Shown here piece by piece: positions 1 through 59,508 of a stretch of DNA of 59,508 nucleotides. Position 1 is the first letter of the stretch. Each line of letters begins with the position of its first letter. This DNA is from a virus: positions 1 to 59,508 of the IMG/VR virus record IMGVR_UViG_3300049024_000030; one strand, 5' to 3'. A model generated the notes under the pieces. That model was not told the origin of the DNA, made no database searches, and worked only from the letters and a program-made list of their open reading frames with translations. The position numbers and the translations under genes are program-made.

Positions 1-127
1 TGCGCGCGGAAGGGGGAAGAAAGGGGAATATGAGCGAAGAGATAAAAGCACCAACTCTAGATTTAACGCTACTGGACCAGGCCGAACGATTACAAACCGG
101 AGCGAATGTCCATCGTATTGGAGAGGC
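1..127. repeat. Terminal direct repeat, left copy (circular-assembly overlap)
   Basis: Bases 1-127 are identical to 59382-59508. An exact overlap of 127 bp equals the largest default k-mer of common short-read assemblers, so this most likely marks a closed circle rather than a biological terminal repeat. The unique genome is then about 59,381 bp. Confidence 0.93.
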
Positions 128-269
128 CATCGGTCTATATCGTAGCGAGCATATGCTAGCGAATTGGAAAGGTTGGACCGATATCAAGAGGGCGCGCTTC
201 GAGCGGTACGAGCGGCAATTGCGAGAACTTGTTCTCAAGATAGTTCAGGAAAAGGCGAGCGCGAAATAA
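30..269 (+). CDS. Small hypothetical phage protein (79 aa)
   Basis: Function not recognised. A short, charged, probably helical protein with a basic C-terminal half. The ATG follows a good purine-rich ribosome site (GAAGAAAGGGG) in the sequence shared with the right end. On the circle this gene sits just downstream of the 59371 gene and 19 bp upstream of the integrase, so it probably belongs to the same plus-strand transcript. Its N-terminus MSEE is shared with the 3413 gene, but nothing beyond that is similar. Confidence 0.75.
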   Translation: MSEEIKAPTLDLTLLDQAERLQTGANVHRIGEAIGLYRSEHMLANWKGWTDIKRARFERYERQLRELVLKIVQEKASAK

Positions 270-288
270 CCGGAATTATAACAACCAT

Positions 289-1134
289 ATGGACACTGAA
301 AACATTGGACTTGGCGACCTGGATTTCTGGCTGGCCGAATGGCTGAAACCGACCGGACGGCGAAGGAGCGAGCATACCGCAACCGCCTATCGGTTCGACG
401 TGAAGGCGTTTTTGAAGCGCGCGGGCAAGCCGTTCAATCAGATCGAAGTGCCTGACCTGCTCGACTATCAATCATTCCTGGCCGACGAGTACGGCGCCGA
501 GAAGACGCGGGCGCGCAAGATGGCGAGCGTGTGTAGCTTCTATCGGTTTCTGAACAATCGCGAAGTGACGGAGATAAATTTGGCTAGAATCGAAAGGGCG
601 AAGATTGATAGATCTATCAATCACGACCTACTACTGACGCCTGAGCAGGTTCGCGCGATCATTGCGGCAACTGCTGCCAATCCCCTTCACCACGCCTTGC
701 TGAAGTTTTTGTATTTAACCGGCGCGCGTATCAGTGAAGTTCTGAATCTGCGATGGCGCGATCTCCAGCCATTTTCCGACGGCGGCGAGGCGCATATATT
801 GGGTAAGGGTAATAAGAGGCGGACAGTGTTCTTACGCGCCGATCTGTGGGCGGATTTGATGGCGCTGCGTGGCGCCGCTGGCGATCTGGATCATCCCTTC
901 CCTTTTACGTCACAGAACGCCTGGAAGACCGTGAATAAGGCTGGCATTGCCGCTGGCATTGACGGCGTTCACCCGCACCAGTTCCGCCACGCCTTTGTAT
1001 CGCATACGCTGGCCGCTGGCGAGCCGCTGGCCGACGTGAGCGAGGTTGTTGGACACGCCAATATCGCGACGACTGGACTCTACGCTCACCCGACGAAGGG
1101 GCGGAATCTGGCATCTAGATTAACGGCTGTATAA
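289..1134 (+). CDS. Tyrosine recombinase, XerC/XerD-like (281 aa)
   Basis: A site-specific recombinase that would cut and rejoin DNA through a 3'-phosphotyrosine intermediate. Residues about 10-100 form a SAM-like N-terminal DNA-binding domain and about 115-281 the catalytic domain. All catalytic residues are visible: Arg147 (GARIS), Lys173 (GKGNKRR), His230/Arg233 (HQFRH), His256 (GHANIA) and nucleophile Tyr265. The compact size without a long arm-binding domain is closer to XerC/D than to lambda Int. It is the second integrase of this genome. No attachment site is obvious beside it, so it may resolve multimers, use a dif-like site, or be an exchangeable integration gene. Confidence 0.93.
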   Translation: MDTENIGLGDLDFWLAEWLKPTGRRRSEHTATAYRFDVKAFLKRAGKPFNQIEVPDLLDYQSFLADEYGAEKTRARKMASVCSFYRFLNNREVTEINLARIERAKIDRSINHDLLLTPEQVRAIIAATAANPLHHALLKFLYLTGARISEVLNLRWRDLQPFSDGGEAHILGKGNKRRTVFLRADLWADLMALRGAAGDLDHPFPFTSQNAWKTVNKAGIAAGIDGVHPHQFRHAFVSHTLAAGEPLADVSEVVGHANIATTGLYAHPTKGRNLASRLTAV

Positions 1135-1168
1135 AGCCTGGCTTATAGGCGGTAGAGAAAGGAAAAGT

Positions 1169-1435
1169 ATGGAAATTACAGCAGAACAACGAAGCTATTT
1201 AACTCATATGCTCGGCGCGGAATCCCATATCAGAAAATCCAACTGGGGCTATCGCAATTACTATTGCGCCGAGGTTGGCGGCAAGGATGAGCGCAACCTG
1301 GCGGAAATGGCCACGCTGGGACTCGTTCGCCGCGGCCACACGATCAATGAAGGCACGGACGTTTATTTCTTCGCAACCGAGCAGGGCATGGATGCGATCG
1401 GCTTGACGGCTAAGCAAAAGGCGAACGCCGCCTGA
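1169..1435 (+). CDS. Hypothetical protein (88 aa)
   Basis: Not recognised. Small soluble protein that looks like a helix-rich winged-helix-type fold (phrases such as NLAEMATLGLVRRG and ATEQGMDAIGL resemble the helix and wing of small phage MarR-like folds), but this is only an impression. The start is chosen at the ATG after AGAAAGGAAAAGT, a normal ribosome site. It lies 34 bp after the integrase in the same direction. Confidence 0.75.
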   Translation: MEITAEQRSYLTHMLGAESHIRKSNWGYRNYYCAEVGGKDERNLAEMATLGLVRRGHTINEGTDVYFFATEQGMDAIGLTAKQKANAA

Positions 1436-1437
1436 CC

Positions 1438-1467
1438 TTCCCCGCCCCGGCGCGGAGAAACGAGAAA
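1438..1467 (+). repeat. Repeated 5' leader element, copy 1
   Basis: A GC-rich stretch (CCCGCCCCGGCGCGG) followed by GAAACGAGAAAG just before the 1480 gene. It recurs almost exactly at 1961-1990, differing by one inserted A. In this copy the purine tail supplies the ribosome binding site. It may be a duplicated leader or insulator between cassette genes. Confidence 0.7.
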
Positions 1468-1479
1468 GGAAAAGAGATA

Positions 1480-1956
1480 ATGAGCGAAATCAATAACACC
1501 TACAGCAGCAACAGCAACGCGCCGAGAAGGTTCTACATGGAAAGAATCAAGGATGAAACAGGCGTGAGTCGGACAGGTAGAGTTTTAGAAGGCGTCCTGT
1601 GGCAGAACGGCGAGGTCACAGTCCAATGGCGACCACCGCATTCAACCTTCGGCTTTTATCATTCACTGAAAGAGTTTGAAACCATCCACGTTGACTGTCA
1701 CCCGTCCTGCAATGTCATCCACTGGCTTGAACGCTCAGACGGCTGGCACTGCTTTGACTGCGGCGCTCACGGATGGATGCAAAATTTCTGCGGTCAATGC
1801 GGCTCGCCATCCACAGGTTTTCACCCGGCATTTGAAAGCTGGAAAGATCGGACGCCAGAGCAATCTGAGCGTTACGAGGTCGAGCGGGAGATTGAGCAAT
1901 TGAATCGCAGGAAGGCTGAGTTGATGGAGCGGCTGACGAAGATGAAGCCGGAATAA
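1480..1956 (+). CDS. Zinc-ribbon protein with C-terminal coiled coil (158 aa)
   Basis: Function unknown. Cysteine pairs are seen around residues 69-73 (CHPSC), 86-89 (CFDC) and 99-102 (CGQC), a pattern typical of a metal-binding ribbon. The last ~40 residues (from about 118) are charged and heptad-like. Small zinc-ribbon proteins in phage early regions are often DNA- or polymerase-binding, but the target cannot be named here. The ATG has a strong AGAAAGGAAAAG ribosome site within the repeated leader. Confidence 0.8.
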   Translation: MSEINNTYSSNSNAPRRFYMERIKDETGVSRTGRVLEGVLWQNGEVTVQWRPPHSTFGFYHSLKEFETIHVDCHPSCNVIHWLERSDGWHCFDCGAHGWMQNFCGQCGSPSTGFHPAFESWKDRTPEQSERYEVEREIEQLNRRKAELMERLTKMKPE

Positions 1957-1960
1957 CCGC

Positions 1961-1990
1961 TTCCCCGCCCCGGCGCGGGAAACGAGAAAG
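1961..1990 (+). repeat. Repeated 5' leader element, copy 2
   Basis: Second copy of the 1438-1467 leader. Here the purine tail ends in AAAGTCC and is about 57 bp from the ATG at 2047, so it does not act as a close ribosome site. The duplication itself is clear. Confidence 0.65.
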
Positions 1991-2046
1991 TCCGCCACGA
2001 CGATTAACCAGTGGACAATCGTACGCCAGCCAGCGATACTCAGCGT

Positions 2047-2325
2047 ATGAATCTCTACACCTACTCACAAGCAGCGGAATTACTCAATCTGGCCGGTCGC
2101 TCGGCGGTGGCGCGACGTATTCTTTCACTCACCAGGCGCGGCGTCCCCCTAACAATCGAGGCTGGCGAATTGCAGCAAGTCGGAGCCAGAAAGCTGATCA
2201 CCGATGCGGGTATGGCTCGACTGCGCGAGTTTTTACCTGGAAAATCTGGCAGACCTGTAAAAGAAATTTTGCAAACTGCTGATTTTAAAGAAAATAAACC
2301 TGTTGACAATTGTTCACAGATATAG
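2047..2325 (+). CDS. Small HTH-like protein, possible excisionase/regulator (92 aa)
   Basis: The N-terminus (LYTYSQAAELLNL) resembles the MerR/excisionase-type helix-turn-helix in which a short helix is followed by an AAELL recognition helix. The middle region, GARKLITDAGMARL, would fit the wing. Such proteins bind DNA near attachment sites or promoters. A GTG at 2011 would add 12 residues; neither start has a clear ribosome site, and the ATG was chosen because the domain begins there. Excisionase is a guess from size, fold and nearness to the integrase. Confidence 0.6.
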   Translation: MNLYTYSQAAELLNLAGRSAVARRILSLTRRGVPLTIEAGELQQVGARKLITDAGMARLREFLPGKSGRPVKEILQTADFKENKPVDNCSQI

Positions 2326-2409
2326 ATAATTACATCATCGAGAGCGGCAATCACGCCGCAGCGAGCCGGACGCGATTCCGGCGCGAAGAACGAACGTCAA
2401 AGGAGAAAC

Positions 2410-2616
2410 ATGAAACTCACACCTAAAGAAGAATTCAACCTTCAGGCTGAAACAGTAGCTCAAGGGTTTGAGGCCGAATATCCCGGCGAGAAACTGGACC
2501 CCGAATACACTGAGACGGGATATTCGGATTTGCCGAGAGAAGCGCGTGAGGCCGGGTCGTGGACAGAGTTTCACGCCAAGGTGGCGAAGAAACTCGAAGC
2601 GATGCGCGGCGAGTAG
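2410..2616 (+). CDS. Hypothetical acidic protein (68 aa)
   Basis: Not recognised. Highly charged and acidic (many Glu residues, PGEKLDPEYTETGYSD), with no membrane segment or cysteines. Very good ribosome site (AAAGGAGAAAC) just before the ATG. An inverted repeat built on CCGGA/TCCGG lies upstream at about 2365-2383. It could be a small inhibitor or DNA mimic by composition only; that is not supported by any motif. Confidence 0.7.
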   Translation: MKLTPKEEFNLQAETVAQGFEAEYPGEKLDPEYTETGYSDLPREAREAGSWTEFHAKVAKKLEAMRGE

Positions 2617-2709
2617 TGGTTTCACCAAATTTCCTTTGATGCCGTAAGGCGATGGCTGCCGGTGGGGGCCACCGGCGCGGGCGAACAGAAAAAAAACAGG
2701 AGACAAGAA

Positions 2710-2934
2710 ATGAAATCGAAATGGAACACCAACCGCAAGGACGGCGATACGGTCAAAATCAACGATGGCACGCTCACGTATTACGCCAATTTCGACCGCG
2801 AGATTTACGACTTGAGCGAAATTGCAGACGACTTTGCCGATAGCTACGACCACAACGGCGAGGTTGGCGAGGTAAATTGCATCGCCGAAGACCTGAGCAG
2901 CGGCGAGACCCGCAAATTTACTTGCGCGGAATAG
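2710..2934 (+). CDS. Hypothetical acidic protein (74 aa)
   Basis: Not recognised. Rich in Asp/Glu with an ADDFADSYDHNGE segment. The start is placed at the ATG after ACAGGAGACAAGA rather than the farther upstream ATG at 2662, which has no ribosome site and would read through a GCCGGT/ACCGGC hairpin at about 2658-2676. It is followed after 53 bp by the paralogous 2988 gene. Confidence 0.72.
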   Translation: MKSKWNTNRKDGDTVKINDGTLTYYANFDREIYDLSEIADDFADSYDHNGEVGEVNCIAEDLSSGETRKFTCAE

Positions 2935-2987
2935 CGCAATCAACCAACGCGGCGGCTCCGGTCGCCGCTCACCACAATGGAGGGAAT

Positions 2988-3416
2988 ATGGCCGAAATAA
3001 AAGTCTCACGACGGGCGCCGTTCCGCGTTCGAGGGACTTTGCCGACTTTGACCAAGTGGTCTTTATTCGGCTTTGATAATCGCGAGGAAGCCCTACAGTT
3101 AATCGGAGCAATGGCGCGTGAGGGCTGGACCGTCGATTCGCGTGGAGTCAACAGCCCGATCACGGAAGACTGGCACAGAGAATATACTGCCGAAGAGCCC
3201 GCCTCCCGCCGCTGGGAGGCTTTTTCGATCGTGACCCAAATCAAAACCACACTCTCACAAACCGACCTGATCGCGCTCTATATCGCCGCCGGGGAACGGT
3301 TGTTGGCTGCGGGTATGGAGCGTTCTAAAATCGACGCTTACCTTCAATCGCTCACGACGGCGGATCTGTTGCGCGTCGCGGCGGGGTTGAGGGTTGTGGA
3401 GCTGGAGAGGGTATGA
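2988..3416 (+). CDS. Hypothetical protein, paralog of the 48.0 kb gene (142 aa)
   Basis: Function unknown. Its first ~65 residues closely match the 75-aa product at 47847..48074: both contain APFRVR-TLPTLTKWS, a VNSP segment and WRREYT/WHREYT-like endings. This is a within-genome duplication placed in two different operons. The extra C-terminal half here is helical (SQTDLIALYIAAGERLLAAGM). The ATG at 2988 has an AATGGAGGGAAT ribosome site. Its stop overlaps the next start (ATGA). Confidence 0.8.
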   Translation: MAEIKVSRRAPFRVRGTLPTLTKWSLFGFDNREEALQLIGAMAREGWTVDSRGVNSPITEDWHREYTAEEPASRRWEAFSIVTQIKTTLSQTDLIALYIAAGERLLAAGMERSKIDAYLQSLTTADLLRVAAGLRVVELERV

Positions 3417-3925
3417 GCGAAGAGAAGCCGAACAATCCCGCCGACGTGGCCGACGCGCTTGTCAGAAAAATAGCAGCAGGCTCTGGCCTTGAATTAGCCG
3501 AGGACTACGAGGAGCGCATCAAGGAAATGCGCGATTGGATGATGGCAGAGTTCGAGGTGGGCACGGAGGCCGATAAGCTGATAAAACAAGCGCCGGGCCT
3601 GACAGAATACGACGCGCGCCTGCTCGCCCGCGCAATGGGCAGCAACATCGAAAGCCGCGAGATAGCCGACGGCGTATATCAACACGTCGCAAAGGAGACG
3701 CCTATGAGATGGACAAGCGAATTCCCGACGAAGCCGGGGCTTTATTGGGCGAGAAACGAATTGATCAAAATAGATCAAGAGCACGGATATCAACCCGATC
3801 CCGAAGCGGGCATCGTGCGAGTATATGAAGACTCTTCATTTTGCTATCCGGGTAGCGAGGTACCGACTTATCTCGACGATCTTGTTTCAGCCGAATGGTT
3901 CGGCCCGATCGAGCCGCCGGAATAA
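3413..3925 (+). CDS. Hypothetical protein with DUF551-like C-terminus (170 aa)
   Basis: Function unknown. The N-terminal ~90 residues are helical and acidic. From about residue 96 the sequence MRWTSEFPTKPGLYWAR resembles a short beta-rich module widespread in phage proteins (typically W..E.P..PG.YW.R), and the end (SAEWFGPIEPPE) fits the same module. Translationally coupled to the previous gene through ATGA. Confidence 0.78.
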   Translation: MSEEKPNNPADVADALVRKIAAGSGLELAEDYEERIKEMRDWMMAEFEVGTEADKLIKQAPGLTEYDARLLARAMGSNIESREIADGVYQHVAKETPMRWTSEFPTKPGLYWARNELIKIDQEHGYQPDPEAGIVRVYEDSSFCYPGSEVPTYLDDLVSAEWFGPIEPPE

Positions 3926-3940
3926 GAGAAGGAGACAAGA

Positions 3941-4168
3941 ATGCAGCGGAGATACATTACCGTATATTACAAAGACAACGCCCTTTTCCTTTTCCCCGAG
4001 ATTGCCGAGCAATTCAACCTATATAACGGCGCTCGTCTGCGTAATCAGGATCAGTTTTATGCCGTGCTAGGAGCCAATGCGGAATGCGGAATTGCACAGT
4101 GCGAGCTTCAGCTCGCGATGGATAAAGATTTTGATTCTCAGCCTGTACCTGACTCCTTGCCCGAATAA
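3941..4168 (+). CDS. Hypothetical protein (75 aa)
   Basis: Not recognised. A beta-rich start (YITVYYKDNALFLF) and two cysteines (CGIAQC). Strong ribosome site (GAGAAGGAGACAAGA). Last plus-strand gene before the convergent late operon. Confidence 0.75.
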   Translation: MQRRYITVYYKDNALFLFPEIAEQFNLYNGARLRNQDQFYAVLGANAECGIAQCELQLAMDKDFDSQPVPDSLPE

Positions 4169-4175
4169 ACGAAAA

Positions 4176-4206
4176 GGCCGATCAGCGCTACCGTCGCCGG
4201 TCGGCC
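4176..4206. terminator. Possible bidirectional terminator between convergent operons
   Basis: An inverted repeat GGCCGA/TCGGCC with a 19-nt loop, flanked by GAAAA on the left and a C/T-rich stretch on the right, lies between the convergent genes ending at 4168 (+) and 4299 (-). Position supports a terminator; the stem is short. Confidence 0.45.
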
Positions 4207-4298
4207 CATTCCCCTTTCGACGACCGTTTCCAGTCCCCGTTCCGCGACGCTAAAGTCTCAGCCAGAGTAGAAGCGCCGCGAGTTGAAGCAATTATATC

Positions 4299-4571
4299 TC
4301 ACTTCCCTATTATCTCCGTCCCCTTCGCGTGATTCCCTGCCGGCGGATCGCGACGAATCACAGTCTCTTTCTGATTCAACCCTCCCGTTCGCGTCTGCGT
4401 CATTACCTCGCCTTCGCAGGTAATAAACACGGCGTCGCCTACTATCTCGATAATCCAACCGTCGAAAACCAGGCGCGCGGCCTTACCCGGCGCGGAACAT
4501 GGCGTGACGATTTGCCGGGTTGACGGAATCTCTCTTGGCGCGACCGCGTAAATATGCCCGCCTTCGTCCAT
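4299..4571 (-). CDS. Small late protein at end of tail operon (90 aa)
   Basis: Not recognised. Beta-rich (YAVAPREIPSTRQIV, LVFDGWIIEIVGDAVFIT), no signal or membrane segment. Its ATG overlaps the stop of the 4571..6616 gene as TGATG, the coupling style used throughout the late operon, so it is probably co-translated with the tail tip protein and may be a tail component or chaperone. Confidence 0.7.
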   Translation of the reverse strand: MDEGGHIYAVAPREIPSTRQIVTPCSAPGKAARLVFDGWIIEIVGDAVFITCEGEVMTQTRTGGLNQKETVIRRDPPAGNHAKGTEIIGK

Positions 4572-6616
4572 CAATCAACCCTCGCTTCCTTGAAGCGAAA
4601 CGACAGATCGTAGGCGCATTGGCCGCTGCCCTCGTGGTGAATTACCGAATCAAACCTTCCCGCCTTTCTGACGCCGCGGTTGGAGTCCACGAGAATAAAC
4701 ACCTTGCCGAATCCGTGCGCGTCGAAGAAGGCGTCAACGGTGTCGCATTCGGTTAATGTCCGCGCGGCGAAGCGAACCTCATAGGAATCGTACGGCGGCG
4801 CTTTTTCGCGAGTAACGAAACTTGTTCTGTCTTCGGATTCGCTTATCAGCGCGTTAAGATTTCTATCCCAGCTAATCGGCAGAATTGGGTTAGTGAGCGG
4901 GAATAGCTCGGCGATCAATATATCCCGCGTCGCTGTGAAAGTTCCGTTCGTCGCCTGAATCCGCACCTTCGCGCCGGGAGTATTCGGAAAGGTTATAATC
5001 CCCGTACTACCATTGATTCCGCTCGGGACTGATGTCCATGTTGGGCTTGTGATATTCGTATTGAAATCCACCTGCTCCAATGGCCCCGCGTACAAGATCG
5101 CGGGCGTGATCACTGCCGGAACATTGATCGTCGCGTCCATCGCCTGATTCCCCGTCGAGGACGCGCGGACGACCGTTGTCCCCGGCGCGCTCGGCGCTGT
5201 GAATTCATTCCCTGAAAACGATCCGCCACCGCTGACTACAGACCATGTGACCAGTCCCGGCGTCTGAGCGTCGTCGTAGTTGGCTTGGAATCGCGCCTTC
5301 GCGCTCGGCTGAATTGTCTGCGTGAGATCGCTTAGGATTTTCAGGGCTGGAATATTTATGATCGCTTCGGCCAGTTGAAGCCGGCCCGGATACTTGCCTA
5401 TAAAATCAAAACTGCATACGCCGTCAAAAATCCTCAGAGCCATTCCATTCAGCGTGCGGCCTTCGAGGTCTACTAGATTGGCTGGAATCTCCAGCAATAC
5501 CCATTGATTCGTCGCTGGTAAATTTCCAATCCGCCACCTGCTCGGCGTGCCGTCCGTGCCGTAAACGATCGAGTTCGCGCCCCAGTAAGCCCCGTGCGCG
5601 TTGCCGGTGGCATCCGTCGCGGTGAAGCCTAAAAGGATTTCAGTCGGCGGATTCGTCGCGTCAAGGAACACGCGGCATATGAGCACGTCGTCTTTATCGA
5701 TCTGCAGTGTGTCGGAGGCGCCAGAAATGACATAACCGTGGTCCCCCGCCGCAAGTGGAGATTTTAGCCGGGCCGAGCCGGAAAATGGCGTAGGGCTGCC
5801 AGTGCCCCAAACCCATGACCCGCCGCTTGTGCTTACGCTCGACCCCGCCGGCTTATCGTCTTCGATCCAGATATATACGCCAGGCTGAATCGTTGCTTTC
5901 AGACTGTATCTGCCTGGCACGGTTCCGCCGCTGTAGATTTTTTCGAGCGGAGTAGCTCCCGCGCCAAGCGACCCATGCTCAACGCTGAAAGCTACGACGT
6001 TGAACCCTAAGAAATCGGTCCCCAGCAGCCTCCAATCGCCCGATATCCTTGGCGGGGCAACGGTCGCGGGCGGGGATTGCACAAAGGGATCGGAGCCCGA
6101 GGCGCGAACGGCGTAGGAGCCTGGATAGAGAATTGCGGAAGCGAACGTCAGGCGTTCATGGCGTAAGACATCATCAATATAGGCCCGGAAATTTCCGTTC
6201 ATCTCGATGCGGATTTTCATCCCTGAGACCGGCGTAATCGGGAGGGTGGCTAGAGTCGAGCCTGCTTCGTCAACAATCAGAATACTGGTCAGTTGAAGCC
6301 GGACAATATACTGCCAGAACGTCCCCGCGGTGGCCTTCTGCATTATGCCTATGAAATCTATATTCGCGCCTGAAATTGGCAGGGATTGAGGCGTAAGCGT
6401 CCATTCCATCGAGCCTGCTCCCTGCGCCAGCCTGAAGGCGCCGCTGGCCTGTATCGTCCCGCCCGATTGATTGCCTGGAGTCCTAACTGAGCCGTCTGGC
6501 AGAATCAGCCCCGCGTTCATCCTCCAGTATAGCGGCGGATGCGAGGCACGCGCGGTGAATAGCTGCACGTCGCTGGGATAAAGGTCGATGATTGGTGGGA
6601 AAATATCGAATCCCAT
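4571..6616 (-). CDS. Tail tip / receptor-binding-type protein (681 aa)
   Basis: Large beta-rich structural protein at the promoter-distal end of the tail genes, where host-recognition proteins usually lie. Residues about 265-400 form a module also present in the next protein (see the 6616..8622 entry), with the shared signature AYWGANSI and a PTEI-L motif. Residues about 420-560 look like bacterial Ig-like repeats (VTWSVVSGGGSFSGNEFTAP). The C-terminal ~110 residues resemble the conserved end of phage tail proteins that dock on the tail tip (YEVRFAARTLTECD). Receptor binding is inferred from position and domain style. Confidence 0.78.
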   Translation of the reverse strand: MGFDIFPPIIDLYPSDVQLFTARASHPPLYWRMNAGLILPDGSVRTPGNQSGGTIQASGAFRLAQGAGSMEWTLTPQSLPISGANIDFIGIMQKATAGTFWQYIVRLQLTSILIVDEAGSTLATLPITPVSGMKIRIEMNGNFRAYIDDVLRHERLTFASAILYPGSYAVRASGSDPFVQSPPATVAPPRISGDWRLLGTDFLGFNVVAFSVEHGSLGAGATPLEKIYSGGTVPGRYSLKATIQPGVYIWIEDDKPAGSSVSTSGGSWVWGTGSPTPFSGSARLKSPLAAGDHGYVISGASDTLQIDKDDVLICRVFLDATNPPTEILLGFTATDATGNAHGAYWGANSIVYGTDGTPSRWRIGNLPATNQWVLLEIPANLVDLEGRTLNGMALRIFDGVCSFDFIGKYPGRLQLAEAIINIPALKILSDLTQTIQPSAKARFQANYDDAQTPGLVTWSVVSGGGSFSGNEFTAPSAPGTTVVRASSTGNQAMDATINVPAVITPAILYAGPLEQVDFNTNITSPTWTSVPSGINGSTGIITFPNTPGAKVRIQATNGTFTATRDILIAELFPLTNPILPISWDRNLNALISESEDRTSFVTREKAPPYDSYEVRFAARTLTECDTVDAFFDAHGFGKVFILVDSNRGVRKAGRFDSVIHHEGSGQCAYDLSFRFKEARVD

Positions 6617-8622
6617 TACAGTGTCAGCGCCTCCTGTCGCGGCTTGTGCGCGGAATCGGAATACAACTCACCGGATATCGCTTGCAGCGTAAATTCGCAC
6701 TCGTCGGCTGAGTCTTCGCCGGGCCTAACGTGCGCTTCTCGCACCAGACACAATTGATACGTCCAGCCGAGCACCGGATGAGAGACCGTCACGAAATCCC
6801 ACGGCAGGACGTGAAGCGAGTCGGCCATACCGACGAGAGCCACTTTCGTTGGGTTATCGTCTTCCAGCCTCGCAATATATTCAGTCAATCGGCACGCCTG
6901 CGATTGCGTCATTCCGCCTAAAGCGTGCTCGCTGCGCACTTCCCCGACGCGGGAAATAGAATCCTCTCTTAACAGCGCCTGCGCTGTGTCGTCTCGCGGC
7001 TCGATTGAGGTAGGCTCGTGGAATTCGCCTTCAACGTCGCGGAAGTATCCGATTATTCGGTTCGGGCGTGCGTCAAGGCTTTCTGTTGAACGCTGCGGTT
7101 CGCCGCCCTTAGCGATATTGCCGGGGTGGAAATGTTGGACGGGGACTGGTGGCCATTTCGGCGGAACGAAGATTATCTGCTCTCCATCGTCCTGCCAGCC
7201 GGTCGCGGAGTTTCCGCACAGTTCGTCAAAAGCCTGCGCGAGCGTGGTTTTCCCGGCAAGGCCGCCATGGTATTCAAATCTCGGCACAAACACGTTCACG
7301 CCGTCGCCTTCGCGATCCCAGGGAATCTGGCCGTCGTTGTTATTGGCCCAATCAACGACGCTTGGCCAATAGAAGCGGCGCCGAAAACGATCCTGCGCAA
7401 TATCAAGGCGGCTTCTGAAACGTCTCTGGAAAAAGAACAGCGCCCTGTCCATTGCTTCCCATGCGGGATTGGCTGAGTAGCCGTATTGGTCTATTAGCTC
7501 TGAACCCGTCGCGTCGTATTTTGGCAGTCTTCTACATTCGGCCAACACCTTCACGGCGTCGGGTCGCGCAGCCTGCGTGGCGAGGTTTGAGACGATATCA
7601 TTTCTTAGATTGACCGTGACGCCCGCCGAGCCGTTATAGGCCAAGCCGGAAGGCCATGCGCCGGCGAAGTCTTTGTTTTGCACATGGTCTGTCGCGTTGT
7701 GCGCGATTGTGCCGGGCCGGAATTTATAGCCAGAATTGCCACTCGTCGTATTCTGCGCCACGAGGACCGGCCCCCAGGTCGCGGCGCCACCAAAGAGCGT
7801 GAAGGCCATGCCGTTAATCGTTGTCCCCACCAACCCGACTTGACTCGCGTCGACATCTAATCTCACCCATTGGCCGGTTGAGGGAATGGACGCGCTGATC
7901 TGCCGGCGGCTGTTCGTGCCGTTCGTCCCGAGGGCAATACTATTCGCGCCCCAGTAGGCCCGATGTTCGAAGTCTGCATCAATCGCAAATTGCAGCATTA
8001 TCTCTGTCGGCGTGTTTATAGGATCGATATAGATCCAGCAGCAAATAAAATCGCCTGACGCGATTGGAAGACCTTGGGTTGCAAAGGAGAAAAAGTGCTG
8101 ATGTTGTCCAGTCCTATTAGGCGATTGGTGAGAATATTTGCCGAGGAACGGGATAGGGTCTTTCGTTACCCAGTTCCAGCCGTCCGTATCAGGATTCGCA
8201 AAAGCGCCCGCCGGCAATCGGTCGCGAAAATATTCAGTGAGAGTGAAACGGTTTATCAATTCCTGCCCCGCGTACCAGACCTTTACCGCGCGCTCCCATT
8301 CACCGCGCTGGCCCAATCCGCCCCAGCCCTCGCCTAATAAGCCCGTGAATGTGTGCTCCGGGGTGATGGGATCATATTTATTTGACACCAGCTTTAAGCT
8401 GAATAAATTCCTGCCGAAATAAATCCCCAGCGGCACGCCTTCGGCCACTTCAAACTTGGCGGCGCGGTCGAGTTGTTCCAATGTAAACCCGTTCGCCACC
8501 GACAATGCGGCGTCTGTCGGAGAGATTATCTTCTTCGGCAATGCCCCAATAGGATCGAGGTTGATCTGAAGATTGCCCCCGCCAGAAAAACCGTCATCAA
8601 GCTGTATGTCGTCAAGTCTCAT
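6616..8622 (-). CDS. Tail tip hub-like protein (668 aa)
   Basis: Late structural protein between the L-like tail protein and the terminal tail protein, the place of the baseplate hub/tip attachment protein in siphoviruses. The N-terminal ~130 and C-terminal ~350 residues look like hub domains (for example SRVGEVRSEHALGGMTQSQA and FTLQAISGELYSD). Residues about 148-285 are an inserted beta-sandwich-like module shared with the downstream protein. Stop and next start overlap (TAATG). Exact assignment to gpJ-type proteins needs a profile search. Confidence 0.75.
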   Translation of the reverse strand: MRLDDIQLDDGFSGGGNLQINLDPIGALPKKIISPTDAALSVANGFTLEQLDRAAKFEVAEGVPLGIYFGRNLFSLKLVSNKYDPITPEHTFTGLLGEGWGGLGQRGEWERAVKVWYAGQELINRFTLTEYFRDRLPAGAFANPDTDGWNWVTKDPIPFLGKYSHQSPNRTGQHQHFFSFATQGLPIASGDFICCWIYIDPINTPTEIMLQFAIDADFEHRAYWGANSIALGTNGTNSRRQISASIPSTGQWVRLDVDASQVGLVGTTINGMAFTLFGGAATWGPVLVAQNTTSGNSGYKFRPGTIAHNATDHVQNKDFAGAWPSGLAYNGSAGVTVNLRNDIVSNLATQAARPDAVKVLAECRRLPKYDATGSELIDQYGYSANPAWEAMDRALFFFQRRFRSRLDIAQDRFRRRFYWPSVVDWANNNDGQIPWDREGDGVNVFVPRFEYHGGLAGKTTLAQAFDELCGNSATGWQDDGEQIIFVPPKWPPVPVQHFHPGNIAKGGEPQRSTESLDARPNRIIGYFRDVEGEFHEPTSIEPRDDTAQALLREDSISRVGEVRSEHALGGMTQSQACRLTEYIARLEDDNPTKVALVGMADSLHVLPWDFVTVSHPVLGWTYQLCLVREAHVRPGEDSADECEFTLQAISGELYSDSAHKPRQEALTL

Positions 8623-9257
8623 TCCGGTATCGCCACCCTCACGTCACCCGGCAAAAACGGCGCGCCCATATGTCGAATGAAATGATCGTTCGTCGGATGG
8701 CGCAGTTCACAATCGGCCAATCTTCGCGGACACGTCGGCAGATCGGACGTAGATCCACATTCAAAACCTTTATATTCCGGCGCCTGACAGAGTCCGCGAA
8801 TGAAGCGCGACGGCCCTACTGAAACGGGCGCGTAAACGTCGGAGACGACCTTGAGTTGGGCCGTCAACTGGTTATCGCTCGGCGCCTTGACGAAACCCGT
8901 CAAGAAGACTTTATATCCCTGCCATCCGTCGTCGGGGTCCGTCCAGTAGCGGCCCACTTTGGCTTCCGCGCCGTAGAGATATCTTTCGAGTCCCGCAAAC
9001 TCATTGCCGAGAATCGTATCAACGTTTTGCATCTCGACTATCGCACCGTCCGCCTCGCCGGTGATCGTGGAAGTGATCGCGGGCGTCTTGCGTAATTGAG
9101 GTTGCCACGTCACGCCGTTGAAGGTTAAAGAAGCGGTGGCGAAATAATAAGAGCGTACTTCGGAGCCGATAAGGATAACCAACTCCAGCGTCCCGTAAGA
9201 CCTGAGCCGCCCCTTGCGCGCTCTTTCTGTATACCCCGCTGGCATTATTCGAGCCAT
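8619..9257 (-). CDS. Minor tail protein, gpL-like/DUF2163-type, four-cysteine C-terminus (212 aa)
   Basis: Lies directly after the tape measure, as lambda gpL-type and DUF2163 tail proteins do. Residues 1-150 fit the N-terminal tail-tip domain; residues 150-190 contain Cys157, Cys167, Cys176 and Cys183 in the spacing style of the gpL C-terminal domain, which in lambda holds an iron-sulfur cluster. Whether this protein binds a cluster is inferred. It links tape measure end and hub. The start is 1 nt after the tape measure stop region and its end overlaps the next gene (ATGA). Confidence 0.8.
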   Translation of the reverse strand: MARIMPAGYTERARKGRLRSYGTLELVILIGSEVRSYYFATASLTFNGVTWQPQLRKTPAITSTITGEADGAIVEMQNVDTILGNEFAGLERYLYGAEAKVGRYWTDPDDGWQGYKVFLTGFVKAPSDNQLTAQLKVVSDVYAPVSVGPSRFIRGLCQAPEYKGFECGSTSDLPTCPRRLADCELRHPTNDHFIRHMGAPFLPGDVRVAIPE

Positions 9258-12200
9258 TTAAACCGCCCTCCCGTCGCCGCGCGCGTCCTGCACGGCGTTG
9301 ACGATGATTTTCTTCCCCGTTCGGCCATTCGTGGCGGATGCAAGTATCTGCTGCGCGTCGTTTTGAGTGACGCCGACCCGCACGACGAGATTGATAGCGG
9401 CAGGGGCGGACGATGACGCCGTGCTTGAGCCGGCGTAAATCCCGCCGCTATCGAACACGCCACTCGGCTTGTAGCCAGGCACGCCGACGCGGTTGAATAT
9501 GTCCGGACCTGCCAATGCGCGGATTGACGCCTGGTGTGTAGGCGTCAAAACCATTTCGTCGCGGTGCAATATCGCGGGACCACCGCGAGTCAGACCGCCA
9601 CTGTCAAACTGCGGGACTAATCTCGAATCAATCGCCGAAAACCTTGCCGCGTCGCGTCGCTGTTGGATTTGTTTGGCTATGGCAGGCTCAACCAGATCGT
9701 TGTAAACCTTCTGCAGATCGCGCGCCTGATTCGTCAATCGCGACTCGCGAACGCTGGCGGTTTTCAATCCCGAAATCTGCTGCTTGAACGTCCCTAAAAT
9801 CTGACTGTCGAAGATTGACCTGGCCTGACTGTAGTCAATCGAACCGCTCGAGACGCCGAGCGCGAGTTGTTCGATGGATTGGATAGCTTGGGTTAAGAAC
9901 TGGCCAGAGGCTTCCTCGTCTTTTCGTCTCTGAGCCGCTTTACCCGCGAATATCGCGCCAACCAATAACGGCGCGCCTATCAACGCAATCGGCCCTAATG
10001 CCGCCAATGCGGCCGGCCCGAGCGCCCCGAGCCCGCCTCCCGCCGCCGAGAATACTGACGCCCCGAAGGATAAGCCGAGCCCCACGGCCCCGCCGCCGAC
10101 AGCGCCGAGAATGTTTCCGAATGTGGATTGTCCGCCGAGGCCGGCGCCGAGACCTGCGCCCAATAGCGGCGCCGCGGAAGCCAATCCGCCGAATAGGCCG
10201 CCAAGGGAGAAGCCGCTGCGCGCAACCGTGCCGACGGTTCCGGCAGTTCCACCACTTCCGCCACCGCTCACAGCGCTGATGAAATTGCCGAGCGCCGATT
10301 GCTGCTGCGCCTGTTGAGTGACGGAAGCCGGAAAGGTGGACGGCGTTCGGAAAAGATCGCCGAAGATGCCGCCGATGCCACCAGATTGGCCACCGCCGCC
10401 GCCGAACAATCCAACCAATGGCGCGAGCGCCTGACGGGCGACGTTTTGTAATGAGCGCCCGAGTAGATCGTTGAAGAACCCCAGCACGGCGGATTTCAGC
10501 CCGTTCAACAGGTCGCGGGTGTTGAGTAATGCTTGAGAAACGTTCTGGCCGAATCTTTCAAAAGCGTCGCCGACGCTGATCGTCGCGGCATTGAAGCCGC
10601 GCATAAAGCGCTCGGTGTCGCTGATAGCGGTCCCTAACTGCGTCATCAGATTTACTTCGTCGCGCAGGTTCTGGATATCGTCTTTATCAATAAATTTCGC
10701 ATTAGGACCGCCCAGATTCGCATTGATCGCCGAGGCCCGGCCCAACGCGGCTTGCTGGCGAAGCGCATCGGCCTGCTCCGGAGTGAGAGCGCCCCTGTTG
10801 AACAGCTCGTCTATATTCCGCAACCGAAGATTGTAGGATCTGCTCGAATCCCTGTTCGCGTCGTTAAATTCTCGCCGCCCTCCGCTGATAAGGCTTGAAA
10901 ATCCTCTCCCAATCGCTGAACTGGTAGCGTCCCCGAGTTTCTGAAGAGAATCGGCGTATCTCTCACGCGCCTTTATTTCTACCTTATAGCTTTTAATCAG
11001 TTCATCGGTCGCGGTATCCAGATCGCGTAATCGCGTCTCTACATTGTCCTGCAATGCGGATATATTGATCCTCGCAATGGCGCGCTCAGCCTGGTCTCTC
11101 GCCGATGCACGGCGTGAAGCGGTAAGACCTCCCCCACTTGAAGCATCGCTTAATCTTTTAGCCCGCGCGTCCCCGACGTTGACACCGGGCGAGCCGGGTA
11201 ATCCCGGCAACAGTCCCAATGCCATTCTCGCCGCTGGATCGCCGACTCCGTACAGGTTGTAGGCTGACGCGCCGTTTAACGGTACGCGGCTTGTCGGCGG
11301 GACGCTGGGCAGCGCATTCGGATCGACGCCGCGAATGATTCCGTCGATGTTGCGCAGTTGGCGCTGAAGTTGGTCGATGATGGCCGTGACCGGATTCAGA
11401 AAATCAGAAATGCGGCCCAGGAAACCGATCAGTCCGGTTTTACTTTCGAGTCCGGTGATCAGGGTTACAAAGCGCTCTGTTACGTCCACTAAAACCAGCA
11501 TCCGGCTCGCAGAGCGGTCTATCTCGTCGCCCAAACTGGCGAGAACGGCGGCGATCTTCGGCCCGTCCTTCTCAAGTAGTTGGACCAACTTTTCCATTTG
11601 CGGCAGGATCGTTTTGATCAGCGCATCGCCGATTGGCGCGAGCGCAACCGTGATCCTGTCCTTCATCTTCTCGAACTGCCCCGCAAGCGTTTCCTGCGCG
11701 TTCTTGAGCGCCGAGTTCGTCTCCGCCGCCTTGACGAGCTCTTCGGCCAATCTCTCGACTGTGTTGACGCCCAGATTCTTCGCCGCTTTTCTGATCGCCT
11801 CGGCGTTCGTCGGATTGTCGACGTTGAAGATTTGCGCGATTAGCTTGCCCGCAATCGGCGATTGGCCAACGAGTTCTTTCAAATCGGCCCGCTCGAAGTT
11901 CTGAGAGATCAATTGCGTCAGGTTGTTGACGAATTGCTTAGGGTCGCCGAGCGGCGAAATCGCATTGAGGCGGCCCACGACAGGGAGAAGGCGATTGATT
12001 GTTTGCTGGGTGACGTTGAAAACGCGCAACTGGGTATCGAGCGTCGCCGCGAGTGACGTTGTTAGTCCCGGCGTCTGCTGCGCGAGTTGGAATAGTTCGC
12101 GAAATCGCGCCGTCGCGGCCTGCGCGCTGCCTGTGAAAGCACGAAGCGCCGCGACCTGGCGATCAATCGCGACGGCGGCCTGAATCGCGTCGGAAGCGAT

Positions 12201-12437
12201 CTGTTTGAACACGCGCAGTCCACCAATCGCCGCGAGCGCGGTGCTCAATGCCGCGACTTCCGAACGCGCGCGTCGAGTCCCGCTCTCGACGCCAAGAGAA
12301 ATCGCGTCGCCAACCTTCTTGCCCGCGACTTGCGCCCCCTGCGCGGCGTCGTTGACGGCCTTCACCAGATCGTCCTTCAGTTTCTTCGACGCTTCGCTGT
12401 TGTCGAGTTTTATCTTGATTACGATTTCCTGCGCCAT
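9258..12437 (-). CDS. Tail tape measure protein (1059 aa)
   Basis: The longest gene. It sets tail length and is expected to be ejected with DNA. Residues about 1-470 are helical and coiled-coil-like (tape measure N-terminal domain pattern, with repeated Ala/Gln/Arg helices). About 690-870 are very rich in Gly/Ala with hydrophobic segments (GLGAGLGGQSTFGNILGAVG; IALIGAPLLVGAIFAG), matching the membrane-inserting part of tape measures. The C-terminus is DNA-ejection-tip-like (GPAILHRDEMVL). It follows the frameshifted tail chaperone pair, the canonical order. Confidence 0.95.
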   Translation of the reverse strand: MAQEIVIKIKLDNSEASKKLKDDLVKAVNDAAQGAQVAGKKVGDAISLGVESGTRRARSEVAALSTALAAIGGLRVFKQIASDAIQAAVAIDRQVAALRAFTGSAQAATARFRELFQLAQQTPGLTTSLAATLDTQLRVFNVTQQTINRLLPVVGRLNAISPLGDPKQFVNNLTQLISQNFERADLKELVGQSPIAGKLIAQIFNVDNPTNAEAIRKAAKNLGVNTVERLAEELVKAAETNSALKNAQETLAGQFEKMKDRITVALAPIGDALIKTILPQMEKLVQLLEKDGPKIAAVLASLGDEIDRSASRMLVLVDVTERFVTLITGLESKTGLIGFLGRISDFLNPVTAIIDQLQRQLRNIDGIIRGVDPNALPSVPPTSRVPLNGASAYNLYGVGDPAARMALGLLPGLPGSPGVNVGDARAKRLSDASSGGGLTASRRASARDQAERAIARINISALQDNVETRLRDLDTATDELIKSYKVEIKARERYADSLQKLGDATSSAIGRGFSSLISGGRREFNDANRDSSRSYNLRLRNIDELFNRGALTPEQADALRQQAALGRASAINANLGGPNAKFIDKDDIQNLRDEVNLMTQLGTAISDTERFMRGFNAATISVGDAFERFGQNVSQALLNTRDLLNGLKSAVLGFFNDLLGRSLQNVARQALAPLVGLFGGGGGQSGGIGGIFGDLFRTPSTFPASVTQQAQQQSALGNFISAVSGGGSGGTAGTVGTVARSGFSLGGLFGGLASAAPLLGAGLGAGLGGQSTFGNILGAVGGGAVGLGLSFGASVFSAAGGGLGALGPAALAALGPIALIGAPLLVGAIFAGKAAQRRKDEEASGQFLTQAIQSIEQLALGVSSGSIDYSQARSIFDSQILGTFKQQISGLKTASVRESRLTNQARDLQKVYNDLVEPAIAKQIQQRRDAARFSAIDSRLVPQFDSGGLTRGGPAILHRDEMVLTPTHQASIRALAGPDIFNRVGVPGYKPSGVFDSGGIYAGSSTASSSAPAAINLVVRVGVTQNDAQQILASATNGRTGKKIIVNAVQDARGDGRAV

Positions 12438-12438
12438 A

Positions 12439-12888
12439 TCAATAGCCCTTAGACAATCGTTGCAGGTGCTGCGAGTGCGCCGGCGTGATCGACGCCTGCG
12501 GTTCCTTCTGCGGATTGGTGGCCTTGTTCTCGCTCGCCTTCCGCGCGTGCTTTATCGCCGCAATGCAGGCCCATTCAAGCGGGTCAAGGTGATCGAGGAT
12601 CGCCGGATAGTCGAAACCGCCACAGATCATGTCGTCTTCTTCGAGTTCATAGGCGACCTGCAGCGCGTGTAACAGATGCGACGGTTCGCTGCCCGGCTTC
12701 GTTTCCTTGAACCTGCAGCCGGCGCAAATCTGTTCAATCTGCGCGTCCGGCTGTAACTCGCGAATCTGATAAATCCTATGCGGCGGTACAGATTCGGCCT
12801 TCGGCTTCGACTCGCATTCTTCCTCACCGGGACACGTCTCGTAATTCAAGGAGCGCACCAGATCGAACTGGCGAGTCAGGCGCTCCAT
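12439..12888 (-). CDS. Tail assembly chaperone, frameshift extension (gpT-like, 149 aa)
   Basis: Lies between the first tail chaperone and the tape measure. Its ATG overlaps the upstream TGA (TGATG), and it is also open in the -1 frame relative to the upstream gene, so a ribosome slipping on AAAAAAG at 12900-12894 would enter it as ...LKKVLMERL. In lambda, the equivalent gpG-T fusion coats the tape measure during tail assembly. Cysteines occur at residues about 19, 24, 55 and 58, which could bind metal. Independent translation from the ATG is also possible. Confidence 0.82.
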   Translation of the reverse strand: MERLTRQFDLVRSLNYETCPGEEECESKPKAESVPPHRIYQIRELQPDAQIEQICAGCRFKETKPGSEPSHLLHALQVAYELEEDDMICGGFDYPAILDHLDPLEWACIAAIKHARKASENKATNPQKEPQASITPAHSQHLQRLSKGY

Positions 12889-12900
12889 CAGGACTTTTTT
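12850..12900 (-). promoter_or_regulatory. Programmed -1 ribosomal frameshift signal
   Basis: On the minus strand the end of the upstream gene reads TTA AAA AAG TCC TGA. It contains the heptamer A AAA AAG in the correct phase (12900-12894), two codons before the stop. Seven nt downstream a hairpin begins: GGAGCGC (12886-12880) pairs with GCGCTCC (12856-12850), with an inner CCAG/CTGG helix in the loop. Slippery site, spacing and stem match known -1 frameshift signals such as lambda G/T and dnaX. Confidence 0.85.
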
Positions 12901-13670
12901 AAGTCCCGCCTGCTCGCGTCGAAATAGTCCATCAGCGCGCCGATTGCGCCCTGCTTCCAGATCGCGTTGACTAAATCCTTGCGCTGCGAATTCCCTTCCG
13001 TCACGCCTTCGAGGCCCGCAAACAACTTGTCATAGAGCGTCACGTAAGGTTTCAGGTGCGTGTAGATCGTTCCCTTGACCTTCGCCGTTCCGGATTGATA
13101 TTGCGTCTCGCGTGACTTGCGCGCGAGTTCGCGGCGCTCAGCTTCAGACGGCTTGTTGAAGATGTGGACGATCATAAAAGGCCCGTAGGTTTGTTTGACG
13201 CGGAACGTCTGCGCGCCAAGTACGAAGCCTTTACCCTTCGGCCTTTCGACATCGAATTCGGCGGCGAACATCGCGACGACCGCCTCTGATTTGTGCTCTG
13301 AGGGAATTTCGGCGGCAAGTTCCGGCGTGACGATCACCCACTCGTCGGGAGCAACGTCGCCGAACGAATAACCCCTTACCTGGTTCCTGAACCTGTCCCA
13401 AAGTTTCGCGTTCGCCATTACGCCGTCGGCGGTCTGAACGCGATTGCGACTCGCGCCAAGCTGCTCGGTTTCCTGCGGCGTCTGCTGCTCGCGTTCGATA
13501 AGCGCCTGCGTTGTCGGCCATTTGATTCTGTGACCGAGCGTAAAGGCGTCGTCACCGTCTCCGACTTCAATTTCAACTGTGACTTCAGGCTGATCGAGCG
13601 GGTAAAGGTTCGCGTCGCTCTGGGATTCGGCGATCAGGTTATCGAGTTTTTCAACTGCTACTGCTTCCAT
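12888..13670 (-). CDS. Tail assembly chaperone (gpG-like, 260 aa)
   Basis: First of the chaperone pair upstream of the tape measure. The start is the ATG at 13670 after AAGGGGGCAT, a good ribosome site; the open frame continues 18 codons farther up without one. Acidic N-terminus and a conserved-looking middle (HRIKWPTTQALIEREQQTP). It is longer than the lambda gpG (about 140 aa), so function is assigned from gene order and from the frameshift signal at its end rather than from sequence similarity. Confidence 0.78.
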   Translation of the reverse strand: MEAVAVEKLDNLIAESQSDANLYPLDQPEVTVEIEVGDGDDAFTLGHRIKWPTTQALIEREQQTPQETEQLGASRNRVQTADGVMANAKLWDRFRNQVRGYSFGDVAPDEWVIVTPELAAEIPSEHKSEAVVAMFAAEFDVERPKGKGFVLGAQTFRVKQTYGPFMIVHIFNKPSEAERRELARKSRETQYQSGTAKVKGTIYTHLKPYVTLYDKLFAGLEGVTEGNSQRKDLVNAIWKQGAIGALMDYFDASRRDLKKS

Positions 13671-13702
13671 ATGCCCCCTTGCGGCAATCCTTGATGAGTG
13701 GT

Positions 13703-13773
13703 ATCGGCCCGCGCGGCGCGTCAAGGAATCGCGCCCTGACTCGCGGTAGCAACGCGCGAGCGAGCGGGCCGAT
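13703..13773. repeat. Structured intergenic element, three-way-junction fold
   Basis: Outer arms ATCGGCCCG (13703-13711) and CGGGCCGAT (13765-13773) enclose two further hairpins: GGCGCG/CGCGCC (13715-13735) and CTCGCG/CGCGAG (13740-13760). No U-tract follows, so it is not a simple terminator. It lies in the leader of the tail chaperone gene and may be a regulatory or processing element. Confidence 0.6.
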
Positions 13774-13778
13774 GGGTA

Positions 13779-14072
13779 TTAAGAGATTGGCAGTATTTCG
13801 GACGGAACATCCTTATATAGCCATTGGCAGCGCTTGGACGATTCAATGGGAAGCGTGGATGGGTCAACGTCGTCGCCGCGGTGAAAACTGAGCGCACGGT
13901 AGAAGCCGTAATCCTCTTCGCCGTAATTGCTCATTGACGCGATCACGCTCGCCCATGACGAGGCGTCCACGGTAATATCGAAGACCGTTCCCGCATCATC
14001 GGACTTCTTCAGAATCCGCACGGCGCCATCAGGCAGTTTTTCAAAATACAAATTGTCAGTTAAATGAAACAT
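13779..14072 (-). CDS. Hypothetical protein (97 aa)
   Basis: Function unknown. Starts MFHLTDNLYFEKLPDGAVRI and continues with TVFDITVDASSWASVIASM, a style of short protein often present among phage small genes near the tail module. No membrane segment. Ribosome site is weak. It follows the 14077 gene by 4 bp. Confidence 0.75.
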   Translation of the reverse strand: MFHLTDNLYFEKLPDGAVRILKKSDDAGTVFDITVDASSWASVIASMSNYGEEDYGFYRALSFHRGDDVDPSTLPIESSKRCQWLYKDVPSEILPIS

Positions 14073-14076
14073 AGGA

Positions 14077-14313
14077 TTACCATTTATCGTCCGGACATTT
14101 CAGCGCCGGCATCAATCGTTTCAATCGCATATCCGCCAACCCCCATTCCGGACATTTACAGGCTGTGCAGAATTCGTTCTGAAGCGTCAGTTTTAGCGCG
14201 GGACATTTCATGCATTGCTCTGTCCGGTAACTGTAAGTCGCCAGCGAGACCGGCCCGCGGCGAAGCAACGACCAGACGGCAACGACGAAACTCTTCGCCT
14301 TCAAAAACAGCAT
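14077..14313 (-). CDS. Small cysteine-rich protein (78 aa)
   Basis: Function unknown. Hydrophobic/basic N-terminus, then CMKC at about residues 34-37, CTACKC at about 49-54 and a final Cys near residue 73, a rubredoxin- or zinc-ribbon-like layout. Overlaps the end of the 14301 gene by 13 nt. Similar small cysteine-rich proteins are common beside phage structural genes, without known role. Confidence 0.75.
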   Translation of the reverse strand: MLFLKAKSFVVAVWSLLRRGPVSLATYSYRTEQCMKCPALKLTLQNEFCTACKCPEWGLADMRLKRLMPALKCPDDKW

Positions 14314-14555
14314 CGCTGATTCACAGCCGCGTCAGGGTCCATAGAAAACGGCTCGTCAGGCGCCAAAACACCGTTACGGCGCATAATCGCCTCGCGCTCG
14401 CGTATTGCTTCCAGGTTGCGCCGCTGGTAATCTTCCAGTCGCAGCCGCGCGTCGCGCTCTTCGTAGGTCTCCACAATTTCAGCCTTGTGGACGACTTCAA
14501 CGAGCGCGGATTCGGTTGAAATCTCTTCGACGTTTTCTTTCTTCTCTCTCACCAT
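14301..14555 (-). CDS. Small charged helical protein (84 aa)
   Basis: Not recognised. Almost fully helical and charged (long run of Glu/Arg), ending in a Cys-Cys-Phe. Good ribosome site (AAGGGGTGATCA). Lies directly after the tail tube gene. Possibly an accessory tail assembly factor, by position only. Confidence 0.7.
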   Translation of the reverse strand: MVREKKENVEEISTESALVEVVHKAEIVETYEERDARLRLEDYQRRNLEAIREREAIMRRNGVLAPDEPFSMDPDAAVNQRCCF

Positions 14556-14565
14556 TGATCACCCC

Positions 14566-16005
14566 TTAGTTGAACACCGGCGTTACACCGTCCAACCCGT
14601 TCACGACATCAACTCTTGCGCCAATCGTCGCGGCGTCGAATTCAGTCGCGAACGAGAAGCGAAACGCGGCGTAACCGTCGATGTTTTCCCCTCTTACCCC
14701 GTTGAATTTGGCTTTGGGGATTACCCAGCTCAATTCTTCATAGGTTGGCCCGGCGGCGTCGAGAATCGCGCCGCGAGCGCCGAATTTGACGTTGGTGAGT
14801 TGGATGCTGTCACACATCTTTTCCCACTCAGAAACGCGGCTGCCGACGAGATAAGTGATTTCGGCCGTGATTGTCCGATCACCGCGCACGCTCTTATTCG
14901 CGTATGCGCCAACACCGGTCCCCGGCGTGGTGATCGAATAGTCGCCGCGCTTCTGGACGGGATCGCCGCCGCACCTTGCCAACTGCGTGTTGTGGTTGTT
15001 GGAAAACGCGAAATTCCACGCGCGCCAGCGGCAGTCTGACGCAAGGTCGCGCAACCCCACGTCATCGGTGAATTCGAGAAACGGTTTCGGGTTGAGACAG
15101 GCGAACGCAGGCGGATCAGGCAGCGTGTAACTACCCGGCGTGGTGTTCGTTGACGTTGGCGCGTCGGTGATTCCGGTGCCGTTGGCCGCAATCGCGATAT
15201 TCATTGTCGTGTCGTTCGGCGCGGTGTGGCGCGGTGTGAGGGTGATTGACGTTGACGCGCCGCCGACGATGAAGAAATCGGAAATTACAGGGTCGTTCGA
15301 AAGAGCGGTTCTTACCTTCCCGGCCCAGACGGCCGCCGTGTCGGCATTCGTGACGGTGACGGCAACCAACCTTGGCGAGCCGGCCATATTCGCCGCTGTG
15401 ATAGTGACGTTGATAGGGGTGGCGCCGCTTGAGACCGTGCCGGCGGCCGTTGCGGTTTCCACCTGTTGAACACCGATTAAATGGGGGATGCGGTGCTTGC
15501 CTGAGCAGAGGAGCGAGAACGCGATTTGCACGTCGTCATCGCCGGATTGCGACATTGAGAAGTCGTTGACGACGGTGCCAGGGTAAAGCACTGACGCGCC
15601 GCCCGCTTCGACAATGGCGTTGAAACTGGGAAGCTGTAACCCGGCGGCGGGTGGCAATAGAGACGCACTATGCCGCCACGCGATGCCGCCAACGACGACG
15701 GCCGGCGCGGCGGGTGTTCCGCCGGCGGCGCGCATCGCCACCTTGCCATACAGTCTGAAATTGGCGCGATCAGCGCAGCCGATTGTCGCCTGGCCGAAAC
15801 GCTTTAGGCACTGGCCTGTCTGGAATTCTGAACTATTCCCGGCTCTGCCAGCGTCCGTGCTGAACTCTGGCTCGGGCATATACACCGCCCCATTCTGCCA
15901 GCCGGCGCGCTCGTAATCCGTGCCGACCGTGACGGGGGTGTTAAACGCGCCCTCACGTTTGGATATGAACAGTTTTGCGTCACGTATCAGGTTGTCATTA
16001 GGCAT
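14566..16005 (-). CDS. Major tail tube protein with inserted Ig-like domain (479 aa)
   Basis: Forms the tail tube around the DNA channel. The outer thirds (residues 1-185 and 305-479) carry the tube fold. Residues about 190-300 (SSGATPINVTITAANMAGSP; VWAGKVRTALSNDP; NIAIAANGTGITDAP) form a repeat-like Ig-type domain that many phages insert in or append to capsid and tail proteins. Gene order (after the tail terminator, before chaperones and tape measure) supports the call. It has no relation to the later tail tip modules. Confidence 0.87.
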   Translation of the reverse strand: MPNDNLIRDAKLFISKREGAFNTPVTVGTDYERAGWQNGAVYMPEPEFSTDAGRAGNSSEFQTGQCLKRFGQATIGCADRANFRLYGKVAMRAAGGTPAAPAVVVGGIAWRHSASLLPPAAGLQLPSFNAIVEAGGASVLYPGTVVNDFSMSQSGDDDVQIAFSLLCSGKHRIPHLIGVQQVETATAAGTVSSGATPINVTITAANMAGSPRLVAVTVTNADTAAVWAGKVRTALSNDPVISDFFIVGGASTSITLTPRHTAPNDTTMNIAIAANGTGITDAPTSTNTTPGSYTLPDPPAFACLNPKPFLEFTDDVGLRDLASDCRWRAWNFAFSNNHNTQLARCGGDPVQKRGDYSITTPGTGVGAYANKSVRGDRTITAEITYLVGSRVSEWEKMCDSIQLTNVKFGARGAILDAAGPTYEELSWVIPKAKFNGVRGENIDGYAAFRFSFATEFDAATIGARVDVVNGLDGVTPVFN

Positions 16006-16020
16006 TGATTGCTTACCTCG

Positions 16021-16491
16021 CTAACATTGCTCAATCGTTATCTGGCCGATTGATCGGTGTAACAACTGGCCGCCGTACAGGTTTAAATTGATTCGGAAAT
16101 CCAATTCGCCGCCTTCAGCGATTCGCATAATGGATCGCGGCAGGTTCGGTTTATTCGCGAACCGCTGGCAGATCGCGGTCAGTTCGGCGGTGTAGGCCAG
16201 ATCGGAATTCGCCGCGCGCGTCCCCGCGTCGTCATACCAGCGCAGGCCGCGAATCTCATAAGTAAAAAACTGTCTCAGGCAATTCGGGTTTTCGCGCACG
16301 CTATAAGTCCGATTCGGCGTGATCACGTAACCGTGGACAAGGTTATTGTCGGCGGGGGAAACCAGCTTTCCCGGCCACGTCCGCTCGTCACCCCCCAAAG
16401 CCCACCATGGAAAAACCACGGCGAGCGGCGCCGCGAGTTTGATTTCGCCTTCTAAATCTGCCCGCATTTGCGCTTCGGTGAAGGTCGGCAT
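16021..16491 (-). CDS. Tail terminator-like protein (gpU-type position, 156 aa)
   Basis: Sits between the gp10-like protein and the tail tube, where the tail terminator (length-capping) protein is found. Sequence is mixed alpha/beta (PLAVVFPWWALGG; QFFTYEIRGLRWYDD). The assignment rests on position and length. Its ATG follows the previous stop directly (TAAATG). Confidence 0.68.
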   Translation of the reverse strand: MPTFTEAQMRADLEGEIKLAAPLAVVFPWWALGGDERTWPGKLVSPADNNLVHGYVITPNRTYSVRENPNCLRQFFTYEIRGLRWYDDAGTRAANSDLAYTAELTAICQRFANKPNLPRSIMRIAEGGELDFRINLNLYGGQLLHRSIGQITIEQC

Positions 16492-16878
16492 TTATGTTTC
16501 CACCCCTAAAAATCCGCCGCTGTCAAAACGCTTCAACACGCTGTCGATTGCTGGCCTTACAAACGGACGCGCCGCCATATTCTCAGTTCCGAATTCAAGC
16601 GCTTCCGCATATTCAGCCGCGATTGTGACCACGGTTTCGGTGTCCGACTTCACGTCCGTCTGAATCGAGTTAATCAAGAAGCCGGTGTCTACAGCGGGAC
16701 TCTCACCCGGGGCGGACGCAATGTGAATGCGGCCCCTGCGTCTATATTCCCGCCCCGTCTTAACCCCGGTCATCAGCAACTTCGCCTCGGCCTCGATCGC
16801 GAAGCCGATATTGCTTAAGATTCGGCGGAAATCCTTGTTGTTGTCGCCCTTGATCTGGACTTGAAACGTAAGATTCAT
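16492..16878 (-). CDS. HK97 gp10-like head-tail protein (128 aa)
   Basis: Matches the gp10-like family in key positions: an arginine-rich YRRRGRIHIASAPGESP segment, then DTGFLINSI, a conserved YAEALEFGT turn and MAARPFVRPA near the C-terminus. The family completes the neck between connector and tail. Overlaps the previous gene as ATGA. Confidence 0.88.
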   Translation of the reverse strand: MNLTFQVQIKGDNNKDFRRILSNIGFAIEAEAKLLMTGVKTGREYRRRGRIHIASAPGESPAVDTGFLINSIQTDVKSDTETVVTIAAEYAEALEFGTENMAARPFVRPAIDSVLKRFDSGGFLGVET

Positions 16879-17234
16879 TGCGTCGCCCCCGTCGTTGGCT
16901 TTAATCGCAACACATACCCGGCCCCGATCTGCTGCTGTGGTAACAGCTCGTCAATCGCATACTTCGACTCTCTTCCATCAATCACCAGCGCCATTGCCGC
17001 GCCGGTTTTCAGCAAGTCGCGATCAACGGCGCCTTCAACCAGCCAGAATTTGACTTTGCCGTTCTCGCCGTCATTCGATCTTTCGCGGACGAAAGTGAAC
17101 CCGCTGCTTATCCGCGCGCTCTCGGTTTCCCCGGCTTCCGGAGTGATCCCATAAAACACGGCTTCGACGTTGCGCCCGTAGAGAGCGCGGCGCATTTTGT
17201 CGAGCGTGGATTTTGAGAGAAGAGGTTTAACCAC
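16875..17234 (-). CDS. Head-tail stopper-like protein (119 aa)
   Basis: Beta-rich small protein in the neck-gene position between adaptor and gp10-like protein. GTG start at 17234, overlapping the preceding stop by 8 nt. Sequence features (DRDLLKTGAAMALVIDGRE, YAIDELLPQQQ) fit a stopper/adaptor-type barrel, but the call depends mainly on gene order. Confidence 0.65.
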   Translation of the reverse strand: MVKPLLSKSTLDKMRRALYGRNVEAVFYGITPEAGETESARISSGFTFVRERSNDGENGKVKFWLVEGAVDRDLLKTGAAMALVIDGRESKYAIDELLPQQQIGAGYVLRLKPTTGATQ

Positions 17235-17763
17235 GGATCAATACGTTCCCAGCAACCAACCCCGCGATTAACCGCGCCACCTTCGGCGGCAGAAGCCCGT
17301 CAGGCCGTGATTGCCTGTGTTTCACGCTCACACCGTCGGCGCTGAATGAATCAATAGCGTCATCGCCGCCGTCGTCGAAGCCGCCTAAATATTCGAGCGC
17401 CAATTCGCACTGCGCGTCCTTGATAACCTGCGGGATTTCGGTTGATAAATACTGCTCGCCGTATCCCCAGCCCCAACCGTAACTGTAAAAGCCGCCGTAG
17501 AAGCTACTCACGCCGTCTACCTTCGCGACGCCGATTCGCGGCCACGCGAGGCGTTGCGTGATATTCACGCGCTCACCGAGCCAGGTTTCGCGGTCAAGGC
17601 GTTGAGCGGCCATTAAGAGCGCGCGGGTTTTATCGTCGGCGATAGCGTTCATCCAGGCGTCGCTATTCAGTCTGGCGTCCAGATAACTCTGGGCGTCAGT
17701 CTCAAGCACATATGAATTAGCGGACGCGCCGCCGATTGTGTTGTCGAGCGCGGGGATTGGCAT
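17227..17763 (-). CDS. Head-tail adaptor (DnaT-like family, 178 aa)
   Basis: The start (ANSYVLETDAQSYLDARL) followed by ALLMAAQRLD, W-G and QRLAWPR is the characteristic pattern of the phage connector family often labelled putative DnaT-like ssDNA-binding protein. In the capsid gene order this is the first neck protein that binds the portal. An insertion rich in Tyr/Gly/Trp (YGGFYSYGWGWGYGEQY) near residue 92 is unusual. Confidence 0.85.
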   Translation of the reverse strand: MPIPALDNTIGGASANSYVLETDAQSYLDARLNSDAWMNAIADDKTRALLMAAQRLDRETWLGERVNITQRLAWPRIGVAKVDGVSSFYGGFYSYGWGWGYGEQYLSTEIPQVIKDAQCELALEYLGGFDDGGDDAIDSFSADGVSVKHRQSRPDGLLPPKVARLIAGLVAGNVLIRG

Positions 17764-17764
17764 A

Positions 17765-18286
17765 TCAACCTATGCCCAAAGAGGCCAATGACTTTTTGAA
17801 TCCGGCGTCGCCACTGGCCCCGAGTTCACGTGATCCCGTGATGGCAGCATACGCCTGACCGAGAACTTGCTCGGCGACCTGTATCTCAGCTTTCATTGTG
17901 GCGAGTTCGAGCTCGACCTCGCGTTGACGATCCTCAAACGCGGCCTTAAGTTTGTCGCGCAGGAGTTCGGCGGCCTCAAGCCGCTTTAGATTGGCCGAAT
18001 CCTCGGCGTTGAAAATCTCATGCCGCACGGTAGATTCAGCCATTGAGGCGGCAATGAAGAGTTTGGGCAGTTCGCTTTTGCGGGCCGACAGGCTCTCCAG
18101 CAGCGCCAGGTCGCCATTGTCAATCGCCGCACGGAGTTTGCCGTCGATTGCGCCCAGTTCTCTCTCCAGCGCGCGCCTTTCGTCTCGCAGTGTGCTGTGG
18201 CGTTCATGCAAGTCGGCGATTGCCGGCTGATCGGGCTGGATGATTTCCGGCTGATCGCTCACCTGCTGACCATTCTTTTTAGCCAT
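17765..18286 (-). CDS. Coiled-coil protein after major capsid gene (173 aa)
   Basis: Unknown function. From about residue 20 to 150 it is a long charged heptad-like coil (RHSTLRDERRALERELGAID). Start is the ATG at 18286 after GGGGAAATCAG; the longer open frame would read through the 18303 hairpin and is rejected. Perhaps a capsid decoration, linker or late assembly factor. Confidence 0.75.
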   Translation of the reverse strand: MAKKNGQQVSDQPEIIQPDQPAIADLHERHSTLRDERRALERELGAIDGKLRAAIDNGDLALLESLSARKSELPKLFIAASMAESTVRHEIFNAEDSANLKRLEAAELLRDKLKAAFEDRQREVELELATMKAEIQVAEQVLGQAYAAITGSRELGASGDAGFKKSLASLGIG

Positions 18287-18302
18287 CTGATTTCCCCGCT
18301 TA

Positions 18303-18332
18303 ATGGGCGCCCGACCCGCGCCAGGCGCCCAT
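18303..18332 (-). terminator. Hairpin after major capsid gene
   Basis: Arms ATGGGCGCC and GGCGCCCAT with a 12-nt loop form a perfect 9-bp stem just downstream of the coat stop. No U-tract follows on the minus strand, so it may stabilise the abundant coat mRNA 3' end or partially terminate rather than fully stop transcription. Confidence 0.6.
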
Positions 18333-18338
18333 AGCCTT

Positions 18339-19499
18339 TTAGTTCGCAGCCCCAAGCAGGACGGCGGTGTGCTCGGGCTTGATACCCTTGACGCCCCAAG
18401 CGAGTGAGACTTCAAGGAAATGAGCGTGATATCCGTCGTAACGCGCGACTTCGAACGTGATCCCCGTATTCGGGTCAGTGATCATCGTGCGATCCGAGGC
18501 CATATCTCGCCCGCCCGGCAGATAAGGAGCGCGAGCCAGAAGAATCAGCGCCGAACGCTGGAAGGCCAAATTTTGCGCGTTAGTGGCGCCCACGGTGATC
18601 GCGGTAGCCGATGTGGGAATGGCGACGCGAAGGCCGGGCTCGTTCAGGACAATCGTTCCTGGCGCAGCGATGCCGGTTTTGACGACATAGACGTTGGTAT
18701 CGCCCGCGAAGGTCACGCGATCGCCGGCAAGAATGGTGCCGGTTCCGGTAATGAGAGTGATTGATGTGGCGCCGACCGCATAGCCGGCGGTATTGGTGGT
18801 GTAGGCCGAGCCCGTGCCCTTAGTGGCGCTCTTGATCTGAGCGGATTCGCGGATGCTAAAACCGTGGAGATCCAACAGCGTGCCCCGACGCAGCGTCGCG
18901 TCGGTCGCGGCCTCGTTGGCCTTGGTGAGCTGAGTCTGAGTGCGCAGATTAACGCCGGCGGCGGTGTTGATGACCAACTGCCGATCGAACAGCGGTGCGC
19001 CGTTGTCGTCGAGAATCTTGCGAACCTTCGCGGAGTCGCCCAGGTCCGTCCCCGAAAAGGGACCGTTCGCCGGGGCGCCGACCGCGCGCGAGGCGTTAAT
19101 AAACAGTCCGGCCAGATCGGTTTCGACCTCGTTGGCCAGCGTCCTCATGGCCTGCGCGACCTGATCGCGGACGACGTTGTCAACGCCCGGCCCGTTCTCG
19201 TTGATGCTCTGCTTCTCTTCACCACTCCACGGAACCTGCACGGCCCGCGATTTGGTGATGGACATATCCACCGAACCCATGGCCACGCTGTCAGGCGTCG
19301 GCGGGGTCATCGCCGGGGTAATGTCGCTCGCGGTAAGTTTCGGCGTGATATGAACGCGGACAATCTGATCCTTCGCGGCGCGCGATGCGCCGGCGTCAAT
19401 CGTAACGGCGGGAATCAGCCCGGTTAGTTCGCGGGAGACAACGTCCCTCGCGGCGTACAGAGTAGGGATAAGACCCGTAAGGGTATTAGCTAATGCCAT
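18339..19499 (-). CDS. Major capsid protein, P22 coat-like (386 aa)
   Basis: Builds the icosahedral head. The N-terminus (ANTLTGLIPTLYAARDVVSRE) and SVDMSITKSRAVQVPWSGEE segment match the P22-type coat family. Residues about 240-310 (ATSITLITGTGTILAGDRVT; DTNVYVVKTGIA) hold the inserted domain common in this family. Strong ribosome site (TAGGAGAAAAT), as expected for the most expressed gene. Preceded by its scaffold gene. Confidence 0.94.
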   Translation of the reverse strand: MALANTLTGLIPTLYAARDVVSRELTGLIPAVTIDAGASRAAKDQIVRVHITPKLTASDITPAMTPPTPDSVAMGSVDMSITKSRAVQVPWSGEEKQSINENGPGVDNVVRDQVAQAMRTLANEVETDLAGLFINASRAVGAPANGPFSGTDLGDSAKVRKILDDNGAPLFDRQLVINTAAGVNLRTQTQLTKANEAATDATLRRGTLLDLHGFSIRESAQIKSATKGTGSAYTTNTAGYAVGATSITLITGTGTILAGDRVTFAGDTNVYVVKTGIAAPGTIVLNEPGLRVAIPTSATAITVGATNAQNLAFQRSALILLARAPYLPGGRDMASDRTMITDPNTGITFEVARYDGYHAHFLEVSLAWGVKGIKPEHTAVLLGAAN

Positions 19500-19502
19500 A
19501 TT

Positions 19503-19536
19503 TTCTCCTAAAAATCCCCACTCGATTTAGAGCGGG
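19503..19536 (-). terminator. Possible attenuator hairpin before capsid gene
   Basis: On the minus strand CCC-G-CTC pairs with GAG-T-GGG around a TAAATC loop, followed by ATTTTTAGG just ahead of the coat ribosome site. It may tune transcription between scaffold and coat genes. Confidence 0.4.
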
Positions 19537-19538
19537 AG

Positions 19539-20186
19539 TTAATCAACAAGCCTGGCCCCTTCATTGATGGCCTTGCTCTTTTCCGCCTCGGTCATCTGAT
19601 CGAAGCTCTCGCGCGTAATCACTCGACCGCCGCCAGCCTTGGCGCCGTTCTTTGCGCCGCTGCCGCCCGTCTGAGAGGCCGCGAAGGCCCAGGGCATTTC
19701 TTCCTTCAAGTAGTACTCGAAAGCCCGCTCGGGCTTTATCGCCGTCTCGTCGCCGTACTTGTCCTTGAAGATCAGCTTGCCTTCATCGTTCTGGTCGAAG
19801 CGGTCTTGAGCGCGAAGCACGGTCATAACGTGCTCCAACCTGTCCGGCATTACGCCGTGCTTAACGGCGAGCTGCTGGACCGGCGCCCAGATCGAGCTTT
19901 CGCGCAACTGCCGTTTGAGGCCCGCGATCTCCTGATCTTTCTGCGCGGCGACCTTCTCTACGTCGGTCTCGGCAGAGCCTTTGACCTTCTCAAGCGTTTT
20001 AACCGTCTCGCTGAGCGTCTTTTGCTTGCCGATCAGTTCCTTGTTTTTTGCGATTAAAGGCTTAGCCTTTAGTTCGTGGTATTTGTCGGGGTCGAATCGA
20101 AACTTGCCGTCCTTCTCGACGTATGCCTCGCGTATTTCTTCCTCGACCGCCTCAAGGTTCTCTATTTCAAATTGGATATCCGCCAT
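19539..20186 (-). CDS. Capsid scaffolding protein (215 aa)
   Basis: Directs coat assembly and is removed from the mature head. Typical features are seen: acidic N-terminus (QFEIENLEAVEEEIREAY), a long coiled coil (about 45-95), a conserved middle, and a short basic C-terminal helix. Lies immediately upstream of the coat gene, after the portal. Ribosome site GAGGGGAAATCA. Confidence 0.88.
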   Translation of the reverse strand: MADIQFEIENLEAVEEEIREAYVEKDGKFRFDPDKYHELKAKPLIAKNKELIGKQKTLSETVKTLEKVKGSAETDVEKVAAQKDQEIAGLKRQLRESSIWAPVQQLAVKHGVMPDRLEHVMTVLRAQDRFDQNDEGKLIFKDKYGDETAIKPERAFEYYLKEEMPWAFAASQTGGSGAKNGAKAGGGRVITRESFDQMTEAEKSKAINEGARLVD

Positions 20187-20216
20187 TGATTTCCCCTCTG
20201 CTTAGCTTCGGAGTTT

Positions 20217-20250
20217 CCGGCTTAGCCGGTAAATTGCGGGCTTAGCCCGC
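20217..20250 (-). repeat. Tandem small hairpins with identical TTA/TAA loops
   Basis: CCGGC-TTA-GCCGG (20217-20229) is followed 6 bp later by GCGGGC-TTA-GCCCGC (20236-20250). Two adjacent perfect hairpins share the same loop triplet, in the leader of the scaffold gene, about 45 bp after the portal stop. Probable mRNA processing or stability element; no U-tract. Confidence 0.6.
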
Positions 20251-20294
20251 GACGACTCGAATTATTCCGCAGCGCCAGGATTTATTTTTTGGCG

Positions 20295-21812
20295 CTATTC
20301 TTCAGCGGCCCCGCCGCGATCAAAATTACGGCTTATCGCATCCTGCATTGCGATTTCCGCTTCCCGTTTCAGTTGCGCCTCCGCCTCAAGCGCGACCTTC
20401 TCTTTCTTCGGGTCGAAGTCACTCGGCAACTTGCCGCCCGACTTGAATACTTTCCACATCGTTTCAACCGTGAACTGACCCGCGGCGACCTCATTGCTCC
20501 AGGCGGTCATCTCTTCCGGCGTCAGTTCCTGCGCGTCCAGGCTCGCCCCGACTTCGATATTGCCACCTGTCGTGGCGCCCGGGCTTCGATATTGAACGTG
20601 AAACTTGAGGGCGAGTTCTATGGCGTCTTTCAGGCCGCGCGCCCATGTAGCAAGATCGCTGGATTCTTCAATCTCGTCGCCGCGCTCTTCTGTGGCCGTA
20701 ATCGGCCCACCCGTGCGCTTGACGAGTAGCGAGAGACCGAGGATTGACATTCGCTCCTCAAGATCTTTGATATCCTGGCTCGCGGCTGCCAGCGCCGCGC
20801 CCGTCGTCTCGGCGTACCAGACATCACCTTCGGGAGCCACGTCAAAGATCGTATAAGGCCCAATTGTCGTGATTGGATTATTCGGATCAGCGCCCTTGCG
20901 ACAGAGCACCGGACGTGATGCGATATGCAGATAAATGGAAAAGTCGGAATATTTCTGATAATGAGCAATATTCGTATAGGCCAGATCAATCAGCGGCGGC
21001 TGCGATTCGAGGACATTGCATTTACGCGAGTAGACGATAGCGACCGGAATCTCAGTCAGATTGGTGACCCCGCCCGGATTGTCGGGGTCGGGCACGATCT
21101 GTGTCTGCAGGTTCTCGCCCTTGACCTCTTTGTAAAGCTCCCAACTGCCAGGCTTCAATACTCGATAGCGCGTGACTTCTTTCTCGCCGTACTCGCCGTC
21201 AGGTTCTTTGGAACATTCCTTGAAAACGATCAGATCAAGCATCGTCTGGCCGTTCACGATCTTCGTGCGCCAGTTGATAATTTGATCGGCAGAGTAGGAA
21301 ACCCAATATGGCCGGCGTCCTGCCGTTTTCTCCTCAGCCATCGTCGCGCCCTCTTGGAGCGGCGGAGGCATATCAACGAGGATCGCAGCGTGACCGTCGC
21401 GCACGGCGTTCTTAAAGACCTCTTTGCAAAACACGACGCCATGCGTTCCAGCGTTATCTATATTTTCCCATTCACCTTCAATCTGAACATTTTCACCTTC
21501 CGATTCCCTGCCTCTGATCACCTCCGGAACATTGTCGGAGAGTTCTGGATCGTTGCGGAAAACCATCCCAACCAACCCAGCCAATGTCAGATCGACGGCG
21601 TTAAAGAAAATGGCGCGATTGAGACGGTAAGTGTAGGGACCAGGCTGCTCGGCGGGCTCTTTGGGTAGATATGCCACGCCCTTCCTGCGTAGCTCCGGCG
21701 TCCCGATACAGGTGTCGCGCATGATCTCCCACGAGCCCTTCATGCACTCGTAAGCGCCACATAGGTAATTGGGTTGGTTCTTATCTCCGGCCACGGCGCA
21801 AGATTGCCGCAA
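20295..21812 (-). CDS. Portal protein, DUF4055-like (505 aa)
   Basis: The dodecameric DNA channel at the head vertex. The stretch CMKGSWEIMRDTCIGTPELR plus YRLNRAIFFNAVDLTLAGLVG fits the DUF4055 portal family, which travels with P22-type coats in siphoviruses. Start is a TTG at 21812 in the reading frame; the alternative ATG at 21743 would remove part of the conserved N-terminus, and neither has a strong ribosome site. It follows terminase after a strong terminator, so it may have its own promoter in 21813-21836. Confidence 0.85.
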   Translation of the reverse strand: MRQSCAVAGDKNQPNYLCGAYECMKGSWEIMRDTCIGTPELRRKGVAYLPKEPAEQPGPYTYRLNRAIFFNAVDLTLAGLVGMVFRNDPELSDNVPEVIRGRESEGENVQIEGEWENIDNAGTHGVVFCKEVFKNAVRDGHAAILVDMPPPLQEGATMAEEKTAGRRPYWVSYSADQIINWRTKIVNGQTMLDLIVFKECSKEPDGEYGEKEVTRYRVLKPGSWELYKEVKGENLQTQIVPDPDNPGGVTNLTEIPVAIVYSRKCNVLESQPPLIDLAYTNIAHYQKYSDFSIYLHIASRPVLCRKGADPNNPITTIGPYTIFDVAPEGDVWYAETTGAALAAASQDIKDLEERMSILGLSLLVKRTGGPITATEERGDEIEESSDLATWARGLKDAIELALKFHVQYRSPGATTGGNIEVGASLDAQELTPEEMTAWSNEVAAGQFTVETMWKVFKSGGKLPSDFDPKKEKVALEAEAQLKREAEIAMQDAISRNFDRGGAAEE

Positions 21813-21836
21813 GACTGGAATTTATTTTTTGCGAGG

Positions 21837-21887
21837 ATAAAAAGAGGCGGTCGCGGCGACTAAGCCAGTCACGCCAACCGCGACCGC
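21837..21887 (-). terminator. Strong intrinsic terminator between terminase and portal
   Basis: Read on the minus strand, a perfect 10-bp stem GCGGTCGCGG/CCGCGACCGC with a 21-nt loop is followed by CTCTTTTTATCC. It is placed just after the large terminase stop. This separates terminase from portal transcription or makes it leaky. Confidence 0.82.
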
Positions 21888-21943
21888 TCAACAGGAGGTT
21901 CACCCGTGGAGAGAGTATAGACTTGGCGCTGAGCTTATTTTGA

Positions 21944-23434
21944 TTACCGGAAGAAGTCCCATTGCGCGAATTGGCCGCCCAGCGCCAATTCGTTGAAGGC
22001 GTCGGATGAACTGTCAACCTGATCCGCATACTTTCCGCGTGGGAATTGGCGCAATTCTTCGATAAAAGTTTTACTCCACGGCGCCTTGACGACTTTGACG
22101 TTTCCGATATTGACTTGAGCCGAGAAGGCAAAGGCGCGGGATTCCTTTGAACCTGTGACAGGTTCGACTTTGACCTGAAATCCCGCCAACATCCGCGCCA
22201 ATGAAATACCCTGCTTCTTTCCAGCCTGCCCAGGATCTTGTGGAAGGTGAATTTTCACGCCGGTTCCATCGCGGCGTGCGATTGATAATAACTGCGTCTC
22301 TACGTCGTCACTTGACCACTGTCCGCGCTCAACGTCCACCACGTACCAGACGCCCTTAGAATCCCTCCCAATCAACACGCCCGCCGTAAACGCGCCGCCG
22401 CCTTCGGTGCTCGCCAGGTCCCAGCCCCGGCACAGGCGTAAATCAGGCGGCGCGGCGTCAACCGTTTCGATTTTGGAGACTTTGAAAAACTCGCCTTCTC
22501 TTGCCGTGGGCCGTTGCTGAAACAGCGCGTCGAAGAAATAGTCGGAAATGCGGTTGCGGATTTTGACGAGCTTTTCGATTGGCCTTCGCTCCGGACATAG
22601 AGCCTCGCCGGGTTGTCGCCAATCCGGTTCCACCGTGCAACTTGGCGGAAATTGATCCGGTTGCGCCTCTTCCGCTATCGCCGGCAGGTTGACGATATGC
22701 CAGCGTTCCCGGTCCTCATCGTCTTCGGCTTCGCGCTCCTCGTCGAGAAGCCAGCCGGCGAGGTCTGCTTCGTGCCAGCGTGTCTGAACGACAATCATGG
22801 CGCCGTGCGGGTCGGTGTCGGACCAGGGTTCCTCGCGCGTGTACCACGTCGAATTCCACCAGTCTTGCAGCTTCGCGCGGATCGTTTCCGACGCGGCTTC
22901 TTCGGCGTTTTTTAGCGGATCATCTACCAATCCAAGGTGAAAACCCTTGCCTGTCGCCGGGCCGCCAGCGCCACAGGCCCACAATCCCCCACCCTGCCCG
23001 GTTTCCCATTGTTTGACCGCGCTCGCCTGCTCGCTCACGGCGCCGACAGCGCGGAGGTAGTTTTCGCGGGCGTTGCGGGAAAGGGTGTAGGCCAGATCAG
23101 CGGCGTAACTCGCTAATCCAATCCAGTATTGCGGATGGCGGTAAAGGAAATAGGCGGTAAATAATCGTGAGACAGTTTCGGATTTACCGTGGCGAGGTGG
23201 CGTAAAAATCAATAACCGTTTGATTTCCCCGTCGGCGACGCGCTGAAGGACGGCGATTAAGGCTTCGACGTGTCTATAGAACTTATATTGCGGATTCGCC
23301 TGTTTGATGAATTGGCGGAAGGTCAGCGGCGCGACCTGTTGGCGCTCTTTCTGCCTACGGCGCCGCTCACGTTCAGCCTTCGCCTTCAGAATCAATAATG
23401 GCGTCGAGTTCCTGGTCCGATAGTTTACTGACAT
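21944..23434 (-). CDS. terL: Terminase large subunit (496 aa)
   Basis: The DNA-packaging motor. The ATPase part shows a Walker A-type loop (FTPPRHGKSET near residue 80) and Walker B (LGLVDDP) about 105 residues later. The nuclease part begins with GWDLAST (RNase-H-like first Asp) and has later acidic residues (DQVDSSSDAFNE). ATG at 23434 is used; a TTG at 23455 would add 7 residues. The gene overlaps the small subunit by over 60 nt. Confidence 0.94.
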   Translation of the reverse strand: MSVNYRTRNSTPLLILKAKAERERRRRQKERQQVAPLTFRQFIKQANPQYKFYRHVEALIAVLQRVADGEIKRLLIFTPPRHGKSETVSRLFTAYFLYRHPQYWIGLASYAADLAYTLSRNARENYLRAVGAVSEQASAVKQWETGQGGGLWACGAGGPATGKGFHLGLVDDPLKNAEEAASETIRAKLQDWWNSTWYTREEPWSDTDPHGAMIVVQTRWHEADLAGWLLDEEREAEDDEDRERWHIVNLPAIAEEAQPDQFPPSCTVEPDWRQPGEALCPERRPIEKLVKIRNRISDYFFDALFQQRPTAREGEFFKVSKIETVDAAPPDLRLCRGWDLASTEGGGAFTAGVLIGRDSKGVWYVVDVERGQWSSDDVETQLLSIARRDGTGVKIHLPQDPGQAGKKQGISLARMLAGFQVKVEPVTGSKESRAFAFSAQVNIGNVKVVKAPWSKTFIEELRQFPRGKYADQVDSSSDAFNELALGGQFAQWDFFR

Positions 23435-23741
23435 CGATCTTACCGCTGTGCTCAATCTGCCGCTTCTCTACATACCCGCGATCCTTGCCGAGCGTCTTCA
23501 ATGCGAAACAGACCGCCCAACCTTCGCCGGACAATACGGCACGCTTTAACGCAAGTTCGCAGGTGTCAACGAAATGGCCGCGCTCGTCATTGATCGCTTC
23601 TTGAACTGATTGATAGCGTTTGGCGTAGGTGTAAACAGTTGTGGGAGAGCAGTTTAACTCGCGAGCGGCGAGATAGACCATGCCCTGCGTTTTCTTCAGG
23701 GCGTCGATCATATCTTTAGCTGTCCATTTCTCCTTTTTCAT
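23373..23741 (-). CDS. terS: Terminase small subunit (122 aa)
   Basis: Recognises viral DNA for packaging. N-terminal HTH (ALKKTQGMVYLAARELNCSP) with an AKRY recognition helix, then a region ending LKTLGKDRGYVEKRQ typical of small terminases. Immediately upstream of and overlapping terL. Confidence 0.85.
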   Translation of the reverse strand: MKKEKWTAKDMIDALKKTQGMVYLAARELNCSPTTVYTYAKRYQSVQEAINDERGHFVDTCELALKRAVLSGEGWAVCFALKTLGKDRGYVEKRQIEHSGKIDVSKLSDQELDAIIDSEGEG

Positions 23742-23757
23742 GTGTTCAGTTATCCAG

Positions 23758-25014
23758 TTATTGCCGCTCCAGCAGTTGCGCCTGCTTGCCCGTCTCGGCC
23801 TCCCATCGGGACAAGATCACATTGACATATTTCGGCTCCAGTTCGAGTCCGTAGCACTTGCGCCCTTCGCGCTCAGCCGCAATGAATTGCGACCCGCTCC
23901 CGGCGAACGGCTCATAGACGACATCGCCCGGCTTTGTGTGGTTGCGGATCGGAATCACGAATAATTCGACCGGCTTCTGCGTGGGATGAACTTTGTCATT
24001 TTCCCGGCCCACTTCCCATATTGTTGTCTGATTGCGCTCTCCGTAAAACTCGGGCCTGAAGCCGCGACGCCATCCGTAAAAGCACAATTCATGCCGCCAG
24101 TGATAATCGCCGCGCCCAAACACCAGTGATGGCTTCACCCATATAATTTGCCGATGGATGAGAATATCCGCCGCCGCCGCCGCCGCAAAAAACGTGCCTT
24201 GCGTCAGCATGGGATGCCAGAGATAAAAGGCCGTCCGCTCAAGCAAGTAAGGGACAGCAACACGAATAACAGTTTCGAGAAAGGATTGCAGCCTCTCGCC
24301 GTCCAAATCATCATTCTCAATCTCCGTGTAATCCTCGCCCTGCCCCTTAGATTGCGCATTACTGACATAAGCGATCCCATAGGGCGGGTCGGTATTCATC
24401 AAGGCCGCCCTCTCTCCCGCCATCACCCTTTCCACATCTTCAGCCTTCGTCGAATCCCCGCACAAAACCCGATGCTCGCCGCACGCCCACAAATCCCCAT
24501 ACACCACCCGCGTCTGCGTCTCTTCCGGCGTCGTATCAAAATCGTCGCCGCCTGCGCCCGGCGCGTTGCTTCCCATCGGCGGCACAATCCCCGCATCTTC
24601 CGCCTGCTTCGTGAGCAGGTTCATCAGATCCTCATTCCCGGTCGAAACTTCGCGCAGCAACTCATCCAGCTTCACCCTGCTCTGCTCAGCCTGCCATCCG
24701 ATTGGATCGAACGTGGCGACGGCGAGATCGGCTTCGCTATCCGTCAAATCGTAAATATCAACATCCCATTCCTGATCAGGATCGAGCGATTGGCGGCCGT
24801 GACCGTCGAAGAAGACCAGCGCCCCGCCCGCGCGCTCGCTGCGATACGCCTTCAGATCGTCTAACTTGCCGACGGTTTCCAGCAGCCCCCGCAGCGGCGC
24901 TAATTGGCTTTCCGGATGAATCTTCGGATTCATCGGATGCGGTAATACATCGCCGACGCGCATCCGGACGGTTTCAATCTTCCTATCCTTCCATTGTGAT
25001 TTTGCTTTACTCAC
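23758..25014 (-). CDS. ParB-domain plus DNA adenine/cytosine methyltransferase fusion (418 aa)
   Basis: N-terminal ~110 residues resemble a ParB/Spo0J-like domain (HPMNPKIHPESQL; FFDGHGR). The rest is a beta-class DNA methyltransferase with catalytic DPPYG at about residue 211 and the AdoMet motif FAGSGS at about 374, plus HPTQKP. DPPY favours N6-adenine. Such fusions beside terminases are common in phages and may protect viral DNA from restriction or mark it for packaging. No restriction nuclease is nearby. Confidence 0.9.
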   Translation of the reverse strand: MSKAKSQWKDRKIETVRMRVGDVLPHPMNPKIHPESQLAPLRGLLETVGKLDDLKAYRSERAGGALVFFDGHGRQSLDPDQEWDVDIYDLTDSEADLAVATFDPIGWQAEQSRVKLDELLREVSTGNEDLMNLLTKQAEDAGIVPPMGSNAPGAGGDDFDTTPEETQTRVVYGDLWACGEHRVLCGDSTKAEDVERVMAGERAALMNTDPPYGIAYVSNAQSKGQGEDYTEIENDDLDGERLQSFLETVIRVAVPYLLERTAFYLWHPMLTQGTFFAAAAAADILIHRQIIWVKPSLVFGRGDYHWRHELCFYGWRRGFRPEFYGERNQTTIWEVGRENDKVHPTQKPVELFVIPIRNHTKPGDVVYEPFAGSGSQFIAAEREGRKCYGLELEPKYVNVILSRWEAETGKQAQLLERQ

Positions 25015-25036
25015 GCGAGAATATTAAAGTCTTTAC

Positions 25037-26059
25037 CTAGTTTATTTGCACAGGAAACGCGCCCTCACCCGCCATCGCCCGCTTCACCCCAATCTGCACA
25101 TAACTCTCGCCCCAGCGTCCGCCCTGCTGAATTCCCACTAAGTCCTGCAACTTCAAATCGCCGCGCTTCACCGCTTCATACGCTTTGTCGGTTCCCAAAA
25201 TGGCGCGCTGCGTTTCCGCGTCCTGCTTTTCAAACCAGTCAACGCCTTTATCAACCGTAACGCCTTTGACGGCCGGAATTGGACTGCATCGACATCTTAC
25301 GTGACTTCTGAACGGCTCGCTCAATGGGTGAAATGTGCCATCGAGCGCCGTACATGCGGCACATTGGCGCCGCGACCTTGATGATCGCCAATACCAGCCG
25401 CGCACGACCTCAGAATTCGCGCGGTAATTAGCCAAAGAAGCAGCCTTGTATGATCGTAAAATTTCAGTCCGACCGATCGTCAGCGCCCGCGTCATATTCC
25501 CGCCAAGCCCCGCGCGGATTTGTCTGGCAATCTTCGTTGGATTCCACCCTAATGCAATCCCCTCAATCAATCCCTGTTCGACGATCTGGCGCGCGGATGG
25601 CCCGAGTTGATTTAAGAGAGATCGAAGCGGCGATCCGTCGCCTAAGAATCCCACAAGGTTTTCGACGGCGGCGGTTGGAAGTTTGTTGAATGTGACGGAT
25701 ATGTTGGCGGTTTCCACCGCAGCGTCCATTAAGGCAGCAGAGTCTTTCAAGCCGGCTTTCACGGCCTTCTCCTGCCCTTTCGTGATCGTCGTTTCAGCAG
25801 TGTCAGAGAACTTCCGCATTTCGTCGTTCACCTGCCGCAAGAGAATCAAATATCTCTCTTGCCTGATCAGCCAAAACTGATTGACCGCTTCGCCTTTGGC
25901 GCGCGCCGCCGCAATGTCCGCCGTCAATTTATCCAGATTCTTCTTCAGCCGCTTCCACGCCAATCCATAGGCTTCTATCAGGCGTAAGCTGGCCTTGCGC
26001 TCGCGAGCAAAAAGAGCGCGCCTGAATTGATCCGCGATTGTAAGAATGTCGTCCGGCAT
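25037..26059 (-). CDS. Minor head protein, SPP1 gp7/Mu F-like (340 aa)
   Basis: Residues about 195-265 carry the family signature: RTEILRSYKAASLANY, then W-W-S-S..C.AC..LDG, then PFRSHVRCRC. This family sits inside the head with the portal. It is unusual that it is upstream of terminase rather than after the portal. No ribosome site precedes the ATG, which starts a few nt after a terminator U-tract. Confidence 0.87.
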   Translation of the reverse strand: MPDDILTIADQFRRALFARERKASLRLIEAYGLAWKRLKKNLDKLTADIAAARAKGEAVNQFWLIRQERYLILLRQVNDEMRKFSDTAETTITKGQEKAVKAGLKDSAALMDAAVETANISVTFNKLPTAAVENLVGFLGDGSPLRSLLNQLGPSARQIVEQGLIEGIALGWNPTKIARQIRAGLGGNMTRALTIGRTEILRSYKAASLANYRANSEVVRGWYWRSSRSRRQCAACTALDGTFHPLSEPFRSHVRCRCSPIPAVKGVTVDKGVDWFEKQDAETQRAILGTDKAYEAVKRGDLKLQDLVGIQQGGRWGESYVQIGVKRAMAGEGAFPVQIN

Positions 26060-26064
26060 TTAAC

Positions 26065-26090
26065 AAAAAGGCCCGGCGATTAACCGGGCC
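26065..26090 (-). terminator. Intrinsic terminator before minor head gene
   Basis: On the minus strand GGCCCGG/CCGGGCC, 7-nt loop, is followed by TTTTTG. It lies between the 26120 gene and the start of the minor head gene at 26059. Confidence 0.78.
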
Positions 26091-26119
26091 GGAAGTTGGA
26101 GAGTGATGTTCAGCCTAAA

Positions 26120-26413
26120 TCAATCGAACTGGCTTTCAGCAACCTTGAACGCGCCGGGCTTCGCCGCTTTATTCGCGCCGGTCCCTATCCAGTTGTAGGA
26201 CCAGACGCCCTGCAAATCAGGCTGTAAATCCAGCGAGTATTTACCGAGATCGTCACGCACGATCTGACCTGATGTGACAACGTAGGATGTCTGGACGCCA
26301 AGAGGGTTTTTAACCGTCGCCGTCACCGTGGTCGGATCTACGAAATCGCCAGAAGTTTTGTCGGTGAATTCGGCGAAGATTGTAACTACATTGCCTGGAT
26401 CGTATACGTTCAT
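26120..26413 (-). CDS. Small Ig-like structural protein (97 aa)
   Basis: Beta-strand-rich protein (VVTIFAEFTDKTSGDFVDP; GKYSLDLQPDLQGVWSYNW) that looks like a single Ig/BIg domain. In a group of structural genes, so probably a decoration or fibre accessory protein. Confidence 0.75.
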   Translation of the reverse strand: MNVYDPGNVVTIFAEFTDKTSGDFVDPTTVTATVKNPLGVQTSYVVTSGQIVRDDLGKYSLDLQPDLQGVWSYNWIGTGANKAAKPGAFKVAESQFD

Positions 26414-26416
26414 TCG

Positions 26417-27109
26417 TCAGGAACCAGCCGCAAAAGAGATTTGCTCGTCTCCTTGAAGTGAATCGCTGCCTGCGGTGATTGGAACCGCTGTGAATAAATC
26501 TCTATCCAGCATTACGCCGCCACCCGTCGCTGCCTGATCGAATAATCCGTGTTCGGTGACGTTTATAGTTCCGCCACTGTCAGGCGAAAGCGTTGCCACG
26601 GTTTTATAAATATTCGCCGATGCGCCCTCTTCAGTCGTTCCGGTCGGTCGCACGTCGCCAACATATTGCGTGGTCAGTTCCGTTCCGAGCGCGGTATTAC
26701 CAGCCGCCTCAGCGCCGGCCCCTGTTCCCCAGCCATGGAACTTGAAATTCTCTAACTCTTTAGTGTTCTGGAAAGCGTCGACAATTGCATTGACGCCGGT
26801 GGTGGTAATAACGCGCAGTGAAGCCAGACCTAAATCGACAACCTGTCCGTTGCCGCGAATGATCGTCAGGGAAAGCTGGCCGTAAAAGTGCGGCAGGCCG
26901 AAGAAGCGCGCGATGGCTATTCGCCAGATTCCGCGCCAGAGATTGGGAATATTCCTAAATCGCCACCATGCGACCTCCCTGGAACAGCCGAAATTTGGGA
27001 AGCCGTACTTGACCATTTCCAGAATAGATAATTCCCGACCGCTCGGGACCCGCTGACGTTTGATTTTCCTCAATTTCAGCGTGCCGCCTATGCCTACTGC
27101 GTTTGCCAT
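26417..27109 (-). CDS. Putative structural protein (230 aa)
   Basis: Residues about 90-230 carry a pattern common in phage virion proteins: FKFHGWGTG, then TALGTEL and STR-like GTTEEGASANIYKTV, ITEHGLF-type NVTEHGLFDQAATGGGV and a final DSLQ. The N-terminal ~75 residues are basic and aromatic. Exact place in the particle unknown; it is upstream of the lectin-like fibre gene product in the same operon. Confidence 0.78.
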   Translation of the reverse strand: MANAVGIGGTLKLRKIKRQRVPSGRELSILEMVKYGFPNFGCSREVAWWRFRNIPNLWRGIWRIAIARFFGLPHFYGQLSLTIIRGNGQVVDLGLASLRVITTTGVNAIVDAFQNTKELENFKFHGWGTGAGAEAAGNTALGTELTTQYVGDVRPTGTTEEGASANIYKTVATLSPDSGGTINVTEHGLFDQAATGGGVMLDRDLFTAVPITAGSDSLQGDEQISFAAGS

Positions 27110-27118
27110 TTTCGACTC

Positions 27119-29836
27119 CTAATTGCCTAATTCATCCGAGACTGTCACGTTGGTTTTTATTCGATCAGAAACCGCTACTTGCGTCTTCACTCTGTCGCTT
27201 ACCAGCGCCTGCGTCTTCAACCGGTCACCGACCACAACTTGCATTTTGTCAGCGACTCCGAAGAGTCCGCCGACGAACGATCCGACCGCTGTAATCACGC
27301 CGGTGAAGGATTTAAAGATCGTCTTGAACAGTGAGCCCGCTGGCGCAATGGTTCCGGTAAAACTCCGAATAAATGCCGCCGTCTTCGTCAGCGTCCCCGC
27401 CAGCGTAATCAAGCCTACAAAACTCTTGATATTTATTTTGCTAAAGACTCCTGCGGGCGTGATCGTGGCGACGAAGTTACGGACAATGACCTTAAATGCG
27501 ACGAAAGCTCCCACCGGCGTGATTGTTCCCGTATAGGTTCGCAGTCGAGTGGCGGCGCTTGATAGCAACCCCGCCGGAGTGATCGTCGCGGTGTAAGCGC
27601 GAATCAGGCTTGCCGCGCGGGACAATGCGCCAACCGGAGTAATGGTCGCCGTATAGGCGCGAATAATGCTCGCCGCCTTGCTGAGCGATCCGGCGGGAGT
27701 AATCGTCGCGGTGAAGAACCTGATAACCGCCTTGATATTGATAAGCGCGCCGGCGGGAGTGATGGTTGCCGTGAACGCTTTGAAGATTAGCTTTGTGGAC
27801 GCAAGCAGTCCTGACGGCGTAATGGTCGCCGTGAATGTCAGCAATCGGGTGACGGAGTTTGAAAGTAATCCCGATGGCGTAATCGTCGCTATATAGCTTC
27901 GAATAAGACTCGCGGCGCGGGACAATGCGCCCGCCGGGGTGATCGTTCCAGCGAAGGGTTTTTGCACCTGCCTTGCCAGCGCCCCCGCCGGAGTGATTGT
28001 CGCTGTAAAGTTCAGCGTTGTACCGCCACCCGCCGTCACCCCCGGAACCTGAAACTCCAACCACGACACCTGAGCGGCGACAGAGGGGAAAGGCTCAGGC
28101 TTGAGCGCGATCATTATCCCGGTGTTCACGCTGTTAGTGAAGGTTCCACCAGAAACGGTAGTAGAGGGATTTTCGCTGCCTGTGCCTGACAGCGCCTTAT
28201 GCCAGCCGCACAGCATCGCGTCGTTGCCGGTAGTAGTTCCAGAAACGCCGATAGCCGTATACCCGGTCGGCAGCGACGCGGTCGTCGGGTCATCTTCGTA
28301 TGCTCCGAAGAAGGCCACTCTACAATTCGCAACTGTTGTTGTGATGTTGCTGGATGCAATCGTCGCAGAAGCAGCATTCGCCGATCTGCTGTTCACATCC
28401 CAAGGATCGCCAGTAGTTATACAGCCACGAAAACCATATATACGAGCGATACGAACCGCAGTAGACGTGCTCGCTGTTATTGAGGGAGCGGTGTCCCCAA
28501 CCTGTGCCCTTCTCCACCAGACCACAACTCGTTGCGCAGACGTGTTATTACCGCTGAGCGCGGCTATTCTGGTCCAACCCGCGGGATCGTTGAAATCTGT
28601 GTTGCTCGAATGATGAGCAACCATTATGAAAATATCGTCAGCCTGGAAACTTGCGGGTAGACCGGGGCTGATTCCCGTACTCGCTGTGGCAGTATTTGCA
28701 GCAGTCCCTGCTGCGGTAAATGTTGGCGCCGTCGGCGTCTGGGTGTTTTGATTGGCGCGGATTTCGACGCGCAAATCCGAATAATCCGTGACCGCGTCCG
28801 CTTCGCCGCCGGTGAGCGTGCGAGTAACGATCTCGAACGCCGCGTCGCTGATATTCGTGTCATCCGTCCATGAAGCGATTTGGGTTGCGCCTTGAAGCAA
28901 CCGATATCGCATATCAATCTGATTCGATGAACTGGCGGATTTCTTGCGGCGGACACGAAGAACATGGCCGCCGGATGCGGATGGGTCGGTCAGGTTCGAT
29001 AACGACAATTCACAGATGTCATTACTTGGCCCGGACGCTGAGGTAATAAAATCGCTGTCGTCCGGCCCCGCCTCGTCCACCTTGCTGAAAAGCGTTGTAC
29101 TTGTCCAACCTCCCGCCGACACATCGCCGTCAGGCCGCGCTATCTGCGAAGGCGCGCCGGAGAGAATGAAGGTCCGCCTCGATCCCTGCTTCCACGGTAT
29201 GGGCGGGCCATCCTCGATAGTCAGCGCGCCGTTGATGGTGAGATTGCGGCCGTTACCGGAATAGTCAATGGCGCAGTCAGCGACTGCCTTATCCGCCATT
29301 GGATACCACGCCCAGAGATTAGCCAATCTCACCGGCGCAATCTGTCTTAGCTGCTGCTGTATTTCCGCGTCCGACAGCGCGGCCTCGTAGATCAGAAAGC
29401 TTGCTATCCTGCCGTTAAATGCGTTGCTGAAGTGGGAACTGCCAATGAAAAACCGCGTGGCTGTAAACGACCCGGATTTCGTAAATGACGCGTCAACCAC
29501 GCCGTCCAGATAGACAACAATATCGTTGCCGCTATGGACGAAAGCGACATGGCTCCAGGTGTCGAGCGAGATAGCCGAACCCGCATCGCTCGAATCAACA
29601 TCATTGTAGTTGGTTTCGACGTACACCAAACCATTGCCGCCGCTGGTTTGTATCCCGACTGAGTGATATTCGCCATCCACCGCGCCCGCAATCGCAAACC
29701 AATCGCCAAGGTTGAAGCCGCCAGCTCCGGTCAGTACGGCCTGATTGATCCACGCCATTGTGGTCAGCGTCGCCTGGCTGGGTAGACTGGCGGTGCGACT
29801 GAAGAAATCAGTTGAGTTATCGAAGCGGACGCTCAT
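27119..29836 (-). CDS. Lectin-domain tail fibre/adhesin-like protein with 20-aa tandem repeats (905 aa)
   Basis: Residues about 20-185 form a concanavalin/LamG-type domain (TTMAWINQAV; WSHVAFVHSGNDIVVYLDG; FNGRIASFLIYEAALSDAEI), suggesting carbohydrate binding. Residues about 350-600 contain a second beta-rich domain. From about 610 there are 13 tandem repeats, mostly 20 aa, each starting with a version of FTATITPAGAL. After that come three 10-aa repeats (DRLKTQALVS, DRVKTQVAVS, DRIKTNVTVS). Likely a host-surface-binding fibre, by domain content. Confidence 0.82.
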   Translation of the reverse strand: MSVRFDNSTDFFSRTASLPSQATLTTMAWINQAVLTGAGGFNLGDWFAIAGAVDGEYHSVGIQTSGGNGLVYVETNYNDVDSSDAGSAISLDTWSHVAFVHSGNDIVVYLDGVVDASFTKSGSFTATRFFIGSSHFSNAFNGRIASFLIYEAALSDAEIQQQLRQIAPVRLANLWAWYPMADKAVADCAIDYSGNGRNLTINGALTIEDGPPIPWKQGSRRTFILSGAPSQIARPDGDVSAGGWTSTTLFSKVDEAGPDDSDFITSASGPSNDICELSLSNLTDPSASGGHVLRVRRKKSASSSNQIDMRYRLLQGATQIASWTDDTNISDAAFEIVTRTLTGGEADAVTDYSDLRVEIRANQNTQTPTAPTFTAAGTAANTATASTGISPGLPASFQADDIFIMVAHHSSNTDFNDPAGWTRIAALSGNNTSAQRVVVWWRRAQVGDTAPSITASTSTAVRIARIYGFRGCITTGDPWDVNSRSANAASATIASSNITTTVANCRVAFFGAYEDDPTTASLPTGYTAIGVSGTTTGNDAMLCGWHKALSGTGSENPSTTVSGGTFTNSVNTGIMIALKPEPFPSVAAQVSWLEFQVPGVTAGGGTTLNFTATITPAGALARQVQKPFAGTITPAGALSRAASLIRSYIATITPSGLLSNSVTRLLTFTATITPSGLLASTKLIFKAFTATITPAGALINIKAVIRFFTATITPAGSLSKAASIIRAYTATITPVGALSRAASLIRAYTATITPAGLLSSAATRLRTYTGTITPVGAFVAFKVIVRNFVATITPAGVFSKINIKSFVGLITLAGTLTKTAAFIRSFTGTIAPAGSLFKTIFKSFTGVITAVGSFVGGLFGVADKMQVVVGDRLKTQALVSDRVKTQVAVSDRIKTNVTVSDELGN
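27269..28009 (-). repeat. 13 tandem 54-60-bp coding repeats
   Basis: The repeat region of the lectin-like protein. Unit length is 20 codons in most copies and 18 in three. The conserved core encodes TATITPAG; the rest of each unit varies. DNA repeats share blocks such as GGAGTGAT and GTCGC on the plus strand. Copy number could change by recombination. Confidence 0.88.
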
Positions 29837-29839
29837 CGA

Positions 29840-30343
29840 TTATGTATCGGAATAGGAAAGCCTTGCGGCGAGTAGAATCGCGTCCCCTGTCATCGTGTCG
29901 CCGCCGGCGTCCGCGTCGCGGTAGATTCGCAGGAAAACCACATCATCGGCCGCGAGTGAATCCAGGTTCGAAATGACGATATCGGCAGAGTGAACGCGCT
30001 GGCCGGTCGTGCCAAGGTGGGTATCGGTGAAAGTGTTCGCCGTGGCAAGAGAATCGGTTTCGACATCCTGCGTATCGGTGTTCGGCGTGATCGCCGCGAT
30101 TGCCGCGCCCCAAATGACATCCCCGCTACTGGCCGTGTCGGCGTACCAATATACCGTCAGCGTCAGATTTCCGCTGCCGTAATTTGTCGCAATAAACTTC
30201 CAGAATGCCGCCTCTTCCGTCGCTGCGTCGTATGCGAGGCCCGCCACGGGAAACGCGCTCCCATTCACCTTTGAAAGTTGTGGGAAGTTCGCGGCTAAAA
30301 ACTGCGCCTCTTCCGGCAGGAAAAGATTAAATATATTGGCCAT
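29840..30343 (-). CDS. Putative virion protein (167 aa)
   Basis: Starts MANIFNLFLPEEAQF and carries a beta-rich body (GSGNLTLTVYWYADTASSGD; VHSADIVISNLDSLAADD), typical of a small phage surface or fibre protein. The ATG at 30343 overlaps the previous stop (TAATG). Confidence 0.75.
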   Translation of the reverse strand: MANIFNLFLPEEAQFLAANFPQLSKVNGSAFPVAGLAYDAATEEAAFWKFIATNYGSGNLTLTVYWYADTASSGDVIWGAAIAAITPNTDTQDVETDSLATANTFTDTHLGTTGQRVHSADIVISNLDSLAADDVVFLRIYRDADAGGDTMTGDAILLAARLSYSDT

Positions 30344-30597
30344 TACGCTCCCGCTCCCCAACGACGAAATACGACGTAATTCAGCAGCGCCGCTTTTTGC
30401 GCCGTGGATAGCGCTGTCCTTGCCGCCACCGGGAAGGCGTTGTTGATCGCCGTCGCGTTGTTGTTGAGAAAATCATCGATCGCGTTGACGGCGGCCTGTA
30501 AGTCTGCCTTCGTCAGCGCGCCGGTGATCGTCTCTTCGTTCTCCCGCATCCACTGCGCCCATACGGCGATGCGGTCATTTGTGGATAAAACAGCCAT
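30343..30597 (-). CDS. Small helical virion-associated protein (84 aa)
   Basis: Helical (RIAVWAQWMRENEETITGAL; LQAAVNAIDDFLNNN), a type often found next to phage structural genes. Coupled to the next gene (TAATG). Function unknown. Confidence 0.75.
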   Translation of the reverse strand: MAVLSTNDRIAVWAQWMRENEETITGALTKADLQAAVNAIDDFLNNNATAINNAFPVAARTALSTAQKAALLNYVVFRRWGAGA

Positions 30598-30602
30598 ATG
30601 CT

Positions 30603-31052
30603 TTACCTCCTAACTCCGATTAGTATCGCGACTATTGCAGCGGTTCCCGCCACTACCGCGAATTTCTTATAGAAGCTAGCCTTCTTTTCTAAGCTTGCGA
30701 TTCTTTTCTTCTGGACTTCTATTTGCTCAACCGCCGCCGCTTTCGCCTCGCGTTCGGCTGAAATCACGGTTTCGAGTTCCTGTGCTTTCGCTTCGCTCAA
30801 CATTTGCAACTTCCGCAGCGAATCGAGTTGCTGTTGAGCGAGTTGAATTCGCGCGTCACTCGCGGCGATTTGTGATTCATAGCCAGCAATCAACTCCCGC
30901 GCCGCCTTCAGTTCGCGCGCGGCGGCGGTACAGGCCCGCGCCAATCCGTCGCATTTATTTGCATTCGTATCCGATTGCGGCCAGCTCGCGGCAAGCGGAT
31001 TCGACGGAAACAGGAGTAGCGGGATCAATAGGAACGTAGCGCACCGTTTCAT
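30603..31052 (-). CDS. Signal-peptide coiled-coil membrane protein, spanin-like (149 aa)
   Basis: N-terminal signal-like segment (residues 1-22), long coiled coil (about 45-125) and a C-terminal membrane helix (FAVVAGTAAIVAILIG). This layout suits a protein spanning the periplasm, as unimolecular spanins do, but there is no lipobox cysteine. Its start overlaps the 30955 gene by 98 nt in another frame, reminiscent of nested Rz/Rz1. Lysis role inferred. Confidence 0.62.
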   Translation of the reverse strand: MKRCATFLLIPLLLFPSNPLAASWPQSDTNANKCDGLARACTAAARELKAARELIAGYESQIAASDARIQLAQQQLDSLRKLQMLSEAKAQELETVISAEREAKAAAVEQIEVQKKRIASLEKKASFYKKFAVVAGTAAIVAILIGVRR

Positions 31053-31398
31053 AGGTTTCCTTGAGAATTTTGGTTTTACCCTGCGCGGCCTTGAGCGCGG
31101 CGTCGAGAGTTTTGGCCTGCTTTTTCAGTTCTTCGCCCCTTGCCGTTTCCGCCGCCATTTCCTTTTCGAGTTCGGCCTTGCGCGCTTCAGCCGCGGCAGC
31201 CCTGTCTTCGGCGTCGCGGCGTTGCTTTTCGAGCGCCTGGACGCGCTTCTCGTATTGCCAGCTCTGTATCTTTTCGACGGCGGCGAAGATCAGCAAGACG
31301 GCGAGCAATATCGCGGCAAGGATCAGCGCGAAACGGATCAGCCTGGCGCGGTTTTCCCATGCCCATTGGCGGACGCGAAATAGAAAGTTACTCCACAT
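30955..31398 (-). CDS. Inner-membrane coiled-coil protein, i-spanin-like (147 aa)
   Basis: After a short N-terminus there is a membrane helix (FALILAAILLAVLLIFAAV), then a charged coiled coil, the topology of Rz-type inner-membrane spanins. Start at ATG 31398 (GGAGG ribosome site, overlap TGATG with the PAS gene). The open frame continues upstream by 88 codons without a matching ribosome site. Confidence 0.62.
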   Translation of the reverse strand: MWSNFLFRVRQWAWENRARLIRFALILAAILLAVLLIFAAVEKIQSWQYEKRVQALEKQRRDAEDRAAAAEARKAELEKEMAAETARGEELKKQAKTLDAALKAAQGKTKILKETYETVRYVPIDPATPVSVESACRELAAIGYECK

Positions 31399-31805
31399 CA
31401 TGCGGCCTCCGACTTTGGCAGCGGGACGATTGTCAGAATCACGTACAGCCGATCCGATTTCTTGATCGGGAACAGCGTGATCGCTACCGGAAACTGATTG
31501 CCGCCGAGCGCTTGCGCCCGCAGTTTCATCTGCCCGTGGCCCATCGCGCGCGAATGCGGGTTTTTCTGATAACCGGCGACGTGCCTGGCGTGGCGCTCGC
31601 GGAGTTCGGACGGAATCAACCGTTCGAATGGCATCCCGCCTAATCCGTTCTCGACCTGGCATTCGAATAATTTTTCCGCGTGGCTCGTCGCGTAAATTAT
31701 TCTTCCCGTGGCCGTGTCGACCGCGAGCGCGGCCGTGCTGTCCGCCACCTTCTGCCTGAATTCACTCTCGCTCAGAAGTAATTGCGCGTTTAAAAAATCT
31801 TCCAC
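31398..31805 (-). CDS. Stand-alone PAS-domain protein (135 aa)
   Basis: Residues about 20-130 show the PAS pattern: ALAVDTATGRIIYATSHAEK, then a FERLIPSELRERHARH helix, MGHGQMKLRAQALGGNQFPV and final strands YVILTIVP. PAS domains sense ligands, light or redox state, or mediate protein contacts; no output domain is attached. GTG at 31805 is preferred because GGGGGG lies 7 nt upstream and it overlaps the previous stop (TAGTG). ATG at 31841 is the alternative. Odd to find in a lysis-gene cluster. Confidence 0.82.
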   Translation of the reverse strand: MEDFLNAQLLLSESEFRQKVADSTAALAVDTATGRIIYATSHAEKLFECQVENGLGGMPFERLIPSELRERHARHVAGYQKNPHSRAMGHGQMKLRAQALGGNQFPVAITLFPIKKSDRLYVILTIVPLPKSEAA

Positions 31806-32128
31806 TATTTGCCCCCCGTCAGTTGTACAACCGCGAGCCATATCCCCAGGATGAGCGAAACGAGGGTGAGCAGCGCCACAATCGCCTTAAGCTGCTTGAT
31901 TTGTCCTTCAAGCTCGCGTTCGACGATTTCAAGGCGCTTATCGTGCGCCTCGATCCTGGCGGGAAGATTGCGATCTATTTCAAGCGCCTGAGTTCGAATC
32001 ATATATTCCTTGAACGCCGCGATCTGCTTGCTCAGATCGTCGAACTTGGCGTTGAGATCGTCTCTAACCGACAGAACGACTTTGTACACAAGGTGCAGTT
32101 CGTCCACGTTGTCATCCTGAGTCACCAT
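31805..32128 (-). CDS. Coiled-coil plus C-terminal membrane helix protein, XhlA-like (107 aa)
   Basis: Coiled coil at about 15-80, then a single hydrophobic helix (AIVALLTLVSLILGIWLAVV) and a short tail, the shape of XhlA/hemolysin-type lysis accessories. Start at ATG 32128; longer versions would overlap the holin. Role inferred from neighbourhood and topology. Confidence 0.65.
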   Translation of the reverse strand: MVTQDDNVDELHLVYKVVLSVRDDLNAKFDDLSKQIAAFKEYMIRTQALEIDRNLPARIEAHDKRLEIVERELEGQIKQLKAIVALLTLVSLILGIWLAVVQLTGGK

Positions 32129-32208
32129 GTCCCGTAGGTCTCGGGGGAGTCGCTGGAACTGGTCATTTTTGGTGTTCACGAATCGGGAGCGTAAGGCAAA
32201 GAAAGGCT

Positions 32209-32496
32209 TTATTTTGAGCGCATTTCTTCTTTTAACTGCTCGACAGTCGAACCGGCGGGAAGGTTCAGCGCGGTTATCAGCTTTTCCATGTGCAACTTGG
32301 CGATGATGAACTTTTCCACGAGCGACCACGCGATGGCCGCGACCGCGACAGGCAATAGCGCCACAACCTGGCTACTTGTGGATTCGTCAATCACCTTGCG
32401 AGATACGAGCCAGGTCAAGCCGGTCACCAATAGATTTCTGGCGACGCCGGAGAAGAGCGCGATCAATGAGGAACGGATGATTGAAGGAACGTCCAT
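32209..32496 (-). CDS. Holin-like membrane protein (95 aa)
   Basis: Two membrane segments: VARNLLVTGLTWLVS and VVALLPVAVAAIAWSLV, with a charged C-terminal tail. Size and topology fit class II/III holins. First gene of the late operon after a terminator. Family not certain. Confidence 0.7.
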   Translation of the reverse strand: MDVPSIIRSSLIALFSGVARNLLVTGLTWLVSRKVIDESTSSQVVALLPVAVAAIAWSLVEKFIIAKLHMEKLITALNLPAGSTVEQLKEEMRSK

Positions 32497-32533
32497 GGCG
32501 CGATTATCTGGAAAGGCAGGGTTTATTTTGATG

Positions 32534-32563
32534 AAAAGGGCGCCGCTCAGCCTTCGGCGCCCT
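32534..32563 (-). terminator. Intrinsic terminator ending the middle operon
   Basis: On the minus strand AGGGCGCC/GGCGCCCT with an 11-nt loop is followed by TTTTC. It separates the 32644 gene from the holin and therefore the middle/replication genes from the late genes. Confidence 0.82.
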
Positions 32564-32643
32564 ATCGTGTCAGTAATGGAGGTTATGAAGTAATGGCCGG
32601 CAATGGGTGAATGCTATACGAGTCCGAATGAATATTTACGCGA

Positions 32644-33558
32644 TCAGAAATCCGCCTCTCGATAACCCGTTCGCGCCTGCCCCCTTGCCCCTGGCGCGCG
32701 TTCCTTCTCGAATGATTCCAGCTTCCCGACTTCGCAAAGCCGATTAAGCCACACCTGAACATAAATCCGATCCCGCTTCATCCTGGCCGCGATCTGATCG
32801 CATTCGTCGTAACCCTGGCGAAGTAGTTCATAAATCGTCACTTCCACCGTCTGGGGCGGAAGGGTGAGTTCGTATTGAATTTCTTCGACATAGCCATTTA
32901 TTAAGTTTTGCAGTCGTGGCGCGGCGGTAATCATCTGGCGGCAGGCCACTTGAAAACCTTCCCACGCCGCGGTTACTTCAGGATCATCGCAGAGCGCCGG
33001 GACTGTCGTATCCAATGGCGGTGTTTTCTCTTCTTCAAGCATTCGTCGAGCATCCCTTGTCGAGAAGTAGGGATTGTCGGACTTTTGGCGAGCGAATTTT
33101 TCAATCGTCCCCCATGGATCATCGGTATGGTAGGCGAGCCGATAGAATTCCTTTTGGCGCAAGTGCTGAAGAGAGCCGTTTTCAATCTCTCTAGTCTTGG
33201 CGCCAAGACTAGAGAAAAACGTCTCGTGAATGCCCGCGTTCTCATATACCAGCTTCGGCGAAACGGCGCAGAGATCGGCGTATTCCTGCACGGCCCTTGC
33301 CACCTGCTGGCCCTCGAGATCGTATCGTCCCCTGGCGCCCCTTGGCTGCGAGCGCCGCGCAACTTCAGCGTCACAGGCGCACTCGACACGCCACGACATA
33401 TAGCCGAGCGATTCCACCTGCTGGCGAATTTCCAATACTCGGTCGTCCGCCGTCTCAGGCAGTTCGGAAATAAGCCTGTCCGCCATCGCTTCAACGCTAT
33501 TGAAAAATCCGATTGCCGTTGACGCAATCGCTTGTGAGGGAGTTGAAATTGCTGTCAT
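32644..33558 (-). CDS. Hypothetical protein with possible winged-helix C-terminus (304 aa)
   Basis: Not recognised. N-terminal ~200 residues are mainly helical and acidic. Residues about 230-290 (VEVTIYELLRQGYDECDQIAARMKRDRIYVQVWLNRL) look like a winged helix-turn-helix. Being the last gene before the late operon, it would be well placed to act as a late regulator, but that is speculation. It contains a 28-bp perfect palindrome within its coding sequence. Confidence 0.78.
   Translation of the reverse strand: MTAISTPSQAIASTAIGFFNSVEAMADRLISELPETADDRVLEIRQQVESLGYMSWRVECACDAEVARRSQPRGARGRYDLEGQQVARAVQEYADLCAVSPKLVYENAGIHETFFSSLGAKTREIENGSLQHLRQKEFYRLAYHTDDPWGTIEKFARQKSDNPYFSTRDARRMLEEEKTPPLDTTVPALCDDPEVTAAWEGFQVACRQMITAAPRLQNLINGYVEEIQYELTLPPQTVEVTIYELLRQGYDECDQIAARMKRDRIYVQVWLNRLCEVGKLESFEKERAPGARGQARTGYREADF
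33188..33215. repeat. 28-bp perfect palindrome inside a coding gene
   Basis: TCTCTAGTCTTGGC is followed immediately by its exact reverse complement. It encodes the middle of FFSSLGAKTREIE in the 304-aa protein. Its outer ends (TCTCTA...TAGAGA) resemble those of the palindrome at 43230. Confidence 0.95.
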
Positions 33559-33634
33559 TGTTCTCCTGGTACTGCTGTTATGGGAAAGCGCCGGCGCGTC
33601 CGGCGCGTTAGGTGATACGTTGGGGCGCGCGGTA

Positions 33635-33722
33635 AAACGTTGCGTTGAATTGCGAAGCGCCGAGGCGCAGCGCGATGCCCGGCATGAAGTAGCCCTGCAT
33701 CGCCCGAAGATGCAGCGCGTTA
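33635..33722 (-). repeat. Intergenic structured repeat, copy 1
   Basis: Contains AAACGTTGCGTTGAA (33635-33649, plus strand) followed by a GC-rich, hairpin-prone tract. Lies between the 33731 and 32644 genes; on the coding strand it reads ...TTCAACGCAACGTTT. The same 15-mer recurs three more times by 35.06 kb. Confidence 0.8.
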
Positions 33723-33730
33723 CCCGACAC

Positions 33731-34240
33731 TTAACCCGCCTTCCGCTTGCTCAATAGATCAATAATCCCGCCCGTCGAAAGCTTACCGTCATCCGGCGCG
33801 GCCTCGTGTATCTTCTTCGCCTCTTTCTCTCGCGCCCAATTCTTGAGAGTGTTGGCGAAGGCGCGGTTCGTATTAACCTCTTTCTGTTCCTCCTTGCCCA
33901 ATTTCTCAATTGGGACAAATCCCAGTTTCCTCTCGATGTCCCCGGCGGCTTTTCGAATCCGCTTTCTGCCAATCAACGGCACAGCCTTGCTGTAATCGGA
34001 TTCCGTGACGCGCTGAATGCCGGAAGTCCGCATTACACTGAAGAATATGCTTTCTTCGCGGGCTAGATACCTGACGGCACTATCGAGAACATGGCGCGCC
34101 TCTTTCTGAACATTGCGCCCGATCAGTTCAGACAATTCGCGATAAGTCGCGCTGGCGCTGTAGTCCAGTTCGCGAAGTTTTTCGATCAGCATTTGAGTGT
34201 CGAGACTAAGCTTGAATTCTGGCCTAATATTCTTTTCCAT
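33731..34240 (-). CDS. Hypothetical phage protein (169 aa)
   Basis: Function unknown. N-terminal ~90 residues (YRELSELIGRNVQKEARHVL) resemble a conserved small phage family with a helix-turn-helix-like part; the rest is basic and helical. The ATG at 34240 has an excellent AAGGAGATTT ribosome site; a longer frame would include the repeat element. Forms a mini-cluster with the 34447 gene, as seen in related phages from memory. Confidence 0.78.
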   Translation of the reverse strand: MEKNIRPEFKLSLDTQMLIEKLRELDYSASATYRELSELIGRNVQKEARHVLDSAVRYLAREESIFFSVMRTSGIQRVTESDYSKAVPLIGRKRIRKAAGDIERKLGFVPIEKLGKEEQKEVNTNRAFANTLKNWAREKEAKKIHEAAPDDGKLSTGGIIDLLSKRKAG

Positions 34241-34257
34241 AAATCTCCTTAAAGTAG

Positions 34258-34340
34258 AAACGTTGCGTTGAAGAGCCTCGCGGGGCGGTGAGCAGCGACG
34301 TGATGTGCAGCGACGCGCAGCCCCACCGGGCATTGGCAAA
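34258..34340 (-). repeat. Intergenic structured repeat, copy 2
   Basis: AAACGTTGCGTTGAA at 34258-34272 plus a GC-rich tract with dyads. Immediately upstream of the ribosome site of the 34240 gene. Confidence 0.8.
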
Positions 34341-34361
34341 TCTAAAAATGTAAAAGAGCGA

Positions 34362-34440
34362 AAACGTTGCGTTGAAGTGCGTTACCGCGCCGGGCGCAAC
34401 AGCGCGCTGCACAGCCAAGCACTGCGGTGCGGGGCCTCGC
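34362..34440 (-). repeat. Intergenic structured repeat, copy 3
   Basis: AAACGTTGCGTTGAA at 34362-34376 followed by a GC-rich region with short inverted repeats (GCACTGCGGTGC). It begins directly after the 34447 gene stop on the coding strand. Confidence 0.8.
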
Positions 34441-34446
34441 GGCGCT

Positions 34447-35010
34447 CTAAGCCTCTTGCCAGTCCACCTTATTCACCTTGAACCGGCCATAAAATCCGTT
34501 TTGGCGCGGACGGAAACGCCCTAATCCGATCAAGTTCCCCGCCGCCTCCAGATGTGCCGTGAAAACATCCTGAGTAATCAGCTCGTCCACGATGTAGAAA
34601 ACCACTGTCACTTTCCATGCGGGAATCAGCGGGTAACACTTCCAAACCCTCTTACCTGATCCGCGCTTACCGTCGGCGGGCAAGAACAACCATTCGCCTT
34701 GGACTTCCTCTTTCTTGATGGGCAACACTGGCCCCTCAGTAACCAGAATCCCAGCCTCGAAGTTTTTGGTATATGTCGCCTTCCCTTTTCCCGGCACCTG
34801 AACGCTGAGAAATTTCGCGATCTCCGCTATACAATTTTTAAACGCCATCGGCGGCATAAATACGTAGCCATCAGCGTTGACGTGCAGCCGGTCGCGCCAT
34901 GTCCGCTCTTCGTAATCTTTCGGCAGTTCCCTATCCTTCTTCGGCGTCGTGTAATTCTTGGATTGTGAATACTGTGAAGTGCTTTCAAGTTCGCACGTTG
35001 CAATGATCAT
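34447..35010 (-). CDS. Conserved phage protein, possible RAMP-like fold (187 aa)
   Basis: Function unknown. N-terminus MIIATCELESTSQYSQSK, a central MPPMAFKNCIAEIAKFLS helix, and a C-terminal glycine-rich loop GLGRFRPRQNGFYGRF. That ordering is reminiscent of RAMP proteins of Cas5/Cas7 type, though no cas genes are present. I recognise the protein as a recurrent phage hypothetical, without an established role. Ribosome site AAAGGGAGACCCG. Confidence 0.8.
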   Translation of the reverse strand: MIIATCELESTSQYSQSKNYTTPKKDRELPKDYEERTWRDRLHVNADGYVFMPPMAFKNCIAEIAKFLSVQVPGKGKATYTKNFEAGILVTEGPVLPIKKEEVQGEWLFLPADGKRGSGKRVWKCYPLIPAWKVTVVFYIVDELITQDVFTAHLEAAGNLIGLGRFRPRQNGFYGRFKVNKVDWQEA

Positions 35011-35044
35011 ATCGGGTCTCCCTTTTGTTGGTTGTTAATAGTTA

Positions 35045-35112
35045 TAGCGTTGCGTTGAGCGGCGATGCCAAGCATTGCGCAGACGCGCGGTGCCATGCGA
35101 AGCACAACGTGG
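35045..35112 (-). repeat. Intergenic structured repeat, copy 4
   Basis: TAGCGTTGCGTTGAG (35045-35059) followed by a GC-rich stretch with GATGCC/GGCATC-type dyads, filling the whole gap between the 34447 and 35113 genes. Confidence 0.75.
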
Positions 35113-35454
35113 TCAAGTCGTCGCCTCTCTGTATTTCTTTATCGCCGATTGCAATTCAATCCGCGCCAGGTGTTCTTTGCTTTTCAAAACATCGGCGCGC
35201 GGGTACTCGTGAACCGATCCGTTCTGATAGTCGTAAAGTTCAGTCGCCGCGTCGTCCCACTTCACGCCACTTTCGGCCAGCTTATGCAGCGCGTCGAGTT
35301 GGGCGACGGCGGGAACCTTGACGGCAGCGCGCAGCGAAATGATTTCCTGATCGCGGTTCCACACGTCGAGTTTCAGTTGCGTGATATCCGCCTTCAGCCG
35401 CTCAATTTCCCGGCTGCGTTCGGTTAATGGATCAAGAGTTTTAAGTCCGTTCAT
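35113..35454 (-). CDS. Coiled-coil hypothetical protein (113 aa)
   Basis: Not recognised. N-terminal half is a coiled coil (REIERLKADITQLKLDVWNR). Its ribosome site is a run of ten G residues 2 nt before the ATG, so slippage of this run could alter translation. Confidence 0.7.
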   Translation of the reverse strand: MNGLKTLDPLTERSREIERLKADITQLKLDVWNRDQEIISLRAAVKVPAVAQLDALHKLAESGVKWDDAATELYDYQNGSVHEYPRADVLKSKEHLARIELQSAIKKYREATT

Positions 35455-35456
35455 AA

Positions 35457-35466
35457 CCCCCCCCCC
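35457..35466 (-). promoter_or_regulatory. G10 homopolymer acting as ribosome binding site
   Basis: Ten consecutive C on the plus strand (G on the coding strand), between the stop of the outer-membrane gene and the ATG at 35454. Length changes by slippage would change the spacing of the only plausible Shine-Dalgarno sequence. Confidence 0.75.
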
Positions 35467-36147
35467 TTACTGAAACCTGAACCCCACAAATCCGCGCACC
35501 TCGCCCGCGCGCTTCCCTCGCGTCTCGTTGCCTTCGCGGTAATGGTGATAGCGGCCTTCGACGCCGAAGTGAAGGTGTAAATAGCCGCTGATCTTGCGCG
35601 TGTGACTGAATTCCCCGCCGAAACCGCGCAATCCTGAATAACTGTAGGTATCTGGGAAGTAGTAAGAAAAGATCGCTTCGCTGCCGCCGAGCCTAACACC
35701 CGCGACCGCCGTTGGATTGACTGACGAGTTGTACAGGCGATACGGCCCGCCGGAACGGTAGACGCCGGGTGATCTGTCGAAGAAGTGCCTTATCGTGCTC
35801 ACCCCGCCGCCGACGAAGACCTTGTTCAACGGTTCAACCGGCAGATAGCCGACCAATACCGCCTTGTATCTCAATTCCGACTCGGCGCGCGTCGGACCGT
35901 ATTCGCCGGTGAAGAGATTGGGAATGATTGGGTTGTTCAGATACGCGCCGGTGAATCGCGCCTGGAAGCCATGCCGTAGATCGTAGGCGCTGTCGACGTA
36001 GGCGCCGGTGATGGTTTGGGAACGTTCGGCGGTGGTTCCGGCAAAGGTAACGCCGCCGCCAATCCATGTGCGCGGCGATTGATCCTGCGCGACGGCGGTA
36101 ATGGTTGAAAGTGCTACTAAAGTGAAAATCAGTATTCGGTATTTCAT
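35467..36147 (-). CDS. Outer-membrane beta-barrel protein with signal peptide (226 aa)
   Basis: Residues 1-20 form a Sec signal (hydrophobic LIFTLVALSTITAVA, cleavage after VAQ or AVA). The rest is alternating hydrophobic strands with Tyr/Phe and short turns (WIGGGVTFAGTTAERSQTI; GVEGRYHHYRE), ending in GFVGFRFQ, where a penultimate-type aromatic fits a barrel end. Length suits an 8-stranded barrel. Phage-borne outer-membrane proteins can change lysogen surface properties or block superinfection. Good ribosome site (AAGGAGCATTGCAGTT). Confidence 0.86.
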   Translation of the reverse strand: MKYRILIFTLVALSTITAVAQDQSPRTWIGGGVTFAGTTAERSQTITGAYVDSAYDLRHGFQARFTGAYLNNPIIPNLFTGEYGPTRAESELRYKAVLVGYLPVEPLNKVFVGGGVSTIRHFFDRSPGVYRSGGPYRLYNSSVNPTAVAGVRLGGSEAIFSYYFPDTYSYSGLRGFGGEFSHTRKISGYLHLHFGVEGRYHHYREGNETRGKRAGEVRGFVGFRFQ

Positions 36148-36244
36148 AACTGCAATGCTCCTTGTTTGGTTTCTGCGTTTAAATCGTCCCTGCTGTCCCG
36201 CTGGTCAGTCAGAGCCTAAAAATCGAACCTAGCCCGGTTTCCGC

Positions 36245-36469
36245 TTAAATGCGCCCTATCTCAGCGGCGGCTTTCTTTCTCAAATACCGCTCGCGCTGGT
36301 ACTCAGCCCGCTTGCGGTTCTCCCGCGACCAGCGGCGCCGTGACGCGATTCTGATCGGACAGTGAGCGTCCCCGGTTCCACGGCAACGTCGGTATGGACA
36401 ATTCAGGCAAAGCGCGGTGGCTTCCGCTTGTGAAATCGAGATTGCTTTTGGTGGCCGTCCTCGCGTCAT
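36245..36469 (-). CDS. Small cysteine-rich basic protein (74 aa)
   Basis: Unknown. Cys at CLNCPYRRC and a further Cys after GDAHC suggest a zinc site, followed by a strongly basic helix (RRRWSRENRKRAEYQRER). May bind nucleic acid. Overlaps the previous gene through ATGA. Confidence 0.72.
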   Translation of the reverse strand: MTRGRPPKAISISQAEATALCLNCPYRRCRGTGDAHCPIRIASRRRWSRENRKRAEYQRERYLRKKAAAEIGRI

Positions 36470-36750
36470 ACGTCCAGTTCTTCCTCAGTGAACTCGCCGC
36501 CGGAAATAAACGTCTCAACGTCCGCCGCCAATCGCCTGTCCGCTTCCCTGCGCGCGCGCACGTTCATTTCGTCCCGGCGCCGCAGTTCGGATAGTTCACC
36601 AATCAACTGGCCTTCTTTCAGCCCGTCGCGGCGAATCGTGTGGTAGAAATGCGCGAAGACAATCGAGAGCGCGACGGCGAGGATTGATAAGCCGACGGCA
36701 GTGAACATAATCACCATTGCGATTTCGCTCGGTGTCCAGCTAGAAGACAT
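36466..36750 (-). CDS. Single-pass membrane protein (94 aa)
   Basis: One N-terminal membrane helix (AMVIMFTAVGLSILAVALSI), then a charged cytoplasmic-like tail. Function unknown. Overlaps neighbours on both sides. Confidence 0.72.
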   Translation of the reverse strand: MSSSWTPSEIAMVIMFTAVGLSILAVALSIVFAHFYHTIRRDGLKEGQLIGELSELRRRDEMNVRARREADRRLAADVETFISGGEFTEEELDV

Positions 36751-37084
36751 AAGCCGTATCCTCCAATCGCACTAAATCCGACTCGCCGAATATGCAAATC
36801 TCCCAGTTACGCTTGCGCTCGTACTCCTGTTCGAACCAGCGCCGGGTTGTTTCGATAGCCGTTAAGAGTTCGTCATAGTCCCAATCGCGGTGAGTCTTCG
36901 GTGCGCCGAAAGCGTTTTGCCCGCAACACCAGACATCAAAGCCGGTTTCACTCGGCAGTCCGGTGTCGGTGTAGCGCTCGTGAATATCCACAACCAGCGG
37001 CTTATCGCACACCGGACAACTCGGCGCATAGAACCTATCGCGCGGAATCGTAAAAACGTCGTCGCGCAGAATGTCCAAGTTCAC
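36740..37084 (-). CDS. Zinc-binding hypothetical protein (114 aa)
   Basis: Contains CPVC near residue 23 and a CC pair near residue 52, suggesting a small zinc site. GTG start chosen because AGGAGG lies 5 nt upstream. Overlaps the 37081 gene stop. Function unknown. Confidence 0.72.
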   Translation of the reverse strand: MNLDILRDDVFTIPRDRFYAPSCPVCDKPLVVDIHERYTDTGLPSETGFDVWCCGQNAFGAPKTHRDWDYDELLTAIETTRRWFEQEYERKRNWEICIFGESDLVRLEDTAYVF

Positions 37085-37233
37085 ATAGCCTCCTTTCTCG
37101 GTTTACTTCGTTTCGCAAACGACAAACTTATCGGCTTCCTTGCCGGACGCGGGTTGCGGATGCCGGATTTGATGGCGTCGCGTTTGGCCTTCAGCCGCGC
37201 GTAGGTGGTTTTGAATGATTCGTCTCGCTTCAT
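37081..37233 (-). CDS. Very small basic protein (50 aa)
   Basis: Begins ATGAAGCGAGAC directly after the RusA-like gene stop (TAA then ATG) and ends ATG-TGA over the next GTG start. The product is rich in Lys/Arg (KRDESFKTTYARLKAKRDA). Perfect gene-to-gene coupling on both sides supports expression. Function unknown. Confidence 0.68.
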   Translation of the reverse strand: MKRDESFKTTYARLKAKRDAIKSGIRNPRPARKPISLSFAKRSKPRKEAM

Positions 37234-37605
37234 TTACACCGCCTCCATTACAACAATCTCGATCTCCGGCGCGTACCGCCACCTCCCGCCGGTTTGCTGT
37301 TCGATCCGCCCCAGGCGCAGCCATTTCTCCGAGTCGTCCGGCGTCAGCGCCTTCTTGAAAATGCCGTCTATGACGTGCTTCAAGCCGGCCCAGATATTGC
37401 CCTGATCCATCACCCGCCCGCGACGAACGATCACGTCGATCATCACCGGCCCGGCCGATTTCGGCTTGCCGGCGGCCAGCCATGCCTTGTAAGCCGTCTC
37501 TCTATGAAACTTCGTCACGCGCATTTTCTGGCGAAGCTTCTTGAGCCTGTTCGGATTGGCGTCGTTCACGTCCACAGGAATTGTTAATCGGCAAATTTCC
37601 GCCAT
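37234..37605 (-). CDS. RusA-like Holliday junction resolvase (123 aa)
   Basis: Pattern fits the RusA family, which resolves branched phage DNA: DVIVRRGRVMDQGNIWAGLKHVID, then GIFKKALTPDD, with acidic residues at the expected spacing. The first Asp motif is D-x-x-N here instead of the usual D-x-D-N, so confidence is moderate. Start at ATG 37605 is preceded by GGGGGTGGTG. Confidence 0.6.
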   Translation of the reverse strand: MAEICRLTIPVDVNDANPNRLKKLRQKMRVTKFHRETAYKAWLAAGKPKSAGPVMIDVIVRRGRVMDQGNIWAGLKHVIDGIFKKALTPDDSEKWLRLGRIEQQTGGRWRYAPEIEIVVMEAV

Positions 37606-37624
37606 ATCACACCACCCCCTCGCC

Positions 37625-37837
37625 CTAACTAAACGGGCAATCCCAATCGCAATATTCAGTTCCGGCAAGCGAGCAATAGCCATCACGGCCTTTGCCGCAC
37701 TCGCCCATCAATTCATCGATCGCGTCATCGTCGGTGAATTCTTCGTCGTCATCGAAGTCGTAATTACACTCGGCGTATTCCTTGCGATCTCTGATCGCGC
37801 GATTCAATCTCGCATCCGGTTTCATGTCTTTAGCCAT
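37625..37837 (-). CDS. Acidic cysteine-rich protein (70 aa)
   Basis: Very acidic middle (DFDDDEEFTDDDAIDELM) followed by several Cys (CGKGRDGYC, YCDWDC). Possible metal-binding regulator. ATG overlaps the preceding TGA (TGATG). Confidence 0.68.
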   Translation of the reverse strand: MAKDMKPDARLNRAIRDRKEYAECNYDFDDDEEFTDDDAIDELMGECGKGRDGYCSLAGTEYCDWDCPFS

Positions 37838-38017
37838 CACGCCGCCTCCCCGATCTGCCGCAACACGTTCTCTATCGCTTCCAGCCGCGTCCGTGGAAGC
37901 GAACGGGATACGCTGTGCGGTTAGATACTCCTCGACGGCGGACTGAATCTCGCGGTGAGTCGCCTGATCACGCAGAATCTTGCGGCCTTCTTCGATTGAG
38001 ATTCGCTCTTGAATCAC
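37837..38017 (-). pseudogene. Short gene with apparent frame change at its end
   Basis: Starts at GTG 38017 (GGAGG ribosome site, overlap with the 38014 stop) and is convincing for about 40 codons (MIQERISIEEGRKILRDQA). In the original frame it then becomes unlikely sequence. In the +1 frame it encodes LEAIENVLRQIGEAA and stops exactly at the TGATG junction. That tail matches the end of the 38394 product (VEAVLRQIGEVTV), suggesting a frameshift or a recombination scar. It could be a sequencing error. Confidence 0.45.
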
Positions 38018-38397
38018 GCCGCCTCCAATAGTTCGATCTCTTGCGGGTGAACGTTCAATCGCCGGCCTGCGTACTTCGGCGCGTCGTCGTCAAATAGCAC
38101 GTCGAAGTTGGCGCTTGAGTTGTGGCCGACGATAACGCCGAGAGCGTTGCCGACCTTCACCCGCTGACCGCACTTCACCTCCGGCATTCCTCGATACTTC
38201 GCGTTGCGCTCGAACGCCTCAGACGTGCGCGGCGCTCCGATCTTGCGCGCCCTCATTGCAGTGATAGGCACGTCAGGCCACGACTCGGTAACGTCGCGCC
38301 AGTATTCGTATTTCGCCTTTCCGGCGCTGCGGTGGTTGATAACCTTTGTCCAGTCGGTTCCAGCGACGGACACCTCGAAAGCAAATACTTCGTTCAT
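38014..38397 (-). CDS. Hypothetical protein, possible SH3-like C-terminus (127 aa)
   Basis: Unknown. The C-terminal half (VKCGQRVKVGNALGVIVGHN; NFDVLFDDD) reads like an SH3/KOW-type beta barrel; the N-terminal half is mixed. ATGA overlap with the upstream gene. Confidence 0.72.
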   Translation of the reverse strand: MNEVFAFEVSVAGTDWTKVINHRSAGKAKYEYWRDVTESWPDVPITAMRARKIGAPRTSEAFERNAKYRGMPEVKCGQRVKVGNALGVIVGHNSSANFDVLFDDDAPKYAGRRLNVHPQEIELLEAA

Positions 38398-38624
38398 ACC
38401 GTCACCTCCCCGATCTGCCGCAACACCGCTTCCACCGCTTCAACCGGCGTGGCGCCAAACGTGTACACCCCGTCCTCGGCGTTTCCCCACACCGCCAGCC
38501 AGCGGCCGGTGCGATTCGGCGGCGAGAGAGAGATTTGAAATTCTTCGACAGCCTGCCACGCTTCGCTGTCAGTAAGATTGCGTTCTGGTTTGATAGATTT
38601 TGCTTTTGCTGCAGCTGTGCTCAT
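38394..38624 (-). CDS. Hypothetical protein (76 aa)
   Basis: Not recognised. Ends VEAVEAVLRQIGEVTV, a tail repeated as a remnant at 37838-37880. Possibly a beta-hairpin followed by a helix (GRWLAVWGNAEDGVYTF). Confidence 0.7.
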   Translation of the reverse strand: MSTAAAKAKSIKPERNLTDSEAWQAVEEFQISLSPPNRTGRWLAVWGNAEDGVYTFGATPVEAVEAVLRQIGEVTV

Positions 38625-38643
38625 TGTTCCACCTCCCGATTGA

Positions 38644-39021
38644 TTACGCTCCCGCTGTCTGGCGATATGTCACGGCTTCGGCCTCTGCGCGGACGGCGCC
38701 GAGCAAACTTTGTAGCGCGCTTATTTGCGTCTTCAAGCTTTTCACCAGTTCCCATGCGGCTTCGTGTTCAGCCTCTGCCAGTCTCACGCGATACATCGCC
38801 TTGTCCGTGGCAATATCCACCAACGCCGCTCTGTGCGCCTCAGTCAGCTTCTTGCCGTTCTCGTCGTTCAGGCCGCACACACGCACAAGCTCAACCGCGC
38901 GCGACTGCCGATAAGCGTGCTCGGCCAGGCCATGCTCTTTTGCGGCTTGTTCGTGCGCGTTATTGGCGTGTGCCAGTTTCACAATCCCGTCGAGAATTTG
39001 TTCTTGCAGTTGTTCCCTCAT
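38644..39021 (-). CDS. Helical hypothetical protein (125 aa)
   Basis: Almost entirely helical and charged (MREQLQEQILDGIVKLAHAN ... WELVKSLKTQISALQSLL). Start is the ATG at 39021 overlapping the previous stop (ATGA). Function unknown; in the replication operon. Confidence 0.72.
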   Translation of the reverse strand: MREQLQEQILDGIVKLAHANNAHEQAAKEHGLAEHAYRQSRAVELVRVCGLNDENGKKLTEAHRAALVDIATDKAMYRVRLAEAEHEAAWELVKSLKTQISALQSLLGAVRAEAEAVTYRQTAGA

Positions 39022-39248
39022 ACACTCATTGCCTCCGTCAGCCGCGCGATTGCGGCCTGATAGTCTTCGGTGGACAGGTTGAAGTCGCCGATTGCGCGCT
39101 TCGCCGGCTCGTATACGTCGCGCCAGACGTTTTCGATAGTTCTGTCGCGCGATAGCCGGGAGGACTGTTCGATGATGCGGTTGACAGCGATGGCGATTAG
39201 TTCTTCTTGTGTAGGCGCGTCCGTCTCTACTGTGATAGTTGATTCCAT
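39018..39248 (-). CDS. Hypothetical protein (76 aa)
   Basis: Unknown small helical protein just after the helicase gene (overlap 22 nt). Contains APTQEELIAIAVNRIIEQS. Possibly a helicase-associated factor by position only. Confidence 0.7.
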   Translation of the reverse strand: MESTITVETDAPTQEELIAIAVNRIIEQSSRLSRDRTIENVWRDVYEPAKRAIGDFNLSTEDYQAAIARLTEAMSV

Positions 39249-40600
39249 TTGTCTTCAAACCTCATTACCTGTTTGAGAAACACCAGTTCAACCGTACAAA
39301 GCGGCCCGTTGCGGTTTTTGAGAAGAATCAGTTCGGCTATGTTCTGCGCTTCCGTTTCCGGGTTGTACACTTCGTCGCGGTAGAGTCCGATCAGCAGATA
39401 CGCGTCCTGCGCGATCTGGCCCGAGTCACGAAAGTCTGAAAGCATTGGCCGCTTGTTGGTTCGCTTTTCCAGTTCGCGATTGAGTTGCGAAATGGCGACG
39501 ACGACGCAGTTGAAATCCTTGGCGATCTGAACGAGTCCGCGACTGATCTTCGCCACTTCCGCTTCACGCGACTCCCCCTTACCGCGTTCGCCGTCGCCAA
39601 GCTGGATATAGTCCACGAAGACAATATCTACGTGGCCTTCGTCGTTCTTCAGCTTGCGCACCGCTTCCCGCATTTTGCGCGGTGACAGCGCGGCTCTATC
39701 GTCGAAGTGGACGCGCCAGCCGGCTATCTGCTGCATGGCTTGTCCAACGCGAACCCATTCGTCCTTGTCCAGATACCCGGTGCGTAAGCGTTTCATGTCC
39801 ACCCTGGCGACGGACGCCAACAGTCGCTGCGCTTGCTGCTTTACCGGCATTTCCATTGAGAACCAGCCGATAACAGGCGGACGGCCGTCAACGAAATTGT
39901 CCTGGCACTCGGACATATGCGTTGTCATAGACAGAGCCAACCCAGTTTTTCCCGCACCTGGCGCGGCGCCGATAACAACCACCGTTCCGCGTTCCAGGCC
40001 GTCCGTGACGTAATCCAGATCGCGAAAGCCGCTGCTGAAATCCAGCACGCTACGGCCGGAATTGCCGCGCTCTTCGGCTTCAACCATTACGTCGTAGGCG
40101 ACGCCGGCAATATCGCGCCAGTAGGTAAGATTCGAGTCGCTGCCGATCAGCGCCAGATCCTGCTCGGCTTGCCGCAACTGATCGTCCACCGACTCTTCAC
40201 CGTCGAACGCGCGCGCCGTCACAGCGGCGCCGTAGTGAATCAGCCGGCGTTCGCGCGCGGCGTTTTTCACCAGCCGGACGTAATTTTCGATATTCGAGAA
40301 ACGCGGTACGCCGTCAAAGAGACTGGCAATGTAGAACTGGCCGCCGATGCGTTCTAACTGGCCGGCGCGGCGCAATTCTTCCGCCAGCGTCAACGGATCA
40401 ATCGCTTCGCCGCGGCTGTGCAGCGCGAGCATTGCCGCGTAAGCGGCGCGGTTGGCGGTTGAAAAAAAGTCGTCTTCGACAAGCGTCCCAAGCGCTTGTT
40501 CAAAAACCGCGTTATCGAGAATCCCGCAGCCGAGAACCATTCGTTCGGCTTCCAGGTTCGTCGGCAATGGTTTTTCAAACGTTACGTCCGGTTCTCTCAC
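39227..40600 (-). CDS. dnaB: Replicative DNA helicase, DnaB family (457 aa)
   Basis: Unwinds DNA at the fork. N-terminal domain about 12-115 (PTNLEAERMVLGCGILDN). Walker A GAAPGAGKT at 211-219, Walker B IVFVDYIQL, then QLNRELEKR and a DFRDSGQI motif with the arginine-finger region, all typical of DnaB. Follows the DnaD-like gene with ATGA overlap, consistent with loader and helicase working together. Confidence 0.95.
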   Translation of the reverse strand: MREPDVTFEKPLPTNLEAERMVLGCGILDNAVFEQALGTLVEDDFFSTANRAAYAAMLALHSRGEAIDPLTLAEELRRAGQLERIGGQFYIASLFDGVPRFSNIENYVRLVKNAARERRLIHYGAAVTARAFDGEESVDDQLRQAEQDLALIGSDSNLTYWRDIAGVAYDVMVEAEERGNSGRSVLDFSSGFRDLDYVTDGLERGTVVVIGAAPGAGKTGLALSMTTHMSECQDNFVDGRPPVIGWFSMEMPVKQQAQRLLASVARVDMKRLRTGYLDKDEWVRVGQAMQQIAGWRVHFDDRAALSPRKMREAVRKLKNDEGHVDIVFVDYIQLGDGERGKGESREAEVAKISRGLVQIAKDFNCVVVAISQLNRELEKRTNKRPMLSDFRDSGQIAQDAYLLIGLYRDEVYNPETEAQNIAELILLKNRNGPLCTVELVFLKQVMRFEDKWNQLSQ

Positions 40601-41499
40601 CGTTCACCCCCTTGCGTTTTCGGCCGGCGGTAGTCCGCCGGCGCCGACACCACGGGCGGCCGGGTTGACTCAACCACCGTGGCCGCGCCGTTCGCTTCCC
40701 CGCGCTTACGCTTACCCCGGACGAATCCCGGCAAATCGGCGCGAAGAATCTGCAGCGTCAGCGGATAGTTGCTTCCCTGCTTGGCCTTCCGGCGGTAATA
40801 GTCCGACTCGTAGTCGGCAACGTCGGCGGCTGTGGCGCCTATGTCCACGCACACTTGCGCCAGCTCGTGGAACGGCGCCGCAGAATCGCCTGCAGGGACG
40901 CAAGGTTCCCCAACGGCTTTGGCCACTACGTCCGCCATTTCGGCCAGCGGGTCGTGAAAGTCGTCGAGCGGGTTGCCGCTGCTGCTGGCGTTCGCGCGCT
41001 CGCGCGTCGCCTCCGCCTCCGCCTCCGAATACGCCTCCGCCTCTAGCGGTCGCGTGACGGTCGCGTGACGGTCATTTTGCGGCTTTATTGCGTTGACTGG
41101 ACTTAAGCCGCTTCGTGACGGTCGCGTGTCTGCCGTATGGCCGTCGTCCGGCAGGCTGCTGTCAGGTTTAGGCTTGTCCGGCGCCGGGAACCTGCTGGCC
41201 GTCTTCTGCCTCATCCGTTGTTGAAAGTTCTGGATCTCCAGAAACCGCCGGCTCTTGGCATCCACGTAACAGCGAATCAGTCCGGCCTTCTCGCACGCAG
41301 CGGTCCAGCGGGAAATGTCGGTTTCACGTATATCTGGCAAGAGCGGGAACAGGTTGGCTTTCAACAATCGGGGATCGGCATGAAAACGTCCGTAATCGTC
41401 CGCCTTCATAATCAACCGCACAAAGAAGCGTTCTTCCTGCGCGTCGAGTTCGTTGACGGCGAATGAATCAGTCCAATCTCTGAGAATGCGATTTGGCAC
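40597..41499 (-). CDS. Replication initiator/helicase loader, DnaD-like (300 aa)
   Basis: N-terminal ~100 residues (MPNRILRDWTDSFAVNEL; FFVRLIMKADDYGRFHADP) match a winged-helix initiator type common in phages. The centre is low-complexity (EAEAYSEAEAEATRE) and the C-terminal ~100 residues look like a DnaD/loader domain. Direct repeats inside the gene could be the origin (see 41047). Confidence 0.82.
   Translation of the reverse strand: MPNRILRDWTDSFAVNELDAQEERFFVRLIMKADDYGRFHADPRLLKANLFPLLPDIRETDISRWTAACEKAGLIRCYVDAKSRRFLEIQNFQQRMRQKTASRFPAPDKPKPDSSLPDDGHTADTRPSRSGLSPVNAIKPQNDRHATVTRPLEAEAYSEAEAEATRERANASSSGNPLDDFHDPLAEMADVVAKAVGEPCVPAGDSAAPFHELAQVCVDIGATAADVADYESDYYRRKAKQGSNYPLTLQILRADLPGFVRGKRKRGEANGAATVVESTRPPVVSAPADYRRPKTQGGER
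41047..41129. repeat. Direct repeats within initiator gene, origin candidate
   Basis: CGGTCGCGTGA at 41047-41057 and 41058-41068, a partial CGGTCATTTTG at 41069, and CGGTCGCGTGT at 41119-41129. The arrangement in the initiator gene recalls the lambda O-gene iterons. The 40 bp between contain the AT-richest part locally. Confidence 0.5.
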
Positions 41500-41518
41500 T
41501 TATTTAACCTTGTCCGAG

Positions 41519-42226
41519 TTAGGCGATTAACCGTCCTTGTTTTTCTATGAGCTCTTGCGCGGTGGTGCGCTGCGCACGCTTAGCTTTTACGTTACTGCTC
41601 TCCGCGGCCTCATGGACGTTCCGAAAGATTTTCACGATTGGAGTAGCGCTCTCAGCGGCTAGCGGGTGCGTTGAAATGCGGTCCCACGGCACTGCTTTAA
41701 ATGTAGCGTTAGACGTTCGCTGGTCATAGCATTGCTTCTGAGTTGTTTCTGGATGGTCAATAATGCCGACAAGGTGCTTCGTTCTTATTGCGGCCAAGGA
41801 AAGCAATGGCCCTTCCCACCTCTCCAAGTAAGACTGAAAAGTGAGATGCGGGTATAGAAACTTCCCTTCTGACTGAATAGCTGCCCTTCTCTTCTCAAGT
41901 TCGGTTGGAGCCCCATTATCGCGCTTGTTGCGCACAGTGAACGTGTCATACGGGAACTTCCCTTTGGCGATCTTGCCGTCAATACCAATGCGGGGTTGAA
42001 TTCTACTTGCGATCCCCGCAACGCCCTCTGGATAAAACAATAAGCCATCGAATCCGGCATACAGGTCAAGAATCTTTGCGAGACCTGACTTGTAAGCCTC
42101 TTCAAGAGACATAAAGTCGCACTCGCCCAGCCATCTCAGGTCTCTGATGATTGGCCAGACAATTTCAACAAAGGCGCGCCCGCTATGGTCTAGATCCCGC
42201 CTGACATCGCTATCCATTGGTGACAC
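41519..42226 (-). CDS. Conserved phage protein, possible nuclease-type fold (235 aa)
   Basis: Function unknown. Residues about 45-120 (KILDLYAGFDGLLFYPEGVAG; YDTFTVRNKRDNG) and LYPHLTFQSYLER form a recurring phage pattern I have seen in unnamed proteins. An acidic Asp-Gly followed by strands hints at a PD-(D/E)XK-like arrangement, which is weak evidence. It overlaps the methyltransferase end and precedes the initiator gene. Confidence 0.72.
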   Translation of the reverse strand: MSPMDSDVRRDLDHSGRAFVEIVWPIIRDLRWLGECDFMSLEEAYKSGLAKILDLYAGFDGLLFYPEGVAGIASRIQPRIGIDGKIAKGKFPYDTFTVRNKRDNGAPTELEKRRAAIQSEGKFLYPHLTFQSYLERWEGPLLSLAAIRTKHLVGIIDHPETTQKQCYDQRTSNATFKAVPWDRISTHPLAAESATPIVKIFRNVHEAAESSNVKAKRAQRTTAQELIEKQGRLIA

Positions 42227-43712
42227 CTCGCTCTACTTGAATTGCGATCATCTGCGGATCGAGTTCGGACCCGACTGCGACGTGTCCCTGCTCCGTTGCC
42301 GCAAGTAGGAATGTCCCCGTGCCAGCGAACGGATCAATAACAAATGCTCCGGCCTGACTAAGCGCGTGCCTGACCAGCATCGAAGCTAACTCCATTGGCT
42401 TCTCCCATGCGTGCCAGCGTTTACCGTTGCGGCCATCGGGCGCGTTGATAACTTGCAGCGTGTTCTTTTCGGTAAGGACTGAAGTATTCAGCGCGGGCGC
42501 ATCCTGTTTATAGACGTGCCACACCATTTGAATGTTGGTCTTGTAGTCGTGTGTAGGCGCCGGGCCGACAGTGTTGTTGTAGCCCCATACCAGCGGGACG
42601 CCGACGGTTAGCCCGTCAATGGCCGTTAGCGCGGCAGCATAGGCGGCCAACTCTTCAGGATATGCGCCAGTGCAGATGTAAGCGCGTCCTGTCGGCTTGA
42701 GTTTTTGAATTGCCAGCGGTACCCACTCGGCGGCAAATGCGGCTATGTCTTCAACGTCGGTTGCATAGGGCGGGTCGGTGATAAGCAGATCAACGGATTC
42801 ATCCTCAATACTATGCAGAAATGAAACCGCGTCGGATTGGTGGACGGTTGCTTTTAGCTCGCGCAGAGCTTGGAGTTTGAGATTGATTTCGTGAGTTAGC
42901 TTTTCGATCTGGCGTATATCCCATACCCACTTGTCCGCCCAGTCTAAAGATGTTTCTTCTTCGAGTTCTTCGATGCGAAGTCTCAGCGTGAGCATTGCCG
43001 CAACGCATTCTTTCACGGCGCGCGGCGACATCCGCCCAGTGAAGACGCGCAGCGCCACATCAGCGGCGGGGTAAATGTCGGTTAGCTCTTCGGGTATAGT
43101 TTTAACGGCTTCGATTGCGGCTTTGACTGCCGCGTCCACATCGGCGGCGCTCATCTCGTAAATGCTCTGAGCGGCTTCTATCCAGCAGGCGCGGGGCAGG
43201 GCATGGATAGCGGCAAGGTGTTTCGCTTTCTCTAATAAAAAAGTGGCCTGAGCCACTTTTTTATTAGAGTGCTCGTACACCTCTCCCGCCATTCGCAGCA
43301 CGGTGATATAGCCTCGGTCTTTGCCTATCTTCTCTGCGTATGCCGTTAATCCGCCAGCCTTCTGCAATGGCACAGCCTTGAATGCGTGGATCCCAATTTC
43401 AAGCGGCGACAGTTCGCCTTGCGCATTACTGAGGACGAGTTGCATGAATGCTTCTTCGTCGCTCATCTCTTCGACCCAGCAAGGCACAGTCTTTATGTCG
43501 GCTCGCCTTGCCGCCTCGCGCCGGGTGTGTCCGCTGATCACTTGGTAATGGCCATTGAGGGGCCGCACGATTGGCGCATGCATTTCGCTGAACGCACCAG
43601 ACTCTTTCAACTGTGCGACGATCCCGTCAATCACGTCCTCGCGCAGCACCAAGCGCGGGTTGTCTGGGTGCGGCTGTAGTTTTTCGATTGGTATGTGTTT
43701 TAGTTCTGCCAT
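42210..43712 (-). CDS. ParB-domain plus DNA methyltransferase fusion (500 aa)
   Basis: Residues 1-120 are a clear ParB-like domain (LQPHPDNPRLVLREDVIDG; VISGHTRREAARRA). About 120-290 a helical linker. About 290-500 is a DNA methyltransferase with DPPYAT near 313 and FAGTGT near 463. It opens the replication operon. A 40-bp stem-loop sits inside the coding sequence at 43230. The promoter predicts transcription beginning at or next to the ATG. Confidence 0.9.
   Translation of the reverse strand: MAELKHIPIEKLQPHPDNPRLVLREDVIDGIVAQLKESGAFSEMHAPIVRPLNGHYQVISGHTRREAARRADIKTVPCWVEEMSDEEAFMQLVLSNAQGELSPLEIGIHAFKAVPLQKAGGLTAYAEKIGKDRGYITVLRMAGEVYEHSNKKVAQATFLLEKAKHLAAIHALPRACWIEAAQSIYEMSAADVDAAVKAAIEAVKTIPEELTDIYPAADVALRVFTGRMSPRAVKECVAAMLTLRLRIEELEEETSLDWADKWVWDIRQIEKLTHEINLKLQALRELKATVHQSDAVSFLHSIEDESVDLLITDPPYATDVEDIAAFAAEWVPLAIQKLKPTGRAYICTGAYPEELAAYAAALTAIDGLTVGVPLVWGYNNTVGPAPTHDYKTNIQMVWHVYKQDAPALNTSVLTEKNTLQVINAPDGRNGKRWHAWEKPMELASMLVRHALSQAGAFVIDPFAGTGTFLLAATEQGHVAVGSELDPQMIAIQVERGVTNG
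43230..43269. repeat. 18-bp-arm perfect inverted repeat inside the ParB-methyltransferase gene
   Basis: CTCTAATAAAAAAGTGGC (43230-43247) and its exact reverse complement (43252-43269) flank the 4-base loop CTGA. It encodes SNKKVAQATFLLE. As RNA it resembles a bidirectional terminator yet lies within an open frame. Confidence 0.95.
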
Positions 43713-43718
43713 GTCGTC

Positions 43719-43747
43719 ATTGTATTACTCAATTGTGTAATATGCAA
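43719..43747 (-). promoter_or_regulatory. Promoter for the replication operon
   Basis: On the minus strand TTGCAT (43747-43742), 17-bp spacer, TACAAT (43724-43719). The A of the gene's ATG (43712) lies 7 nt after the -10 element, so the transcript may start at the ATG (leaderless). The spacer is a near-perfect palindrome. Confidence 0.75.
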
Positions 43748-43766
43748 TCGGGTAATATCAGATTGC
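43724..43766. promoter_or_regulatory. Operator region between divergent promoters
   Basis: ATTACTCAATTGTGTAAT (43724-43741) is palindromic except for its two central partners, and GCAATC (43744-43749) pairs with GATTGC (43761-43766). Both dyads overlap promoter elements of the divergent genes and are likely repressor sites. Confidence 0.65.
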
Positions 43767-43791
43767 GTATTTTCTTATTAGGTGGTACTGT
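43763..43791 (+). promoter_or_regulatory. Promoter for the 74-aa repressor
   Basis: TTGCGT (43763-43768), 17-bp spacer, TACTGT (43786-43791). The ATG A (43798) is 7 nt after the -10 hexamer and no ribosome site exists upstream, consistent with a leaderless mRNA as in lambda cI from PRM. Confidence 0.65.
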
Positions 43792-43797
43792 GCTCGT

Positions 43798-44022
43798 ATG
43801 AACGGCGTGATTACCGTCAAAATTGCAGAACTCGCGAAGAAGCGCGGCATCACCACCGCCTACCAGTTGCAGAAGGCGCTTGACGTGCCTCCGGCAATGG
43901 CGGCGAAGCTGTGGAAGGGTGAGTTCAAAATGATCGGCCTCGAAACCCTCAACAAGCTCTGTAATGTCCTGCGCTGTGAGCCTCATCAAATCCTCGCTTT
44001 CAAACCCGATCCGAAAGAATAA
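43798..44022 (+). CDS. Cro/C1-type HTH repressor (74 aa)
   Basis: A small XRE/Cro-type DNA-binding protein: helices TTAYQLQKALDVPPAMAAKLW with recognition-like GEFKMIGLETLNKLCNVLRC and a C-terminal EPHQILAF. It stands alone on the plus strand among minus-strand genes, divergent from the replication operon, and probably represses one or both promoters. Confidence 0.85.
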   Translation: MNGVITVKIAELAKKRGITTAYQLQKALDVPPAMAAKLWKGEFKMIGLETLNKLCNVLRCEPHQILAFKPDPKE

Positions 44023-44048
44023 AAACGGGGCGAGTCCTCACCCGCCCC
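44021..44048 (-). terminator. Intrinsic terminator after SSB gene
   Basis: On the minus strand GGGGCG/CGCCCC with a 10-nt loop is followed by GTTTTTATT, ending the recombination operon before the repressor gene. On the plus strand the same stem also follows the repressor gene. Confidence 0.78.
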
Positions 44049-44060
44049 AACTCAGCTACA

Positions 44061-44480
44061 CTAAAATGGCACGTCGTCGTCCAGTTCCTGCCGGCTGCTC
44101 AGCGCTTCCCGCCGCGCTTGCCTGTCTTCCGAGTCCGCCGCGCGTCGTGGCGCGTCGTTGTCGCCGCTTCTGCCCAGGAACTGAATTTCGCGCGCGTTGA
44201 CCTCGACGCTGGCCCGGTTCTGGCCTTCTCTGTCGGTGTAGGTTTCCAGTCGTATGCGGCCTTCGATATAGACTTGCGAACCTTTATGCAGATACTCATT
44301 GCAGAGTTCGCCTTGCCGTCCCCACGCCGAGATACGAAACCACGTCGTCACTTCTTCGCTGCCGATCTTCTCAGTGGCCGCGACTGAGAAGTTGCAGACG
44401 GCGTTGCCGTTCGGCGTGTATTTAAGTTCGGGATCGCGGCCCAGATAGCCGATCAGCGCTACTTTCGCGTAGGAAGCCAT
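44061..44480 (-). CDS. ssb: Single-stranded DNA-binding protein (139 aa)
   Basis: OB-fold SSB: N-terminus YAKVALIGYLGRDPELKYTP, then FSVAATEK and WFRISAWGRQGELCNEYLHKG, a disordered acidic tail and the protein-docking tip DDDVPF at the very end. TAATG overlap with the recombinase gene. Confidence 0.95.
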   Translation of the reverse strand: MASYAKVALIGYLGRDPELKYTPNGNAVCNFSVAATEKIGSEEVTTWFRISAWGRQGELCNEYLHKGSQVYIEGRIRLETYTDREGQNRASVEVNAREIQFLGRSGDNDAPRRAADSEDRQARREALSSRQELDDDVPF

Positions 44481-45493
44481 TACTTCTTGCCCCCCTTCTG
44501 CTTGAGTTCTTCAAACCACTTCGTCAGCGCGTTCGCGGCCTTTGCGGCTTGCGCGTCGTCGAGTTCTTCGACGGCATAGATACCGCCGCACAGCGCGGCA
44601 ATCTTCGCGTTAATGGCGTCGTAGGTTTGTCCGGCTTCTTTCAGCGCTTCGGTAAGATCGATCACCTTGCCGTGATCAGGCCCGAGTGGCTTGGCTTCCA
44701 CCACTTCGCCTTCGGGTTCCGGCGCGGGTTCGGCTTTGGCCGCGAGCCTGGCGCGCATTCTCTCGAGCAACTGGCGCTTGTAGGCAGACGGCTTTCCGGT
44801 AACTTGCTTGCGTTCATATTCAAGCCATTCCGCTTCAGTCTTGCCGGCGGCGAAGAATGTCTCTTTGATTTCAGCGTCAATGCCGTCGTCTTCCGGCGCC
44901 ACGTCCGCAATCATGCCGTTTGACGCCTGCGCCATCTCTTCCTGCGTGTAGATACCGGCTAAGTCGCCGGGGAACGCCTTGCGCAGACTGAGCGCTTCGG
45001 CGCATTTGGCGAGCTGGTTCGCGGCCATCTTCTTCCACATCGCGTTAGGCTGGCCGTCCTTGCGCGTCTGGACGTATTCTTTGTAGAGCGCGACGGCCCA
45101 GAACGGCTCGCGGCAGCCGGCTTTGAGCGTGCCGACTTTGGCGGCGGCCGGCGGATCGCTGCTGAGCCATACGTCTTTCCATTCGCCATCGGCGCCGCAC
45201 CAGAACGGCCCGAGTTGGCCTTCGTACTTGCCGGTGCGCTCAGCCATCAGCCGATAGCCGTCAATACCCGTCTGCGGCTCCATGACTTCCTTCTGCAATT
45301 GGCTGTCGTAGCGCTTCACCAGGTGGATCTGGCGACTGAAGATATCCAGCCCCTTGCGCTGCGCGACTTCGACGAACAGCGCGAGTTCATTGTTCGATGC
45401 GCCTTTCGCGTAAACGTCCTTGATAAGTTGAACCTGTTCGGGGTTGTAAACGATTGCCCCCGGCGATTCCTGCTTTACCATTGCTGTGCTCAT
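44480..45493 (-). CDS. bet: RecT/Bet-family single-strand annealing protein (337 aa)
   Basis: Anneals complementary DNA strands. Bet-like signs: QRKGLDIFSRQIHLVKRYDS, GIDGYRLMAERTGKYEG, and WKKMAANQLAKCAEALSLRKA, all typical of the phage Bet/RecT core. The C-terminal ~150 residues are linker plus a helical domain. No partner exonuclease was found in this genome. Confidence 0.92.
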   Translation of the reverse strand: MSTAMVKQESPGAIVYNPEQVQLIKDVYAKGASNNELALFVEVAQRKGLDIFSRQIHLVKRYDSQLQKEVMEPQTGIDGYRLMAERTGKYEGQLGPFWCGADGEWKDVWLSSDPPAAAKVGTLKAGCREPFWAVALYKEYVQTRKDGQPNAMWKKMAANQLAKCAEALSLRKAFPGDLAGIYTQEEMAQASNGMIADVAPEDDGIDAEIKETFFAAGKTEAEWLEYERKQVTGKPSAYKRQLLERMRARLAAKAEPAPEPEGEVVEAKPLGPDHGKVIDLTEALKEAGQTYDAINAKIAALCGGIYAVEELDDAQAAKAANALTKWFEELKQKGGKK

Positions 45494-45540
45494 AACGTGC
45501 TTGTCTCCTTTTGCCGCCGACTAACCCCGGCGGTTGGGTT

Positions 45541-45642
45541 TCAGTACCTTAACGGCCAGCCTTTGGCCGCGTTGATCAGCTTGGCGACGGCGGCGATCCA
45601 GAGAACCGCAATGGCGCCGTAGACAACAAATTCAAACCACAT
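45541..45642 (-). CDS. 33-residue membrane microprotein
   Basis: Very strong ribosome site GAGGAGGTTTGC before ATG 45642. The product (MWFEFVVYGAIAVLWIAAV start, KGWPLRY end) is one membrane helix with a basic tail. It overlaps the end of the upstream gene by 11 nt. Probably real despite its size. Confidence 0.65.
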   Translation of the reverse strand: MWFEFVVYGAIAVLWIAAVAKLINAAKGWPLRY

Positions 45643-46033
45643 GCAAACCTCCTCGTAGCCGCCGTGTCTGGCGGACTTGCTCAATGCGTTGATTCGACTG
45701 TTCAACGCTTGCCGGTAACGATCCGAGATTCAAACTTCTCCTGATATCCCCCGCCCACTCTTTCGCCAGCGCGATAAAGCCGGCGTTATCGGCCAACCGC
45801 TTGCGCTGTTTTTCAATCGTCGCCAGGTGTTCCAGTTCCTGGCGTTTGGCGGCGCTGAGTTCGTGAACCAGCCGCGCGTTATCAAGCTCGGCTTCTGTTC
45901 TCGCCGCGATCTCGATATCTTTCTGCGCGCAGGCGGCGAAGAACGCGCGACGGATTTGGCGCGCGCGGAGCGCCTGGAAGGCAATTACCAGCGCCAGCGC
46001 TGCGATTACTGATAAATAGGTTCCGTGGACCAT
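45632..46033 (-). CDS. Membrane-anchored coiled-coil protein (133 aa)
   Basis: N-terminal membrane helix (YLSVIAALALVIAFQALRA) then a coiled coil with Glu/Lys/Arg. Start at ATG 46033; longer frames run into the terminator at 46047. Function unknown. Confidence 0.7.
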   Translation of the reverse strand: MVHGTYLSVIAALALVIAFQALRARQIRRAFFAACAQKDIEIAARTEAELDNARLVHELSAAKRQELEHLATIEKQRKRLADNAGFIALAKEWAGDIRRSLNLGSLPASVEQSNQRIEQVRQTRRLRGGLHVV

Positions 46034-46046
46034 TGCGAATCTCGGT

Positions 46047-46082
46047 AAAAAACGGGGCGGCGGTATCACTCACCGCCCCGTT
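46047..46082 (-). terminator. Intrinsic terminator
   Basis: On the minus strand AACGGGGCGG/CCGCCCCGTT, 12-nt loop, followed by TTTTACC. Stops transcription after the 46145 gene, before the 46033 gene start. Confidence 0.8.
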
Positions 46083-46144
46083 GAGGTTTCACCCGTGCCG
46101 GTCTGTTCCCGGCTGTCAAATGCCAGCGCTTGCCGGCAATCTCG

Positions 46145-46324
46145 TTATTTCTTTTCCTGCGCCTTGCCTATCTCTGCCGATTTCCAGCCCCTATATTTCG
46201 CTATTCGTTCCGCCAACGCTTCAGCGGCGCTGTTGTTTGGCGCCTTGATCGGCAGTTCGTCAGGTTTGCGTCCAGGCCGTTTGACCGGGACGATAAAATC
46301 TTTCAGCGGCGGCTGATCAGCCAT
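46145..46324 (-). CDS. Small hypothetical protein (59 aa)
   Basis: Begins MADQPPLKDFIVPVKRPGR and ends AEIGKAQEKK, with the middle SAAEALAERIAKYRGWKS predicted helical. ATG at 46324 lies inside the end of the HTH gene (ATGGCTGA), a normal coupling here. Basic; DNA-binding is possible. Confidence 0.65.
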   Translation of the reverse strand: MADQPPLKDFIVPVKRPGRKPDELPIKAPNNSAAEALAERIAKYRGWKSAEIGKAQEKK

Positions 46325-46730
46325 CGTTGTTGTCTCCCATATCAGTCGCCGCGACGATCTCGCGGGCCAACTGATTCGCTTTTTTTACCGCTTCCCATTT
46401 GCGCATATGCGAGTTCTTGCCTTGAATGGATTGGCCCTTCGCCAATTCGTAATCGACTCTCTGCTGAACCTGCTCGGCGCGCGCCGGATCAATCGCATTC
46501 AGCGCGTCCATAAATTGCAGATAGTTGTGAACCGGACTTCGGCGGCCGTGCGGATCGCCCGGCTCGTCGTCGTAAGCGGCTGGATCTACGCGCCACTTGC
46601 GAACCGTTTGCTCACTGCATCCGTACAACAGCGCCACCCTGCGCAGCGTGTCGGTCTCGCGGTGAGGTATTACTTTTGCAATTAGTTCGAAAATCTCCAT
46701 CGCTTCGATTTCGTGAGGTGTACTACTCAT
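46317..46730 (-). CDS. HTH transcription regulator, CII-like position (137 aa)
   Basis: HTH at about residues 28-48 (LRRVALLYGCSEQTVRKWRV), then SPVHNYLQFMDAL and a helical tail. Resembles small phage activators such as CII-type proteins in layout. Start overlaps previous stop (TAATG). Confidence 0.72.
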   Translation of the reverse strand: MSSTPHEIEAMEIFELIAKVIPHRETDTLRRVALLYGCSEQTVRKWRVDPAAYDDEPGDPHGRRSPVHNYLQFMDALNAIDPARAEQVQQRVDYELAKGQSIQGKNSHMRKWEAVKKANQLAREIVAATDMGDNNDG

Positions 46731-46918
46731 TATTCTTCCTGTGCTTGTTGGGTTGGCATTGGCACTTCATCGTGGGGTTGAAGCGCGGTAAGCTCTGGCC
46801 ATGATTCCAACGTGTCGCAGGGGTGGTCGATCATTGCGTTTCGCGCCGTATCTGATTTGGCGCAAACGGTATTGGCAAATTCGCTATGTCGGCTGCCGAT
46901 CGTAAAAGTTGCGATCAT
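46730..46918 (-). CDS. Small hypothetical protein (62 aa)
   Basis: Starts MIATFTIGSRHSEFANTV; two Cys (VCAKSD, HPCDT). No good ribosome site. Its stop overlaps the HTH start (TAATG), which supports it. Longer upstream frame lacks support. Confidence 0.5.
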   Translation of the reverse strand: MIATFTIGSRHSEFANTVCAKSDTARNAMIDHPCDTLESWPELTALQPHDEVPMPTQQAQEE

Positions 46919-46976
46919 AAAAGTGCGGTTCTTTGAAAATTCAGCATCAATCGAATAGCGGTCGTTGGCGCGGCCG

Positions 46977-47225
46977 CTATTTGCGTATAAGGGCAGCCGG
47001 GGCGTCACGGACCTGCATAAACCGACCGCCCCGGCGTATTGGCGGCGTGGTGAATTGCGTGCAGTCAAATTCCACACCCGCCAAGGTTTTTACGAACTGG
47101 CTTTTCCGGACTTGGTGAATTGCGACTCTAAGCCGAGAGGAACAAACCACGCGGTCCCCTAACCAGCTCGTAACTGTTTTGGCCGTTGGCGGGTTCTCCC
47201 GCGCACGCCGCTTGAAGGGATTCAT
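46977..47225 (-). CDS. Possible basic protein (82 aa)
   Basis: Starts MNPFKRRARENPP and is basic throughout (RVAIHQVRKSQFVKT). No clear ribosome site and no family recognised. It covers part of an otherwise gene-poor stretch between 46919 and 47538. Could be a chance frame. Confidence 0.35.
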   Translation of the reverse strand: MNPFKRRARENPPTAKTVTSWLGDRVVCSSRLRVAIHQVRKSQFVKTLAGVEFDCTQFTTPPIRRGGRFMQVRDAPAALIRK

Positions 47226-47319
47226 CCGGTATAGAGAGTCTGCCCTTGCGGGTAGCGTTCGATCGCACGGAACAGGTTCCCAACGGCGGGAGTTGCTAAA
47301 AAGCGTCCACGGCCAAACT

Positions 47320-47501
47320 TGGTCAGACTGGAAGGAATCGAACCTTCTCCTTCGGCGCCCCCGCCGATGTGCTTCAGTGGTTGGTACCCCCGCTTCGGTC
47401 GTTTCGCGAATACCGTTAGATGGGTTTACATCGCGTATCCACGGAACCACCATCGCCACACGCAACGCTGCGCTTAATGCGAGCCGTTACACCACAGTCC
47501 G
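47320..47501 (-). tRNA. tRNA-like element with long internal insertion or degenerate tRNA
   Basis: The 3' end is convincing: T-arm GAAGG-TTCGATT-CCTTC, acceptor CAGTCTG, then A and an encoded CCA (47320-47322). At the other end CGGACTG (from 47501) can pair with the acceptor (one G-U) and is followed by TG and a D-arm-like GTGTAACGGCTCGCAT. But 182 nt separate the ends, far more than a normal tRNA, and I could not find a proper anticodon arm. It could be an intron-containing, split or decayed tRNA. The 3' part alone could also be an attachment-site core. Confidence 0.4.
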
Positions 47502-47538
47502 AAATTGTTCAAAGATCAAATCAGCGCCGAAGAGAGTT

Positions 47539-47748
47539 TCACTCTTCAACCTGGTTTCGCTTATGGAACCTGGTTCGTAGCGAGCGCCGATGCCGTTTGA
47601 GCTTGAGGCGTTTCTCAAGCTCACCGGGGTGGCATTGAATAATGTGCATTGCCAGCCCTATGTCTCCGAAAAATCTATTGCGGCGCTTTGGACATCCGCG
47701 TACCGGGCATTGCCAGCCTTCCCGATTTGTTTGCGCCGCACATGGCAT
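47539..47748 (-). CDS. C2H2-like zinc-finger protein (69 aa)
   Basis: Contains CPVRGC followed by GLAMHIIQCHPGE, i.e. Cys-x4-Cys ... His-x4-His, a single classical-looking zinc finger, then a basic tail. Ribosome site AGGGAAGAAATCA. Such single-finger proteins are seen in phages; targets unknown. Confidence 0.7.
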   Translation of the reverse strand: MPCAAQTNREGWQCPVRGCPKRRNRFFGDIGLAMHIIQCHPGELEKRLKLKRHRRSLRTRFHKRNQVEE

Positions 47749-47770
47749 TGATTTCTTCCCTACTTCTCAG

Positions 47771-47837
47771 GCGCGGTGGGACGATTTCACCTTGTCTCGT
47801 CCCATTGTCCCGGTAACATTCAGGCCAGGCACCGCGC
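47771..47837. repeat. Structured intergenic element
   Basis: Outer arms GCGCGGTG (47771-47778) and CACCGCGC (47830-47837) enclose a GGGACGA/TCGTCCC hairpin (47778-47803). No U-tract. Between the paralog gene (47847) and the zinc-finger gene. Same style as the element at 13703. Confidence 0.55.
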
Positions 47838-47846
47838 TGATTCGTG

Positions 47847-48074
47847 CTAGTAGCGATCCAACTCGAACTGCGAAGTGTACTCGCGGCGCCAATCGCTTTC
47901 GACAGGGCTGTTCACGCCCCTGGATTCGACAGTCCAGTTGTCGCGCTTCATCGCGGCGATCAGCGACTCGGCCTCTTCGCGGGTGGTATAGCCAAATACT
48001 GACCACTTGGTGAGAGTCGGCAGCGTGGCCCGAACGCGGAATGGTGCGGTATGCGATATTTTGACTTCCGCCAT
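47847..48074 (-). CDS. Paralog of the 2988 gene (75 aa)
   Basis: Function unknown. Its sequence nearly covers the conserved N-terminal module of the 2988 product (TLPTLTKWSVFG, TREEAESLIAAM, VNSPVESDWRREYT). Its last residues, QFELDRY, match the last residues of the next gene upstream (QFELDCY). Good ribosome site (GGAGGTGGAGATT). Confidence 0.78.
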   Translation of the reverse strand: MAEVKISHTAPFRVRATLPTLTKWSVFGYTTREEAESLIAAMKRDNWTVESRGVNSPVESDWRREYTSQFELDRY

Positions 48075-48088
48075 AATCTCCACCTCCG

Positions 48089-48388
48089 TTAATAGCAGTC
48101 CAATTCGAACTGCTGAAGTTTCTCGTAATTCTTCGGCTCGTTGCGCCACTCGATCAGCGCGTCGAACAATTCTTTAGTGACTTGGTAGCGCGGATAATGG
48201 CCAGCCGGTAGCGTCTTGATAAGCCCCTTCTCGATCAACTTGTAGGTCGTCCGCCGCGCGCCATTGTGGATATTGTTCCGCTGCGGGAAGACCTCGCGCG
48301 GCTCGATGTGCGGCAAATCGTCCGAACCGTCCTGCAACCGATAAAGAGCGGCTGCGACTTCTGCTTGTGCTAAGGTAAGTTTGATCAT
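48089..48388 (-). CDS. Small winged-helix-like protein (99 aa)
   Basis: Helices LTLAQAEVAAALYRL and ARRTTYKLIEKGLIKTL resemble a small wHTH; the end is QFELDCY. Start overlaps previous stop (TAATG). Function unknown, perhaps a regulator. Confidence 0.72.
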   Translation of the reverse strand: MIKLTLAQAEVAAALYRLQDGSDDLPHIEPREVFPQRNNIHNGARRTTYKLIEKGLIKTLPAGHYPRYQVTKELFDALIEWRNEPKNYEKLQQFELDCY

Positions 48389-48588
48389 TACGTCCTCCGT
48401 TGTTTCCCGTCGGCGCGGAGAGCATTCAAGCCCCCTTGCTCCCCGCGCCCGGTTTCAGCAGGCTCCCCGCTGCTGCTGAAGTTGAAAGAAAGATCAGCGG
48501 GCAGGACTCGACGCATCCATCTACCGCCCTGCCCGCGTTTCGGGACCGTTGCCCGGGTAGTCCCGAAAGTTGAAAGATCAATGCCCAC
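48388..48588 (-). CDS. Hypothetical protein (66 aa)
   Basis: GTG start overlapping the upstream gene end; ends at TAATG. Composition (many Arg/Gly/Ser) is not distinctive, and no domain is recognised. Supported mostly by coupling. Confidence 0.5.
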   Translation of the reverse strand: MGIDLSTFGTTRATVPKRGQGGRWMRRVLPADLSFNFSSSGEPAETGRGEQGGLNALRADGKQRRT

Positions 48589-48859
48589 TTCTCAGTCGCT
48601 CGATCTGCTTCTGTTGATCCTTCACGATCCAGAGCAGTTCCGTGCAGGCTTCAATGAGCAGTGGAATCGCTTCCGTTGCCGTCTCCGTATCGCCTGAGGT
48701 CTGATAGATGTCGTATGCGCGACTAAGGCTTTCCTGCGCGTCTTTGATTCTGTTGTTCATCCCGTCTACGGGAATGGCCTTTTGCATAGCTGGCATGAGT
48801 TCTTCAATCTCAACCGCCTCCACCGACTCATTCAGTCCGTTGATTTCTACCGTTTCCAT
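48578..48859 (-). CDS. Hypothetical acidic protein (93 aa)
   Basis: Acidic N-terminus (METVEINGLNESVEAVEIEE), helical centre, ending QQKQIERLRSGH. ATG at 48859 after GGAGAAGCGAA. Function unknown. Confidence 0.7.
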   Translation of the reverse strand: METVEINGLNESVEAVEIEELMPAMQKAIPVDGMNNRIKDAQESLSRAYDIYQTSGDTETATEAIPLLIEACTELLWIVKDQQKQIERLRSGH

Positions 48860-48964
48860 TTCGCTTCTCCGTCGCAGGAAAGCCGCTTCCAACAACTTCC
48901 CCGCCCTTTTGCAGTTACGACCATCGTGGTCGCCGTTTCGACCGGCGCGCGCCGGCCAGAAGAT

Positions 48965-49336
48965 TCAGGCCGCACGGAGCGCTGCGGTTTTCGCGCTGCC
49001 CCGCTCGCGGCTATTCAGATAGTTTTCAATCGCGTCAGCGCGATACCGAACGTCGCCGCCTTCAAACAGAATGAATGGCAATCTCGCTGGACGTTCGCTT
49101 CGCCAGTTGCGCATCGTGCGCAGCGAGACGCGCAGCAGTTCGGCGGCTTCTTTTTCCGTCAACAGTTCCTTCGGTTGTTCGAGGCGCTTAAGGTTTTCTT
49201 CGAGAAATCGGACGAGGCTTTCCAAGCGCTCAATTCGCGCAGTGGCTCTGTCCAACTTTTCCTGCGCCGCAGCGATCTCTTCCTGCGCCATTACGGCGCG
49301 GCCATAGGCGGCGGCTGCGGTGTCGTTGGATTTCAT
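48965..49336 (-). CDS. Excisionase-type HTH protein with coiled coil (123 aa)
   Basis: Coiled-coil first half (about 10-60), then a HTH_17/excisionase-like domain: LLTEKEAAELLRVSLRTMRNWR, with wing GGDVRYRADAIENYL. Could regulate excision or transcription. ATG at 49336 overlaps the previous stop (ATGA), with GGAGGTGGC upstream. Confidence 0.78.
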   Translation of the reverse strand: MKSNDTAAAAYGRAVMAQEEIAAAQEKLDRATARIERLESLVRFLEENLKRLEQPKELLTEKEAAELLRVSLRTMRNWRSERPARLPFILFEGGDVRYRADAIENYLNSRERGSAKTAALRAA

Positions 49337-49638
49337 GACGCCACCTCCACGTTGAGAAGTTCGTGGCGCGCGGTTATGACGGCCTTCCAATAGGCGCGGC
49401 GGTAATCGCGCTGAATCTCGTTAGCGCGGCGCTCAATGGCCATGTGAACCAGAGCGCGCGCGTGCGCGCCGGCGTTGTCGGAAGAAATGGGATTGAGAAT
49501 GGCCTCGATATGGAAATCGCACTTTGACGACCATTGTTCATCGGTCATCACCTTTATCGGCGCCGCCTTGCGCGTCCGTTTCGGCGCGGCTTGGCTTTCC
49601 TGGCGGCGGCGGATTGTGGCGGGTGAGTCGTAGATCAT
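49333..49638 (-). CDS. First gene of the recombination operon (101 aa)
   Basis: Unknown. Helical, with basic N-terminus (RRRQESQAAPKRTRKAAP). Begins just after the strong promoter at 49675; ribosome site CGGAGAACGCCCTT. Confidence 0.72.
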   Translation of the reverse strand: MIYDSPATIRRRQESQAAPKRTRKAAPIKVMTDEQWSSKCDFHIEAILNPISSDNAGAHARALVHMAIERRANEIQRDYRRAYWKAVITARHELLNVEVAS

Positions 49639-49674
49639 AAGGGCGTTCTCCGTTATTTTTCACTGACGGGGCGG

Positions 49675-49703
49675 AGTGTAACCTATTAGATTGCGACTGT
49701 CAA
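49675..49703 (-). promoter_or_regulatory. Strong promoter of the leftward recombination operon
   Basis: On the minus strand TTGACA (49703-49698), 17-bp spacer, TACACT (49680-49675), close to the sigma-70 consensus. The spacer includes AGATTGCG (plus strand 49688-49695), a motif also found in the two other immunity regions. Confidence 0.82.
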
Positions 49704-49711
49704 CGTGAAGA

Positions 49712-49948
49712 TTACGCGGCGCGCAAAAATTTTTCGGCGCTGATAATGTCTTTCAGGCCAACACCATAGAACAGGCAGAGCCTTATCAGGAGCGGCGCTG
49801 ACGGTTTGCGAGAGCCATTTTCGATTGCCCAAAGATGCTGCCGTTCAATGCCGAACAATTTAGCGACCTCGGACGGAGACCTGTCCCCACGTGCGGCTTT
49901 CAGCTTTGCGGGATCAATGTCCACATTGCGGATTGTTTCGATGTCCAT
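49712..49948 (-). CDS. Cro-like HTH regulator (78 aa)
   Basis: XRE-type helix-turn-helix (SEVAKLFGIERQHLWAIENG) with the start at ATG 49948. Divergent from the CI-like gene, as Cro is from CI; leads into the recombination operon. No clear ribosome site. Confidence 0.78.
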   Translation of the reverse strand: MDIETIRNVDIDPAKLKAARGDRSPSEVAKLFGIERQHLWAIENGSRKPSAPLLIRLCLFYGVGLKDIISAEKFLRAA

Positions 49949-50047
49949 GGGCGAAATGTAACATGGCAGGTTGCAGATGTCTACCAACAGGTGACAAAAA
50001 ATCATTCTCGCAGATTGCAAAAGACTCGTAAACTTTCAGTTGACGCT

Positions 50048-50548
50048 ATGAAGGAAACTTTCGGACAAAAATTACAACGATGGCGCGAGGCGGCCCATGT
50101 GTCGCAAGCTGAATTAGCGCGCCGGATGGATGTTAGCCGTAATTACATCAGCAATCTTGAGAGGGACTTTTCGCCAACTGCCAAGGGTGGCAAGCCTCAG
50201 CCGAGTGTGGAGACATGCGATAAGATCGCCCGCGCACTGGGGGTTAAGATTGCCGAAGTCAGGCTAGCTGCAGGGTATGCACCGCCCGCAAAATCAGAGG
50301 AAGAGAGTGCAGAAATGAAACAAGAATCCGAACAGGCAGTCGACCGCGCGGCCGAAGGCGCCCGCACTATGGAAATGATTGAAAATTGGGCGATCATGAC
50401 ACCTGAAGAGCAGACGGCGGCGCTTGCGTTTCTCAAGTTTCTCAAAGCGGAAAATCCTGAAGCTCTCAGGATTTTAGGCCCCAGGTTCAAAGTAAAAGAC
50501 TCTTCGGACATCACTCAGTCCGAAGTTGAGGAAACACCAGATCGCTGA
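50048..50548 (+). CDS. CI-like repressor (166 aa)
   Basis: N-terminal XRE domain (KLQRWREAAHVSQAELARRM; SRNYISNLERDF; TCDKIARALGVKIAEVRLAAG) and a helical C-terminal part, but no LexA-type peptidase domain, so it may dimerise differently from lambda CI. ATG at 50048. Divergent from the Cro-like gene. Confidence 0.82.
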   Translation: MKETFGQKLQRWREAAHVSQAELARRMDVSRNYISNLERDFSPTAKGGKPQPSVETCDKIARALGVKIAEVRLAAGYAPPAKSEEESAEMKQESEQAVDRAAEGARTMEMIENWAIMTPEEQTAALAFLKFLKAENPEALRILGPRFKVKDSSDITQSEVEETPDR

Positions 50549-50623
50549 CCCACCAGCCCATCCAGACCCAGAAGAAAGGAGGGTCATCTTGCACGCGCCA
50601 CCCTGACGAAAATCCAACCTTAA

Positions 50624-50634
50624 CCCCCCCCCCC
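50624..50634. repeat. C11 homopolymer in an intergenic gap
   Basis: Eleven C in a row in the 273-bp gap after the CI-like gene. No gene or clear promoter is visible in this gap apart from the homopolymer and the ribosome site of the next gene. Confidence 0.85.
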
Positions 50635-50821
50635 AGGTCGCTATGCGGAACATCCCTGCATCTGTATGATCGACTACAACTATCACCAGTGAGCATTTTT
50701 GCGCGCTTGAACTGGAGGAGAGTTGGCGACAGAGACCGGGCCAAAAGAAAAATATACACCTGAACCAATTAACCAATAAAGCAAGCGGGCGCTTTGTTCT
50801 TTAAAACAAAGGAGTCCTCGC

Positions 50822-51067
50822 ATGGCCAATTTCATAGTCGTTGGCGTGCGCCTCGAATTGCCCAGGGGCGCGCGGTTTGTCTGTATAGGTCAAGTGTTCA
50901 GATCAGATGCGCTTTGTTTGATCAGTATCGACGGGCACAAAACTATCGGTCGTTATTTTCAGTCCCCCGACGGCTGCCGCTGGGTTGTCCAGCCGGGCTG
51001 TCTCGTGCGTATAGCCGATGACGCCGTCGTCACGGTTTTGGGTCCGGTTACGGTGTCATATCCGTGA
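50822..51067 (+). CDS. Hypothetical beta-rich protein (81 aa)
   Basis: Unknown. Strands such as FIVVGVRLELPRGARFVCIG and VQPGCLVRIADDAVVTVLG suggest a small beta barrel. Strong ribosome site (AACAAAGGAGTCCTCGC). Confidence 0.72.
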   Translation: MANFIVVGVRLELPRGARFVCIGQVFRSDALCLISIDGHKTIGRYFQSPDGCRWVVQPGCLVRIADDAVVTVLGPVTVSYP

Positions 51068-51081
51068 TTGAATCCAAATAG

Positions 51082-51153
51082 GTCTCGCGTCCCGGCCCGG
51101 GGCGCGAGACTGAAACCTCCCGCGCCTGGAACCATCCGGATGCCGGGCGCGGG
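51082..51153 (+). repeat. Two strong hairpins upstream of the RNA motif
   Basis: GTCTCGCG/CGCGAGAC (51082-51110) and CCCGCGC/GCGCGGG (51119-51153) follow the 50822 gene. Together with the motif at 51178 they make a ~170-nt structured, gene-free stretch. Either may act as a terminator, but there is no U-tract. Confidence 0.7.
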
Positions 51154-51177
51154 CCGGGCCAATCAATCACATCCACA

Positions 51178-51247
51178 TTGGGCGGCCTGGTCATGCTACC
51201 GCCCAATAAGCCCCACGCCTACTACTCGGGGGAGTCGGGGCGTGGGG
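51178..51247 (+). ncRNA. Two-hairpin RNA motif, copy 1 (novel-looking)
   Basis: Hairpin 1: TTGGGCGG/CCGCCCAA with loop CCTGGTCATGCTA (51178-51206). Hairpin 2: CCCCACGCC/GGCGTGGGG with a loop holding GGGGGAGT (51211-51247). Both loops are conserved in a second copy at 51485 while the stem of hairpin 2 has a different sequence. It lies 23 nt before the 51271 gene, in its 5' leader. Confidence 0.7.
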
Positions 51248-51270
51248 GCGACAACTGAAGGGACACCTCA

Positions 51271-51477
51271 ATGCGAGAAAACGACAAACCCGACTACAAC
51301 GAAAAGCCTCTGCGCGTCGTCGTCATCGACGCCGATATGAAATTTAGCTCGATGGTGATCTTTATGTTGAAGTGGGCGCTCGCCGCAATCCCCGCCATGC
51401 TGATGCTGATCGGCGTCCTGATCGTGGCGGGTTCAATGCTCGGGATACTGAGCCGGCTGGTTGCCGCCCTTCCCTAG
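51271..51477 (+). CDS. Small membrane protein (68 aa)
   Basis: Charged N-terminus, then a long hydrophobic part (WALAAIPAMLMLIGVLIVAG). Preceded by a ribosome site (GAAGGGACACCTC) and copy 1 of the RNA motif. Function unknown. Confidence 0.72.
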   Translation: MRENDKPDYNEKPLRVVVIDADMKFSSMVIFMLKWALAAIPAMLMLIGVLIVAGSMLGILSRLVAALP

Positions 51478-51484
51478 TGCGACT

Positions 51485-51553
51485 TTGGGCGGACTGGTCA
51501 TGCTACCGCTCAGACATCCGGCGCGTTGTTGTCCTGGGGGAGTACCGCGCCGG
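51485..51553 (+). ncRNA. Two-hairpin RNA motif, copy 2
   Basis: Hairpin 1: TTGGGCGG/CCGCTCAG with loop ACTGGTCATGCTA (51485-51513). Hairpin 2: CCGGCGCG/CGCGCCGG with GGGGGAGT in its loop (51518-51553). The distance from the end of stem 1 to GGGGGAGT is 22-23 nt in both copies. Located 26 nt before the integrase start, so it is in the integrase mRNA leader. Confidence 0.7.
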
Positions 51554-51579
51554 ATCGATGTTTTTCACAAAGAGAAATT

Positions 51580-52746
51580 ATGCCGCGACGATACAAAGGC
51601 TATTCCGCCTATCCGTACAAAGAAAAAGCGAGTGGGAAATGGTATGGCCGGCTGGAACTGAAAAAGCCGGACGGAAAGATGAAAGTCTACTCGCGTCAGG
51701 CGAGGAACAAAACCCACGCCAGGCAGATCGCGGACGAACTGGAAGCCAGGTATATAACCGGCGGCACGGAAGCGCTCGACGCCGAGAATATGACGGTGGG
51801 TGAGTTGGCGGGAAGATATAGAAAGGCGAAAGTCGTCGACGCGGCATATGACGGCGGAATCAAGGTGTCTGGAATGATCGCGAAAGCATCAGCCGAAGAC
51901 GAGATAAAGGAACTGCTGGAGTACTGGAACCTGGCGCCGATTCAGAAGATCACCCATGCCGCGATTGAAGAGTATAAATCGCATATACTGAAAAAGCCGA
52001 CGTTTTGGCGCTGGCGCAAAGGCGATAAGATTGTTGAAAAGCCACGCGGGACGCCGCGCAAAATGTCGAGCGTCAATCATTTATTGCGCAGGCTTCGCGC
52101 TATGTTGAACTTCGCGATCCGCAATGGCTGGCTCGTCAAAAACCCGTTTAACGCCGGCGAGCCGTTGATCAGCGACGCCGCCGAGGTTCCGCGCAACCGC
52201 GCCGAACGCGTCGAAGAACTGGACAAGCTACTCGCCGCTTGCGTTGGCAGCCGCGCCTATCTGCGGCCTGTGATCCTGATTATGGCCGATTCGGCGTTGC
52301 GACTTACCGAAGCGAAGCGGCTCACGCGCGCCAATCTGGATTTGGATCGTAAAGTCGCCTATATCGAAGCGCGGAATACGAAGAAGAACAAACAACTGCG
52401 CATTATTCCGTTATCCGATCGGTTGATTGAAGAGCTGAAGGTGTGGGCTGAGAAGGCGAAGACGGACGACGTTCCGATCCTGCAGCAAGGCGACTATAAG
52501 AAGGCCTGGAAGGCGCTGAAGAAGGAAGCCAAAATATCCGACGATCTGCAGTTGAGAGACCTTCGCGGATGGGGAACGTCCAAGATCGCGCGCGCGCTTG
52601 CCGCCAACAATTTGCCGTGGCAGTGGGGCATGAAGGCGACGGGGCATACGCAAACCAAAACCTACGAGCGGTATTTGAAGACGGATGAGGAAATCGCGAG
52701 ACAAACGGGCGAGGCGCTGAAGAAAATTGAAAAAAAAGTTGCGTGA
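51580..52746 (+). CDS. int: Phage integrase, tyrosine recombinase (388 aa)
   Basis: Full-length phage-type integrase: arm-binding/N-terminal parts (about 1-60), SAM-like domain (about 70-190) and catalytic domain. Catalytic Arg241, Lys near 268, box-II R326-D-L-R329 (the usual His is replaced by Arg, seen in some integrases), His356 and nucleophile Tyr365. The start at 51580 follows AAGAGAAATT. attP with a tRNA-Thr 3' half lies 96 bp downstream, which identifies this as the working integrase. Confidence 0.94.
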   Translation: MPRRYKGYSAYPYKEKASGKWYGRLELKKPDGKMKVYSRQARNKTHARQIADELEARYITGGTEALDAENMTVGELAGRYRKAKVVDAAYDGGIKVSGMIAKASAEDEIKELLEYWNLAPIQKITHAAIEEYKSHILKKPTFWRWRKGDKIVEKPRGTPRKMSSVNHLLRRLRAMLNFAIRNGWLVKNPFNAGEPLISDAAEVPRNRAERVEELDKLLAACVGSRAYLRPVILIMADSALRLTEAKRLTRANLDLDRKVAYIEARNTKKNKQLRIIPLSDRLIEELKVWAEKAKTDDVPILQQGDYKKAWKALKKEAKISDDLQLRDLRGWGTSKIARALAANNLPWQWGMKATGHTQTKTYERYLKTDEEIARQTGEALKKIEKKVA

Positions 52747-52778
52747 AAAACCACCGCAGCCACCAAAGTGGAAAAATT

Positions 52779-52803
52779 ATGGCGGCCAGTGACAGGCCGC
52801 CAT
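52779..52803 (+). terminator. Hairpin terminator after integrase
   Basis: Perfect ATGGCGGCC/GGCCGCCAT stem with a 7-nt loop, followed by ATCTCTTGT. Only a weak U-tract, but the position after the integrase stop supports a terminator. Confidence 0.65.
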
Positions 52804-52841
52804 ATCTCTTGTAACTCATTGTCTTTCTTCGGTTTCTTCAG

Positions 52842-52885
52842 AGCCGACTACCAGACTTGAACTGGTGACCTACTGATTACGAATC
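52842..52885 (-). other. attP: attP core: 3' half of tRNA-Thr(CGU)
   Basis: Read on the minus strand, anticodon loop TTCGTAA (anticodon CGT, Thr), variable loop AGGTC, T-arm ACCAG-TTCAAGT-CTGGT and acceptor AGTCGGC plus T73 are in the right order and spacing. Upstream of the anticodon the pairing breaks down, so only the 3' half is present. This is typical of attP sites of phages that integrate in a tRNA gene and restore it. Confidence 0.82.
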
Positions 52886-53050
52886 GGGGCGAGAGATTGG
52901 CAGCTAGCGGCAATAAGCGGTAAAGTCATTTAGATTGAACGGGATTATTGAGATATCCATTCCCGCCACACCCGCTTAAACGTCAATAAAAGGCAACGAA
53001 AGGAAGGGAAACACTACCGTAACACTACAGTAGATCAGCCAACACACCCC

Positions 53051-53078
53051 TTGCATTCTGTTTTTTTCGTGCTATTCT
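53051..53078 (+). promoter_or_regulatory. Promoter upstream of the accessory methyltransferase
   Basis: TTGCAT (53051-53056), 16-bp spacer, TATTCT (53073-53078), about 150 bp before the methyltransferase ATG. The 52886-53231 gap otherwise shows no gene that I can support; it probably also carries integrase arm sites. Confidence 0.5.
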
Positions 53079-53231
53079 GCGCCCGCAGTTACGACCGTCC
53101 TTTAACGCTGACGTGCTTCCAACACTCAGCGCACAATCCAAACGACAATTAGCGCGCCTTTGCGTGGTGCAGATAAATCACTACGCAGGGCCACGTTCGA
53201 TGACTCAACGTCGCAGATTCAATACGAGCGA

Positions 53232-54428
53232 ATGAGCGATCTGACGATTTTACAAGGTGACTGCCGCGAGAAGTTGCGGGGACTGCCCGACGCCAGTGTT
53301 CATACCTGCGTCACGTCCCCGCCCTACTGGGGGCTCCGCAACTACAACGTTGATGGCCAAATCGGACTCGAGAAGTCGCCGGCGGAATACGTCGCGCAGT
53401 TGGTCGAAGTCTTTCGAGAAGTGCACCGCGTGCTAAGGGACGACGGGACGCTCTGGCTAAACTTAGGAGACTCCTACGCCGGATCGTGGGGCAACTACGG
53501 CGGTCAGAATCGTGGCAATGGGAAGCAGCGCAAGATTGAGAGCGGATCGCAGGCGCATCAGAAAGCATACGATGGACTTGATAACTGGCGTCCGCCAACT
53601 GCCGGAAATCTCGGATCGGGCCTGAAGCCGAAAGACCTGATCGGCATTCCCTGGCGGGTCGCCTTCGCGCTTCAGGAAGATGGCTGGTATTTGCGTCAGG
53701 ATATTATCTGGGCGAAGCCAAACCCGATGCCTGAGAGTGTCGAGGACCGATGCACCAAATCTCACGAATACATTTTCATGCTCAGCAAGAGCTCGATGTA
53801 TTTCTACGACCAGGAGGCCATTAAGGAGCCAGCGATATATGCGGATGACGACCGGATCGGGCGGGCCCAGGCGATCCACAAGAGCGCCCCAGATGGAACG
53901 GTAAACGGAATCCGAGCTCGATCAGATAAGCAGCGGGGGCATTCTCGCCGCCACGCTGGATTTAATGACCGATGGGATCAGATGAAGAAGTCTGAGCAGT
54001 GCTCAGGGATGCGCAATAAGCGGAGCGTCTGGAACGTTTCGACAGCGCCCTATCCCGATGCCCATTTCGCCACCTATCCGCCAGCGCTTATCAAGCCCTG
54101 CATCCTGGCCGGCAGTCCCGCAGGCGGAACCGTGCTTGACCCGTTCGGCGGATCTGGAACCACTGGCAAAGTCGCGCTCGAGCTTGGACGATCGGCTGTC
54201 CTGATCGAGTTAAACCCGGACTACGTGAAACTGATCGAAAAGCGTTGTCGGGTAAACCTGCCGCTGATGTTCGATCTTAACCATCAACCATTAACCACAA
54301 GGAGAACTATGGACATCACCGCATCAACTTCACAAACCGACTTACCAGTCGAACCGGAAACCCCGGCCGACGCCGACACTGCCGAACAGCCGACGGTGGA
54401 AGCGCCGCTCGGTGATCCCGAGGAATAG
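53232..54428 (+). CDS. DNA methyltransferase, SPPY type (398 aa)
   Basis: Motif IV TSPPYWGLRNYN near residue 30 and AdoMet motif FGGSGTTG near residue 310 identify a beta-class methyltransferase; SPPY favours N4-cytosine. Start at ATG 53232 (MSDLTILQGD). After about residue 358 the sequence looks like an intergenic linker read in frame, including AAGGAGAAC and ATG at 54309; the last 39 residues are Pro/Glu/Asp-rich and may be a separate small protein. Confidence 0.87.
   Translation: MSDLTILQGDCREKLRGLPDASVHTCVTSPPYWGLRNYNVDGQIGLEKSPAEYVAQLVEVFREVHRVLRDDGTLWLNLGDSYAGSWGNYGGQNRGNGKQRKIESGSQAHQKAYDGLDNWRPPTAGNLGSGLKPKDLIGIPWRVAFALQEDGWYLRQDIIWAKPNPMPESVEDRCTKSHEYIFMLSKSSMYFYDQEAIKEPAIYADDDRIGRAQAIHKSAPDGTVNGIRARSDKQRGHSRRHAGFNDRWDQMKKSEQCSGMRNKRSVWNVSTAPYPDAHFATYPPALIKPCILAGSPAGGTVLDPFGGSGTTGKVALELGRSAVLIELNPDYVKLIEKRCRVNLPLMFDLNHQPLTTRRTMDITASTSQTDLPVEPETPADADTAEQPTVEAPLGDPEE
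54309..54428 (+). CDS. Possible separate small acidic protein in the same frame (39 aa)
   Basis: Inside and in frame with the methyltransferase, an AAGGAGAAC ribosome site precedes ATG 54309. The product MDITASTSQTDLPVEPETPA... is highly acidic and unlike the enzyme. Either an internal start or a gene whose upstream neighbour has lost its stop codon. Confidence 0.4.
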   Translation: MDITASTSQTDLPVEPETPADADTAEQPTVEAPLGDPEE

Positions 54429-54437
54429 AAACGGCGG

Positions 54438-54480
54438 CGGCCGGTATGAATCACAACGACGATCCTCATACCGGCCGTTT
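54438..54480 (+). terminator. Terminator after the methyltransferase
   Basis: Perfect 12-bp stem CGGCCGGTATGA/TCATACCGGCCG with a 16-nt loop, followed by TTTACC. Confidence 0.7.
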
Positions 54481-54562
54481 ACCGCGCCGAACGTTAATCC
54501 AGGACGCGGCGAACGGATTCTACCTTTCGCCGCTCCTTTCTTCCAAACAGGGAAGGGAGCAT

Positions 54563-55264
54563 ATGACTCAACAGGAAATCGAGAAGAAGCGGAAATATTT
54601 CTTCATGGGAATCGCCGCACTCGCAACCGCAATTACGCTGGCCAGCGCGAGCGCGACTTACGCGATCAACGAAAAGAGTTTTGTGGACTGGAAGGAATGG
54701 CAGAGCGTGCTGGCGTTTTTGGCCACGGTGGGAACTGAGGCGACTTTCAGTCTTTCCCTCTACGGCGTGACCTATGCCCTCACCGGCGCCACGGAAAAGA
54801 GACTTGGCGTTGCGCTGCTCTTAGGCACCGTCGCGGTAATGGCGGCCAATTACACGATCCACCACAAGCTGAACATTCACGCTTCACTGAGCGACTGGCA
54901 GGTGGCGTATGTGCAATGGATCGGGCCTTTAAGCCTGTTCGGGATTCTCTTGTTGATCGTGAGCATTATCGTCTTCAACCACGACGCGAAGAAAAGGGCA
55001 CAGGATAGAGAGTTCGCATTCGCCGCTGAGCGCAAAGCGATGGAGTGGCGGCAAAAGCAACTCGAATCCGCCGCCTTCGAACAGCACATGGAGCAGTATC
55101 AAGATCAGGTATTTGAGGAAGCTAGACGGTCTTTGAAGCTCTCTTCCCCGCAATCCTTACCGGGTCCGGCTTACGGATCGAGTCAACCGCCGCGTATCGG
55201 CTACCGTCCGGACGAGCGCGATGAGGTGGACTTATTCCCAAAAATTCAACCGAACCGGGACTGA
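54563..55264 (+). CDS. Four-pass membrane protein (233 aa)
   Basis: Four hydrophobic helices (about 14-36, 48-74, 79-98, 118-138), then a charged helix and a disordered Pro/Ser tail. Start at ATG 54563 (GGGAAGGGAGCAT). Function unknown; could be a channel-like or superinfection-type protein, without evidence. Confidence 0.75.
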   Translation: MTQQEIEKKRKYFFMGIAALATAITLASASATYAINEKSFVDWKEWQSVLAFLATVGTEATFSLSLYGVTYALTGATEKRLGVALLLGTVAVMAANYTIHHKLNIHASLSDWQVAYVQWIGPLSLFGILLLIVSIIVFNHDAKKRAQDREFAFAAERKAMEWRQKQLESAAFEQHMEQYQDQVFEEARRSLKLSSPQSLPGPAYGSSQPPRIGYRPDERDEVDLFPKIQPNRD

Positions 55265-55315
55265 TTGCCGCGCCTGGTTCGAGGATGAATCAGGCGGCGG
55301 AAATGGAGGCGAACC

Positions 55316-55417
55316 GTGGGAAACAAGAGCCGAGTATTGAATTGGGGAGTGGCGATCGAGATCGGGATTATGGCGGCGGCAATTTTGATTTTCGCGTGGC
55401 TGAAGGGCGGCAAGTGA
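55316..55417 (+). CDS. 33-residue membrane microprotein
   Basis: GTG start with GGAGG 6 nt upstream; product begins MGNKSRVLNWGVAIEIGIMA and is followed by AAILIFAWLKGGK. One membrane helix with a basic end. Its TGA overlaps the next GTG start (GTGA). Confidence 0.6.
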   Translation: MGNKSRVLNWGVAIEIGIMAAAILIFAWLKGGK

Positions 55418-55905
55418 ATGAAGTTCTTGATTCTAGTATCCGACCTGCTGCTGCGCCTGTGGCCGTCAATTCGGTCGCTCCTGTGACCGAGAGTGAATAT
55501 TCACCAAAGGCGAAGAAAAACCGTTCACCGAAGGCGCCGAAGCCGCTCACTGCGCGCGAAATCGCAAGCGAGAAAGTTGTTGATATGACGGCGTTTAAGA
55601 CGGCTGGTGACTATTCACCACCGGCGGTTTTCGACGCCGACAAATGGAAGCGGAGCCGAGTCAAAAAGGGCTACTTAATTGCGCGAATTTCAGGCTATGA
55701 CGTGGTTGAGGGTGAATACGGCGTCCACTACTTGAAAGTCATTCACCGCGATCCAAAAACGGGCAAAAAAAAGACTTCAGGTGACTATTCACTTTATGAG
55801 CACGCCGGGTTCTCAACCTGGCAGACGATGCAGAAGACGGGAAAGCTAGTGAAGGAGAAAAAACGGAATGAGCGAATCAATGAGAACCGCGCTGACGCAT
55901 CTTGA
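55414..55905 (+). CDS. Hypothetical protein carrying GTGAATATTCAC motifs (163 aa)
   Basis: Unknown. Basic linker then a beta-rich body (KRSRVKKGYLIARISGYDVV; VHYLKVIHRDPKTG). The GTG at 55414 (GAAGGGCGG upstream, overlap with the microprotein stop) is preferred to the ATG at 55285. Peptide pieces EYSP/DYSP/DYSL arise from the DNA palindromes that run through this gene. Confidence 0.72.
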   Translation: MNEVLDSSIRPAAAPVAVNSVAPVTESEYSPKAKKNRSPKAPKPLTAREIASEKVVDMTAFKTAGDYSPPAVFDADKWKRSRVKKGYLIARISGYDVVEGEYGVHYLKVIHRDPKTGKKKTSGDYSLYEHAGFSTWQTMQKTGKLVKEKKRNERINENRADAS

Positions 55906-56065
55906 GATGATCTGCCAAGGCGCGACAGGTGAATATTCACTTAAGGCCGGTGAATTGGAGAAAAGACGCGCGGCGCTCGTGGCGTTCATATTCACTGGCC
56001 AGTGTCTCGCCGATGACTCGGATCGGGAACTGGCCGCGAAAGTGAGCGCAGTAGTGAATAGTCAC
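55493..56065. repeat. Array of GTGAATATTCAC-type palindromes
   Basis: Full sites: 55493-55504 and 55929-55940 (GTGAATATTCAC), 55607-55618 and 55781-55792 (GTGACTATTCAC), 56054-56065 (GTGAATAGTCAC). Half-sites: about 55523, 55712, 55741, 55950, 55989 and 56075. They lie in two overlapping genes and occur in more than one reading frame, so selection appears to act on the DNA. Confidence 0.85.
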
Positions 56066-56122
56066 TTTTTGACAGTGAATGAACAAACAGCCGCCCCGGC
56101 CGCCGAGTCGGACGCGGCGTGA
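55868..56122 (+). CDS. Hypothetical protein (84 aa)
   Basis: Unknown helical protein (LKAGELEKRRAALVAFIFTG; RELAAKVSAVVNSHFLTV). Two of its segments are shaped by the GTGAATATTCAC array. Strong AAGGAG ribosome site. Confidence 0.7.
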   Translation: MSESMRTALTHLEMICQGATGEYSLKAGELEKRRAALVAFIFTGQCLADDSDRELAAKVSAVVNSHFLTVNEQTAAPAAESDAA

Positions 56123-56134
56123 AGGAGGGAATCG

Positions 56135-56314
56135 ATGAAACGAGCACTCGTCTACGTCGCAATCGCGCTCGTGACTCTGATCATCCTGACCATGCTCTTC
56201 GACATGGAGCCGATGCCGGCGCGCCCGCTCGGGCCGACAGAAACGCCGCACAAACTGACGCCGGCCGAGCAACGCGATTTGCAGACGCACGGAAGGCGAA
56301 AAGGGAACGGTTAA
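56135..56314 (+). CDS. Small membrane-anchored protein (59 aa)
   Basis: ATG 56135 after GAAGGAGGGAATCG. N-terminal membrane helix (LVYVAIALVTLIILTMLF) then a proline-rich tail. A longer frame spanning here (from 56119) is a different reading frame and is rejected. Confidence 0.72.
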   Translation: MKRALVYVAIALVTLIILTMLFDMEPMPARPLGPTETPHKLTPAEQRDLQTHGRRKGNG

Positions 56315-56328
56315 ACAAGGAGAGGGAG

Positions 56329-56580
56329 ATGCAATCCGCTTTGCCCTTCGATGAAATCGGCACTCAGTACGATGGCGACTTCATCAGGAACAATCCAATC
56401 CCGGCGTGCTGTCTGAAGTGTAAGAGACGCTTCGAAGGCAGAGATGCCATCGGCGCGCCAACGCTGGAGATGTGTCGCTGTTTCTATTGTGGTGGAAATC
56501 TGAGGCCGATCGATAAGAAAGCCTATGCGCAGCGGCTTATAGAGTTGCCGAAATATATCGTGTGGCAAGGCTTTATTTAA
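56329..56580 (+). CDS. Zinc-ribbon protein (83 aa)
   Basis: Cys pairs CCLKCKRR and CRCFYCGGN fit a zinc ribbon. ATG 56329 after AAGGAGAGGGAG. Function unknown. Confidence 0.74.
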   Translation: MQSALPFDEIGTQYDGDFIRNNPIPACCLKCKRRFEGRDAIGAPTLEMCRCFYCGGNLRPIDKKAYAQRLIELPKYIVWQGFI

Positions 56581-56588
56581 GGAGACGT

Positions 56589-57179
56589 ATGCAGCAACTA
56601 TTTGTGACTTTAGGCCCAATTCTAGCCGTGGCGATTCCCGCGGCTCTTATAGCGCGATACATCGTCCGCGACCGGCGCGAGATGCGCGAACTCGAACAGC
56701 AGGCGCGCTGCGGTCCCGGCTGCATCTGCGGCGGGGAAAACGTGAGAGCGTATCAACACGCCGTGGCGAATCAACAGGCGGCATATATCCAGGCGCCGCC
56801 GCAGATGATTTACGTCCAGGCACCCGCGCCTGTGTATCTATCGGCGCCGCAACCGCAGGTGGTTTACCTGCCGTCGCCGCGATACATGCAAGATCAAGCG
56901 CAAATTCCAGTGCAAGCGCAACCGCGCTACCTACCGGCGGCGCGCCGCGTCCAACCGCCACAATATCAACCGCGCGAACACTACGCGCCGCCGCCGCAAC
57001 CGATGACTTATTACCCCGGCCCCGAGCCGGATTATCCGGAGTATCAGCAGCATTACCTGCCGCCGGCGCGGATTGTCGGTCAATTGCCGCCGGCGAGCGC
57101 GAGCGATATTGAAGAGGCAAGAAGAATGTTCGAGATAGAGAAAGAAGAGATGAAGCAGGGAAGGCAGGTAAGACGATGA
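56589..57179 (+). CDS. Membrane-anchored Pro/Gln/Tyr-rich protein (196 aa)
   Basis: N-terminal membrane helix (VTLGPILAVAIPAALIA), a CGPGCICGG cysteine cluster, then a long disordered region rich in Pro, Gln, Tyr with repeating AP/YLP pieces, and a short terminal helix. ATG 56589 after AAGGAGACGT. Unusual low-complexity phage membrane protein. Confidence 0.74.
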   Translation: MQQLFVTLGPILAVAIPAALIARYIVRDRREMRELEQQARCGPGCICGGENVRAYQHAVANQQAAYIQAPPQMIYVQAPAPVYLSAPQPQVVYLPSPRYMQDQAQIPVQAQPRYLPAARRVQPPQYQPREHYAPPPQPMTYYPGPEPDYPEYQQHYLPPARIVGQLPPASASDIEEARRMFEIEKEEMKQGRQVRR

Positions 57180-57511
57180 ATGGCGAAATAAGCGTAATCA
57201 TTAAACTTTGGGTGTTTCACAGCGAAGGCGAAAAGGTGTTTTGGGCCGCCGAAAACTGGCAAGGTTCAATGGCCGATGAATGCGAATACGACCCGCTGCT
57301 GCTGCAACGCGAGGACGACATATCGCCGGACGCTCACCAGTTATTCAAGCTCGAAGAAGTTTGTTTAGTTGCCGACAGCAAAACCGCCGTGTTCGAGCGC
57401 GTGCCAGTCCCGCGTGAAGGCTGGTTTTACAAGGCGCTGCCGAAGTGGGGTTTCAAGAAAATGAAAGAGGCGGCGTTTTTAAAGAAGCCGCTGGAAAGAG
57501 AGGGGAAATGA
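57176..57511 (+). CDS. Hypothetical protein (111 aa)
   Basis: Mixed alpha/beta (IIKLWVFHSEGEKVFWAAENW). Coupled by ATGA. Function unknown. Confidence 0.72.
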   Translation: MNGEISVIIKLWVFHSEGEKVFWAAENWQGSMADECEYDPLLLQREDDISPDAHQLFKLEEVCLVADSKTAVFERVPVPREGWFYKALPKWGFKKMKEAAFLKKPLEREGK

Positions 57512-57699
57512 AAACGGATACATATTGCTGTATCTGGTGTCACAAAGCGCTGACGAAAGAAGAAACCTATGTCAACGAGCGAACCGGCTCAATCGTGTGC
57601 GATCAGCACAGAGGATTGGGAATCGTGTTGAACCAATGGAATAAACCCTGCAAACGGCGCCATTCTGTTGAGATAGCGCAAGAAAGTGAGAAGAAATGA
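57508..57699 (+). CDS. Small zinc-finger-like protein (63 aa)
   Basis: CCIWCHKAL and IVCDQHRGL give a Cys/His metal-site pattern. ATGA overlaps at both ends. Function unknown. Confidence 0.7.
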   Translation: MKTDTYCCIWCHKALTKEETYVNERTGSIVCDQHRGLGIVLNQWNKPCKRRHSVEIAQESEKK

Positions 57700-58433
57700 A
57701 CGACACTCACAAAACGCCAGCCGACGAACTGCAAGCAGCGACCAATCCGACGCCGTGCAAAGCATGGTCTGAGCTGATCCGCTGTCCAGAATGCTCGACC
57801 GATCAATGGGCATTGGTGGAACACGAACATAACGCGCCATTCGCTTCCTATGTCCACGATTGTCAGCACTGCGGCCATGTGATTCTGGCGTCGGAATGGA
57901 ACAATGTGGGAGGAAGTGAGAAGGCCACCGCCCAACCCTGCGCCCATATCCGCACGTCCGGCGAAGGGACAAGCTACTGCGATCTGGCGGAAACCGCAGT
58001 GAAGACACTGGAGGCGAGGTTGGCGCGAGCGCATAACGCCATGCGGGTGGCTGAAGACCAGGCGCTGACTGTCGCCGCCGAACTCGACGAGGCCATAGCT
58101 CGCGCCGAATCCGCCGAAGCCCGGATTGCCGAACTGGAAGCGCAGTTAGGCGCCGAGAAGGAACGCGCATGGGCCTTTGAGCAAATGGCGAGCGAAACCA
58201 GTCTCGATAAAATCAAGAAATGGTTTTACGAGATTCACAGGACAAATGAGAACTTTAGTCAGGCGGTAATCTCTTGCCAGTTTAGAGCCGCCGAGGCCGA
58301 AGCCGAAGCGGCCAGATTGCGCGCGGCGCTGACAACTATCGCAGAATGGCCGTTCGACATTCGTGGAGACTGTGTAGCCGACGCGCGCAAACTCGCACGC
58401 GCTGCGCTCGCGCCGGGAAAGGAGCCGGAATGA
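57696..58433 (+). CDS. Zinc-ribbon plus coiled-coil protein (245 aa)
   Basis: CPEC and CQHCG near residues 30-60 form a zinc ribbon; residues about 95-160 and 190-215 are coiled coil; the end resembles a four-residue-repeat helix. Function unknown. Confidence 0.75.
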   Translation: MNDTHKTPADELQAATNPTPCKAWSELIRCPECSTDQWALVEHEHNAPFASYVHDCQHCGHVILASEWNNVGGSEKATAQPCAHIRTSGEGTSYCDLAETAVKTLEARLARAHNAMRVAEDQALTVAAELDEAIARAESAEARIAELEAQLGAEKERAWAFEQMASETSLDKIKKWFYEIHRTNENFSQAVISCQFRAAEAEAEAARLRAALTTIAEWPFDIRGDCVADARKLARAALAPGKEPE

Positions 58434-58669
58434 CAGAACCAGAACTGTACACGCGCATCAGAGAACTAGAAGAAGAAAACGCCAAACTGCGCACGGCGCT
58501 GGAAGAGTACGCCAAAGAAGAGAATTGGTTCGAGTGCGACGATGACAACACCGGAGACCCGAAGACTAAATTCTTGCTCTACAGCACGGACAAGAAGGAA
58601 TTTCTGGCAGGCTGTGAAATCGCACAGGCGGCGCTGACACCGCGCCAGCCGGAGGAGGGTAAAGAATGA
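58430..58669 (+). CDS. Hypothetical coiled-coil protein (79 aa)
   Basis: Coiled coil (IRELEEENAKLRTALEEY) then an acidic middle and two Cys. ATGA overlaps with both neighbours. Confidence 0.7.
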   Translation: MTEPELYTRIRELEEENAKLRTALEEYAKEENWFECDDDNTGDPKTKFLLYSTDKKEFLAGCEIAQAALTPRQPEEGKE

Positions 58670-58902
58670 ACAAGCAAATGGAAGAGCATTACAAATTAAC
58701 CTGCGACGTTGCGAGTCGGGCCATTATGTTCTGCGCCTGCAAAGCGGCGCTGAGCGAGGCATATAGAGTTGGCCATGCGGTGACGGGGCCGCACTGCGAG
58801 GAGTTACGCGGCCATATGCACGACGCCGAAAAGCGACTAGACAAGGCAGTGGAAGAACTAGAATCGTGGTTAAAAGAGCAGGGGGCGGGCAATGACGTTT
58901 GA
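58666..58902 (+). CDS. Hypothetical protein (78 aa)
   Basis: Helical, Cys/His-bearing (YKLTCDVASRAIMFCACKAA). Could be a small metal-binding factor. Ends overlapping the next start. Confidence 0.7.
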   Translation: MNKQMEEHYKLTCDVASRAIMFCACKAALSEAYRVGHAVTGPHCEELRGHMHDAEKRLDKAVEELESWLKEQGAGNDV

Positions 58903-59371
58903 CGAATTTTGCGAGCGCCGAGGGGGGAGAGAGGGGAATATGACTGACGCTGAGTTTCAACGAGGGAAAGAATTGTGGAGGCGGTTTCGTCAGAAGTATC
59001 TCGAACTGAAAGAAATCGCCTTTGAAATCCAAGGTAAACAAGGCCGCGTTCGACGCGGCAGGAGGAAGAAAAAGACTATGCCGATTTATGAAGCAGCAAG
59101 CAGTTTGATTTTACATTTCGGCCACGGTGACATCGCGGTGTGCAACGGGCGAAATGTCGAGAAGGATTACGAGGATGAGATTGTCTTCGTCCGCCAGGAA
59201 CCGCACGAGATAGGCGCGAGCGGGGACGAGTTGATAGGCAAGGCAACCGAGGCAATTGATTGCCCGGTTCGATTTATCTTCGACAAGGTGGAATCGCTCG
59301 ACGTGGTAATGGATGAGTTAGGAAAATTACGCAAAAAGATGGTGGCGAGAAATAATCAAATGCCTTCATAA
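58892..59371 (+). CDS. Hypothetical protein(s); possible two genes in one frame (159 aa)
   Basis: The first 50 residues and the last 97 look like separate proteins. Between them a GCCGCG/CGCGGC hairpin (59043-59059), a strong AGGAGGAAG and ATG 59078 are read in frame as GRVRRGRRKKKT. The downstream unit begins MPIYEAASSLILHFGHGDIA. Translation may start at 58892 and again at 59078. Confidence 0.6.
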   Translation: MTFDEFCERRGGREGNMTDAEFQRGKELWRRFRQKYLELKEIAFEIQGKQGRVRRGRRKKKTMPIYEAASSLILHFGHGDIAVCNGRNVEKDYEDEIVFVRQEPHEIGASGDELIGKATEAIDCPVRFIFDKVESLDVVMDELGKLRKKMVARNNQMPS

Positions 59372-59381
59372 CGCCCACCTT

Positions 59382-59508
59382 TGCGCGCGGAAGGGGGAAG
59401 AAAGGGGAATATGAGCGAAGAGATAAAAGCACCAACTCTAGATTTAACGCTACTGGACCAGGCCGAACGATTACAAACCGGAGCGAATGTCCATCGTATT
59501 GGAGAGGC
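59382..59508. repeat. Terminal direct repeat, right copy
   Basis: Identical to bases 1-127; contains the start of the 30..269 gene. See the left copy. Confidence 0.93.

Follow-up and report, generated by a model that had tools for sequence, protein, structure and literature searches.

The window, as the analysed DNA is called here, spans the 59,508 bases of an IMG/VR virus record to which no host is assigned. Based on its gene set (terminase, portal, major head protein, a DnaB-like helicase, RecT-like genes and an integrase at 289-1134), the record is a predicted temperate tailed phage. A rightward gene run consists of an HTH repressor gene (start near 50048), an 81-aa ORF (50822-51067), a gene for a 68-aa membrane protein (51271-51477, + strand), a tyrosine integrase gene (51580-52746, + strand; Phage_integrase 4e-16, phrog_1) and a DNA methylase gene (53.2-54.4 kb). 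The part of this run that holds the repressor, the small ORF, the membrane gene and the integrase is the lysogeny-side operon. The gene after the methylase probably starts at 54563, and a second HTH gene (49948-49712) is the first of the leftward genes. One phage record contains two different tyrosine integrase genes, at 289-1134 and at 51580-52746 (+). The membrane protein found no match in Pfam or PHROG; its family shares the core VVV.DV.M.F.SMV.FMIKWALAAIPA with 50-69% identity across 10 phages, and in several of these it makes up the C-terminal end of a protein whose N-terminal part has a zinc-ribbon-like CxxC motif.

Two copies of a two-hairpin element are encoded on the sense strand of the operon, at 51177-51247 and 51484-51555 (71 and 72 nt). 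Such a duplication had been described in an earlier note on this DNA; both copies were located and folded, and a 31-nt repeat with 90% identity (51175-51205 and 51482-51512, 307 nt apart) marks their 5' parts. In each copy a hairpin with a 9-bp stem and a 13-nt loop precedes a second one with a 10-bp stem and a long loop. Hairpin 1 of copy 1 (51177-51207, +) encloses the loop CCTGGTCATGCTA at 51186-51198 and is separated by 3 nt from hairpin 2 (51211-51247, +), which is built from the stem CCCCACGCCT/GGGCGTGGGG and a 17-nt loop with GGGGGAGT at 51228-51235. Hairpin 1 of copy 2 (51484-51514, +) has a 9-bp stem with two G-U pairs and one compensatory swap, and the 12-nt core of its loop (51494-51505) is identical to that of copy 1. 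After a gap of 1 nt follows hairpin 2 (51516-51555, +), with the stem ATCCGGCGCG/CGCGCCGGAT and a 20-nt loop that carries GGGGGAGT at 51536-51543. The loop 1 sequence CTGGTCATGCTA and the loop-2 motif GGGGGAGT are common to both copies, as had been claimed, and the loop motifs of the element can be written as CUGGUCAUGCUA and, in hairpin 2, GGGGGAGU. The spacing of the two loops, previously given as equal, differs by one nucleotide: GGGGGAGT follows loop 1 at 29 nt in copy 1 and at 30 nt in copy 2. Exactly 2 nt separate GGGGGAGT from the 3' arm of stem 2 in both copies. Within the window, CTGGTCATGCTA occurs in the two copies only, even if one mismatch is allowed (0.07 expected), and GGTCATGC and TTGGGCGG are absent elsewhere on the + strand. 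A coding origin of the repeat was considered and rejected; the frame LGGLVMLP spans both copies but no gene passes through.

The differences between the copies were compared with the predicted pairing. In stem 2, 7 out of 10 pairs are changed on both sides and all ten positions pair in each copy. That stem 2 differs between the copies had been recognized in the earlier note, and its extent is here corrected to 10 bp each (CCCCACGCCU/GGGCGUGGGG and AUCCGGCGCG/CGCGCCGGAU). When the loop motif was held fixed and the flanks were shuffled with composition preserved, stems anchored 2 nt past GGGGGAGT reached 10 bp or more in a fraction of 0.0004 of the shuffles for copy 2 and 0.001 for copy 1. In hairpin 1 the basal A-U pair is swapped to U-A and two other pairs are changed to U-G and G-U; the C-to-T change (G-U) reported before is present and is accompanied by an A-to-G change (G-U) and by the two-sided basal swap. 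The summary that the stems vary while the loops stay constant applies to hairpin 2 and fails for hairpin 1, where stem and loop are both conserved. Compared with dinucleotide shuffles, the two copies fold with z values of -3.7 and -3.1. On the + strand 23 out of 23 stem pairs form in both copies, and on the - strand 20 and 19, a deficit that is caused by the G-U pairs. Pairing by G-U on the coding strand only points to an RNA made from the + strand rather than to a DNA palindrome. Overall, the two-hairpin element is real, duplicated and structured, and it is very probably a real RNA, on arguments drawn from two copies in one genome.

The position of the copies relative to the neighboring genes is leader-like. 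Between copy 1 and the ATG at 51271 (membrane protein) lie 23 nt, and between copy 2 and the ATG at 51580 (integrase) 24 nt, which agrees with the earlier placement of each copy in the leader of a different gene, and the distance from the preceding stop codon is 109 nt for copy 1 and 6 nt for copy 2. The near-constant distance to the start and the variable distance to the stop suggest that each copy tracks its downstream gene. The hairpins do not include the ribosome-binding sites, and inspection by eye showed no alternative pairing with them. Neither copy is an intrinsic terminator in the sense of a hairpin with an immediate U-tract: no U-tract lies directly 3' of either copy, the TTTTT of copy 2 is located 5 nt beyond the stem, and neither copy appeared in the output of the terminator scan. 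A hairpin with a T-run does exist in this phage, on the minus strand at 43990-44060 beside the SSB gene. A stand-alone small RNA, which had been proposed as an option, is unlikely because neither a promoter-like site nor a U-tract terminator was found on the + strand around the copies.

The window was scanned for the geometry of the element (a 9-bp/13-nt hairpin, a spacer of 0-4 nt and a hairpin of at least 10 bp with a 16-21-nt loop). Besides the two copies, one more place was identified, 48568-48497 on the minus strand. This possible third unit (48497-48568) precedes the leftward gene 48388-48089 as part of its leader and consists of a 9-bp/13-nt hairpin, a 1-nt spacer and a 10-11-bp hairpin. 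In 60 shuffled versions of the window this geometry never appeared, and 884 kb of other loci contained it once (looser limits raise the background to about one per 60 kb). By the shuffles, the third unit would be a chance find with a probability of no more than a few percent, and by the empirical background with one of about 7%. It folds better as the sense strand of its operon than as the opposite strand (-45.2 and -35.0 kcal/mol; z -4.0). Its loops have no sequence in common with those of the two copies, which leaves its kinship to them unproven. Its flanks (48585-48475) contain the near-direct repeats TGATCTTTCAACTT and TGATCTTTCTTTCAACTT, as if the unit had been inserted or duplicated. Additional hairpins are found within the rightward operon. 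Hairpin A (51081-51111, +; 14-bp stem, no U-tract), at the junction 5' of copy 1, and hairpin B (51116-51158, +; long, GC-rich, no U-tract) are located between the preceding stop codon and copy 1, and together (51081-51158) they form the stablest 77-78-nt stretch found in the window (-54 kcal/mol). A strong hairpin array with one stem of 12-13 bp occupies the junction between the methylase and the next gene (about 54430-54535, +; 54395-54535 folds with z -4.2), and a further hairpin without a U-tract is located at 52778-52804.

No Rfam 15 family matched the window at the gathering score, and permissive settings gave chance-level matches only. Four pattern scans of IMG/VR also produced chance matches only: 18 matches to a loop-plus-stem 16-mer, none with a matching hairpin; four to loop 1 and GGGGAG at a spacing of 20-45; one to the GGNCTGGTCATGCTACC pattern; and 35 to TGGTCATGCT...GGGGGAG, the best-pairing four of which represent one sequence that was read as coding. 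A 20-base pattern had no match in 84,980 genomes. A covariance model built from the two copies (R1) recovers both at 92 bits and scores the rest of the window at about 10 bits or less, with the register of hairpin 2 wrong and stem 2 poorly described, so that searches with R1 rely mainly on sequence and hairpin 1. Used with this misregistered hairpin 2, R1 gave only chance-level matches among 791 genomes of two phyla (399 from the phylum of Nguyenibacter and 392 from the phylum of Singulisphaera) and nothing credible among the related phages. The top R1 match (35 bits) lies antisense within an ATP synthase beta-subunit-like gene, pairs poorly and was rejected. Ten terminase-related phages (70-79% identity) contain no DNA match to the element region, and the sole integrase found among the terminase relatives lacks such a leader. 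Queries with the integrase and the repressor identified no relatives in IMG/VR, and none of the 10 IMG/VR phages with a related membrane gene carries the element upstream of it. The earlier note had named a lack of homologs with covarying stems as grounds for rejecting its proposal, and outside this genome none was found; judged from the sequence sets searched, which may lack records very close to this genome, the element would not qualify as a conserved structured RNA family with such homologs. As an orphan regulatory RNA the element is credible but unproven; it has no known relatives and is present in two copies in one genome. One genome of the Singulisphaera phylum contains, at 1501-1570 of the locus just 5' of a response-regulator-like gene, a hairpin with the loop CTACTCCCGGGGGGAG that resembles hairpin 2; hairpin 1 is absent and the resemblance is probably due to chance.

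Kept pairing, the polarity of the G-U pairs and the near-constant start distance make a functional structured leader RNA the best reading, as the earlier note had proposed, with the expectation of homologs left unsupported. The explanation tentatively put forward here is a structured RNA that acts in cis within the 5' leaders of the membrane gene and the integrase gene. A trans-acting factor (a host small RNA, or an RNA-binding protein of the phage or the host) would recognize the stem and loop of hairpin 1 as well as the GGGGGAGU loop of hairpin 2, and in this way translation or stability would be set jointly for the membrane protein and the integrase. Stem 2 would be a mere scaffold that places its loop beside hairpin 1, leaving its sequence free to drift. 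Such a factor, its action on translation or stability and the joint post-transcriptional control of the two genes are inferred. The counterpoint is that the evidence consists of two copies in one genome, with no homolog in the searches of Rfam, IMG/VR patterns, genomes and related phages; the placement of the ribosome-binding sites beyond the hairpins also counts against it. If the reading is correct, this would be a compact leader RNA of a temperate phage through which expression of the integrase is tied to that of a small membrane protein, and its two natural copies, in which the loops are fixed and the stems free, indicate which bases to mutate.

Strong hairpins that lack these loops lie at several further junctions of the operon, and generic hairpin functions are therefore possible. 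Under such an explanation, which is unlikely, the hairpins would be intergenic structures with a role in protection or processing of the operon mRNA (nuclease barriers or RNase III sites) and the repeated loops would be a by-product of a past leader duplication. The strong U-tract-free arrays at 51081-51158, about 54430-54535 and 52778-52804 fit this idea, but it does not account for the identity of loop 1 over 12 nt and of loop 2 over 8 nt in the face of an almost complete change of stem 2. The close proximity of the copies to the tyrosine integrase gene, and the fact that hairpin 1 is an inverted repeat in DNA too, would also suit binding sites for the integrase or the repressor (an attP core or operator palindromes). 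The cores of tyrosine recombinases span 6-8 bp, however, and are exceeded by the 13-nt space between the arms; the T-G mispairs of copy 2 break the DNA palindrome while keeping the RNA pairing, and stem 2 conserves pairing rather than sequence, so that a DNA-level element is quite improbable. No attC-like core boxes, as in integron-like cassettes, were seen by eye. Two hairpins with conserved loops in the immunity region of a temperate phage also recall the c4 antisense RNA of phages P1 and P7 (RF01695), a small structured RNA with conserved loops that act on complementary targets. The copies differ from c4 in that they have no Rfam match to it and that the phage contains no complement of loop 1 elsewhere (12 nt, up to 1 mismatch). 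The lack of a complementary site makes c4-type action unlikely, and together with the missing promoter-like site and terminator it leaves an antisense or small RNA very improbable.

The main rival to a leader RNA, itself unlikely, is a put-like processive antiterminator or anti-pausing element that consists of RNA only: the nascent two-hairpin RNA would bind the elongating RNA polymerase, and would enable it to pass the hairpin-rich junctions of the operon and transcribe the integrase and methylase genes. The put RNAs are about 70 nt long, form two adjacent stem-loops, occur in two copies per phage and are located up to about 270 nt from early promoters (PMC9378689). In HK022, put suppresses termination and pausing via the zinc-binding domain of the RNA polymerase beta' subunit. 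The two copies described here share the size, the adjacent hairpins (1-3 nt apart) and the presence of two sequence-related copies on the sense strand of an operon in a temperate phage; the third unit, sense-oriented in the leftward operon, and the rarity of the geometry in shuffled and other DNA also support the comparison. However, putL (found in the HK022 record via a primer from PMC9378689) and putR (found via its similarity to putL) show no sequence similarity to the copies, with local alignment scores that were reached by 13-84% of shuffles. HK022 carries one promoter-near put copy per early operon, whereas both copies here are on the rightward strand, on one transcript, more than 1 kb inside the operon and just 5' of start codons. 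A processive effect would not need two copies 307 nt apart on the same transcript, each copy tracks a start codon, and the third unit has no common loop sequence. Thus the copies may work like put, by analogy, yet they are not classed as put RNA. A new geometry-defined class of RNA-only antiterminators or elongation-control elements, unrelated to put and with members in the leftward and rightward operons, is improbable; if the element acted on the polymerase and not on the ribosome, it would be an addition to a very short list of RNA-only antiterminators. Among known RNAs linked to integrase genes are the STAXI motif, which forms tandem pseudoknots near integrase and SSB genes (PMC2864571), and other candidate RNAs (PMC8040213). 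The copies are simple hairpins rather than pseudoknots and match no Rfam family, but they share with these RNAs the arrangement of a repeated structured element near an integrase gene.
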